Positions 1 through 40,566 of a stretch of DNA of 40,566 nt are shown here, piece by piece. This DNA is from Acidobacteriota bacterium (GTDB taxonomy: Bacteria > Acidobacteriota > Terriglobia > Terriglobales > Acidobacteriaceae): positions 1 to 40,566 of the forward strand of contig JAJZHE010000008.1 in NCBI GenBank assembly GCA_021804655.1, written 5' to 3'. The translations under genes were made by a program, and so were the position numbers. The notes beneath the pieces are model-generated. The model had not been told where the DNA came from. It was given only the letters and a program-made list of their open reading frames with translations, and made no database searches. Position 1 is the first letter of the stretch. Each line of letters begins with the position of its first letter.

Positions 1-2
1 TT

Positions 3-98
3 CCGATCTTGCTCTTTCACCTGTATCACTCTGGATATGTGAGCTGGAAGTACGCCAAGGCGTGGGAAGCCAGTCGCGGAGAATCGTCCAAGCGCTGA
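3..98 (+). CDS. C-terminal end of an unidentified protein (5' part outside the window)
   Basis: A frame open from the left edge ends at TGA 96-98 and gives about 31 residues, ending in GYVSWKYAKAWEASRG and a short Ser/Lys/Arg tail. The run of aromatic and basic residues looks like real coding sequence, and the codon use matches the neighbours. I do not recognise the family from so short a piece. It is followed by a 73-base gap and then the LacI-type gene on the same strand. Confidence 0.45.
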   Translation, partial: PILLFHLYHSGYVSWKYAKAWEASRGESSKR

Positions 99-171
99 GG
101 GGCAGAGGAAAACGCGCCGAAAACGAGAAAACTCCTATCTTGTTTGTAGCGGAATCTGCTAAACATTTGGA

Positions 172-1242
172 ATGCCAAGAATCAAGAGCGATCCGAAATC
201 CGGACACGTGAACCTGAAGGCGCTGGCCGAGCACCTGGAACTCTCGCAGACGACGGTTTCGCTGGTGCTGAACGATTCTCCATCGGCGAAGTCGATTCCG
301 CAGGAGACGCGGAAGCGCGTGATGGAAGCGGCGCAGAAGCTGAATTATCGGCCGAACTATTTTGCGCGCTCGCTGCGACAGAATCGGAGCATGAGTGTGG
401 GTGTGCTGGCTCCTGACCTGAGCGAAGGCTATTTTACGCGGGTGATGAGCGGTGTGGTGGCGGAGTTGACGGCAGCGCAGTACTTCTACTTTACGGCTTG
501 CCACGACTGGCGTCCGGAGCTGATTGCCGAGTATCCGCGGCTGTTTCTGGAGCGGGCTGTGGATGGAATTCTGCTGCTGAATACGCCGGTGGAGTTTGAG
601 GTTTCGCTGCCGATTGTGGCGATCTCGGCGCATGAGTCAAAGCCGAATGTGACGAACGTGTTGCTGGATCATGAGCGCGCGGTGTTTCTGGCGCTGGAGC
701 ACCTGTATTCGCTGGGACATCGCAAAATTGCGTTCATGCGCGGGCCAAAGGCGATTCCCGACTCGGAATATCGGTGGGAGGGGATTCAAAAGGCCGCACG
801 GACGCTGGGATTGAAGCTGGACCCGGCATTGATGACGCGCATCGACGCCACGGGGTGGAAGATGAAGTCGGGATTGCATCCGATGTCGCCGGAGATTGGC
901 TACGAACCGATGCATCAGTTGCTGGAAAGGACGCGGGACTTTACGGCCGTCTTCTGCTTCAACGATATTGCCGCGATTGGCGCCAGCCGCGCGCTTTCTG
1001 AGGCCGGGTTGAAGGTGCCGACGGATGTTTCAGTGGTGGGATTTGACGATATTCAGTCGGCGGCATTTTTTACACCGAGCCTGACGACGGTGCGGCAGCC
1101 GCTGCAGGAGATGGGCAGGCGCGGGGCGCGTCTGCTGCTGGACCGGATTGCGAATCCCAAGGGCGACTACGCGGCGGCGGTGGTGATGCAGCCGGAGTTG
1201 GTGGTGCGGGAGTCGACCGGGCCGACGCAAGCAGGAGCATAA
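172..1242 (+). CDS. LacI-family transcriptional regulator
   Basis: A 356-residue protein of normal LacI/GalR length. Residues 12-60 form the N-terminal helix-turn-helix and hinge helix (VNLKALAEHLELSQTTVS, then NYRPNYFARSLR). The remainder is a periplasmic-binding-protein-like sugar-sensing core, with the family motifs GHRKIAFMRGP and FCFNDIAAIGASRAL and the closing VVGFDDI and TTVRQP segments. LacI proteins are DNA-binding repressors or activators that respond to small ligands, mostly sugars. The ligand and target operon cannot be read here: the next gene is bioY, not a sugar gene, so the regulator probably acts elsewhere. The ATG at 172 has only a weak ribosome site, but the HTH begins soon after it, so a later start is unlikely. 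Confidence 0.9.
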   Translation: MPRIKSDPKSGHVNLKALAEHLELSQTTVSLVLNDSPSAKSIPQETRKRVMEAAQKLNYRPNYFARSLRQNRSMSVGVLAPDLSEGYFTRVMSGVVAELTAAQYFYFTACHDWRPELIAEYPRLFLERAVDGILLLNTPVEFEVSLPIVAISAHESKPNVTNVLLDHERAVFLALEHLYSLGHRKIAFMRGPKAIPDSEYRWEGIQKAARTLGLKLDPALMTRIDATGWKMKSGLHPMSPEIGYEPMHQLLERTRDFTAVFCFNDIAAIGASRALSEAGLKVPTDVSVVGFDDIQSAAFFTPSLTTVRQPLQEMGRRGARLLLDRIANPKGDYAAAVVMQPELVVRESTGPTQAGA

Positions 1243-1339
1243 CGGCGTCATTGTGCGGAGTGATGCTCTGATATTCTTTAGGGAAGCCCTGCGGATGCAC
1301 AGCGGGGGAAATTCGGGGACAGAAAGCGGAGAACAAGCG

Positions 1340-1921
1340 ATGCGGCAAGCAATGAGAACATCTGCCGAAGCAATGCCGGTGATGGACGAGCGAGTGCGTA
1401 AAGGCGCAGTGGTCGCTTCAGCAACGCTGCTGATTGCAGCCTGCGCGCACATTGCGTTTCCGCTGTGGTTTACGCCGGTGCCGGTGACGCTGCAACCGTT
1501 TGCAGTGCTGCTGCTGGGCTTGTTGATGACGCCTGGAATGGCGGCGACGACGATGGCGCTCTATCTGGCGGAAGGCGCGCTGGGGTTGCCGGTGTTTACG
1601 CCGCATGGGCTGGGCGGAGCGGCGCAGTTGATGGGGCCGACGGGCGGCTATCTGATGAGCTATCCGGTGGTGGCACCGCTGGTTTCCTGGCTGTGGCGGC
1701 AAGGCTCACGCGGGTTTGCGCGCACGCTGGCGATTACGACAGGCGGAAGCCTGATCACGCTGGCGCTGGGAGCGATTTGGCTGGAGATGCTGACCCACGC
1801 AAGCGCCCGCCTGCTGATGGGAAGCGCGATTGTGCCTTTCCTTCCGGGCGACGCGGTGAAAGTGTTGGCCGCAGCGGCGATGGCCAGTTCGTGGATGCGC
1901 ATTCGGTCGAACCCGAAGTGA
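1340..1921 (+). CDS. bioY: Biotin transporter BioY (ECF S component)
   Basis: A 193-residue, very hydrophobic protein with about six membrane segments. It matches BioY through LWFTPVPVTLQPFAVLLLGLL, the GALGLPVF segment, GPTGGYLMSYP in mid protein, and FLPGDAVKV near the C-terminus. BioY is the substrate-binding membrane subunit that takes up biotin, alone or with an energy-coupling EcfA/EcfT module. No ecfA or ecfT is nearby, so it works alone or with a module encoded elsewhere. The frame is open from 1253, but ATG 1340 is preferred because a purine-rich site (GCGGAG) precedes it and the upstream residues are not conserved-looking. No BirA operator was recognised. Confidence 0.88.
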   Translation: MRQAMRTSAEAMPVMDERVRKGAVVASATLLIAACAHIAFPLWFTPVPVTLQPFAVLLLGLLMTPGMAATTMALYLAEGALGLPVFTPHGLGGAAQLMGPTGGYLMSYPVVAPLVSWLWRQGSRGFARTLAITTGGSLITLALGAIWLEMLTHASARLLMGSAIVPFLPGDAVKVLAAAAMASSWMRIRSNPK

Positions 1922-1980
1922 ACTCCAACGCATCGAAATGAAGGAATACGGCCGAATGCTTTCGGCTGAGGAGGTTGGTT

Positions 1981-2859
1981 GTGGCTTTGAGTGAGATGGG
2001 GACTGAGGCGGAAGTGGTGGAAAAACAAAGAACGATTTCAATTGCGCACAGTCCGGACTCCGACGATGCGTTCATGTTTTATGGGCTGGCCACGAACAAG
2101 GTGCGCGTGCCGGGATACAAGTTTGAGCACACTCTCTGCGACATTGAGAAGCTGAACCGACGGGCGATGGAAGAGGTCTTCTTCGATGTGACGGCGGTGT
2201 CGTTCCATGCGTATCCGTACATCCAGGAGAACTATGCGCTGATGGGCTGCGGCGGCAGCGTGGGGGAAGGCTACGGACCCATGATTGTGGCCAGCCGCAA
2301 GCTGACGCTGGATGATCTGAAGCGCGTGAAGGTGGCGGTTCCCGGAACGCTGACGACGGCGTATCTGACGCTGAAGATCTTCAATCCGGAGATTCAGACG
2401 GAGGTGGTGCCGTTTGATCGGATTATTCCGGAGATTCAGGCAGGGCGATTCGATGCGGGGCTGATTATTCACGAAGGACAACTGACGTATGCCAGCAATG
2501 GGCTGACGAAGATCATCGACCTGGGCGTGTGGTGGCGCGAGCTGACGGGACTGGTGCTGCCGCTGGGTGGAAATGCAATTCGCCGCAGCCTGGGCGCCGA
2601 TGTGATGCGGACGGTGACGCAGGCGCTGCGCGAGAGCATCCAGCATGGGCTGGACAATCGCGAGCAGGGGTTGGAGTATGCGATGCAGTTTGCGCGCGAC
2701 CTGGATGCGAATCTGGCGAATCGGTTTGTGAGCATGTATGTGAACGAGCGGACGCTGAGCTATGGCGAGGATGGACGTCTCGCGATTCGCAAGCTGTTGG
2801 AAGTGGGCCACGAACGTGGAATTATTCCGATTGCTCCGCGTGTGGACTTCATCGACTGA
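1981..2859 (+). CDS. mqnD: 1,4-dihydroxy-6-naphthoate synthase MqnD
   Basis: A 292-residue protein with the MqnD hallmark near the N-terminus (IAHSPDSDDAFMFYGL), then FDVTAVSFHAYPYI, GCGGSVGEGYGP, the VPGTLTTAYLTLKIF segment and FDAGLIIHEGQLTY. MqnD converts cyclic de-hypoxanthine futalosine to 1,4-dihydroxy-6-naphthoate, a cytoplasmic step of the futalosine (Mqn) menaquinone route. The fold is a type 2 periplasmic-binding-protein-like two-lobe enzyme. GTG 1981 is chosen because a perfect AGGAGG (1969-1974) lies six bases upstream; an in-frame TTG at 1975 would abut that site. No other mqn gene is in the window. A strong terminator follows. Confidence 0.92.
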   Translation: MALSEMGTEAEVVEKQRTISIAHSPDSDDAFMFYGLATNKVRVPGYKFEHTLCDIEKLNRRAMEEVFFDVTAVSFHAYPYIQENYALMGCGGSVGEGYGPMIVASRKLTLDDLKRVKVAVPGTLTTAYLTLKIFNPEIQTEVVPFDRIIPEIQAGRFDAGLIIHEGQLTYASNGLTKIIDLGVWWRELTGLVLPLGGNAIRRSLGADVMRTVTQALRESIQHGLDNREQGLEYAMQFARDLDANLANRFVSMYVNERTLSYGEDGRLAIRKLLEVGHERGIIPIAPRVDFID

Positions 2860-2880
2860 GGCCAGGCAGAAGATATGGAA

Positions 2881-2917
2881 GCAGGGCAGCCACATCGGCT
2901 GCCCTGTTGCATTTTGC
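2881..2917 (+). terminator. Rho-independent terminator after mqnD
   Basis: The arms CAGGGCAGCC (2882-2891) and GGCTGCCCTG (2897-2906) pair perfectly over ten bases around a five-base ACATC loop. They are followed by TTGCATTTT. The position, 22 bases after the mqnD stop codon, fits an intrinsic terminator. It separates mqnD from the GGDEF gene downstream, which therefore needs its own promoter. Confidence 0.85.
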
Positions 2918-2957
2918 GACAAAGAGTGGCGATGGCTACCGAGAGATAAGAAAAGAT

Positions 2958-2984
2958 TAAGGGAATTCTTAGAACGACCGATAA
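2958..2984 (+). promoter_or_regulatory. Candidate sigma-28 promoter of the GDDEF gene
   Basis: TAAGGGAA (2958-2965), an 11-base spacer and ACCGATAA (2977-2984) resemble the FliA consensus TAAAGTTT-N11-GCCGATAA. The -10 box matches 7 of 8 positions, and the TAA core of the -35 box is at the correct distance. The start codon is 20 bases downstream, with GGAGG at 2994-2998, so the leader would be only about 12 bases. It lies after the mqnD terminator. The -35 match is partial, so this is the weakest of four such sites in the window. Confidence 0.45.
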
Positions 2985-3003
2985 GCGTGGTGCGGAGGAT
3001 TGT

Positions 3004-4005
3004 ATGCCGGAGAAACCACGATATCAGGTACTGGTGTTGAGCGAAGATGCAGCGCTTCAGGAGAGATTGCGACTGGCGTTGCAATTGCAGGAAGTGAACC
3101 TGGAGACGGCACAGGATGCGACGGAGTTGCTGAATTTGGTGCAGAAGTTACGGGTTGGATCGGTGATCCTGCTGGATGGCGCGGTGCGAGCGGTGGAAAG
3201 CGGACAACTGCTGGCAGCGTTGCAGGAGGCAGGGACGGGACAACGCTGCGCAGTGGGAGTGATCAGCGCTCCTGTGACAGGCGAGGACGAACAGGACGAG
3301 GCTGCGGCGCTGTGGAGCCGACGGCTGCGCGATGGCGTGATGGACGACATCCTGCCGCGAGAAACATCGCGGCAGCAGTGGTCGCTGCGCTTGAGCGCTC
3401 TGCGGCGTATTCACCTGTTGCGCAGCGAGCTGGCGCATCTGCGCGATTGTTCTTTGGCGCAGTCTGAACGCGACCGGCTGACGGGCACGATGAACCGCGA
3501 CGCGATTCTTTCGATTCTGTTTCGTGAGACGGATCGAGTGCAGCGGTTGAATCAGGGGCTGTGCGTGATTCTGTTGGATATTGACGACTTTGGGCACTGG
3601 AATGCGGAGCTTGGCATTGAGGCGTGTGACGATCTGCTGCGCAGGATAGCCCAGCGGATTCAGTCGCTGCTGCGCAGCTATGACATGCTGGGTCGGATGG
3701 GCGACGATGAGTTTCTGCTTGCGTTGCCTGGGTGCAGCAACGTGAATGCGGTGCTGTTGGCGGAACGGCTGCGCACGGATATCTTCGACGTTCCGTTTGA
3801 AGTGGGCGGGAGAAGCATTCGCCTGAGCGCATGTTTTGCGGTTGCCGAGAGCAAGGGTCGGTCGCCGGTGGTGGTGCTGCGCGATGCCGAGCAGGCGCTT
3901 CAGGAGGCTCGACTGCGCGGGCCGGATCACATTCGCAGCGCGAGCAAAAACACCTATGGCTGGGATACCGAGTTTACCGTTGATGCGCGTGTGCTTCCCG
4001 CTTAA
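3004..4005 (+). CDS. Receiver-like plus degenerate GGDEF protein (probably not a cyclase)
   Basis: A 333-residue cytoplasmic protein. Residues 7-130 resemble a response-regulator receiver: acidic pair E14-D15 and candidate phosphoacceptor D58 in VILLDG, but the usual C-terminal lysine is not evident. Residues 155-315 are a GGDEF domain. The signature reads GDDEF (233-237) instead of GGDEF, and the substrate-binding stretch reads FGHWNAELGIEACD where active cyclases have a FKxxND-YGHxxGD pattern. The first metal-binding aspartate (LLDIDDF) remains. An RxxD inhibitory site (RSYD) sits exactly five residues before the signature. In GGDEF proteins this combination often means lost diguanylate cyclase activity with retained c-di-GMP binding. 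ATG 3004 follows GGAGG at 2994-2998. The stop codon lies inside the left arm of an inverted repeat. Confidence 0.85.
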   Translation: MPEKPRYQVLVLSEDAALQERLRLALQLQEVNLETAQDATELLNLVQKLRVGSVILLDGAVRAVESGQLLAALQEAGTGQRCAVGVISAPVTGEDEQDEAAALWSRRLRDGVMDDILPRETSRQQWSLRLSALRRIHLLRSELAHLRDCSLAQSERDRLTGTMNRDAILSILFRETDRVQRLNQGLCVILLDIDDFGHWNAELGIEACDDLLRRIAQRIQSLLRSYDMLGRMGDDEFLLALPGCSNVNAVLLAERLRTDIFDVPFEVGGRSIRLSACFAVAESKGRSPVVVLRDAEQALQEARLRGPDHIRSASKNTYGWDTEFTVDARVLPA

Positions 4006-4120
4006 AGCGTGTTTCATATATACCCCGGTGACTTCGTCGCGGTTCGTCAGCCCCGCGTTGATCGCGGGTCTGATACGGGCGGCTTCAGAGTTTCGTTGAT
4101 TGATGAAACACGCTTAAAGC
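4000..4120 (+). repeat. 121-bp element bounded by 18-bp inverted repeats
   Basis: The left arm 4000-4017 (GCTTAAAGCGTGTTTCAT) and the reverse complement of the right arm 4103-4120 agree at 17 of 18 bases. Between them is a non-coding 85-base core with its own hairpin, CCCGCG-TTGAT-CGCGGG (4052-4068). The left arm contains the TAA stop of the GDDEF gene. No target-site duplication is visible. A second short hairpin (TCCCGC-GTT-GCGGGA, 4146-4160) follows. The layout fits a miniature inverted-repeat element or a large palindromic intergenic unit; a terminator role is possible but there is no T-run. Confidence 0.6.
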
Positions 4121-4260
4121 AACGGGATGGGGAGATGCGGATGTATCCCGCGTTGCGGGAAGAGCATGAATCGATTGGCTGCGTCGGCGTATCTTAAAGT
4201 CGGATGTACATTTCAGGCGAAGCAGGTTGCCGGAAAAAACAACCGACGGGAGGATGCGAG

Positions 4261-4485
4261 ATGGCGGAAGTGAATCTGATTGTGGAAGGTATGCATTGCG
4301 GATCGTGCGTGCGTCGCGTAACCCAGACGATCAGCGGCGCGGGGCCGTTTCGCGTGGAAGAAGTGCGCGTGGGTGTGGCGCGATTTGCAGCCGACGACGC
4401 GCAGGCAGCGGCTGAGCAGGTGATTGCAGCGCTGGCAAAGGCTGGATTCCCGGCCCACTCTGTTGCAGCGCACTCGGCGGCGTGA
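4261..4485 (+). CDS. copZ: Heavy-metal-associated (CopZ-like) copper chaperone
   Basis: A 74-residue single HMA-domain protein. The metal-binding loop GMHCGSC lies near residues 10-16, followed by the beta-alpha-beta pattern of the fold. Proteins of this size carry Cu(I) in the cytoplasm and hand it to a P-type ATPase. It stands seven bases before copA on the same strand, which supports that partnership. ATG 4261 is selected over an upstream in-frame ATG at 4204 because GGGAGG (4248-4253) is spaced seven bases from it and the HMA fold starts immediately. No CueR- or CsoR-type operator was recognised. Confidence 0.85.
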   Translation: MAEVNLIVEGMHCGSCVRRVTQTISGAGPFRVEEVRVGVARFAADDAQAAAEQVIAALAKAGFPAHSVAAHSAA

Positions 4486-4492
4486 GGCCAGG

Positions 4493-6796
4493 ATGCCGCA
4501 TACTGGACAAAATGGTGACGGCGCAGGAACGGAAATAGCTGCGCTGGAAGCGGTGACGCTGCCGGTGCTGGGCATGAGCTGCGCGGCCTGTCAGCGTCAT
4601 GTGGAGGGCGCGCTGCGTGCAGTGCATGGCGTGAGCGAGGCGCATGTGGATCTGATGCGTCATCGCGCGCAGATTCGATTTGATGGCGGACGCACAAGCG
4701 TTGCGGCGCTGGTGAATGCTGTGAAGGCGTCCGGGTATGATGCGGTGGCTCCGCGCAAGGCAGGCGAGACGACAGCGCAGGAAAAAGACTCCGGTGCAAG
4801 CAGAAGTCTGGCGTGGAAAGCAGCGGTGACGATTGTCGCGGGCGTGATTGCCATGGCAGCGCCGATGATTGCGCCGATGTTTGCGCCGATGGCGAGCAGT
4901 CAGACGGGTATGCGTGGCGGCGCGGATGGGCTGACGCTTGCGCTGCTTGCGATGACCGGTGTGGTGACGGCGTGGGCGGGAGCGTCGATCTATCGCAGCG
5001 CGTGGAAAGCGCTGCTGCACGGCGAGACGAATATGAATACGCTGGTGGCGCTGGGGACTGGCGTCGCGTTTGCGGATTCAGCGTGGACGGTGGCGCATCC
5101 GGCGACGCAGGGCGCGGTGTACTTTGACTCGGTGCTGCTGATTGTGGGTTTTCTGATTCTGGGCAAATGGCTGGAGGCACGGGCAAAAGTCCGCGCGCTG
5201 GCAGCAGTGGATGCGCTGGCGCAGTTGCAGCCGCAGGAGGCGCGCATTCGCGAAGAGGACGCGGAGAATGCGCAGGAGCGAATGGTGCCTTTGGACGCGG
5301 TGCATACGGGCGATCTGGTGGTTGTGCTGGCTGGAGAACGCATTCCTGTGGACGCGACGATTGTGAAGGGCACGACGACGGTGGATGAGTCGATGCTGAC
5401 GGGCGAGTCCTTGCCTGTGGTGCGGACGGTGGGCGAACGTGTGCTGGCCGGCAGCCTGAACTATGATGGTGCGATTCTGTGCCGCGCCGAAGAGGTGGGC
5501 GCGGAGACAACACTGGCGCAGATTGCGCGGCTGGTGGAGCAGGCACAAGGGTCGCGTGCGCCGATGCAGCGGTTGGCGGACAGGGTGAGTGCGGTGTTTG
5601 TGCCGGTGGTGCTGGTGGTGGCGGCGCTGACCTTTGTGGGTTGGCTGGCGACGACGCACGATGCGGCGCTGGCGGTGGAGAGCATGGTCTCGGTGCTGGT
5701 GATTGCCTGCCCGTGCGCGATGGGGCTGGCGGTGCCGGCGGCGTTGACGGTAGCGATTGGACGAGGCGCGCATTTTGGCGTACTGATCAAAGGCGGCGAA
5801 GCTCTGGAGCGACTGACGACGCTGGATACGATGGTGCTGGACAAGACCGGAACCGTGACGGCGGGCAAACCTTCGCTGACGCGCGTGGTGGCCCTGACGG
5901 AATGGAGCGAGGCTGCGGTGCTGAGTCTGGCGGCGGCGATGGAAGAGCGATCTGCGCATCCACTGGCGCATGCTGTGCTGGAGGCGGCGCGCGAACGCGG
6001 GTTGACGTGGACGACGGCTGAAGACGTGATGACGCAGGGCGGGAGGGGGTTGAGCGGGACGGTGGGCGGCAGGCAGATGCTGCTGGGCAATCGTGCGCTG
6101 CTGGAGGAAGAAGCTGTGCGCTGGCCGGAAGAGCCGCGCGAGACGACCACGGCGGAAAGCGGCGTGACGCGCGTGTGGCTGGCGGTGAATGGCAGCGCGG
6201 CGGGATTTCTGGAGATGCGCGATGAGCTGCGTACAACTGCGAAAGCGGCGATGGGTGCGCTGCGGGCGATGGGGTTGCACGTGGCCATGCTGACGGGCGA
6301 CAGTGCGGCGGCGACAGCACCCGTGGCGGCGGCGCTGCAGATCGATGAGGTGGCCGCAGGACTGATGCCCGTCGACAAGCTGGAGCGGATTCGCGCGATG
6401 CAGGCGGCGGGCAGGCGCGTGGGGATGGTGGGCGACGGAATCAATGATGCCGCGGCACTGGCGCAGGCCGAGGCCGGGTTTGCTATGGGTGCCGGAGCAG
6501 CGCTGGCGCAGGAGGCGGGCGACGTGTTGCTGCTGAGCAGCGATCCGGGCGGCGTGGTGACGGCGATTGCACTGGCGCGCGCGACGGTGAAGGTGATGCG
6601 ACAGAATCTGGCGTGGGCCGCGGGATACAACGTGCTGGGGATTCCGCTGGCGGCGGGTGTGCTGTATCCGGTGCTGCATCTGACGCTGGCGCCGTGGATG
6701 GCGGCGGCGGCAATGGCTTGCAGTTCGGTGAGCGTGCTGGCCAACAGCCTGCGGCTGCGAAGCTGGCAATCCGAGGAGATGCGGCAGGCGCGATAG
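4493..6796 (+). CDS. copA: Copper-exporting P1B-type ATPase CopA
   Basis: A 767-residue inner-membrane P-type ATPase. In order: one N-terminal HMA domain (GMSCAACQRHVE, about 27-40); membrane helices from about 105; the actuator motif TGES near 302; the transmembrane metal site CPC at 406-408 (CPCAMGLAVP, where most CopA proteins read CPCALGLATP); the phosphorylated aspartate D450 in DKTGT; the HP pair at 489-490 of the nucleotide domain; and GDGINDAAAL from 647. The CPC site predicts Cu(I) or Ag(I) export. ATG 4493, with AGG just upstream, gives the usual length; the longer frame from 4424 would overlap copZ. The last helices end near the C-terminus with no second HMA domain. Confidence 0.93.
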   Translation: MPHTGQNGDGAGTEIAALEAVTLPVLGMSCAACQRHVEGALRAVHGVSEAHVDLMRHRAQIRFDGGRTSVAALVNAVKASGYDAVAPRKAGETTAQEKDSGASRSLAWKAAVTIVAGVIAMAAPMIAPMFAPMASSQTGMRGGADGLTLALLAMTGVVTAWAGASIYRSAWKALLHGETNMNTLVALGTGVAFADSAWTVAHPATQGAVYFDSVLLIVGFLILGKWLEARAKVRALAAVDALAQLQPQEARIREEDAENAQERMVPLDAVHTGDLVVVLAGERIPVDATIVKGTTTVDESMLTGESLPVVRTVGERVLAGSLNYDGAILCRAEEVGAETTLAQIARLVEQAQGSRAPMQRLADRVSAVFVPVVLVVAALTFVGWLATTHDAALAVESMVSVLVIACPCAMGLAVPAALTVAIGRGAHFGVLIKGGEALERLTTLDTMVLDKTGTVTAGKPSLTRVVALTEWSEAAVLSLAAAMEERSAHPLAHAVLEAARERGLTWTTAEDVMTQGGRGLSGTVGGRQMLLGNRALLEEEAVRWPEEPRETTTAESGVTRVWLAVNGSAAGFLEMRDELRTTAKAAMGALRAMGLHVAMLTGDSAAATAPVAAALQIDEVAAGLMPVDKLERIRAMQAAGRRVGMVGDGINDAAALAQAEAGFAMGAGAALAQEAGDVLLLSSDPGGVVTAIALARATVKVMRQNLAWAAGYNVLGIPLAAGVLYPVLHLTLAPWMAAAAMACSSVSVLANSLRLRSWQSEEMRQAR

Positions 6797-6817
6797 ACTG
6801 ATGGCAGGCTGAATCCT

Positions 6818-9247
6818 GTGCGCATTCTCACCCGTTACATTCTCGGCGAAATTACCTCGCATGCGATTCTGGGCTGCGCGCTGTTCACTTTTATTCTGTT
6901 CATGCGGCCGCTGGAACAGATTCTGGACATGGTGGTGCGCAACAGCTCCAGCCTGACGGCGCTGGGCGAGATCATCCTGTTTACGCTGCCGAATACCTTT
7001 CTGCTGACGATTCCGATGGCCGTGCTGGTGGGCGTGCTGCTGGGGTTGAGTCGGCTTGCGGTCGATTCCGAGATCATCGCCATGCGCGCGTCCGGAATGG
7101 GCATCTGGTATCTGGTGCGCGTGGCCGCGATTTTGGCTGGCCTGGGCACGGCGTTTGGCCTGCTGAACTCGCTTTATCTGTCGCCACATGCGAATCGTGC
7201 GATTCTGACGCTGCAAAACTCGCTGGCGAAGTCACAGGCGTCGTTTGAGGTGGAACCGCGCGTCTTCTATGAAGACTTTCGCAACACGGTTGTCTATGTG
7301 CAGCAGACGCGGACAAGCGGCGGCGTGGCGAACTGGAAGCAGTTGTTCATTGCCGACGTGACGAATCCGATTACGCCGGAGATTACGACGGCGGAGTCGG
7401 CGACGATTACCGACGACAGCGAACAGGGGCTGCTGATCCGACTGCGCAACGCATCCGAACATAACCTGGACGCAAAACAGCCGGATGATTACACGATCTC
7501 GACGTTTGCAACGACGGATCGTCCGCTGACCTTCAGTCCGCAAAGCGATGTTCATCTGGGACGCATGGATACACCGCTCTACGCGGAGGGTAATCGACAA
7601 CTGCTGCGCGAAGCAGGCAGGACAAAGGGCCTGGAGCAGCGACGCGTCGAGATTGAATTCCAACGCAGACTGGCGTATCCGATGGCCTGCCTGGTGCTGA
7701 TGCTGGTGGGCGTGCCGCTGGGAGCGACTTCTCGACGGGGCGGCAAGAGCACGGGATTTGTCTATACGCTGCTGCTGGTGCTGACGTACTATCTGCTTTC
7801 CAACCTGGGGATTGCCTGGGGGCGAGCAGGCAAGCTGCCGGTGGTGGCGTCGGTGTGGCTGGCCAATGGTCTGTTTGCGCTGGCGGGGATCTTTCTGCTG
7901 ACGGAGATGGCTTCCGGTGGACGCGCGATGCAAGCTGTGCGACGACGGTTTGGGCGCATCTTCACGATGGCGACGGAGACGGCTGCGCCGATGGCCGAAA
8001 GCAATGGGGGCGCGGCGTGGCACAGCACACACAGCTTGAGCCGCAAGACGCGCATCTTTGCACGCATGCGCTTCAAAAGCTGGCGAAGACGGGTTCGCAG
8101 CCATTTGCCACAGTCGTTTCCACGGTGGAAGCGACGCGGTTTTCCGCTGATTCTGGATCAATATGTGCTGCGCGAATTTGTGAAGATGTTCGTCACGATC
8201 CTTTTGGGATTTGTGCTGATGATGCTGATCTTCACATTCTTTGAACTGGTTGGGGACATTCTGCGCAACCATGTGGCGCTGTATGTTGTAGGCGACTATC
8301 TTGTGCATCTGGCACCGAGCATGATTTACCAGATCACGCCGCTGAGCGTACTGATAGCCGTGCTGGTGACCTTTGGCATTCTGCACCGCAACAGCGAACT
8401 GACGGCGATGAAGGCGACAGGGGTGAGCCTGTATCGACTGGTGGTTCCGGTGTTTGTGATTGCGGCGGCGCTGGCGGTGAGCTTGTTTGCCTTTGACCAG
8501 TCGTATCTGCCGCAGGCCAATCGCGAGCAGGAAGCGCTGCGCAACACGATCAAGGGACGACCACCGCAGACGACGCTGCATCCGGACCAGAAATGGATTG
8601 TGGGCGAGCCTGGCGCGGATAACGAAGCCAGCATCTTCTACTATCAGTTTTTCGATCCGGACCAGAATGCTTTTGCCAATCTGACGTTTTTTGAGTTCGA
8701 TGCAAAGACCTTTGCAATCCGCCGGCGCATCTATGCCGAGCGTGTGCTGTGGGACGAGGACGCGCATACATGGGTCTTTGAAAACGGATGGGAGCGAAGT
8801 TTTTCCGGCGCTTCGCAGACAAGTTTTCGCGCCTTTCTGAAGGCGTCCTTTCCTGAGATCAGCGAGCAACCAGGATATTTCAAGAAGGAAAATCTGCAAT
8901 CGCAGGAGATGAACTTTGCGCAACTGCGGCGCTATATTGACGACCTGCAGCAAAGCGGATTCGACACGATGCGCCTGCGTGTGGAGCTGTATCACAAGAT
9001 TGCCTATCCACTGGTGACGGTGGTGATGGCGGTGATGGCGATTCCGTTTGCGCTCTCGATGGGGCGGCGCGGATCGCTGACGGGCGTGGCGACGGCGATC
9101 GGCATCGCTGTGGGATACTGGGTGATCGCTGGGCTGTTTGATGCGATGGGCAGCGTCAACTATCTGCCGGCGGCGCTGGCGGCGTGGTCCCCGGATATTC
9201 TGTTTGGGCTGACGGGCGGCTATCTGCTGCTGCGCACGCCGACGTAG
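6818..9247 (+). CDS. lptFG: Fused LptF-LptG lipopolysaccharide export permease
   Basis: An 809-residue protein holding two complete LptF/LptG-family permeases in tandem. Half one (about 1-370) has the opening MRILTRYILGEITSHA, three helices, a periplasmic beta-jellyroll region and three final helices with LMLVGVPLGATSRRGGKS. A basic, low-complexity linker (about 371-445) follows. Half two (about 446-809) repeats the plan: LDQYVLREFVKMF, TPLSVLIAVLVTFGIL, the jellyroll, and MAIPFALSMGRRGSLTG. LptF and LptG with LptB2 form the inner-membrane ABC transporter that pulls LPS out for the Lpt bridge. They are normally two genes of about 360 codons each. The start is GTG 6818, 21 bases after copA. 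lptA, lptB and lptC are not in the window. Confidence 0.9.
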   Translation: MRILTRYILGEITSHAILGCALFTFILFMRPLEQILDMVVRNSSSLTALGEIILFTLPNTFLLTIPMAVLVGVLLGLSRLAVDSEIIAMRASGMGIWYLVRVAAILAGLGTAFGLLNSLYLSPHANRAILTLQNSLAKSQASFEVEPRVFYEDFRNTVVYVQQTRTSGGVANWKQLFIADVTNPITPEITTAESATITDDSEQGLLIRLRNASEHNLDAKQPDDYTISTFATTDRPLTFSPQSDVHLGRMDTPLYAEGNRQLLREAGRTKGLEQRRVEIEFQRRLAYPMACLVLMLVGVPLGATSRRGGKSTGFVYTLLLVLTYYLLSNLGIAWGRAGKLPVVASVWLANGLFALAGIFLLTEMASGGRAMQAVRRRFGRIFTMATETAAPMAESNGGAAWHSTHSLSRKTRIFARMRFKSWRRRVRSHLPQSFPRWKRRGFPLILDQYVLREFVKMFVTILLGFVLMMLIFTFFELVGDILRNHVALYVVGDYLVHLAPSMIYQITPLSVLIAVLVTFGILHRNSELTAMKATGVSLYRLVVPVFVIAAALAVSLFAFDQSYLPQANREQEALRNTIKGRPPQTTLHPDQKWIVGEPGADNEASIFYYQFFDPDQNAFANLTFFEFDAKTFAIRRRIYAERVLWDEDAHTWVFENGWERSFSGASQTSFRAFLKASFPEISEQPGYFKKENLQSQEMNFAQLRRYIDDLQQSGFDTMRLRVELYHKIAYPLVTVVMAVMAIPFALSMGRRGSLTGVATAIGIAVGYWVIAGLFDAMGSVNYLPAALAAWSPDILFGLTGGYLLLRTPT

Positions 9248-9290
9248 GATTCTTGTATCAACCACCGAAAATTTGCAGAGCGAGGTGGAG

Positions 9291-10406
9291 ATGTCGTTGA
9301 ACCAAGACAATCTGAAGAGCAGGTTTCCACTGGATGAAACGCGCGCGGTGCTGCTCGACGCCATTCGCAATCGCGTCTTTCCGGGATGTGCCTTTGGCGT
9401 GCTGGTGCGTGATGAAGTTGCAGCGTGCGAGGGGCTGGGCGAATTCATCTACCACGAAGGTGCGTCGAGTGATCTGGCTGCTGCGCGCGTGCATGCCGAG
9501 ACGGTCTATGACCTTGCCAGCGTGACCAAGGTGGTGGCGACGACGGCGATGGCGATGATCTTGCACGAACGCACGGTGCTGAAGCTGGACCAGTTGCTGG
9601 GCGAGCTGTTGCCGGGCTTTGTGGTGGGCAGGTCAGACAGCCGGTGGGCGCGCGCGGTGACATTGCGCCATCTGCTGGCGCACAGTTCGGGACTGCCGGG
9701 TTATCGACCGTTGTTTCGCAGCGAACACAATGCAGGCGACCTGTTGCGCGCTTGCCTGACGATGCCACTGGAAGCGGAACCGGGCACGCGGGCCGAGTAT
9801 TCCGATCATGGATTCATCCTGCTGGGCAAAGCGCTGGAAGTGTTAACCGGCGAGTCCGTGGCGCAGTGGACAAAGCGGGAGATTTTTGCGCCGCTGGGGA
9901 TGGAGCGCACCGGCTTTTGCCCGGACGAATCGATGCGCGCGGCGATTCCGCCGACAGAAGATGACCGCACGTTTCGGCATCGCAGGGTGCAGGGTGAGGT
10001 GCAGGACGAACACGCGTTTGTGATGGGCGGAGTTGCCGGGCATGCGGGCCTGTTCTCGAATGTTCCCGACCTGCTGCGGTTTTCCGCGGCGATGCTGCAA
10101 AGCGGCAGGAATCGGCTGGTGAGCGAGGCGACGGTGCAGCTTTTCAGCGAACGCCAGGCACCGGTGGGAAGTTCGCGCGCGCTGGGATGGGATACTCCGT
10201 CGGCTCCGTCGTCGAGCGGCGACCATTTCAGTCCGCATTCGATTGGGCATCTGGGCTACTCGGGCTGCTCGCTGTGGATTGATCTGGAAGCGCAGGTGGC
10301 TGTGGTGCTGTTGACCAATCGGACGTGGCCGGATCGAAAGACGGATGCGATTCGGCAGCTTCGCCCGGAGTTTCACAATGCTGTAAGAAAAGCGATAGGT
10401 TTGTGA
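9291..10406 (+). CDS. Serine hydrolase of the beta-lactamase/class C fold, probably muropeptide amidase
   Basis: A 371-residue protein with the penicillin-binding-like active site: S77 and K80 in ASVTK, Y170 in a YSD triad (usual YxN), and a GHLGYSG segment near 318 in place of KTG. RHLLAHSSGLPGY is typical of the family. No signal peptide is visible, so it should act in the cytoplasm. It lies directly upstream of murQ. In Bacillus subtilis the murQ cluster includes amiE (ybbE), a beta-lactamase-fold N-acetylmuramyl-L-alanine amidase, so a similar role in cleaving recovered muropeptides is a reasonable inference. ATG 9291 follows GAGG (9282-9285) by five bases. An esterase or D-aminopeptidase is the alternative. 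Confidence 0.8.
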   Translation: MSLNQDNLKSRFPLDETRAVLLDAIRNRVFPGCAFGVLVRDEVAACEGLGEFIYHEGASSDLAAARVHAETVYDLASVTKVVATTAMAMILHERTVLKLDQLLGELLPGFVVGRSDSRWARAVTLRHLLAHSSGLPGYRPLFRSEHNAGDLLRACLTMPLEAEPGTRAEYSDHGFILLGKALEVLTGESVAQWTKREIFAPLGMERTGFCPDESMRAAIPPTEDDRTFRHRRVQGEVQDEHAFVMGGVAGHAGLFSNVPDLLRFSAAMLQSGRNRLVSEATVQLFSERQAPVGSSRALGWDTPSAPSSSGDHFSPHSIGHLGYSGCSLWIDLEAQVAVVLLTNRTWPDRKTDAIRQLRPEFHNAVRKAIGL

Positions 10407-10528
10407 ACCGGATCGAGGGGATGCGAGGCGGAGTCGTGTTTGTTTTCCCGCGGAAACAGCCGTACGAATAAATCTGCGGCCAAGTGTGGCACAGAGGGAC
10501 TACAATCGATGTGCGGGACTGAATTCTT

Positions 10529-11512
10529 ATGATCAGCACTTCTACTATGATCGAACCCACTCAGACAGGTTCAAAATCCGAAGCCGCAAGCCGGGATCAC
10601 GCGGCGCTACTGCAACATCTCACCACCGAAAGCCAGAACGAGGCCTCGCAGGGACTCGACACCAAGTCTGCGATTGAAATTGCGCGCATCATCAATCAGG
10701 AAGATGCGAAGATCGCGGTTGCGGTGAAGAAGGCTCTGCCGGAGATCGCCCAGGTGATCGATCAGGTGGCGCGGAGTCTGCGGGATGGCGGTCGCCTGAT
10801 TTACATTGGCGCCGGCTCCAGCGGTCGCATCGCGGCGCTGGATGCCTCGGAGTGTCCTCCGACTTATTCGACGCTGCCCGGACAGGTGCAATACATCATG
10901 GCTGGTGGACCGAAGGCGCTGGCCTCGGCTGTGGAAGTGAATGAGGATTCCGAAGAGCTTGGACAGCGGGATATTGCGCGGCGCAGGCCGACGCGCAAGG
11001 ATGTTGTGGTTGGCCTCTCGGCATCCGGACGCACACCTTATGTGGTGGCCGCAGTGGCGTATGCGCGCGCGCGAGGAGCCAAGACCGCAGCGATCACCTG
11101 TAACCACGGCACTCCGCTGGCTGCTGCCGCGGATATTGCGATCGTCGCCGAAGTTGGCGCTGAGGTCGTCTCCGGTTCGACGCGCATGAAGGCCGGCACG
11201 GCGCAGAAGATGGTGCTGAACATGATCACGACGGGCGCGATGACACGGCGCGGTTATGTCTACGAAAACATGATGGTCAACGTGCACATGCAGAATTCCA
11301 AGCTCGTGGAGCGCGGAATCCGCATCTTGATGCAGGCTTGCCGGATTGACCGCGAGACCGCTGTGAACACAATCAAAAGCGCCGGTCGCAGCGTTCCGAT
11401 TGCGCTGGTGATGCTGAAGGCGAAGGTGGACAAGCCGGAGGCTGTTCGCCGCCTGGCGCGTTCGGATGGCAATGTTCGCCGCGCGATTGAAGACGCGGTC
11501 CTCGAATTGTAG
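10529..11512 (+). CDS. murQ: N-acetylmuramic acid 6-phosphate etherase MurQ
   Basis: A 327-residue SIS-domain enzyme. The phosphosugar-binding stretch YIGAGSSGRIAALDASECPPTY contains E108, the counterpart of the catalytic glutamate of E. coli MurQ. The second conserved acidic region is VNEDSEELGQRD, and SGSTRMKAGTAQKMVLNM is the family signature. MurQ removes the lactyl ether from MurNAc-6-phosphate to give GlcNAc-6-phosphate and D-lactate, which returns cell-wall sugar to metabolism. The serine hydrolase upstream probably belongs to the same recycling path; murA downstream spends the recovered amino sugar. ATG 10529 has a weak ribosome site, and ATG 10547 is also possible. Confidence 0.95.
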   Translation: MISTSTMIEPTQTGSKSEAASRDHAALLQHLTTESQNEASQGLDTKSAIEIARIINQEDAKIAVAVKKALPEIAQVIDQVARSLRDGGRLIYIGAGSSGRIAALDASECPPTYSTLPGQVQYIMAGGPKALASAVEVNEDSEELGQRDIARRRPTRKDVVVGLSASGRTPYVVAAVAYARARGAKTAAITCNHGTPLAAAADIAIVAEVGAEVVSGSTRMKAGTAQKMVLNMITTGAMTRRGYVYENMMVNVHMQNSKLVERGIRILMQACRIDRETAVNTIKSAGRSVPIALVMLKAKVDKPEAVRRLARSDGNVRRAIEDAVLEL

Positions 11513-11668
11513 CAGCGATTGGCCGTGCGCCAGTTCCCTTTCCGTTTTGGCATTCGACCCGATTGCAGTGCGCGCATGGAGCTGCAAGCATTGACTTGCG
11601 CGATTCCCCCGGATGAGGCTTCCCTGCCTCGCGCGGTTACACTGAGGGTTCAGGAGAAGACGATCGAC

Positions 11669-12967
11669 ATGGATAAATTCGTCATCCGCGGCGGCAATCC
11701 GCTGGTGGGCAGCATTCGTGTTTCCGGTGCAAAAAACTCTGCTTTGCCGTGCATGGCAGCCGCAATTCTGACGGAAGACGAAGTGATTCTGGAAAACATT
11801 CCGCAGGTGCGCGACATTGAGACGGAGCAGAAGCTGCTGATGTCGATGGGCGCACAGGTTGAGCTGGGCTATGGCCGTGCGCAACACCGCACGACGATCA
11901 GTTGCCGCCATCTCTCCGACCCGGTGGCGCGCTATGAGATTGTGAAAACGATGCGGGCCAGTTCGCTGGTGCTGGGTCCGCTGGTGGCTCGCTGCGGGAT
12001 GGCCCGCGTGGCCATGCCGGGCGGGTGCGCGATTGGCGGTCGGCCGATCGACCTGCACCTGAAGGGGCTGGAAAAGATGGGCGCGACGATTACCCAGGAA
12101 CATGGCTATCTGGAAGCGCGCGCGGAGCGGCTGCGGGGAACGCATCTGTTCTTTGACAAGATTACGGTGACGGGCACGGAAGACCTGCTGATGGCCGCTG
12201 TGTTGGCCGACGGGGAAACCGTGATGGAGAACTGTGCGCGCGAGCCGGAGGTGACCGATCTGGCGGCGATGCTGGTGAGCATGGGAGCGCAGATTGAGGG
12301 CGCGGGAACGCCGACGATCCGCGTGCAGGGCGTGAGCAAACTGCACGGCACGCGCCATCGGATCAACCCGGATCGCATTGAAGCGGGAACGTTTCTGGTT
12401 GCGGGCGCGATCACGCGCGGCGACCTGATTGTGACCAACTGCGAACCGGCTCATCTGGGAGCCATCATGGAGAAGCTGCGTGAGTCCGGAGCACGCGTCG
12501 ATGTCCAGAGCGAAGATTCAATACGCGTGCGCGCCGAGGAAAAACTGAGCGCGACGGATATCTCGACGCGCGAATATCCTGGTTTTCCCACCGATATGCA
12601 GGCGCAATTCATGGCCTTGTCCACACAAGCGCAGGGGGTTTCCCGGATCACGGAAAACATCTTCGAGAATCGCTTCATGCACGTGCAGGAGCTGGTGAGG
12701 ATGGGCGCGAATATAGCTGTCGATGGACGGACGGCGACGGTGCAGGGCGCGTCACAGCTCTCTGCCGCTGCGGTGATGTGCAGCGATCTGCGCGCGTCGG
12801 CATCGCTGGTGCTGGCGGCGCTGGTTGCCGAGGGCGAATCGATCCTGGATCGCGTGTATCACATGGACCGCGGCTATGAACGGATTGAAGAAAAACTGCG
12901 CGGCGTGGGTGCGCAGATTCGCCGCATGGGCAACGTCTTCGGCAGCCGAGCGACGAGCGAAGAGTAA
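11669..12967 (+). CDS. murA: UDP-N-acetylglucosamine 1-carboxyvinyltransferase MurA
   Basis: A 432-residue protein of normal MurA length, with the N-terminal GGNPLVGSIRVSGAKNSALP motif (Lys-Asn of the active site). The catalytic loop MPGGCAIGGRPIDLHLKGL has C120, the equivalent of E. coli Cys115. Retention of this cysteine predicts the fosfomycin-sensitive form. MurA adds enolpyruvate to UDP-GlcNAc, the first committed cytoplasmic step of peptidoglycan synthesis. The frame is open from 11519, but ATG 11669 aligns with the family start (MDKFVIRGG) and has AGGAG 12 bases upstream. The 156-base gap after murQ may hold its own promoter; none is convincing. Confidence 0.95.
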   Translation: MDKFVIRGGNPLVGSIRVSGAKNSALPCMAAAILTEDEVILENIPQVRDIETEQKLLMSMGAQVELGYGRAQHRTTISCRHLSDPVARYEIVKTMRASSLVLGPLVARCGMARVAMPGGCAIGGRPIDLHLKGLEKMGATITQEHGYLEARAERLRGTHLFFDKITVTGTEDLLMAAVLADGETVMENCAREPEVTDLAAMLVSMGAQIEGAGTPTIRVQGVSKLHGTRHRINPDRIEAGTFLVAGAITRGDLIVTNCEPAHLGAIMEKLRESGARVDVQSEDSIRVRAEEKLSATDISTREYPGFPTDMQAQFMALSTQAQGVSRITENIFENRFMHVQELVRMGANIAVDGRTATVQGASQLSAAAVMCSDLRASASLVLAALVAEGESILDRVYHMDRGYERIEEKLRGVGAQIRRMGNVFGSRATSEE

Positions 12968-13092
12968 AACCGGAAACGGTAAACAAGACAAGGCGCGCCT
13001 GCTATTTCGCAAGGATGACAACTCCGTCCTTCTGACGAAAGATGCTTCCGTTGCGGGAGCGTTATGTTACCTTTGTGCGTACCAAAGATATT

Positions 13093-13128
13093 TCAATTTG
13101 TCCCGAAAGTAAGTCAAAATCAAATTGA
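13093..13128 (+). repeat. 8-bp inverted repeat flanking the -35 box of the diguanylate cyclase gene
   Basis: TCAATTTG (13093-13100) and CAAATTGA (13121-13128) are perfect inverted copies with 20 bases between. The right arm fills part of the promoter spacer and ends against the -10 box; the -35 box lies between the arms. There is no T-run, so an operator for a dimeric regulator is a better reading than a terminator of murA. This is inference. Confidence 0.45.
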
Positions 13129-13136
13129 GCCGATAA
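13110..13136 (+). promoter_or_regulatory. Candidate sigma-28 promoter of the diguanylate cyclase gene
   Basis: GCCGATAA (13129-13136) is a perfect match to the FliA -10 consensus. Eleven bases upstream is TAAGTCAA (13110-13117), which keeps the TAA core of TAAAGTTT at the exact consensus distance. The start codon lies 65 bases past the -10 box, giving a leader of about 58 bases. An inverted repeat surrounds the -35 box. A sigma-28 gene, fliA, is present in this window. Confidence 0.6.
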
Positions 13137-13200
13137 CTTCTGGATAGATTGCGCGCTGGTGACTCTGGCTTGTGATCGAGGACCGAACCTGGAGCACGGA

Positions 13201-14493
13201 ATGGACTGGACGAAAATTCCGGATCTGCTGGCGATTGCAGCCCTGGTCGGTGCTTTTTATTCCATTCTTCGCCGCGAACCCGAGCATAACGATGAGCTTC
13301 CCGGAACCCCCTTTGCGGATTCGCGGCAATGGCTTTTTTCCTGGGTACTGATTCTGATCCACTTTGCCGCCAGCATGGTGGTGGTGCAGGACAACGGCTG
13401 GGGCAGCCTCGTCCTGTCGATCACGCTGATTTCTCTGGTGGCCGCGGCGGTTGAATTTATGCGCGCGTCGGTGCAGTATCGGCGCCATATTTCTTCCTAC
13501 TGGATGTCGGCGGCGCTGGGTATTCCTCCTTCGCTCTTCATCGTTCTTCTGGTCTTGCCCAGCGCTCCGGGGTGGATGTTCGCGGCAACCTCGGTGCTGA
13601 TCGCGATCGGCCCTCTGCTGGTGGGACTGCTCTCGCCACGTCGCCTGCTGGGCATGCCGCGATACGTTGTGATGACACTGTATCTTCTGCTGGGTACATC
13701 GCTGCTGCTCTTCGCTCCGCCGCGTACACAGGATGGAAGTTTTGCGCTGAACGCGATCCTGTTTACGGTTTATTTCGCTTGCTGCTTTGTCTTCTGGAGC
13801 AACTATCGGAAACGGAGCAGCGCAGGATCGGTGATCACAGTGGGAGGATTTCTGACCTGGGCTTCGGTTTTTGTGATTGGCCCAGTGCTGCAAATGCGTT
13901 TTCCCGCCATTCACATTGAAAGCGAAGTTTGGAATCTGCCGAAGTATGTGGTCGCGGTGGGAATGCTGCTGCTGTTGCTGGAAAATCAAATTGAGCGCTC
14001 GCAATATCTTGCCCTGCACGACGATCTGACGACGCTGGCGAACCGCCGCCTGTTTCAGACCCATCTCAACGAATGTATACAGAGATGTGCGGAATCGAAG
14101 AAAAAGGTTGGCTTGTTGCAGATTGACCTGGACCGATTCAAGCAGGTGAATGATCTGTATGGCCATCACGTCGGCGATCTGCTGCTGCAGCAGGTGGCTG
14201 ACCGAATGCGCTCTCGGATTCGCCGCGGGGACATGCTGGCGCGTACGGGCGGCGATGAGTTTTCCGTGGTTCTGGCCGATCTGGAAAGATCGGAAGACGT
14301 GGAGGCGGTTGCCGATTCGCTGGTGGAGCTGCTGCATTTGCCTTTTTCAGTGGATCATCACGATCTGCACATCGGCGCAAGCGTGGGATCGGCGATCTAT
14401 CCCGACGATGCGCGCGACGCCTCGAATCTGTATATTGCCGCGGACCTGCGCATGTATGAGGAAAAGGAACTCCACCGCGGCATGAATGCCTGA
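13201..14493 (+). CDS. Membrane-bound diguanylate cyclase (GGDEF)
   Basis: A 430-residue protein. Residues 1 to about 265 contain seven or eight hydrophobic segments, a MASE-like membrane sensor of unknown ligand. Residues 270-425 are a GGDEF domain with all key parts: DDLTTLANRR at the start, LDRFKQVNDLYGHHVGD for substrate and metal, GGDEF at 350-354, and the inhibitory RxxD site (RRGD) five residues before it. It should make c-di-GMP from two GTP at the inner membrane and be product-inhibited. ATG 13201 follows GGAG by six bases; the GTG at 13159 has no such site. A sigma-28-like promoter upstream suggests expression with motility genes. A strong hairpin terminator follows. Confidence 0.92.
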   Translation: MDWTKIPDLLAIAALVGAFYSILRREPEHNDELPGTPFADSRQWLFSWVLILIHFAASMVVVQDNGWGSLVLSITLISLVAAAVEFMRASVQYRRHISSYWMSAALGIPPSLFIVLLVLPSAPGWMFAATSVLIAIGPLLVGLLSPRRLLGMPRYVVMTLYLLLGTSLLLFAPPRTQDGSFALNAILFTVYFACCFVFWSNYRKRSSAGSVITVGGFLTWASVFVIGPVLQMRFPAIHIESEVWNLPKYVVAVGMLLLLLENQIERSQYLALHDDLTTLANRRLFQTHLNECIQRCAESKKKVGLLQIDLDRFKQVNDLYGHHVGDLLLQQVADRMRSRIRRGDMLARTGGDEFSVVLADLERSEDVEAVADSLVELLHLPFSVDHHDLHIGASVGSAIYPDDARDASNLYIAADLRMYEEKELHRGMNA

Positions 14494-14555
14494 CCTGGCA
14501 TCGACTCCGAGGCAATGCCGGACGGAGAAAATCCAAGGCCAAATGCTGAACCGCA

Positions 14556-14594
14556 AATGCAGATGCCCGCTCTTGACGAGCGGGCATCTGCATT
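14556..14594. terminator. Bidirectional terminator between the GGDEF gene and pnp
   Basis: A perfect 17-bp stem (AATGCAGATGCCCGCTC at 14556-14572 and its complement at 14578-14594) closes a five-base TTGAC loop. It lies between two convergent genes, 21 bases before the pnp stop on the other strand. There is no long T-run on either side, but stem strength and position fit a shared terminator. Confidence 0.8.
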
Positions 14595-14615
14595 GTTGCA
14601 GTGGTTTGAGCGAAC

Positions 14616-17066
14616 TTAGCTCGCGCTTGCCGGTCCACGACCGCCCTGACCGCCGGGGCCGCGATCGCCGGGGCGACCACCACGACGACGACGACGACGG
14701 TTGTTGGCTCCGGGACCGCCGGGGCCAGCAGGAGCACGACCTGCGCCGTTTCCTGCTGGTGCTGCGGCACCATCGGCTACGTTGAAGTTTGGCTCATTCT
14801 CCTCGTCGAACTCTTCGCTCTCCTCGAAGTCGTCTCCGCCTTCGATGAGGATGGTGCTGGAGTTGGAGGTGGGCTGACGCTCGTCAAATTCATGACGAGG
14901 CGCGCGCGCAACCGGTGCATCCGCATGGGCCGAGTGGCTAGCCGAGGCTTCCGGCGCATCGACGATGCCAAGCTTCGCTTTCTGCTCCTTGATGAGAGCT
15001 TTGCGGCTGAGCTTGATGCGGTTGCCTTCGATGGCCATGACCTTGACCATGACCTGATCGCCTTCGCGCAGTTCGTCCTTGACTTCCTTCACGCGATGCT
15101 CGGCAATCTCGGAGATGTGGAGCAGGCCGTCGGTGCCGGGGAACAACTCGACGAATGCTCCGAACTCCGCCAGACGAACCACCTTGCCAAGATAGGTCTT
15201 GCCGACTTCGGGCACGGCCGTCAGATTGCTGATGATCGCCAGAGCCTGTGCCAGGCCGTCGGCATCGGACGAAGCGACATTCACTCGGCCCGTGTCGTCC
15301 ACGTCGATCTTGACGCCGGTCTGCTCGATGATGCCGCGAATCGTCTTTCCGCCCGGTCCGATGAGATCACGAATCTTGTCAGTGGGAATCTGTACGGTGC
15401 GGATCTGCGGCGCGTAGCGCGAACGCTCGGTGCGCGGACCGCTGAGCGCGGCGTCCATCTTGTCCAGCAGGAAGAGGCGGCCCTGACGAGCCTGCTCCAT
15501 GGCCTGCTGAAGAATCTGCTGCGTCAGACCGCTGATCTTGATGTCCATCTGCAGGGCGGTGATGCCATTGCGCGTGCCGGCAACCTTGAAGTCCATATCG
15601 CCGTAGTGATCTTCGGCTCCCGCGATATCGGTCAGGATGGCATAATCGTCGCCCTCCTTGACCAGTCCCATTGCGACGCCGGCGACTGCGCCTTTGAGCG
15701 CGATGCCGGAGTCGAAGAGAGCGAGGCTGGCTCCGCAGACGGAGGCCATGGACGAGGATCCGTTCGACTCCAGAATGTCGGAGACGATGCGGATGGTGTA
15801 CGGCGACTCTTCGTGCGAGGGCAGAACGGCGCTGATGGCGCGCTCGGCGAGCGCTCCGTGGCCCACTTCGCGACGGCCAACGCCGGTCATGCGGCCCACT
15901 TCTCCGACGGAAAACGGCGGGAAGTTGTAGTGCAGCATGAAGGGCTTTTTCTGCTCGCCTTCAAAGCTCTCCAGCCGCTGTCCATCGTCTGTGGTTCCGA
16001 GCGTTGCGGTGACCAGCGCCTGGGTTTCGCCGCGTGTGAACAAGGCCGACCCGTGGGTGCGTGGCAGCACGCCGGTCTCGATGGTGATGGGACGAATCTG
16101 ATCGAAGGCACGGCGATCGGGACGAATGCGCTCGCGGGTGACCTGCTCGCGGAAGATGCGCTCGCGCATCAGCTCGAAGTACTGTCCGAGCTTCTTCTTT
16201 GCCGCTGGATCATCCGCCGGCAACTCAGCGCTCAGCTCCTGTTTCAGCGCCTTGAGCAGCGCGTAGCTTTCGGTCTTGGCATGCTTGTGCGTGTCCAGAG
16301 CGTCTTTCAGGCGATCGCTGGCCTTGGCGAAGAGCGCCTGATAGTACTCGACATCTTCGGCGGGCGGCGTAAAAGCGCGCTTCGGTTTGCCGGCGCGCGA
16401 TGCCAGATCGTCAATGGCGGCGGTGATTTTGCGAATCTCGCCGTGTGCAAATTCGATGGCGGCAAGAATGACCTCTTCCGACTCCTGCTTGGCGCCGGCC
16501 TCGATCATCACGATGCCGTCCTTGTGGCCGACGACCATGATGTTCAGGGTGCTTGCAGCGCGCTCGGCATAGGAGGGATTGATGATGAACTCGCCCTCCA
16601 GACGGCCCACGCGCACCGCGCCGACGGTGGCGGAAAACGGAATGTCAGAGAGCGCAAGCGCGGCGGCGGCGGCATTGATGGCGACGACGTCGGGATCGTT
16701 TTCCTTATCGGCTGAAAAGACCAGCGCGATGACCTGAGTTTCATTGCGGAAGCCCTCTGGAAAGAGTGGGCGAATGGGGCGGTCGATCTGACGGCAGGTG
16801 AGAATTTCCTTCTCGCTCGGTCGCCCTTCCCGCTTGATGAATCCGCCGGGGATGCGGCCGCCGGCGTAGGCGTACTCGCGGTAATCGACGGTGAGGGGGA
16901 AGAAGTCGAGGCCTTCCTTGGGTTCCGGTGCGGCCACGGCGGTGGCCAGCACAACACTGTCGCCGAAGGTGACGAGCGCCGATCCGGAAGCTTGTTTTGC
17001 AACGCGTCCGGTTTCAAATACCAAGCGCTTGCCGCCGGCCAGTTCAACTGCGATTTCTTGCTTCAT
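14616..17066 (-). CDS. pnp: Polyribonucleotide nucleotidyltransferase (PNPase)
   Basis: An 816-residue PNPase. Two RNase PH-like cores are linked by a helical domain; landmarks are the REYAYAGGRIPGGFIKREGRP segment in the first core, and RTHGSALFTRGETQAL and GDMDFKVAGT in the second. Then come a KH domain (TDKIRDLIGPGGKTIRGI) and an S1 domain (GKVVRLAEFGAFVELFPGTDGLLHISEI). The enzyme degrades RNA 3' to 5' with phosphate and works as a cytoplasmic trimer. Beyond S1 a tail of about 110 residues runs from an acidic stretch (FEESEEFDEENE) into an Arg/Gly-rich end with six consecutive arginines. ATG 17066 has AGAGGA upstream. It follows rpsO, the classic rpsO-pnp order. Confidence 0.96.
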   Translation of the reverse strand: MKQEIAVELAGGKRLVFETGRVAKQASGSALVTFGDSVVLATAVAAPEPKEGLDFFPLTVDYREYAYAGGRIPGGFIKREGRPSEKEILTCRQIDRPIRPLFPEGFRNETQVIALVFSADKENDPDVVAINAAAAALALSDIPFSATVGAVRVGRLEGEFIINPSYAERAASTLNIMVVGHKDGIVMIEAGAKQESEEVILAAIEFAHGEIRKITAAIDDLASRAGKPKRAFTPPAEDVEYYQALFAKASDRLKDALDTHKHAKTESYALLKALKQELSAELPADDPAAKKKLGQYFELMRERIFREQVTRERIRPDRRAFDQIRPITIETGVLPRTHGSALFTRGETQALVTATLGTTDDGQRLESFEGEQKKPFMLHYNFPPFSVGEVGRMTGVGRREVGHGALAERAISAVLPSHEESPYTIRIVSDILESNGSSSMASVCGASLALFDSGIALKGAVAGVAMGLVKEGDDYAILTDIAGAEDHYGDMDFKVAGTRNGITALQMDIKISGLTQQILQQAMEQARQGRLFLLDKMDAALSGPRTERSRYAPQIRTVQIPTDKIRDLIGPGGKTIRGIIEQTGVKIDVDDTGRVNVASSDADGLAQALAIISNLTAVPEVGKTYLGKVVRLAEFGAFVELFPGTDGLLHISEIAEHRVKEVKDELREGDQVMVKVMAIEGNRIKLSRKALIKEQKAKLGIVDAPEASASHSAHADAPVARAPRHEFDERQPTSNSSTILIEGGDDFEESEEFDEENEPNFNVADGAAAPAGNGAGRAPAGPGGPGANNRRRRRRGGRPGDRGPGGQGGRGPASAS

Positions 17067-17245
17067 GTTTATCCTCTTTTCACTTTTTCGTCTTGGGAAA
17101 CTTGTGGGAAGGCCGCACTGGAAGATCGCGCAGCACAAGGGAGTGCAGACTCCCGGGGAAAGCCTGCGACAACAGCCCGGAGAGTCGATCCATCGACTGC
17201 TCCAGGCCGTTTCCAGCTTTCAGGAAGGTGAGACGGATATGCTCC

Positions 17246-17273
17246 GACTGCTGTAATCCATCGAGCAGCAGTC
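17246..17273 (-). promoter_or_regulatory. Hairpin in the rpsO-pnp intergenic leader
   Basis: The arms GACTGCTG (17246-17253) and CAGCAGTC (17266-17273) form a perfect 8-bp stem with a 12-base loop. A second near-palindrome, AGTCGAT-CC-ATCGACT, lies at 17183-17198. Both sit in the 253-base gap between rpsO and pnp. In E. coli the pnp leader folds into a stem cut by RNase III and used by PNPase for autoregulation. The position is equivalent, but the sequence is not conserved and the function is inferred. Confidence 0.45.
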
Positions 17274-17319
17274 TGGACCACTTCCCGGTCTCGACTGAAT
17301 CGTTTCAAATGCTTCGTGT

Positions 17320-17586
17320 CTACTTGCGGATACCCAGCTTGGCGATCACGTCGCGATAGCGATCGGCATCATTGGCCTTCAGATAGTCCAGAAGGCGACG
17401 GCGCTTGCTGACCAACATCAGCAGTCCGCGACGCGAGGCATGATCCTTTTTGTGCATGTTGAAGTGTTCGTTCAACTCACGGATGCGAGTGCTCAGAATT
17501 GCAATCTGCACCTCAGGGGATCCAGTGTCGGTGTCATGGGTACGGAAGCGTTCAATCAGTTCTGTTTTCGTTACGGTTGCCAACAC
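17320..17586 (-). CDS. rpsO: Small ribosomal subunit protein uS15
   Basis: An 88-residue protein of standard length. Conserved family parts are [38 protein letters not shown] and [13 protein letters not shown]15 binds 16S rRNA early in assembly of the 30S platform and in many bacteria represses its own mRNA. The start is GTG 17586, with GAGGAG about eleven bases upstream. A weak sigma-70-like pair (TGCACT, 16 bases, TAAACT) lies at 17630-17657 on the same strand and may be the promoter. pnp follows after 253 bases. Confidence 0.96.
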
Positions 17587-17695
17587 AGCTTCAGTTGCTC
17601 CTCAAAATCTCGATCTCAATGTCTCCCTGAGTTTACCACGAAAGGGGATGGAGTGCACCGTTCCCCCACGGCTGCGCGCGTGGAGGAGATGTCGA

Positions 17696-18790
17696 TTACG
17701 GATTGGGCGCGGCCCAGTAACTGGTGCGCGCAATGACCGTTGCACCGTAATCCCGAGTGAGGCGAACGCGCAACCGGTGCAGCCCCGGCGCTGGATCGGT
17801 GGGACTGAAGCTGAGCAGATAACGGTTGTGGACCCGTTGCGCCAACTGGGCGAGGTGCGCTTCAAGCGCTTTGTCTTTGGTAAATGTGGCGTATTCGCCG
17901 CCGCTGAGCCGGGCAAGTTCCTTGGCCACGTTCTTTTTCATTGCCTGGCCAGCCATGAGCAGCGCACCCAGCATGCTTGTCGTACGGTTGTCGCCATTGT
18001 CCGTCAGATCATGGAGAAACTCCGCAGCCGAGGGTGAAAAGCTGATGCTGAGCACGAGGATGTTGCTGGCTCCGATCCGCTGGACCAGAGCCGTGGGCTT
18101 GACGTGTTTGCTGCCGTGGTCGCGCCGCTCACTGATGAGCAACAGAACGCGCCGATAGCGCTCGGGCTGCGTGTGGAGCAGATCGATGGCGTAACCGACG
18201 GTATCCAGAATGGCCGCGCCGCCGTCGCCGGGCTGCAACTGATGGAGGCTGCTCTCGATCGAATCGAGCGATCCGGTGAAGTCGTGCAGCAGGTGCGGAG
18301 TGCTGTCGAAGCCGACCAGAGCAATCTCTCCGCTCCCGTTGCCCTGAAACAAAGAGAGCAGCGGGCCGAGTTTGGCGACCTTGTCCATCTCCAGCGCGGC
18401 GCTTCGCCCCTGCTGCACGGCCACCACCAGCGCGACGGGAGCGGTATCCATCTCCTCGTCCACGCGCAGACGCTGCGGCACGCCGTTGTCGGTCAGCTCA
18501 AAGTCCTCCGGCTTCAGCCCGTAGACCACCTGATTGGCGTTTTCGACCAGAGTGGGAACGAGCACTTCGTTGGTGGTGACGTGCAGTGTTTCGACGGGTT
18601 GATCCTGAGCCGGCAGTGGCGCGGGCGGCTCGGCGGGTGGAAGCTGTTGAGCGGCGAGACGGGCTGACGCAAGACAGCTCCAGACGAGGCCAAAGGCCAG
18701 AATCGCGAGTGTAAACCGGCTGACGGCATCGGTACGGAGGAGGCGCTGCGCAGTCTTCGCTGCTGAACGCTGGACAACAGGTATTTGCAT
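17696..18790 (-). CDS. Secreted VWFA-related protein of the acidobacterial type
   Basis: A 364-residue protein with an N-terminal hydrophobic export segment (about 24-46), then a Pro-rich stretch (PPAEPPAPLPAQDQP) and a von Willebrand A-like domain. Family features are the opening VTTNEVLVPTLVEN, GLKPEDFELTDNGVPQ, RRVLLLISERRDHGS and a closing beta-rich region ending LHRLRVRLTRDYG. This matches the group of VWFA-related proteins greatly expanded in Acidobacteria; their function is not known. The metal-ion adhesion site normally opens with DxSxS, but the position here reads VAVQQGRS, so metal binding at that site is doubtful. It lies upstream of rpsO on the same strand, but 109 bases separate them. 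Confidence 0.82.
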   Translation of the reverse strand: MQIPVVQRSAAKTAQRLLRTDAVSRFTLAILAFGLVWSCLASARLAAQQLPPAEPPAPLPAQDQPVETLHVTTNEVLVPTLVENANQVVYGLKPEDFELTDNGVPQRLRVDEEMDTAPVALVVAVQQGRSAALEMDKVAKLGPLLSLFQGNGSGEIALVGFDSTPHLLHDFTGSLDSIESSLHQLQPGDGGAAILDTVGYAIDLLHTQPERYRRVLLLISERRDHGSKHVKPTALVQRIGASNILVLSISFSPSAAEFLHDLTDNGDNRTTSMLGALLMAGQAMKKNVAKELARLSGGEYATFTKDKALEAHLAQLAQRVHNRYLLSFSPTDPAPGLHRLRVRLTRDYGATVIARTSYWAAPNP

Positions 18791-18861
18791 GGCGATCCAT
18801 TCTGCAGGAGGACGGCTGGTCTGCGAAGTCGGACGGGAAGTGGATCAATGGAGACAAATTC

Positions 18862-20142
18862 CTAATGGGGCGACGACGGACTGCCCGGCACGGCAAAGGG
18901 CACAAAGGGCTGCTGCTGTGGTGCAGTTGGAGCAGCGACGGCGTTGCGAGTGGTGGCTGCGCGTGCTGCGTCGATGGCGTCCCGCATCGAATAAAAAGCC
19001 TTGACCGGCTGATAGTGATCGTCGAAGGGCAACGGGCGCTGGCGCGTTCCGTCGGGGCGCTCAGCCCACGGCTTTGGTGTCTGGTTCAACCAGGTGTGCG
19101 CGTCGGTGATGCCCCAGGTGAGGCAGGCTTTCACATTCGGCTCCGGCAGCACCAGCCGGAGATAGCGGTCATAGACCAGCGCAACGGCATCATCCTGCGC
19201 GGCGGCATCGCCTGGCAGCGCATGGGTGTTCACATCCATCTCAGTGATGTAGACCTCCATGCCCATCGAAGCGACCTCGCGGATGAACTGCACGAGACCG
19301 GCGCCTGGCTGTGGCCCGGTCGCCTGCAGATGACTCTGAATGCCGACGGCGCCGACGGGGATGCCACGCGCATGCAAGCGCCGCAGCAGGAGCAGAACCT
19401 GACCGCGCTTGACCTCCTGGTCCGGCGTGTCCAGTTCAATGTCGTAGTCGTTGTAGGTGAGACGAGCCTGCGGATCGGCCTGGGCCGCCGTGCGGAAAGC
19501 AAGCTCGATGTATCCAGGGCCAAGCAGCCGCAGCCAGGGTGAGTTGCGCAATCCGTCGGGACGACCATCGGGCGGATGCACGGCCTCATTGACCACATCC
19601 CAGCTTTGCACGCGACCGGCATAGCGCCCGGCGACACGCTGAATGTGCTGCGTGAGCAGCGAAGCAGCGTTCTCCGGCGTGGCCACGGAAGCAAACCAGG
19701 CGGGCAACTGCTCATGCCAGCAGAGATTGTGGCCGCGCACCAGTTGCCCGCCGACGTGAGCGAAATCAAAGAGGCGATCGCTCGCCGCGAAGTCGTACCC
19801 TGCCGGAGTGGGCCGCAGAGCCGACCACTTCATCGCGTTTTCCGCCACCAGAATTCCGGCCTGATCGAGCACGGTCTGCGTATAGGGGTCAGACGTTTTG
19901 CCGGCGCGCGCACCCTCCAGATCGAGAATCTCCGGAACCACGGCGCAGCCGACGGGCAGAGCAGCCAGAAGCCCGTGCGCACGCAGAGAAGCAGTGCCGA
20001 CAACGGAGTTCAGGGCAGGTGCAGCAGGCGCGGGAGCTGGCTGCTGCTTCTTCTTTTTGCGAAAAAACGGCCAGGCATCGGGAGCGGCTCCGGCAGCGAG
20101 CAGCCACGCGCTTGCCTGCATTGCGAACGTTCGTCGATTCAT
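18862..20142 (-). CDS. Endo-1,4-beta-xylanase, glycoside hydrolase family 10
   Basis: A 426-residue protein with GH10 landmarks: ENAMKWSALRPT in the N-terminal barrel, RGHNLCWHEQLPAW, the acid/base E186 in WDVVNEAVH, and the nucleophile E301 in VYITEMDVN. TWGITDAHTWLN and RPLPFDDHYQPVKAF follow near the C-terminus. GH10 enzymes cut the xylan backbone with retention. The N-terminus MNRRTFAMQASAWLLAAGAA has an Arg-Arg pair and a hydrophobic core, so Tat export is plausible. A basic KKKK and Pro/Ala segment (about 29-45) links it to the catalytic domain. The C-terminal tail is Ala/Pro/Gln-rich with no recognised binding module. No other xylan genes lie near. Confidence 0.9.
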   Translation of the reverse strand: MNRRTFAMQASAWLLAAGAAPDAWPFFRKKKKQQPAPAPAAPALNSVVGTASLRAHGLLAALPVGCAVVPEILDLEGARAGKTSDPYTQTVLDQAGILVAENAMKWSALRPTPAGYDFAASDRLFDFAHVGGQLVRGHNLCWHEQLPAWFASVATPENAASLLTQHIQRVAGRYAGRVQSWDVVNEAVHPPDGRPDGLRNSPWLRLLGPGYIELAFRTAAQADPQARLTYNDYDIELDTPDQEVKRGQVLLLLRRLHARGIPVGAVGIQSHLQATGPQPGAGLVQFIREVASMGMEVYITEMDVNTHALPGDAAAQDDAVALVYDRYLRLVLPEPNVKACLTWGITDAHTWLNQTPKPWAERPDGTRQRPLPFDDHYQPVKAFYSMRDAIDAARAATTRNAVAAPTAPQQQPFVPFAVPGSPSSPH

Positions 20143-20189
20143 GTTTCACTCGCTCTCTGCGCGCCAGGGGCTGACTTGTTGATCCAGGC

Positions 20190-20453
20190 TCAGGCGCGTC
20201 CATTCTGGTCCTGGCGCTCACGCGTCTGGTTTTGGCGTTCGCGCGCAAGCCTTTCGATTTTGCCGGTCCACAGCAAGAATTGCATGAGTTCGCCGCGCGT
20301 GGTCCACACAAAACGCCAGACATCGGCGGCACGGATGGTCTCGGCTTTCTGTCCGGAGAAGGTTTCGATGCGCCATTTTACATAATCGCTGCGCCAGGGA
20401 GCGAGCCGGTGGCCGCGCGTTGCATTCCACAAAAATCGAATGGCTTCCAGCAT
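20190..20453 (-). CDS. Small Trp/Arg-rich protein of unknown function
   Basis: An 87-residue protein that I do not recognise. It begins MLEAIRFLWNATRGHRL, continues with PWRSDYVKWRIETFSG, and has ADVWRFVWTTRGELMQFLLW, then a highly charged Arg/Gln tail. Six tryptophans in about 65 residues and regular spacing of basic residues indicate real coding sequence, not a shadow frame. There is no signal peptide or clear membrane helix. ATG 20453 is chosen because GAGGGG stands about eight bases upstream; an ATG at 20471 has no ribosome site. It is 47 bases upstream of the xylanase on the same strand and could be co-transcribed with it. Confidence 0.6.
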   Translation of the reverse strand: MLEAIRFLWNATRGHRLAPWRSDYVKWRIETFSGQKAETIRAADVWRFVWTTRGELMQFLLWTGKIERLARERQNQTRERQDQNGRA

Positions 20454-20582
20454 GGCTTCGCCCCTCGCCATCCAGTATAGGGCGCATCCTCTGCGTCAAG
20501 GGAGATCGACGGGCAAAGGGCTGCACAGGCAAGCTGCAAATGGGCGAAGTGAAGCTCCGCGCGGAACGGGCGCGATGCCTGC

Positions 20583-21476
20583 TCAGAGTTTGTCGAAGAG
20601 GCTGCCGGAGCCAAGCGCGGCAATCACGTTGATCAGCGCCGTCTGCTGCGACTTGACCAGAGAAAGCTGCGTGGAGACTCCGGGAATATCGGCCTGTATC
20701 AGGTTGGTCTGCACCGTGGTCAACTGCGTCTGTGAACTGGATGCCGCAGAGGTTGCCGTCGTCAGCCGCGAGATCGAGTTATCGAGCGAGACACGCTGCT
20801 GACTGACAAAGTTGAGAGCGGAGTTGAGCGCAGCGGTATCGGCTGCTCCGGCTGCGGAGTTGCCATTGGCAAAGTCCGCAATGATGTTGTTCAACGCGCC
20901 AAGAACATTGGCGGTGGAAGAGGTGAAAACCTGATTGCCGGGAATGTTGAGCGCGATGGGCTGTCCATTCGGAGTCTGCAACTGATTGACAACACTGTCG
21001 CCGTTGTAGGTGACCGTGGCTGGGGAAGTGCTGGCGTTCAACGTGAACGGCGGACCGCTGGTCTGGCTGCCGCCAAAGACGTATTGCCCCTGGTAGCTGG
21101 TGTTGGCCAGCGAAAGCACCTCGTCGCGAATGCCCGCAAGCTGATTGGAGGCCGCTTGCATCTGTGAAGTGTTCAATGTTCCGTTGCTACCCTGGGTTCC
21201 GAGCGAGATCGCGTCGTTCAACTGGGTGACGACACTGCCCAGCGCAGAGTCGGTGACGTTGAGCATACCCTGCGCAAGATTGGATGTCTGCGTGAAGGAA
21301 TCCTCGATTCCGATCTGATTGAGTAACTGCGTATTCTGCGCCGCTGCCACCGGGTTCTGTCCGATGCTGGTTACGCCAAGACCGCTCGAAAGCTCCGTGG
21401 AAAGCTGCTGCTCAGTGGCCTGCGTCTGGTCCAGCGCACTGCTCAGATTGGTCACAAAAAACGGATTCACTCGCAT
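20583..21476 (-). CDS. flgL: Flagellar hook-filament junction protein FlgL
   Basis: A 297-residue flagellin-like junction protein. Residues 1-60 (MRVNPFFVTNLSSALDQ, then TELSSGLGVTSIGQNPVAAAQ) and the last 60 or so (LDNSISRLTTATSAASSSQTQLT onward) form the paired helical ends of the flagellin family. The middle has the FlgL feature GQYVFGGSQTSGPPF. FlgL with FlgK connects hook and filament outside the cell and is exported by the flagellar type III system with FlgN. It is the last gene of the cluster, 66 bases after flgK. ATG 21476 aligns with the family start; the frame extends to 21515 without homology. Confidence 0.92.
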   Translation of the reverse strand: MRVNPFFVTNLSSALDQTQATEQQLSTELSSGLGVTSIGQNPVAAAQNTQLLNQIGIEDSFTQTSNLAQGMLNVTDSALGSVVTQLNDAISLGTQGSNGTLNTSQMQAASNQLAGIRDEVLSLANTSYQGQYVFGGSQTSGPPFTLNASTSPATVTYNGDSVVNQLQTPNGQPIALNIPGNQVFTSSTANVLGALNNIIADFANGNSAAGAADTAALNSALNFVSQQRVSLDNSISRLTTATSAASSSQTQLTTVQTNLIQADIPGVSTQLSLVKSQQTALINVIAALGSGSLFDKL

Positions 21477-21542
21477 GGGATCACTCGCTTCCTGCCGGAC
21501 CTGCCGACGATCCATGAAGCCGTCGCGCAGGCGTGCATGGTG

Positions 21543-22949
21543 TTACGCAACCGCTGTCTCGACGCCAATGTTCAATGCCGAAGCCATCACGGTGTTGAGG
21601 ATGGTGAAGACCTGTGAGGCAGCCTGATAGGAGCGCTCAAACTCCTGCATCGCGCTGGCCTCATCGTTCAGATTGACGGAGGACAACGCACTGACCTGAT
21701 TCTGCAACTGCGTGACGGAAGCACTCAGCGCCGTGCTCTCTGTCGTTGCCGAAGAGACAGCATTGCCCACCGTGCTTACCAGATTGGAGTAGTAGTTGGA
21801 CGGCGTCTGGCCGCTGACGATGGCTTGATTGGCAAGATTGGCCATCGTCACCAGATTGGAGTTGTCTCCGGTTCCGTTGCCCAGTCCAGCCGCTGCAATG
21901 TGATTTGGATCCGTCATCACCACACTCATCGAAGCCGCGCTGCCGGCAACGGCTGTGGGAGCAGCGAAGATATTGCCCGCACCGCCATTGTCGCCAGCCA
22001 TATCCGTGCCCGCGTTGTTCACGGTATTGACCTGCGTCGAAATGCTGTAGGCAAGCTGATCGAGCGAAGCGAGCGTGTTGGGAATCACCTGATCGCGCGC
22101 CGTCAGTTGCCCGCCAATCTGTCCGCCGCCGGAGGCAAGCTGAGTGGTAATATCCGTCCCGTTCAGGAAGATATGGCTGACACCGCTCACCATCCCGGTC
22201 GTCAGGTTGAACGACTGCCCATTGGTCGCCAGCAGAAGACCTCCCGTCGTCGTCACGCTCAGGCCATTGTTCTCCGTCGTCACCTGGTTGATGCCGATCA
22301 ACTGCGCCAGTTGCGTCAGATCGTTTTGTCGCTGATCTTCCAGCACTCCGGCATCCTGATTCGGAGAAGTGGTTTGAATTTGCTGGCTCACCTGCGCCAG
22401 CGAAGCCGTCAGAGTATTGACCTGCGCGACGGCCGTGGTGATCGACTGATCCAGTGACGATTGCTGCGCATTCAAACTGACCGCCGTACCGGAGATATCG
22501 CCGGCCAGCGTCGTGGCGCTGGCCAAAAGCTGCTGACGCAGCGGATTGCTCGTCGGACTTGCTTCGAGTTGCGTCATCGAGTTGAAGAAATTGGTGATGT
22601 CCAGGCCGACATTGCCGGAGCTTGTCGTGCTGCTGGCCACGGTGAAGTTCGTCTCCAGCGTGGTCAGCGCAGACTCCAGCGCGCTGGCCGAAGAACTGGC
22701 CTGCTGCTGCTGCTGCAACCGCTGGTTCAGCACGCGGTCGCGCTGCGAAACGCCTCCGGTCATCGTCACGCCTGTTCCGTAGCTCGCGCCATTCACCACG
22801 ATCGGCGCGTTCTCCTGCCAGTTTGGCACCTGACGCGTATAAGTGGTGTTGGAAGCATTCGCAACGTTGTTGGAAACCACATCAAGCGCTGCCTGATCGG
22901 CATTGAGCGCTCCGGTAATCAGGCTGAGCGCCGAGCTAATTGTCCCCAT
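21543..22949 (-). CDS. flgK: Flagellar hook-associated protein 1, FlgK
   Basis: A 468-residue protein. The N-terminus MGTISSALSLITGALNADQAALDVVSNNVANASNTTYTRQ contains the rod/hook family motif with NNVANASN. The C-terminal LNDEASAMQEFERSYQAASQVFTILNTVMASAL is the matching FlgK end. The middle is Ser/Thr/Gln-rich and includes a run of five glutamines. FlgK is the hook-proximal junction protein. ATG 22949 follows GGGTGG. The start lies 14 bases inside the end of the FlgN-like gene, which suggests translational coupling of chaperone and client. Confidence 0.94.
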   Translation of the reverse strand: MGTISSALSLITGALNADQAALDVVSNNVANASNTTYTRQVPNWQENAPIVVNGASYGTGVTMTGGVSQRDRVLNQRLQQQQQASSSASALESALTTLETNFTVASSTTSSGNVGLDITNFFNSMTQLEASPTSNPLRQQLLASATTLAGDISGTAVSLNAQQSSLDQSITTAVAQVNTLTASLAQVSQQIQTTSPNQDAGVLEDQRQNDLTQLAQLIGINQVTTENNGLSVTTTGGLLLATNGQSFNLTTGMVSGVSHIFLNGTDITTQLASGGGQIGGQLTARDQVIPNTLASLDQLAYSISTQVNTVNNAGTDMAGDNGGAGNIFAAPTAVAGSAASMSVVMTDPNHIAAAGLGNGTGDNSNLVTMANLANQAIVSGQTPSNYYSNLVSTVGNAVSSATTESTALSASVTQLQNQVSALSSVNLNDEASAMQEFERSYQAASQVFTILNTVMASALNIGVETAVA

Positions 22950-23289
22950 AATCCACCCCCGCCGGACGCACATGCCACACGCCCGCATGTTGCGACTCTG
23001 CTGCCGATTCCGCTGCCTTCAAACGAAGCAGATGCAGGCGCGTGAGCACGCGCAGATTGGCGCGCGTCTCGGCCAGCAATCGCCCCATCACCGCAATCGA
23101 AGCCTGATGGGCAGAGACTTCCTGGGCCAGCCTGCGCATGGAGGGCGAAGGATTGCCCGCAGGAAGCTCGACCGACTGCATCTGCCGATTCAAATCTGCG
23201 CAGCAGCGCACCAACTCCTCCAGCCGATCCGCATCCATGCGAACCAGCGCGTCGGTCGCCTCCCGTAACAGGTGGTGCCACGATTGCAT
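22936..23289 (-). CDS. flgN: FlgN-like chaperone for FlgK and FlgL
   Basis: A 117-residue, mostly helical protein (SWHHLLREATDALVRMDADRLEEL, then QMQSVELPAGNPSPSMRRLAQEV and a long helix NLRVLTRLHLLRLKA). Sequence identity to known FlgN is low; the call rests on size, predicted coiled-coil helices, and position between flgM and flgK with overlap into flgK. FlgN holds FlgK and FlgL ready for export. ATG 23289 is chosen because GAGGA stands just upstream; the frame stays open to 23622 but that part overlaps flgM in another frame. Confidence 0.7.
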   Translation of the reverse strand: MQSWHHLLREATDALVRMDADRLEELVRCCADLNRQMQSVELPAGNPSPSMRRLAQEVSAHQASIAVMGRLLAETRANLRVLTRLHLLRLKAAESAAESQHAGVWHVRPAGVDYGDN

Positions 23290-23423
23290 CGAATCCTCTG
23301 CGCGAATCTGTCTCTCGGCCTTCACTTGCTGCCTCATTCTTTTGCTGCTTTCCCCATCAAAAATCTCGACTACATCAGATTGCCGGTTTCGTTTCCCGAT
23401 TTCTTTTGTGCCGAGCCGCAGAC

Positions 23424-23452
23424 GGAAGTGTGTCCGGGATTTGAACACTTCC
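23424..23452 (-). promoter_or_regulatory. Hairpin immediately after flgM
   Basis: GGAAGTGT (23424-23431) and ACACTTCC (23445-23452) pair perfectly over eight bases around a 13-base loop. On the transcribed strand the hairpin begins three bases after the flgM stop codon and is not followed by a T-run. It could protect or separate the flgM message from flgN, or act as a partial attenuator. Confidence 0.4.
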
Positions 23453-23455
23453 CTG

Positions 23456-23770
23456 TTACTCGTTCGCGAGCATGCTTTGCATGACCTTGTCAGCAACACT
23501 GGAGGCTGGGACATGATAAGCGCCATTGGCCAGCGCGCTTTGCACCCGCTGCACCAACTGCGTCCGCACATCGCCATTGACTCCGCTTGCCGGCATGGCC
23601 GCTGCCAGATGGGCCGCTGCACTGCTCAGATGCGCCTGATCGCTTCCTGCGCCGATAGCGCTGCTTGACTGCGCCGAAGACGCTCCCGTCGAGCTACGGA
23701 CCGCCGGATCCGGAAGACTGGTGGCTGCACGTGTCAGGTTCGAGTTTTCAATTCCATTGCGAATGTTCAT
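23456..23770 (-). CDS. flgM: Anti-sigma-28 factor FlgM
   Basis: A 104-residue protein. The first half is Ser/Ala-rich and probably disordered; the second half (AHLSSAAAHLAAAMPASG, then RTQLVQRVQSALANGAYHVPASSVADKVMQSML) has the FlgM sigma-binding helices, with the typical VQRVQ.AIANGxYxV..xxVADKM.. pattern. FlgM binds FliA and blocks it until the hook is complete, when FlgM is exported. fliA is in the same cluster. ATG 23770 follows AGGGAGAG, and a good sigma-28-type promoter lies just upstream, which would give FliA-dependent feedback on its own inhibitor. Confidence 0.85.
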   Translation of the reverse strand: MNIRNGIENSNLTRAATSLPDPAVRSSTGASSAQSSSAIGAGSDQAHLSSAAAHLAAAMPASGVNGDVRTQLVQRVQSALANGAYHVPASSVADKVMQSMLANE

Positions 23771-23791
23771 CCGTCTCTCTCCCTCTGTGCA

Positions 23792-23818
23792 GTATCGGCG
23801 AAATTTCTAATCACTTCA
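23792..23818 (-). promoter_or_regulatory. Candidate sigma-28 promoter of flgM-flgN-flgK-flgL
   Basis: On the minus strand, TGAAGTGA (23818-23811), 11 bases, and GCCGATAC (23799-23792) match the FliA consensus TAAAGTTT-N11-GCCGATAA. Seven of eight -10 positions match, and the spacing is exact. The flgM ATG is 22 bases downstream. It lies in the 70-base gap after flgJ, the only gap in this part large enough for a promoter. Late flagellar genes are standard FliA targets. Confidence 0.75.
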
Positions 23819-23840
23819 GTCATTAAATCGAAGTCTTCTC

Positions 23841-24266
23841 TCAATTCCCGATCTGCCTTCCCGGTTTTATGCCTTTCCCGGAATGAGCCTGAAACGGTGG
23901 CTGCACATGCGCATCTCCGGCATGACTCGCCGTCTTTTCCGTCACGCGGCTCAGCTTCTTCAAAACGCTGCTGGCGATGCCGAAGCCGCCTCGCTCGGAC
24001 AACGCCTCACCCAGCGCTTCAGAGGCAAAGGAGGTCAATGCCTGATTGGGTCCGCCATCCCCATCGTCGGTGACGCCGTCCTCGGCGTCACCGCTCAGCC
24101 CGCCCATTCCCTGCATCTCTTTGGTCAGCGGACCAAGAATCTCCTGCATCATCGCCGCTTCGAACTGGTGGGCCGCCGTCACCAGACGGGGGTTTGCGGT
24201 CGCCGAACCAGAGTCCACGCCTGGCTGCTCCATCTTCGGTCCCGGCACAAATGCCACACTACCCAT
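23841..24266 (-). CDS. flgJ: Rod-binding protein FlgJ (N-terminal domain only)
   Basis: A 141-residue protein with the rod-binding FlgJ domain at about 27-100: LVTAAHQFEAAMMQEILGPLTKEM, then the flexible Gly/Asp segment and TSFASEALGEALSERGGFGIASSVLKKL. Enterobacterial FlgJ has a second, muramidase domain at the C-terminus; it is missing here, so peptidoglycan opening must depend on another enzyme. FlgJ acts in the periplasm as the cap for rod assembly. ATG 24266 shares its A with the TGA stop of flgI (TGATG), a coupling signal. Confidence 0.88.
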   Translation of the reverse strand: MGSVAFVPGPKMEQPGVDSGSATANPRLVTAAHQFEAAMMQEILGPLTKEMQGMGGLSGDAEDGVTDDGDGGPNQALTSFASEALGEALSERGGFGIASSVLKKLSRVTEKTASHAGDAHVQPPFQAHSGKGIKPGRQIGN

Positions 24267-25702
24267 CACAGCACCTCCAGATCGGCTTCGAGTGCGCCGG
24301 CGGCCTTCATCGCTTGCAGAATGGAGATGACATCCCGCGCCGTCGCACCGATCTTCTGCAGCTCATCCACCAGGTCTTCCACCGTCGCGCCCTGCTTCAG
24401 CTCAATGCGGTTGACTGGCTTGTCATTGGCCTGCACGCTGGTCTGCGGAACCACCTGCGTCGTTCCCTGGCCAAAGGCGTTGGGCTGCGAGACCTGGAAC
24501 TCGGTCACCACATTGACCGAAAGCCCGCCATGCAGGATCTGCACCGGTTGCAGGCGCACCTTGCCGCCAATCACCACCGTTCCTGTCCGCTCGTTCACCA
24601 CCACCTTGGCACGCGGATAGACGTTGATCTCCGTCGATTCCACGCGATCCAGCAGCGCTGGCAGACTCTCGCCGGGCTGCGGAATCAGTTCCACTGTCCG
24701 GCTGTCCACAACATGCGCGCGTGGCGCGCCAAGACTGACGTCGATCGCCTGGGCCATGCGCTCGGCGGTGTGGAAATCCGCATCCTGCAACTCCACATCG
24801 ACGGCATGCATCTGCTTGAGATCAAAGGGAACCGCCCGCTCCACCAGCGCGCCGCCAGGAATGCGCCCCGTTGTGGGATAGTTCACCTGCGTCGTATTGA
24901 ATCCGGCAGAGATGCGATAGCCGCCAATCACCAGCGGTCCCTCGGCCTGTGCATAGATCTGCCCATCGGGGCCGTAGAGCGGCGAAAGCAGCAGTACGCC
25001 ACCCTCCAGCGAGCGGGCATCCCCGGCGGAAGAGACCGTCACGTCGATCTTTTCCCCCGTATGGCTGAAGGGCGGAAGCGTTGCCTCAACAAAAACGGCA
25101 GCCATATTCTTGACCTGCATATTCTGCGCGCTCAACGTGCCGGTCTGCGGCACATTCACGCCCATGCGCAACAGAATCGAAAGCAGCGTCTGCATGGGAA
25201 AGATCGTCTGCTGCGTATCGCCGGTTCCACGCAATCCGACCACCACACCGTAGCCGACAAGCTGGTTGTCGCGGATGCCCTCAATGGACGCAACATCCTT
25301 GATCCGCGCGCGGCGCTCGACCAGCGGCTCCGTGCCGACTGGCGCGGCAGCCGACTCGGCACCCGGCCCGCCTGAACCACCAGACTGGCCGAGAGCAGGC
25401 AAAGCCGCCGACGGCGCTGAAGCAGGCGTTGTTGCAGGCGCGAGCTGGGGCGTTGCCTGGGGCGCGGACGTCGTCCGCGCCGGAGTCGTCAGCAAGGTTG
25501 TCCCCGGAGGCCGACTGATGCCGGTTGCCTGAGCGCCGGTTGCCGGCGGCACGGCCTGCGCGACCAGGAACACAGGCAGCGTCCAGCACAACAGCAGAGC
25601 CACCAACCGGAAACCCAGCGCGCGCTGCCCACACTGCATGGAGCCTGACGCCCATCGCCACATCCGTCCCATCGCCCCATCCACAACCCAGCGCGTCGTC
25701 AT
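24266..25702 (-). CDS. flgI: Flagellar P-ring protein FlgI
   Basis: A 478-residue precursor, about 100 longer than enterobacterial FlgI. An N-terminal export segment (LGFRLVALLLCWTLPVFLVAQA, about 29-50) is followed by an unusual Pro/Ala/Thr/Gly-rich region (about 51-125). The P-ring domain then opens with RRARIKDVASIEGIRDNQLVGYGVVVGLRGTGD and continues through FVEATLPPFSHTGEKIDVTVSS, TGRIPGGALVER and a closing ATVEDLVDELQKIGATARDVISILQAMKAAGAL. FlgI assembles around the rod at the peptidoglycan layer. ATG 25702 overlaps the flgH stop by one base (TGATG). Confidence 0.93.
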   Translation of the reverse strand: MTTRWVVDGAMGRMWRWASGSMQCGQRALGFRLVALLLCWTLPVFLVAQAVPPATGAQATGISRPPGTTLLTTPARTTSAPQATPQLAPATTPASAPSAALPALGQSGGSGGPGAESAAAPVGTEPLVERRARIKDVASIEGIRDNQLVGYGVVVGLRGTGDTQQTIFPMQTLLSILLRMGVNVPQTGTLSAQNMQVKNMAAVFVEATLPPFSHTGEKIDVTVSSAGDARSLEGGVLLLSPLYGPDGQIYAQAEGPLVIGGYRISAGFNTTQVNYPTTGRIPGGALVERAVPFDLKQMHAVDVELQDADFHTAERMAQAIDVSLGAPRAHVVDSRTVELIPQPGESLPALLDRVESTEINVYPRAKVVVNERTGTVVIGGKVRLQPVQILHGGLSVNVVTEFQVSQPNAFGQGTTQVVPQTSVQANDKPVNRIELKQGATVEDLVDELQKIGATARDVISILQAMKAAGALEADLEVL

Positions 25703-26475
25703 CAGAACACCAGTATCCGTTGCAGGAATCGCCAGATTGGATTCTGGCGGTAGGTTGAGTCATTCACGATCCCCTTGCCGACGACCTCGATCTCCAGATC
25801 CGTCATCGCCGAGGAGTCCACCTGATTCAGAAAATTCACATCCTCCGGTCGCACCAGCCCGCGCAGGCGAATCACCTGCGTCTGCTGCGAAAAGGTCAAC
25901 TGGCGCGTCGCCTGCACCACCATCATGCCGTTTGGCAACAGATCGACGACCTCGCCGCCGAAGGTTGTCACCAGGCTGGAGTTGGTGACGCTTTGCCCCT
26001 GCGCGGCAAGTCCGGAAGAGGAGCTTTGCGCCAGCAGGTTGGCCAACGTGCTGGTGGTCTTGGGAACACCCAGCAATCCGGTAAAGGAACTGTTGGCTGT
26101 CGAAGCGCGCGAGTTCTTCACTTGTCCGTCCGTCGATGCCGCCAGGCTCTCCGTCACCACGATCGAGATCACATCGTGCAGCTTCGTTGCCTTGGCGTCG
26201 TTCGACAAACGGACCAGACTTCCCTGATCGCTCCAGATCGAACCGGGAGCCAGAACCTCGGCATCGTGCTCGGCGCGCACCCTTTGGATATACGTTGCAA
26301 GCGCCTCTTCCGGCGGGGTCTGCTTTTTGGCCTGCGGAGCTTTTTTCTTATGCTTGCCGATGAAGGCGTGCGCAGGATTTGCGCCCAGCATGCCCAAAAG
26401 CAGCGCACACAAGGCAAGGACGAATGCCTGTCGGCAGATGACTTGTACTCCGCGATTTTGAATGAGTCCGCTCAC
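25702..26475 (-). CDS. flgH: Flagellar L-ring protein FlgH
   Basis: A 257-residue precursor. The mature part has FlgH landmarks: GSIWSDQGSLVRLSNDAKATKLHDVISIVVTES, then GGEVVDLLPNGMMVVQATRQL, VIRLRGLVRPEDVN and LEIEVVGKGIVNDS. FlgH forms the outer-membrane ring of the basal body. The export signal (about 14-37) ends ANPAHA before FIG, a standard signal-peptidase I site; FlgH is usually a lipoprotein, but no lipobox cysteine is present. GTG 26475 is the best start, with GGAG nine bases upstream. The frame stays open to 27177, but that part overlaps flgA and shows no FlgH similarity. Confidence 0.9.
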   Translation of the reverse strand: MSGLIQNRGVQVICRQAFVLALCALLLGMLGANPAHAFIGKHKKKAPQAKKQTPPEEALATYIQRVRAEHDAEVLAPGSIWSDQGSLVRLSNDAKATKLHDVISIVVTESLAASTDGQVKNSRASTANSSFTGLLGVPKTTSTLANLLAQSSSSGLAAQGQSVTNSSLVTTFGGEVVDLLPNGMMVVQATRQLTFSQQTQVIRLRGLVRPEDVNFLNQVDSSAMTDLEIEVVGKGIVNDSTYRQNPIWRFLQRILVF

Positions 26476-26546
26476 GCACGCTTTCTCCACATCCTGTTGC
26501 CTGTCCCTTGTCCAGCCTCGTTCCCTGCCCTGCCTGCCAGACCCGA

Positions 26547-27221
26547 TCACCAGCCGGCTCCACGCCACTCCATCGCGCCATCCCACTGCGCCATCCCGGC
26601 AGTGACGGCCTGCGTCTGAACCACGCGTCCGGCGGCTTTGCCGAAGCCGCCATTGCCCACCTGCAAGCGAACCGGAAGCCGCTGTCCCTTTGCCGCCGCC
26701 GCCAGCGCGACTCCGGGCAGACGCGCCAGCACTCCACCCGCGGATTGAATCACCACGACGTGATCGCCCACCTGAATCACCGGCCTGACTGCGATGGGGC
26801 TGGCTGCAACCGGCTTGACTGCGACCGGGCTGGCCGCAAACAGACTGGCCGTCACCGGATGGGCCGCTGTCACGGCCAGTCCCTGCGGCTTGAGGTCGGG
26901 CTTCGCACCCTCCTGCGTGCCCTCGATCAATTTTGCGTCGATCGCGGCGGTCTCGGTCAGAAGCTGCCTCCGACATGCGACGGCCTCGTCTTCGGTCATC
27001 GGGATCCATCGGGCAGGCCGTCCTCCGCTTTGTGTCTCCCTGCGCCAGTGCAACCCCAGCGCTCGATCTTCGCGAATACCGACGCAGGCGGGGCGCAAAC
27101 CTTTTTCGGCAGAACCCACAGTCGCTCCTTCTGCGCTGCCGACAAAAAGCAGGAGAACCAGACCTCCACAAGCCCATCGCATCCCGCGCTCTCGGTCAAG
27201 CAATCTTTCTGACTGAATCAT
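26547..27221 (-). CDS. flgA: Flagella basal body P-ring formation protein FlgA
   Basis: A 224-residue precursor with a signal peptide (RWACGGLVLLLFVGSAEGA). The N-terminal part is poorly conserved. The C-terminal SAF-type FlgA domain (about 147-215) is clear: VIQVGDHVVVIQSAGGVLARLPGVALAAAAKGQRLPVRLQ and GRVVQTQAVTAG. FlgA is a periplasmic chaperone for P-ring assembly by FlgI, encoded two genes downstream. A tandem 10-residue repeat (AASPVAVKPV, AASPIAVRPV) precedes the SAF domain. ATG 27221 is preceded by GAGGG; a GTG at 27233 that overlaps the flgG stop is equally possible, and ATG 27182 would give a shorter signal peptide. Confidence 0.82.
   Translation of the reverse strand: MIQSERLLDRERGMRWACGGLVLLLFVGSAEGATVGSAEKGLRPACVGIREDRALGLHWRRETQSGGRPARWIPMTEDEAVACRRQLLTETAAIDAKLIEGTQEGAKPDLKPQGLAVTAAHPVTASLFAASPVAVKPVAASPIAVRPVIQVGDHVVVIQSAGGVLARLPGVALAAAAKGQRLPVRLQVGNGGFGKAAGRVVQTQAVTAGMAQWDGAMEWRGAGW
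26778..26837 (-). repeat. Two 30-bp tandem repeat units inside flgA
   Basis: Two adjacent 30-base units encode AASPVAVKPV and AASPIAVRPV. A third, diverged unit may lie just upstream (VTAAHPVTASLF). They form a Pro/Val/Ala spacer in front of the SAF domain. Changes in copy number would stay in frame. Confidence 0.65.
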
Positions 27222-27229
27222 CCGCGCCC

Positions 27230-28018
27230 TCACTGCGTCATATTGTTGACCTGCGAGTACATCTGGTCGGCAGCCTTGATCACCTTGGAGTTCGACTCAT
27301 ACGCTCGCTGCGCCAGCACCATCTGCACGAATTCCGTCACAACGTCCACGTTGGAGTTTTCCAGATATCCCTGCTGCAGCATGCCGAGACCTTCCACGCC
27401 GCCTGGATTGCCTACGATCGGGTCGCCCGAGGCCAGCGTCTGCGTCAAAATGTTTCCGCCCATGCTTTGCAGCCCACCCGGGTTGGCGAAGGTTGCCAGT
27501 TGAAGCTGGCCAAGCTGCGAAGGATTGGTCTGCCCGGGCAGCGTCGCATTCACCACGCCGTAGGGGGTGATCGTGACCGAAGTCGCGTTCGGCGGCACGG
27601 TGATGGTGGGAATGACGATGTCGCCGTTGGTGGTCACGATCGTGCCCTGGTTGTTGAGCTGAAACTGCCCGGCGCGCGTGTAGGCGATCTGCCCGTTCAA
27701 CTGCTGCACCTGAAAGAATCCAGCGCCTTCGATGGCCACATCCAGCGGATTGTTGGTCTGGTTCAGCTCGCCCTGCGTCATGATGACCTCCGTCGCAGCA
27801 GGCAGCGTGCCCAGGCCAATCTGCAATCCAGCCGAGATGGTGGACTGCGTCTGCGCCGCGCCTGGAGTGATCAGATTCTGGTAGAGCATGTCCTGAAACT
27901 GCAGACGAAGCTGATGAAAGCCGGTCGTCGAGGAGTTGGCCAGATTATTGGCGATGGTGTCCAGGTTCATCTGCTGGGCCATCATGCCGCTGGCCGCGGT
28001 GTAGAGTGCTCGAATCAT
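27230..28018 (-). CDS. flgG: Flagellar distal rod protein FlgG
   Basis: A 262-residue protein of standard FlgG length. The N-terminus MIRALYTAASGMMAQQMNLDTIANNLANSSTTGFHQ is the rod signature, followed by NPLDVAIEGAGFFQVQ and YTRAGQFQLNNQGTIV. The C-terminus ENSNVDVVTEFVQMVLAQRAYESNSKVIKAADQM completes the coiled-coil pair. FlgG is the main distal rod protein passing through the P and L rings. ATG 28018 follows AGGAG by seven bases. It is 40 bases after flgF. Confidence 0.96.
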   Translation of the reverse strand: MIRALYTAASGMMAQQMNLDTIANNLANSSTTGFHQLRLQFQDMLYQNLITPGAAQTQSTISAGLQIGLGTLPAATEVIMTQGELNQTNNPLDVAIEGAGFFQVQQLNGQIAYTRAGQFQLNNQGTIVTTNGDIVIPTITVPPNATSVTITPYGVVNATLPGQTNPSQLGQLQLATFANPGGLQSMGGNILTQTLASGDPIVGNPGGVEGLGMLQQGYLENSNVDVVTEFVQMVLAQRAYESNSKVIKAADQMYSQVNNMTQ

Positions 28019-28058
28019 TGTGCCGCTCCTTTTTCCTCAGCCCGCCCGATTTGTCGGC

Positions 28059-28793
28059 TCAGGCGCGCGGCAGCTCCTCGGCTGCCGTCTTGTTGAAGTC
28101 CAGATGAAAGATGGTGAGCGCCTTCTGCATCGTCTCCGCCTGGCGCTGCATCACGATCAGCTTCATGCTTCCGGTGATCGTGTCCTGGTTGGAGGATTCC
28201 AAGGCGTGCGAGTGGACCGGGGATGAGGCCAGCGTCGTCTGCACCTTGTCCGGCGCTCGATAGCGATTGGTGCCCTCCGGCGTCAGTTGCGTTCCCCTGG
28301 GAAAGGCAAAGACTCCGACGACGGCCACCGCGCCGCCATCAACGGAGATCACGCCATCGTCACCGACGGCGATCTCGCCCGGAGGAATGACAATCGGCCG
28401 GGACTGCGCAGAGAGCACCGGGTCGCCGCTGCCATTGACCAGCACACCGACATTGCTGCGATGGAAGCCGCCGTTGCGCGTGTAGCGGACGCCTGCCGAG
28501 GTCTGCGTGGCAAAGAATCCTTCGCCCTGAATGGCCATATCCAACGGATTGCCGGTCGCCGTCAACGCACCCTGCGTCATGTCCAGTTGGTCGCCGTGCA
28601 CGACGCCGTAGTTGTTGACCGTCGAGCCAAGCTGCGAGTTGCCACTCAGCGGGTCCAGCAACACGGAACGGAAATTTTCACGCTCCGCGCGGTAACCGAT
28701 CGTCTGCGCATTGGCAAGATTATCCGCCGCCGCATCGAGCGCCTGCGTGCGAGCCATATAGCCGGCATAGGCGGCATAGTATCCACTGTCCAT
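28059..28793 (-). CDS. flgF: Flagellar proximal rod protein FlgF
   Basis: A 244-residue FlgG-family protein. It has MDSGYYAAYAGYMARTQALDAAADNLANAQTIGYRAERENF at the start, NPLDMAIQGEGFFATQ and YTRNGGFHRSNVGVLV in the middle, and SSNQDTITGSMKLIVMQRQAETMQKAL at the end. The divergent N-terminus and position before flgG indicate FlgF, not a second FlgG. ATG 28793 has a perfect AGGAGG five bases upstream. The 180 bases before it (28794-28973) hold no gene; they contain one small hairpin (TTGCGGA/TCCGCAA, 28879-28902) without a T-run and no promoter that I can recognise. Confidence 0.88.
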   Translation of the reverse strand: MDSGYYAAYAGYMARTQALDAAADNLANAQTIGYRAERENFRSVLLDPLSGNSQLGSTVNNYGVVHGDQLDMTQGALTATGNPLDMAIQGEGFFATQTSAGVRYTRNGGFHRSNVGVLVNGSGDPVLSAQSRPIVIPPGEIAVGDDGVISVDGGAVAVVGVFAFPRGTQLTPEGTNRYRAPDKVQTTLASSPVHSHALESSNQDTITGSMKLIVMQRQAETMQKALTIFHLDFNKTAAEELPRA

Positions 28794-28973
28794 TCCATCC
28801 TCCTGCGCAAGGGCTTCTTGCAGCAGGAGAACCAAAGACGAGGGAAACGGATTAGAGGGTTTTCAAGCGGGAAATACTTTGCGGAAAAGATTGCATCCGC
28901 AAGCAGTTGGCCGACGCTTGTCTGGAGATGCGCCAGCAGCCACCGGTTTTGTGAAGCGCTTCCGGGATGCGGA

Positions 28974-29459
28974 CTATTGCAGGCCGTCGCAGATGATGGT
29001 GACTTCAAAGACGGAAGCATCGAAGCGATAGCAGTGATGCAGGCGAAACTCTGGCGCCTGCACGTGAATGTTGTAATTGCTGCCGGTAATCACCGCAGGA
29101 ATCGAAAGGCCGCAGCGAGCGGAAAGCTCCGGTACCTTGCCCTTCCAGGCGCCAGCCAACATGTTGCCGATCTCGCCGATGGCGTCTTTGACCGTATCAT
29201 CCAGCTCCGTAAAACTCATGCCGGTCAAACGCGCCGCAATCGCCAGCGCCGTTGCTTCGCTGCACCGAAAGACACAGGCTCCGGTGAGCACGCCACCAAA
29301 GCCAACGACCGACGTAATCGTCTCCGTCGGCGTGCTGCCCGCGCATGGAACCATCTCGCATTGCGCGCCAAGCATGGTGGCAAAGACCTCTTCCACGCTG
29401 GATTGCAGATGGACAGGATCGGCAACCGTTTGAAGATTCTCCCGCAGCGACAGCGACAT
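28974..29459 (-). CDS. cheX: CheX-like CheY-phosphate phosphatase
   Basis: A 161-residue protein of the CheC/CheX/FliY family. The single catalytic motif ExxN is E96-N99 in DAIGEIGNMLAGAWKGK, and GVLTGACVFRCSEATALAIAARLTGM is the preceding conserved part. CheX-type proteins dephosphorylate CheY-P and so end a chemotaxis response; the CheY gene lies directly upstream. ATG 29459 is used (GGGAGGA ten bases upstream), because the longer frame to 29624 overlaps the cheY end and is rich in Arg and Ser with no similarity. Confidence 0.85.
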   Translation of the reverse strand: MSLSLRENLQTVADPVHLQSSVEEVFATMLGAQCEMVPCAGSTPTETITSVVGFGGVLTGACVFRCSEATALAIAARLTGMSFTELDDTVKDAIGEIGNMLAGAWKGKVPELSARCGLSIPAVITGSNYNIHVQAPEFRLHHCYRFDASVFEVTIICDGLQ

Positions 29460-29613
29460 AACTTTTTCGTCCTCCCGATTGTTCAATCCCATGACCCAGG
29501 ATGACTGCTCCTGGCTGCGCGGCGCTCCTGAATGCACTGCTTCTCGATGTAACGACTGCATCCTGCGCCGTATTCCCCGCACGCATCTCCGGCAACTTCT
29601 CGGAGACATTCCC

Positions 29614-29994
29614 TCAAGCGGCAATCAAAGGCAGTACCCGCTCCTTGACCTGATCCGCCGTGAACGGTTTCCGAATATAGCCCTGCGCACCGGACTGGAT
29701 CGCCTGCCGCACATGCTCCTCGCTGGACTCGGTGGTAATCATGACCACCGGCACGCCATCGGCCAGATTCTGCGCGCGCAACTGGCGCAGAAATTCAAGG
29801 CCATCCATGGAAGGCATGTTGATATCCGACAGGATCAACTGCACCTGATTGGCGCGCAACGCCTCCAGCCCCTCAACACCGCTGCCTGCTTCCAGAACCA
29901 CCAGCGGCTCCAGTCCTGCCTGACGCAGCGCGCGCTCGACGATCTTGCGCATCACCGACGAGTCGTCCACAATCAATACTCGAGTTTCACTCAT
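29614..29994 (-). CDS. cheY: CheY-type single-domain response regulator
   Basis: A 126-residue receiver domain with nothing attached. The acidic pocket is D10-D11, the phosphoacceptor D57 (LILSDINMPSMDG), the switch threonine T87 or T88 (MITTESS), and the lysine K109 (IRKPF). The lengths between motifs are those of chemotaxis CheY, which binds the FliM/FliN switch to change motor rotation; fliM and fliN lie two to three genes upstream and cheX follows. ATG 29994 follows GGGGAG. A sigma-28-type promoter is placed between the preceding gene and cheY. Confidence 0.9.
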   Translation of the reverse strand: MSETRVLIVDDSSVMRKIVERALRQAGLEPLVVLEAGSGVEGLEALRANQVQLILSDINMPSMDGLEFLRQLRAQNLADGVPVVMITTESSEEHVRQAIQSGAQGYIRKPFTADQVKERVLPLIAA

Positions 29995-30030
29995 GCAGGC
30001 TCCCCTTCCCATCTCATCCCGACAACCCAT

Positions 30031-30057
30031 CTATCGGCCTTGCGGAAGAAGACTTGA
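30031..30057 (-). promoter_or_regulatory. Candidate sigma-28 promoter of cheY-cheX
   Basis: On the minus strand, TCAAGTCT (30057-30050), 11 bases, and GCCGATAG (30038-30031) match TAAAGTTT-N11-GCCGATAA at 6 of 8 and 7 of 8 positions with exact spacing. The cheY ATG is 36 bases beyond the -10 box. The site lies in the short gap after the MshEN-like gene, so cheY-cheX would get extra FliA-dependent expression inside the longer flagellar operon. Confidence 0.7.
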
Positions 30058-30060
30058 GCC

Positions 30061-31008
30061 TCACTCCTGCGTCAAAGCGCAGATCACATCCTCCACACTT
30101 CCGGGGTCGCGCAAAGGCCCGGCGAGATTCCTGCGCCACATGCGCAGCCAGAGAAAATCGTGGAGACGCACCAGCCTGGACTGCACCGGCTTCACTTTTT
30201 CGATCACGCGGCTGAGCGCTCGTCCCAGTTGCGCTTCGCTGGAAACCTCCAGCAACTCGACGCGTGGAAAAGGCAGGGTGAGAATGCGCGTATGCGCCAC
30301 GCGAAACTCTCTGTCCGGCACCAGCACCGCTTCGACCCGAAGACCCAGCATGCGCTCCATGGCAAAGGCCAGGACAGGGTCTGGACGATCCTCGAAGCCC
30401 ACATACAACAGACGCTCCCCGGAGATGCGCAAGGGCAGTGCGCCAAAGGCATCGACAAAAAGCCGCGGCAAAGCTGGAGCCATCGCCTCCCCGTCGTGAT
30501 AGGGCAGCGCGACCACCGGACAGCTCCATTGCAAGCCCAGCGCACGCGCCACCAACTGCTCACTGACCCCCTCCTGCTGTACCAGCCATCTTCCCAGACG
30601 ACCGTCCCCGGCGCGCTTCTGCGCCTCCAGCGCGCGCCGCAGTTGTCCGGCATCGATCCACTGCTGCTCCAGCATGACCAGGCCCAGCGGAATTCTGTGT
30701 CGATAGACGCGCGTCTCCTGACTGCGACCCTCCATCTCCCGACGCACCGCCTGCTCCACGCGCTTCTGCGTGCAGCCCGCCGAACACGTCCAACCCTGCT
30801 CAAAGACAGGCACCGTCCGCCGACGCAGCAGACGCATCCAGCCGGTCGCGCAGTCCGGGTTGGCGCATCGCGTGAAGATTCCGCCGAGCGACTCGGCTTG
30901 CCGTTCCGGCTGAACCGAATCCAGCGGCGGCGATGCAGACTCCGGCAACCGCTGGCCTGCTTCGGCAGCGCCAGGCCGCCGGCGTTCTTCCGGTTCTAAA
31001 ACAGGCAT
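30061..31008 (-). CDS. Zinc-finger plus MshEN/GspE-N-like protein, possible c-di-GMP sensor
   Basis: A 315-residue cytoplasmic protein without a named homologue that I know. A candidate zinc site uses C48, C53, C75 and C79 (CANPDC and WTCSAGC). Residues 106-165 hold two copies of the helix-turn pattern of the MshEN (GspE N-terminal) domain: IPLGLVMLEQQWIDAGQLRRAL and GRLGRWLVQQEGVSEQLVARAL. In MshE this tandem motif binds c-di-GMP. The remaining 150 residues look like the second half of a GspE N-terminal domain, but no ATPase domain follows. The gene overlaps fliN by 13 bases and precedes cheY, so a role at or near the switch complex is likely. The ligand is inferred. Confidence 0.7.
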   Translation of the reverse strand: MPVLEPEERRRPGAAEAGQRLPESASPPLDSVQPERQAESLGGIFTRCANPDCATGWMRLLRRRTVPVFEQGWTCSAGCTQKRVEQAVRREMEGRSQETRVYRHRIPLGLVMLEQQWIDAGQLRRALEAQKRAGDGRLGRWLVQQEGVSEQLVARALGLQWSCPVVALPYHDGEAMAPALPRLFVDAFGALPLRISGERLLYVGFEDRPDPVLAFAMERMLGLRVEAVLVPDREFRVAHTRILTLPFPRVELLEVSSEAQLGRALSRVIEKVKPVQSRLVRLHDFLWLRMWRRNLAGPLRDPGSVEDVICALTQE

Positions 31009-31799
31009 CGAATGCTCTCCAGTCTGCGCTGCGGCTCAGCCACCTGCGTCACACGCAAGCCAAAGTTGCCATTGACCAGCACCACCTCGCCACGCGCCAC
31101 AATCTTGTCTCCCACCACCAGGTCCACCGGGTCGCTGATGTGCCGGTCAAGCTGCACCACATCGCCCGGACCCAGATCGAGAATCTCCCCCAGCGGCATC
31201 TCGCGCGAACCGAAGCGCAGCGATGCCTCCAGCTCGACATCGAGCAGCAACTGCAAACCTTCCGAGAGAACTGCGGTCTCCGGAGCCTGATCCATGCGCC
31301 CCGACGTCGACGCGGCAACCGGCTCACGGACACTCTCCGTCGATGCCGGGACAGGCTCCGGCGCCGCTTCCTTCTTTGCAGGCTTCAGGTCGCTGGCCAC
31401 TAACACCGTCCAGCTTCGCTCACCGGCACTCAACTGAAAAGCTCGCGTAATCTTGCTCTCCGGCTGCGCTTCGCCAAACGCAGTCACCTGGCATTTCGCT
31501 CCGCTGCGCGCCAGCAGATCGCCGGCGGCGGCCTCCACCGTCTCCCGCAACAACTCCGCCCACGCAGCCTGCTCATCGGCAACATCGCCGAAGAGCGACG
31601 CACCCAGCAACCCGCCATCAAGCAGAATGACGAAGCGCCCCTGCTCCTCACCGTCCACGGTGGCCGCAAAACCGAACGACCCCTCCGGCAACGGCTTCGG
31701 CAGCGCGTCCGTGAGCACCGGCTCGCCCACCAGCGCCTGGCTCAGCAGGCTGGTGGCCACCTGAATCCAACAATCCAGAAATCGAAGCGATTGCGTCAT
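30996..31799 (-). CDS. fliN: FliN/FliY-like flagellar motor switch protein
   Basis: A 267-residue protein, twice the usual FliN length. Residues about 10-140 resemble a CheC/CheX-type fold without a clear ExxN motif; a Pro/Ala/Glu linker (about 142-178) follows. The C-terminal SpoA domain (about 182-258) is the FliN hallmark: LLLDVELEASLRFGSREMPLGEILDLGPGDVVQL and DLVVGDKIVARGEVVLVNGNFGLRVTQV. This is the FliY layout known from Bacillus and Thermotoga, though probably without phosphatase activity. It forms the C-ring with FliM. ATG 31799 overlaps the fliM stop by one base (TGATG). Confidence 0.88.
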   Translation of the reverse strand: MTQSLRFLDCWIQVATSLLSQALVGEPVLTDALPKPLPEGSFGFAATVDGEEQGRFVILLDGGLLGASLFGDVADEQAAWAELLRETVEAAAGDLLARSGAKCQVTAFGEAQPESKITRAFQLSAGERSWTVLVASDLKPAKKEAAPEPVPASTESVREPVAASTSGRMDQAPETAVLSEGLQLLLDVELEASLRFGSREMPLGEILDLGPGDVVQLDRHISDPVDLVVGDKIVARGEVVLVNGNFGLRVTQVAEPQRRLESIRCLF

Positions 31800-32758
31800 C
31801 ACACTGCTCCCTCTTCCATCGCCGTCTCCAGGCGCGCACCGCGGTGCCCACCCATGCGGATCGGTTGCGCTTCAAAGAGAAGCTGACCGCCGACACGCAG
31901 CTCCGAGAGCCGGTTGACCGGCAGATTCAGGCGAATCAACTTGCCGGGAGCCAGATCTTCCAGCTCACGCGCCTCAATACGCACGGAGGGTAGCTGCAAA
32001 GCGGCCCCGAAGCGCAGTCGGCGCGCGGCTTCTTCGATACGCTGACGCGCCTCGGTTGCGTGACGACGGCGACCGCTCCACTCCCCGATCAGCCGCCGCA
32101 GGATAGTGTTGGCGACGACCGCGGGAAAGGCCAGGTTCAGCAGTCCGGAAGACTCCTGCATGCGGATCTCAAAGCTGAGACAAAGCGTCTTCTCCGTCAC
32201 CGGCATGATCCTCGCCGTCTGGGTCTGCATCTGCCGCCGTTCATAGTTGAAGCTCAACCCGACCGACTGCCAGGCAGTCGTCAGTTCGCGACAGACAATC
32301 TCCACGACGCTGGCCACAATCGCCTCTTCGATATCCGTCAGCTCACGCAACTCACCGGGCTGACCCTCGCCACCCAGCAGCAGATCGACCATCGCCGGCG
32401 CCATGCCCAGATCAAGCTGCAAGACGGAAAGCGCTCCCAGCGGCTCCAGCCGCACCGAGGCAACGTAGGAGATCTCCGGAATGCGCAGCAGAAACTCATT
32501 GAACGGAATCTGCTCGGCAGAGACCAGATTCACCTGCAGCCGCGTGCGCAGCCAGGCGGAGAGATTATGCGTCAGGTTGCGCGCAAAGAGATCGTTCAGA
32601 ATGCTGATAGCGCGGAGTTGATCGTTGGAAATCTGTCCTGCTGAAGCAAAGTTATACGGCAGAATACGCGCTTTGACCGAGCCGGGCGCCTCCGGAGCGG
32701 TGGAGCGCGCAGCCTGAAACAATGCGTCGATCTCATTCTGCTTGAGAGTCTTTTCCAT
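31799..32758 (-). CDS. fliM: Flagellar motor switch protein FliM
   Basis: A 319-residue FliM. The N-terminus MEKTLKQNEIDALFQAA carries the LxQxEIDALF segment that binds phosphorylated CheY in the family. The middle CheC-like domain includes LLRIPEISYVASVRLEPLGALSVLQLDLGMAPAMVDLLLGG, and the C-terminal SpoA domain ends NRLSELRVGGQLLFEAQPIRMGG. It sits at the cytoplasmic face and links CheY to rotation. It follows fliA after 129 bases; that gap shows no recognisable promoter. Confidence 0.95.
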   Translation of the reverse strand: MEKTLKQNEIDALFQAARSTAPEAPGSVKARILPYNFASAGQISNDQLRAISILNDLFARNLTHNLSAWLRTRLQVNLVSAEQIPFNEFLLRIPEISYVASVRLEPLGALSVLQLDLGMAPAMVDLLLGGEGQPGELRELTDIEEAIVASVVEIVCRELTTAWQSVGLSFNYERRQMQTQTARIMPVTEKTLCLSFEIRMQESSGLLNLAFPAVVANTILRRLIGEWSGRRRHATEARQRIEEAARRLRFGAALQLPSVRIEARELEDLAPGKLIRLNLPVNRLSELRVGGQLLFEAQPIRMGGHRGARLETAMEEGAV

Positions 32759-32887
32759 CTCTTCACTTTCTCCGCCGCAAGCGCGAAATCAGGTGGAAAA
32801 CCGAGATTTCGACACTACGATCTTCCTGTTTCTGGACATCGATTGGAGGTTTCCCATTCTCACTCGCATGCATATCCCACTCGCCTC

Positions 32888-33961
32888 TCATCGCGTCATC
32901 GAAGTGCCTGCACGGGGAAGATGTCTTGGCACCAGCGTGCCGGGCAAGGGAGCGCGCGGCGGCGCAACCGGACGCCGCTCCACGCGACGCGCCAGGTCCG
33001 TCAGCGCGGCGCGCAGGTGCAGAACAGCCGAGGCATGAATCTGCGAGATACGCGACTCCACCACGCCCAGCGCCAGACCGATCTCGCGCATCGTCAGCTC
33101 CTCGTAGTAGTAGAGCGTCATCACCAGACGCTCCCGCTCCGGAAGCCCGGTGATCGCCTCCGTCAGCCGCTCCTGCATCTCGCCTCGCAGGCAACGAAAG
33201 AGTGGGTCGTCCTCGGTGCGGCCGGGAACGTAGGCCAGCTCCTCTTCGCCGGAGTCTTCGTTGCGCTCCATGTTCAAAGTGCCAATCTCCAGACCCTTCA
33301 ACTCGCCGAGAAGCAGTTGATAGGCATCCAGCTCCACGCCCAGTTCACGCGCCACCTCTGCCTCGGAGGGTGCTCGACCCAGATTTGCCGTTAACGCCCG
33401 AATTGCTTCCTCAACCGCTCGTCCTTTACGCCGCAGCTCGCGCGGACTCCAGTCCAGCGTGCGCAGGCTGTCCAGAATGGCTCCGCGAACGCGAAACTGC
33501 GCGTAGCTGCGAAACTGCACCTGCTTGGCTGGATCGAATTTGGTGAAGGCATCCATCAGCCCGACAACGCCAGCCGAGACCAGATCCTCCATCTCCACGT
33601 GTTGCGGCAGTCGCTCATGAATCCGTCGCGCCAGAAAACGCACCATCGGCAGATGCTCCAGCAACAGCCTCTCCTGCTCGGCGGTGAACTCCGCACTGCC
33701 GAGTCGATATGCGCCGACACCTGCGCTGAGCGCCGTCCGACGCATCGGCTCGTCCGATGCCTCTCCGCGCGCGCCTTCCTCCGCATCCGGCAACCGCTCG
33801 GACTCCCTGGCCGCACCGGTCAGCCCACGCTGCACTCTGCGGGCCGAAAGCCGACGCGCTCTCTCTGTCCCTGCCGCTCCACGCGGATCCGCCATCTCTG
33901 TCGATTCCCCGTCTTGCGTCGATCCCCTGCCCTGTTGACTGGTCTCTTCCATCCTGGACAT
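32888..33961 (-). CDS. fliA: RNA polymerase sigma factor FliA (sigma-28) with N-terminal extension
   Basis: A 357-residue protein; typical FliA is about 240. The sigma part starts near residue 85. Region 2 includes RFLARRIHERLPQHVEMEDLVSAGVVGLMDAFTKFDP and FRSYAQFRVRGAILDSLRTLDWSPRELRRK, the stretch diagnostic of FliA/SigD. Region 3 follows, and region 4 has LPERERLVMTLYYYEELTMREIGLALGVVESRISQIHASAV. The first 85 or so residues are Arg/Glu/Gly-rich and look disordered, and a Pro/Arg tail of about 25 follows region 4. ATG 33961 has GGGAG nearby; ATG 33895 would trim part of the extension. FliA reads late flagellar promoters; FlgM is its inhibitor. Confidence 0.9.
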   Translation of the reverse strand: MSRMEETSQQGRGSTQDGESTEMADPRGAAGTERARRLSARRVQRGLTGAARESERLPDAEEGARGEASDEPMRRTALSAGVGAYRLGSAEFTAEQERLLLEHLPMVRFLARRIHERLPQHVEMEDLVSAGVVGLMDAFTKFDPAKQVQFRSYAQFRVRGAILDSLRTLDWSPRELRRKGRAVEEAIRALTANLGRAPSEAEVARELGVELDAYQLLLGELKGLEIGTLNMERNEDSGEEELAYVPGRTEDDPLFRCLRGEMQERLTEAITGLPERERLVMTLYYYEELTMREIGLALGVVESRISQIHASAVLHLRAALTDLARRVERRPVAPPRAPLPGTLVPRHLPRAGTSMTR

Positions 33962-34043
33962 CGCACTCCCTCGATCCCTGCCTGTTGACCTGCCTGACTT
34001 TCCGGATCCTCGCCGCCTATCCGCCAAACCTATCGACCAACCG

Positions 34044-34066
34044 CAATCCCCAATACCAATCCCCAA
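34044..34066. repeat. Two 10-bp direct repeats upstream of fliA
   Basis: CAATCCCCAA occurs at 34044-34053 and 34057-34066, three bases apart, in the 138-base gap between flhA and fliA. On the transcribed strand it reads TTGGGGATTG twice, about 80 bases before the fliA ATG. The 13-base period is close to one helical turn plus three bases. A regulator site for fliA is possible but not shown. Confidence 0.4.
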
Positions 34067-34099
34067 CAGCCATCGCTCAGCTCACCCGCGATTCGCGCT

Positions 34100-36223
34100 T
34101 CAGCGCAGTGTGCCCACCGCGCGCAGACGTATCTCCGGCGGAATATCGCTGGCCGCCACGACCGCCACGCGCGGCGTCCAAGGCTCAATCCATCGCTTCA
34201 CGTAATAGCGGGCCGGACTCGGACATAGAAGCACGGGGAGTGCCGTTGCCGGGGCGGAACCGATAAGCTGCCTCAAAGAATCACCCAGGCGGCGGATCAC
34301 CGGAACGCCGCTGCGGCCAGAAGAGATCAGACCGGGCGGCATGAGCTGCCGTTGTCCGGCCTCCTGCGCCACGGTGCTCAGCACTTCTTCTTCGAGTGAA
34401 GCGTCCATCAGGATCACGGCAAGCTGTCCTTCGGCGTCGAGCAGCGGCTGAATCATGCGACGTCCCAAGGCGTGCCGCGCCGCTTCGACCAGCGCAACCA
34501 CGCTCTTGTTCTGCGGTGCGCACTCCAGAATGGCTTCCAGAATGGTGCCCAGGTCGCGAATCGAGACCCGCTCCCGCAGCAGTTGCTCCAGCACCTTCTG
34601 CACCTCGCCCAGCGTCAACAGCTTCGGCACCAGCTCTTCCATCAGCTTCGGATGAGAATCATTCAAGCTGTCCAGCAGCCGCTTGGTCTCGGCGCGATTC
34701 AGCAGCTCAAAGGCGTGCTGGCGCATCATCTCACCGAGGTGCGTCGTCACCACTGTGACCGGATCGACTACCGCGTAGCCGGCAGCAATCGCCTGGTCTT
34801 CCAGTCCGGGCGCGATCCACAGCGCCGGCACGCCAAAGGCCGGCTCGCGCGTCTCCCGACCGGGGAGCGTGCCGCGCGTAGTGTCAGTGGTCACGGCCAG
34901 CAGTTGCGTGCCCTCCGTCTGCCAGCGGCCCATCTCCATGCCGCGCAGCGAGAAGAGATATTCGCGCGGACGCAGCCGCAGATTGTCGGAGATATGCACC
35001 GGGGGAATCAGAAACCCAAGCTCCTGGGTCAATTGCCGCCGCAGCGTACGCACACGGCTCAGCAGTTGCCCGCCCTGTTTCTCATCGACCAGCGGAATCA
35101 ACTGAAAGCCGATCTCAAGCGTCAGCTCCTCCATCCGGAGCAGCGCTGTCATCTCCTGCACAGCAACCGGTTGCGCCGCCGCTCCGGGCGCTGTGATGGC
35201 TGCACTCTCACTTTGCTCGGCAGATCCCCTCCGTCCCAGCAGGCGCGCCATGATGGCCAGCCCCAGCGCCACCAACAGAAAAGTCAGCTTCGGCAGCCCC
35301 GGAATCAGGCAAAATGCGACGCAGACGCCGGATGCGATATACAGCGTCGCTGGCCGGTCAAAGAGCTGCGAGCGCAACTCGCCGGAGAGCGTCGAGGCTC
35401 CGTTGGTCCGCGTCAGCGTGATGCCGCCGGCCACGGAAACCAGCAGCGACGGGATCATCGTCACCAGTCCGTCGCCCACGGTCAGCACTGTATAGGTACG
35501 CACGGCCTCGCCCAGGGCAACCCCCTGTTGCAAGGTGCCGATCAGCAGCCCGGCGATAATGTTGATCGAAGTGATGAGGATCGTCGCCATCGAGTCGCGC
35601 TGATTGAAACGCGCCGCGCCATCCATGGCTCCATAGAACTCCGCCTCGCGGGCGATGGCCTGACGCCGGCGACGCGCCTCCTGCTCGTTGATCAGCCCGG
35701 CATTCATATCGGCGTCAATCGCCATCTGCTTGCCGGGCAGCGCATCCAGAGTGAAACGCGCGGTCACCTCCGCGGTGCGCACGGCGCCGTGGGAGACCAC
35801 CAGAAACTGGATCGCAATCAGCGCCAGAAAAAGCACAAAGCCGACGACATAATTGCCGCCGACGACAAACTGCCCGAAAGCCTGAATGACGTTGCCGGCC
35901 GCCGAGGTACCCTCCGAACCGTGCAGCAGAATGCGCCGACTCGATGCGATATTCAGCGCCAGGCGAAAGAGCGTCAGCAGCAGCAGCAGCGTCGGGAAGA
36001 CGCTCAGCTCCACGGCGCGCCGGACCTGCACCGCGGTCAGGAAGACCAGCATCGAGGCCGCCATCGAAATCGCCAGCAACAGATCCAGAGCCGCTGCCGG
36101 AAGCGGCACCAGCATCACGAAGATGACGCTGATGGCGCCGATCGGCAACAGATACTCGCGCAGCCGCCCCAGCCACGCTCCTTTCACTCCCTGCAACGCC
36201 GGTGCTACGGCCACTGTGCTCAT
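34100..36223 (-). CDS. flhA: Flagellar export gate protein FlhA
   Basis: A 707-residue protein of usual length. Residues 1 to about 320 contain eight membrane segments and the FHIPEP-family signature RFTLDALPGKQMAIDADMNAGLI. The cytoplasmic C-terminal half has LEIGFQLIPLVDEKQGGQLLSRV, RTLRRQLTQELGFLIPPVHISDNLRL, and DPVTVVTTHLGEMMRQHAFELLNRAETKRLLD. FlhA forms the nonameric ring that accepts substrate-chaperone pairs. ATG 36223 overlaps the flhB stop by four bases (ATGA). The usual neighbours flhF and flhG are absent between flhA and fliA. Confidence 0.97.
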   Translation of the reverse strand: MSTVAVAPALQGVKGAWLGRLREYLLPIGAISVIFVMLVPLPAAALDLLLAISMAASMLVFLTAVQVRRAVELSVFPTLLLLLTLFRLALNIASSRRILLHGSEGTSAAGNVIQAFGQFVVGGNYVVGFVLFLALIAIQFLVVSHGAVRTAEVTARFTLDALPGKQMAIDADMNAGLINEQEARRRRQAIAREAEFYGAMDGAARFNQRDSMATILITSINIIAGLLIGTLQQGVALGEAVRTYTVLTVGDGLVTMIPSLLVSVAGGITLTRTNGASTLSGELRSQLFDRPATLYIASGVCVAFCLIPGLPKLTFLLVALGLAIMARLLGRRGSAEQSESAAITAPGAAAQPVAVQEMTALLRMEELTLEIGFQLIPLVDEKQGGQLLSRVRTLRRQLTQELGFLIPPVHISDNLRLRPREYLFSLRGMEMGRWQTEGTQLLAVTTDTTRGTLPGRETREPAFGVPALWIAPGLEDQAIAAGYAVVDPVTVVTTHLGEMMRQHAFELLNRAETKRLLDSLNDSHPKLMEELVPKLLTLGEVQKVLEQLLRERVSIRDLGTILEAILECAPQNKSVVALVEAARHALGRRMIQPLLDAEGQLAVILMDASLEEEVLSTVAQEAGQRQLMPPGLISSGRSGVPVIRRLGDSLRQLIGSAPATALPVLLCPSPARYYVKRWIEPWTPRVAVVAASDIPPEIRLRAVGTLR

Positions 36224-37470
36224 TGCTCGCCTCCACGCGCGCTTCCCTGCTCATCGTTCTTTGCTTGTGTGTTCTGCGGATTCTCCGGCGACGAGGCCGG
36301 GCGCTCTGCGCTCCGTTTGCCGCGCCGCCGGGTCAATCCGGAAATCCGTGGCGTTGCGGGAGCACTGTCCGGGCCGCGCGTTGCTGCGCGGGCAGCGGGG
36401 TTGGCGCGACGATGTCTTGCGCTCTCCATCACACGCTGGCGATAGAGATAGGCCAGAATCGAGGCGACCGCCGCGTACAGCTCGACGGGAATCGACTGAC
36501 CCGGCTCGACCACGCGATAGAGCGAGCGCGCCAGTGGTGGATTCTCGATGACCGGAACCCCGGCCCAGCGCGCCTCCTGCTTGATCTCCTCGGCCATCAG
36601 GTTGCGCCCCTTGGCCAGCACCTTGGGCGCTTCCATCGTCTCGAAATCAAAGCCCAGCGCCACGGCATAGTGCGTCGGGTTGGTGATGACGACGGCGGCC
36701 TTGCTCACGTCCTGCTTGACGCGCCGCCGCCGCGCCTGGCGCTGCAGATTGCGAATTCTTCCGCGAATCTGCGGATTGCCTTCGGTGTCGCGAAACTCCT
36801 CGCGCATCTCTTCGCGGCTCATGCGCAGGCGCTGTTCGCGGCTGCGCCACTCCACCACGTAATCAACCATCGCCCAGCCAAACATCACCCACGCGGCCAC
36901 CAGCAGCAGCGTCCACACATCGTCTCCCAGCATGGTCATGCGCTGCGTGGAAAACGGTGCGACGTGCCACTGCCGCTCGATGCGCGCCATCACCAGCACA
37001 GCCAGAATCGCCGTCGGCAGCAGTGACTTGCCCAGACGCGCCACCGAACGCAGCGAGAAAAGATTCTTCCCGTTGGCCAGCGGACTCACACGGTCCAGCT
37101 TCCAGGCCAGCACCTGCGGATGAAACTGCACGCCACCGGTCTGGAGCAGACCCGCGCCCAGCGTGCCCACAACGACCGCCGCGCCCACCATGGCAAACGG
37201 CTCCAGCACGCCGCCCATCTGTGCGCGCAGCAGCGTGATGGTGCCGGCGATGGTGGCGTCTTCCCAGTGCGCTGCCGTGCCCAGCGCCATTGCGCCTTCG
37301 ATCGACCCGGCCCAGCGGCCCAGAAACTCCGTCCACGCCATACGCAGCAGCATCACGCCGGCCAGCGTGCCGGCTGCCGTGGTCAGCTCCCGGCTGTGAA
37401 CCAGGTCGCCTTCGCGCCGCGCTTTGTCGCGTCGTTGCGGGGTTGCTTTCTCTGTGCGATCGCCGGCCAC
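36220..37470 (-). CDS. flhB: Flagellar export switch protein FlhB
   Basis: A 416-residue protein. The N-terminus DRTEKATPQRRDKARREGDLVHSREL is the family start. Four membrane segments follow, and the self-cleavage site NPTH is at 264-267 (AVVITNPTHYAVAL). The cleaved cytoplasmic part ends near 350; a further 65-residue tail is Arg/Pro/Ser-rich. FlhB switches export from rod/hook to filament substrates. The start is GTG 37470, two bases after the fliR stop. Confidence 0.97.
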   Translation of the reverse strand: MAGDRTEKATPQRRDKARREGDLVHSRELTTAAGTLAGVMLLRMAWTEFLGRWAGSIEGAMALGTAAHWEDATIAGTITLLRAQMGGVLEPFAMVGAAVVVGTLGAGLLQTGGVQFHPQVLAWKLDRVSPLANGKNLFSLRSVARLGKSLLPTAILAVLVMARIERQWHVAPFSTQRMTMLGDDVWTLLLVAAWVMFGWAMVDYVVEWRSREQRLRMSREEMREEFRDTEGNPQIRGRIRNLQRQARRRRVKQDVSKAAVVITNPTHYAVALGFDFETMEAPKVLAKGRNLMAEEIKQEARWAGVPVIENPPLARSLYRVVEPGQSIPVELYAAVASILAYLYRQRVMESARHRRANPAARAATRGPDSAPATPRISGLTRRRGKRSAERPASSPENPQNTQAKNDEQGSARGGEQ

Positions 37471-37472
37471 GG

Positions 37473-38282
37473 TTAACCTCGCGCAGCCTGCGTCAGCAGG
37501 CGTTCGGCGGTCAGCAACAGATCGTCAAAGCGCGCCTGAATATACCGCGGCCAAAGCGCAAGCGTGCCCAGAAGAACGGCCAGGCCAAGCAGCGTCTTGA
37601 GCGGAATGGTCAGCGAAATCACCGGCAGTTGCGGTGCCAGCCTGCCCACCAGCGCCACGGAGATATCGACCAGGACCGTCACCGCCAGCAGAGGCGCCGT
37701 CAGTTGCAGCGCGGCAAAAAACGCCCCGGCCAGCAGAGGCGTCAGACCGTGAGCAAGGGTGGCCGGGTGCAGCATCAGGCTGCCCGGAGGAATCATGCGC
37801 AGGCTCCGGATGACCGAGTCCAGCAGCAGTCGATCCAGCCCGGCGGCAAAGAGAATCCACAAGCCAAACATCTGAAAGAGATCCGCCAGCAACGGCGTCT
37901 GAATCTCCGAGCTTGGGTCCAGCAGATTGACCAGCGAAAAGCTGAACTGCACGCCCGCCACCTGCCCAGCCAGCAGAAGAATTTCGCTCAACATACCCAG
38001 TGTCAGCGCGTATACGCCGCCCACCGCCAGCTCGCTCAGCACGCTGGCCACTCCCAGCACCGGCGGCGGCTGCTGCGCCATCGCCACCGGCACCAGCAGC
38101 CAGGTCATCAGCAGCGCCAGCACGATCTTGGTGCGCGCAGCAAAGACGCGCGAGGAAAACAACGGCCCAACCGCCAGCACTACGCTCACGCGGATCAGAA
38201 TCAGCACCAGCGTCGAAGCCACCGCGCTCCAGTTGCGGGCAACCTCATGAATCTGCGCCGTATCCATTCCAACCGCCCCCAT
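37473..38282 (-). CDS. fliR: Flagellar export gate protein FliR
   Basis: A 269-residue membrane protein with about six hydrophobic segments. Matching parts are VASTLVLILIRVSVVLAVGPLFSSRVFAARTKI, LLLAGQVAGVQFSFSLVNLLDP, and LTAPLLAVTVLVDISVALVGRLAPQLPVISLTIPLKTLLGL. FliR is one subunit of the FliP5-FliQ4-FliR1 gate. ATG 38282 follows GGAG by eight bases; ATG 38267 (MDTAQIHEV) is an alternative. The 154 bases between fliQ and fliR contain no gene and no clear signal. Confidence 0.95.
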   Translation of the reverse strand: MGAVGMDTAQIHEVARNWSAVASTLVLILIRVSVVLAVGPLFSSRVFAARTKIVLALLMTWLLVPVAMAQQPPPVLGVASVLSELAVGGVYALTLGMLSEILLLAGQVAGVQFSFSLVNLLDPSSEIQTPLLADLFQMFGLWILFAAGLDRLLLDSVIRSLRMIPPGSLMLHPATLAHGLTPLLAGAFFAALQLTAPLLAVTVLVDISVALVGRLAPQLPVISLTIPLKTLLGLAVLLGTLALWPRYIQARFDDLLLTAERLLTQAARG

Positions 38283-38436
38283 CAAACCGTCTCCAGCAGT
38301 TCATCTTCCGTACGCAGCACACAACACGCAGTTCGAGGACGCAACATTCCATTCGCCCTCCGGTTTGCACCCATCTCGCTTGCACTCCTTCCACACTTGC
38401 CCTCGCGTTCGCGCCGATCGAAACATGCCCACCGCG

Positions 38437-38706
38437 TCAGTGGGTGTAGCGCCCCAGATTGTCATAAAGAACGTGGGTGTATCCGGTGAGACGATGAATG
38501 AACCACGGCATGGCCACCGCCAGCAGGCCCACCACCACGAAGAGCCGCGGCACTGAGGTCAACGACTGATCCTGAAGCGAGGTCAGCGTCTGCAACAGGC
38601 TGAGCACGAAGCTGATGATGACCGTCGCCGCCAGCACCGGCGTGGCCACGATCATCGATTCCTTCAATAGTTGTCGGATGATTTCAGCCGCCATATCGGG
38701 TGTCAT
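38437..38706 (-). CDS. fliQ: Flagellar export gate protein FliQ
   Basis: An 89-residue protein of standard size with two membrane helices: MAAEIIRQLLKESMIVATPVLAATVIISFVLSLLQTLTSLQDQSLTSVPRLFVV and a second helix ending FIHRLTGYT. FliQ is part of the inner-membrane export gate with FliP and FliR. ATG 38706 has GGAGG six bases upstream. The gene starts 53 bases after the fliP stop. Confidence 0.95.
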   Translation of the reverse strand: MTPDMAAEIIRQLLKESMIVATPVLAATVIISFVLSLLQTLTSLQDQSLTSVPRLFVVVGLLAVAMPWFIHRLTGYTHVLYDNLGRYTH

Positions 38707-38759
38707 TCCAATCCTCCACACGCAACTCGGGCACCGTGCCCAAGGCCAAAAACTTCGGT

Positions 38760-39467
38760 TCAGAAACTCTTCAACAGCGAACCGGCAACCAGATTCCACC
38801 CGTCCACAATCACGAAAAGCAGAATCTTGAGCGGCGTCGAGATGACCACCGGCGGAAGCTGAAACATGCCGATCGAGGTCGTCACCGCGGCCGTCACCAT
38901 GTCGATCAGCAGAAACGGCAGATAGAGCACCGCTCCGATGGCAAATCCCGATTTCAGCTCACTCAGCATGTAGGCCGGCATCACGACGCGCATGGGCAGG
39001 TCCATCGGCTGGTTGGGGCGAGGAATCTGCCCGGCGGCAGTGAACAGCGCCAGGTCTTTTTCGCGCGCATAGCGCAGCAGAAACGCCTTGATCGGCGTCG
39101 CTCCCTGATCGATCGCCTGCCAGCCCGTCACCCTGCCTTCGCGATAGGGCGTCACCGCCTGCTGCTCCACCTGCACGAGCACCGGCTGCATCAGAAACCA
39201 GGTCATCACCAGACCCAGACCCAGCAACGTGCTGTTCGAAGGAGCCGTCTGCGTGCCCAGCGCCTGACGCAGAAAATGAAAGACCACCATCAGCCGCACC
39301 ATCGGCGTGACCGCCATGATCAGCGCCGGCAGCAGAGTAATCAGCGTGAGAACGAAGAGGATCGTCCACGGCGTGGAGTCGCCCGGACGCAGCCGCGCAC
39401 CCAGATCGGGCAGGACCGGAGCCACACGCGGCGCCGCCACGCGCATCATCAACAGAAGTGCGCTCAC
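38760..39467 (-). CDS. fliP: Flagellar export gate protein FliP
   Basis: A 235-residue protein with the family core TILFVLTLITLLPALIMAVTPMVRLMVVFHFLRQALGTQTAPSNSTLLGLGLVMTWFLM, then PMRVVMPAYMLSELKSGFAIGAVLYLPFLLIDMVTAAVTTSIGMFQLPP. The cleavable signal peptide common in FliP is not obvious; the N-terminal 30 residues are short and only partly hydrophobic. FliP forms the pentameric part of the export gate. GTG 39467 overlaps the fliO stop by four bases (GTGA). Confidence 0.95.
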   Translation of the reverse strand: MSALLLMMRVAAPRVAPVLPDLGARLRPGDSTPWTILFVLTLITLLPALIMAVTPMVRLMVVFHFLRQALGTQTAPSNSTLLGLGLVMTWFLMQPVLVQVEQQAVTPYREGRVTGWQAIDQGATPIKAFLLRYAREKDLALFTAAGQIPRPNQPMDLPMRVVMPAYMLSELKSGFAIGAVLYLPFLLIDMVTAAVTTSIGMFQLPPVVISTPLKILLFVIVDGWNLVAGSLLKSF

Positions 39468-40168
39468 TGGATCTCGCTCCCCGGCTGCGCAGGCCAGCGC
39501 GGCAGATCGACCTGAGCACCCACTTGAGCACTCGGAAGCGCAGCGCGTGCCGACACGGTCGCAGATGCGGCAACCCGCTTCTTCGTCGGCGCGGTGCGCG
39601 GCCGCGTCGGCGATGCCGGCAGCAGCATCATCGTCGGTGCCTGCTCGCCGCTGGCGGCCAGCAGCACGCGATACCCATCGGCTTCAACCAGCAGCAGCCG
39701 CAGCTTTGGACCTGCTCCGCACTGGTCCACCAGCCGCAACGGGCGAGCCGAGGCACTGTCTGAGTGGCTTCGCATCGTCATCCGCGCGGCCAGACTCCGC
39801 AGCCAGCCACGGCTCTTCGCCCATCCATGCACGAATCCACGCACGCTTTGATTCACGCATCCGCGCACGCAAAGCCGGGCAAGCCGATGGACTCCAGCCC
39901 ACAGACCAGCACCTGGCCTCGTTTGCACATTCGTTTGTAAATTCGCGTTCAGCCGCGATGGCTGCCGCACCGACTGCCCTGGGCCGGAGGCAGGTGGAAC
40001 TCCGACCGACACTCCCGCAAGCCGACCCGTTCGCGCGCCACGGGCAGCAGTCGCAGCCCCCTCTTCGGAGGCGATCCACTGCCTCCGCGCGACGCTTTGC
40101 CGGGGAGCATTTGGCTGCCTTCCGCGCCCTGGTTCCGATTGCTTTGCCATCCTGATCCCTCCGCTCAT
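39464..40168 (-). CDS. fliO: FliO-like protein without a visible membrane helix
   Basis: A 234-residue protein placed where fliO belongs, between fliN and fliP. A FliO-like core lies at about 142-182: RPLRLVDQCGAGPKLRLLLVEADGYRVLLAASGEQAPTMMLL. FliO normally begins with a membrane segment and helps assemble the FliP ring. Here the first 140 residues are Arg/Ser/Ala/Gly-rich and contain no long hydrophobic run; the tail is also Ala/Pro-rich. Either a membrane-free variant or strong divergence applies. ATG 40168 overlaps the upstream fliN stop by four bases (ATGA). Confidence 0.72.
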   Translation of the reverse strand: MSGGIRMAKQSEPGRGRQPNAPRQSVARRQWIASEEGAATAARGARTGRLAGVSVGVPPASGPGQSVRQPSRLNANLQTNVQTRPGAGLWAGVHRLARLCVRGCVNQSVRGFVHGWAKSRGWLRSLAARMTMRSHSDSASARPLRLVDQCGAGPKLRLLLVEADGYRVLLAASGEQAPTMMLLPASPTRPRTAPTKKRVAASATVSARAALPSAQVGAQVDLPRWPAQPGSEIQ

Positions 40169-40566
40169 GCCAGCCTCGTCACGCGCACGGCAAGCTGTGT
40201 GTCAATCACCTCAAACTCGGTCCAGGCAAGCTGCACATTGCCGGAGGCAAGCGGCATATCCTCGCCATGCGCCCACTGCGTCTCCAACACTGCGCCCGCG
40301 CACATCGCCAAAAGGTTGCGCACGCGAAAATTTCGAACTGGAATCGCCACCGAAACCCCCACAGGCAAGGGCAGAAAGATGGCCGGGACCGGATCGGCAT
40401 CCTCGACCTCGGCAAGCAGGCTCGCCTGGCTGGGTCCGGAGACATGCGGATGGGACTCGACAGAAACCAGCCCGCCGGACTCCGACGAAAGCGACGATGG
40501 AGTCGCTTCGGCAGCAAGCGCAGGCGGAATCGCTCGAAGAGATCCGTCAGGAGAAGTGATGTGTGC
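40165..40566 (-). CDS. FliN-family (SpoA) switch protein, 5' end cut by window
   Basis: The frame is open from the right edge to TGA 40167-40165 and shows 133 residues. The visible start AHITSPDGSLRAIPPALA is probably only a few codons from the true start. A Ser/Pro/Ala-rich middle leads to a C-terminal SpoA-like domain (about 70-133): VSVAIPVRNFRVRNLLAMCAGAVLETQWAHGEDMPLASGNVQLAWTEFEVIDTQLAVRVTRL. This is diverged from the second SpoA protein at 30996-31799. Its position before fliO-fliP-fliQ-fliR is that of classical fliN. It could be the true FliN, with the other as FliY, or an export-related SpoA protein. Confidence 0.72.
   Translation of the reverse strand, partial: AHITSPDGSLRAIPPALAAEATPSSLSSESGGLVSVESHPHVSGPSQASLLAEVEDADPVPAIFLPLPVGVSVAIPVRNFRVRNLLAMCAGAVLETQWAHGEDMPLASGNVQLAWTEFEVIDTQLAVRVTRLA

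Follow-up and report, generated by a model that had tools for sequence, protein, structure and literature searches.

Why should a protein with a c-di-GMP-type domain best known from pilus and secretion machines be encoded among the genes of the flagellar switch complex? The question is raised by a stretch of 40,566 nucleotides from an Acidobacteriota bacterium (the window), for which an earlier note had reported a tandem motif of the MshE/GspE type in a protein encoded inside the switch-complex operon. The location holds: the gene order is fliR-flhB-flhA-fliA-fliM-fliN-[Cys4-MshEN gene]-cheY-cheX-flgF-flgG (Table 1), and further on past flgG lie flgH, flgI, flgK and a flagellin-like gene (20583-21515). 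The reading frame begins with ATG, has a GGAG 8 nt ahead of this start, and overlaps the 3′ end of fliN by 13 nt. The codon changes between the window gene and three relatives, with dN 0.14 and dS 0.89 against the nearest of them (L003) and values of 0.17/0.86 and 0.20/1.23 against the other two, keep dN well below dS and therefore point to purifying selection. FliN itself carries an N-terminal extension of ∼180 residues that has no Pfam match at E 0.001 and is perhaps FliY-like.

Table 1. Positions of the Cys4-MshEN gene, its parts and its neighbours in the window.
Feature	Position	Strand	Basis or remark
Cys4-MshEN flagellar protein gene (315 aa)	30061..31008	-	Open reading frame and family members
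Four-cysteine, presumably zinc-binding segment (C48, C53, C75, C79) and following helix, residues 45-93	30730..30876	-	
MshEN (GspE_N / GSPII) domain, residues 104-245	30274..30699	-	Profiles and predicted structure
c-di-GMP motif, first 24-residue half (PLG...Q), residues 107-130	30619..30690	-	
c-di-GMP motif, second 24-residue half (RLG...Q), residues 137-160	30529..30600	-	
Small beta-alpha-beta-beta-beta C-terminal domain, residues 248-315	30064..30267	-	
fliN, 268 aa with N-terminal extension	30996..31802	-	3′ end overlaps the Cys4-MshEN gene by 13 nt
fliM	31799..32758	-	
cheY-like receiver	29614..29994	-	Start at MSETRV taken as likely; the list of open reading frames begins it at 30030
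cheX	28974..29624	-	

The protein is sub-divided into a low-confidence N-terminus (residues 1-42), the four-cysteine segment with its helix, the MshEN domain and the C-terminal domain. That the MshEN domain is genuine is seen from both profiles and predicted structure. The NCBIfam model NF053729 (MshE-related c-di-GMP motif) scores 40.3 bits over residues 107-159, above its cut-off of 38. Pfam MshEN (PF05157) falls just under its cut-off of 23.1 in an hmmscan of the window protein (21.4); in the genome search it scores 22.7, or 23.3 and thus just over the cut-off with the neighbours in frame, and two distant family members pass it clearly, at 49.0 and 35.9. A profile built from 30 relatives matches PDB chains of PilF, PilB and MshE over about positions 100-242 of the profile, stopping short of the ATPase. 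The AlphaFold2 model (mean pLDDT 85.8, pTM 0.80) contains the expected MshEN fold, a four-helix N-part followed by an alpha/beta C-part, and its best structural match is c-di-GMP-bound PilF GSPII-B (Z 12.7, 135 residues, rmsd 3.0 Å), and MshE also matches well (Z 11.6). The fold that had been read from the motif is thus present in the predicted structure.

The earlier note also held that no ATPase domain accompanies this MshEN domain, and this is borne out. The reading frame stops 70 residues past MshEN, with no RecA-like ATPase domain behind it, and hmmscan listed no Pfam family besides MshEN, and so no PilZ match, for the window protein up to E 10, a range in which the HMMER filters drop most matches above 0.1. 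With MshEN the sole Pfam family listed, we take the protein to have neither an ATPase nor a PilZ domain.

In front of the MshEN domain, C48, C75 and C79 are kept in all 38 rows of the family alignment and C53 in 37, and the four cysteines presumably hold zinc. Their segment is conserved in alignments A1 and A2, reaches pLDDT 70-97 by ten-residue blocks in the AlphaFold2 model, and has no Pfam match in the hmmscan of the window protein; it is a candidate for a treble-clef or TRASH-like zinc knuckle. Behind the MshEN domain, W287 and R289 of the C-terminal domain occur in 38/38 rows. Predicted alone, this domain is modelled confidently (pLDDT 90), and fold searches with it found nothing at E 0.001, PilB being absent from the matches listed. 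When the family is aligned profile to profile with 15 PilB proteins, the alignment extends into the start of PilB N2, and the C-terminal part alone matches the same collinear place with a score of 16.6, a weak match (E 0.085, probability 0.7%); the highest of 40 column shuffles reaches 14.8, and the reversed control 11.1. Given the weak profile match and no fold match at E 0.001, we do not adopt a remnant of PilB N2 as more than a tentative reading of the domain. Derivation from a truncated pilus ATPase would fit the profile matches, without these proving it.

A closer look at the c-di-GMP motif shows what is kept and what has changed. The earlier note described a tandem motif of the RLGxxL type; the tandem pair is there, and the RLG start holds for copy II and fails for copy I, which begins with PLG. 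Both copies of the window protein are off consensus at position 10; their motif glycines and terminal glutamines are intact. A core motif pattern, written after viewing the alignment, finds the tandem pair in the window protein and in 36 of the 38 family members aligned, where shuffled sequences give 0.02 on average; it arises in 50 of 100,000 shuffles of the window protein. The members lacking a regular pair are L037, with His at the first terminal Gln, and L038, with a longer linker. Gly109, Gly139 and Gln160 are kept in every one of the 38 rows and Gln130 in 36. Position 1 of motif I is Pro in 25 rows, Arg in 6, Lys in 4, Leu in 2 and Thr in 1, and several distant members (for example L080, L082, L083, L084 and L125) have RLG or KLG in both copies. 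An Arg stands two residues before motif I in 32/38 rows, and in 30/30 rows of A1; MshE likewise has an Arg (R7) two residues ahead of its motif I (PMC5013675).

Whether these residues still bind the ligand can be judged against published domains. The window protein fails the relaxed pattern of a 2016 survey in both copies, because position 10 is not Gly, Ala or Ser; among the 38 members the pattern finds at least one copy in 21 and both copies in one. A change at position 1 appears to be tolerated, since the search pattern of that survey permits Pro there (PMC5013675), and in PilF GSPII-B, a binding domain, the two copies have Lys and Leu at position 1, with the K167L variant still binding at 2 nM (PMC11731258). 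The non-binding GSPII-A domain of PilF has His and Arg at the two glutamine places and Ala at one of the glycine places, and it is reported to be non-binding even after the motif was restored, so that the motif alone does not prove binding (PMC12002112). Residue conservation, with the motif deviations taken into account, makes it quite probable that the window protein binds c-di-GMP.

The gene is tied to flagella across the phylum from which all genomes for the distribution were sampled. In a sample of 297 Acidobacteriota genomes the gene is carried by 39, all of them among the 74 genomes with FliM over its cut-off (a few of these FliM matches, as in G115 and G314, are weak and may not be flagellar) and none among the 223 others (Fisher 1.6e-28). 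In a set of 61 relatives, which shares some genomes with the phylum sample, it is found in 28 of 33 FliM-positive and 0 of 28 FliM-negative genomes (Fisher 2.3e-12), counting carriers at E 2.1e-16 or better; weaker matches are partial and mostly fall in reading frames of pilus-ATPase size. Both Fisher values are too small, because the co-occurrence tests ignore shared ancestry. A search of genome contigs gave eight loci, all titled Acidobacteria or Acidobacteriaceae.

Carriers separate cleanly from the remaining genomes. Profile A2 leaves a gap over the 297 genomes, with 39 at 185-362 bits and the rest at ≤126 bits. L120 and L125 entered A2 through fliM regions, so that the flagellar place helped to choose these two rows; A1, for which similarity was the sole criterion, still sets 37/39 carriers apart at E ≤4.1e-24, with one pilus-ATPase reading frame in the same range. 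A1 was built without L011-L017, which repeat either the window protein or loci already included, A2 without the near-duplicates L004, L006, L010, L020, L023 and L025, without L085, which is not at flagellar genes, and without L089, and A3 additionally without L087. Some MshEN-type match is found in 249/297 genomes, most of those listed being of pilus-ATPase size. A relative in G295 (L085:8249-9100), which scores 125 bits with A2, has the same layout and lies off the flagellar loci beside genes that by eye resemble secDF and tatD; the genome also has FliM.

No family-level copy is present in 35 of the 74 FliM-positive genomes, which marks the protein as accessory to the flagellum and not part of its core. 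Among the relatives, the FliM-positive genomes lacking the gene are G039, G045 and G047, all of one genus, together with G052 and G054. Of 20 fliM regions taken from genomes without a clear copy by A1, two have the gene (L120 and L125), and in the other 18 it was not recognised within the stretch available; its absence from L092, L114 and L116 says little, because these regions end soon after fliM or fliN. Where the gene is present, the protein diverges in step with the flagellar proteins FlhA and FliA: across 28 loci its pairwise distances correlate with those of FlhA (r 0.91), FliA (0.91), FliN (0.83) and FlgG (0.70), compared with 0.93 between FlhA and FliA themselves.

The place of the gene is also conserved, more narrowly than the earlier note supposed. 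It had pointed to a position near fliN or cheY; the fliN side holds across the phylum, and the cheY side is conserved much less. All 39 neighbourhoods were viewed, and in 37 of them none of the flagellar genes sought lies closer upstream than fliN; the contigs of G258 and G297 begin at the gene, with flgF and flgG downstream. In the relatives set fliN is upstream in 27/28 loci, and G012 starts at a contig edge. By tblastn of the window's flagellar proteins on the loci, fliN is seen upstream in relatives whose identity ranges from 80% to 23%. It adjoins the gene in the window's family (23/39 carriers) and lies a few hundred bases to 2 kb off in the other 16, where both are seen. In G024, G035, G250, G288 and G328 fliM is elsewhere and the gene still follows fliN. 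The cheY gene is downstream in 21 of the 28 relatives-set loci, and in five of the 39 phylum-sample loci, four of these five in the window's family; most of the 39 were read only 1.5 kb past the gene.

Outside the window's class, five loci were inspected reading frame by reading frame. In each, a small protein lies between fliN and the gene (L077:8310-8729, L079:9651-10109, L081:8802-9260, L082 and L086), by eye with one transmembrane segment, a coiled coil and an HTH-like part. The three that were scanned have hits to DUF2802 and DUF6115, the families of FipA and SwrB, none of which reaches its Pfam cut-off. Two of these five loci additionally have an HDOD-type protein between fliN and the gene. 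Some FliM-positive loci without the gene have, between fliN and flgF, a protein that by eye resembles HDOD or DUF2802 proteins; in L129 and L126 it looks HDOD-like. In L079 and L086, reading frames of 96-97 aa resembling the C-terminal part of FlhB lie between the gene and flgF.

We propose, at about even chances, that the Cys4-MshEN protein is a dedicated flagellar c-di-GMP receptor that acts on the C-ring, probably via FliN, as a brake or switch-biaser. A rise in c-di-GMP would load the MshEN domain, and the loaded domain would contact the C-ring, most likely FliN, in a different way and thereby slow or bias the motor. In enterobacteria YcgR has this kind of effect with a domain that is unrelated. 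This reading as a motor regulator draws on the kept c-di-GMP domain, the place behind fliN, the lack of any YcgR-type N-domain (0/41 genomes), the six GGDEF proteins encoded in this genome, and the patchy presence of the gene. The target should be the C-ring by analogy with YcgR, and gene order singles out FliN, which we infer to be the partner; for the sign of the effect we assume braking, the usual one for c-di-GMP. The brake or adaptor role put forward in the earlier note is thus plausible, with support on two of its points, the MshEN fold and the place behind fliN. A 319-aa protein with two PilZ domains, also encoded in this genome, could serve the motor instead.

The window contains two of the GGDEF genes, at 3004-4005 and 13159-14493. 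Of the flagellar genes found, the flagellin-like one is closest to them, at distances of about 17 and 6 kb. As candidate partners we give them little weight, for they are on the opposite strand among housekeeping genes.

Alternatively, the protein may be a c-di-GMP-dependent regulator of flagellar assembly or export and not of rotation, restraining or licensing C-ring completion or the export gate, with its zinc and C-terminal parts binding an assembly factor. The small DUF2802/DUF6115-like protein between fliN and the gene in the five loci outside the window's class would suit such a role, as DUF2802 proteins such as FipA organise polar flagellum formation (PMC11620751), SwrB of Bacillus subtilis activates the export apparatus (PMC4526659), and in pilus and secretion systems MshEN is itself part of the assembly ATPase. 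However, no such neighbour separates the gene from fliN in the window's class, the 35 FliM-positive genomes lacking the gene imply that assembly does not always need it, and L124, L126 and L128 keep such a small protein (by eye) yet have no Cys4-MshEN gene; we consider a role in assembly unlikely. That the flagellar place is an accident of gene order, the protein serving a type IV pilus or another system, would suit the nearest solved relatives, which are pilus ATPase domains, and the G295 relative away from flagella. We find this barely credible, as all 39 carriers are FliM-positive while MshEN-type matches in general are spread over most of the sample, and as the divergence keeps step with FlhA and FliA.

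Two further explanations keep the protein at the flagellum and change what it does there. The MshEN domain may have lost ligand binding, as in XpsE, and serve as a mere protein adaptor at the C-ring. MshEN domains that do not bind have been described (PMC5013675; PMC12002112), and both the Pro at position 1 of motif I in 25/38 rows and the loss of the position-10 Gly in the window's clade lean this way; but the residues lost in GSPII-A, the terminal glutamines and one motif Gly, are kept across the family, and the distant members with RLG or KLG in both copies speak for a functional site, so that a ligand-free adaptor seems to us improbable. As an input to chemotaxis, the protein would couple c-di-GMP to CheY or CheX and so alter switching frequency and not torque. 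Such a coupling would suit the window, where cheY and cheX lie directly downstream, and the relatives set, where cheY follows the gene in most carriers; MshEN is also joined to CheA and CheX in other proteins (PMC5013675). Across the phylum, however, the neighbour that is kept is fliN (37/39 loci) and not cheY (5/39, most read for 1.5 kb), and we regard an input to chemotaxis as improbable.

The reading as a C-ring receptor can be extended to the history of the phylum. A pilus-type c-di-GMP sensor may have been recruited early in Acidobacteriota as an accessory C-ring subunit, with its zinc and C-terminal parts on FliN, and may serve as the phylum's YcgR-independent brake or clutch. We offer this tentatively and think it somewhat more likely wrong than right. 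If it is true, one class of sensor would control pili and flagella in the same cell.

The earlier note knew of no flagellar protein of this layout, and searches of the open-licence literature agree: among the matches listed, no title or abstract deals with such a protein, and within that literature it appears to be undescribed. The part of the 2016 survey at hand names MshEN fusions with CheA and CheX and no flagellar operon protein (PMC5013675). Action of c-di-GMP on the motor is known mainly for PilZ proteins of a few well-studied bacteria (PMC13432727). If the C-ring genes do include a dedicated MshEN receptor, this control problem would have been solved a second time with unrelated parts, and c-di-GMP would have a route to the motor in bacteria that lack YcgR. 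The Cys4-MshEN protein also gives a definite gene and a soluble protein to work with in a phylum of widespread soil bacteria.

Compared with known systems, the protein shares with MshE of Vibrio cholerae and PilF GSPII-B of Thermus thermophilus the fold of the whole domain, the tandem 24-residue motif, the motif glycines and the terminal glutamines. It differs from both in having no ATPase, in the four-cysteine segment in front, in the place of its gene behind fliN, and in the Pro at motif position 1 of the window protein and 24 more of the 38 rows. Use of MshEN outside an ATPase is shared with NfrB of E. coli, a glycosyltransferase with a C-terminal MshEN domain, whose model gives the lowest E-value among the NCBIfam models (1.5e-12, residues 105-235), with 46.7 bits, far under the whole-protein cut-off of 1170. 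Unlike NfrB, the Cys4-MshEN protein has no glycosyltransferase or membrane part, and its gene is not beside exopolysaccharide genes. FipA and SwrB (DUF2802, DUF6115) resemble it as products of accessory flagellar genes, and a similar small protein neighbours the gene in other Acidobacteriota classes; they differ as small membrane proteins without MshEN or a four-cysteine segment. Closest in proposed function are YcgR and other PilZ flagellar brakes, c-di-GMP receptors acting on the rotor, of which YcgR acts on MotA, FliG and FliM (PMC13432727; PMC12713396). In contrast to YcgR, the Cys4-MshEN protein would do so with an unrelated domain, and its gene sits in the C-ring gene block itself.
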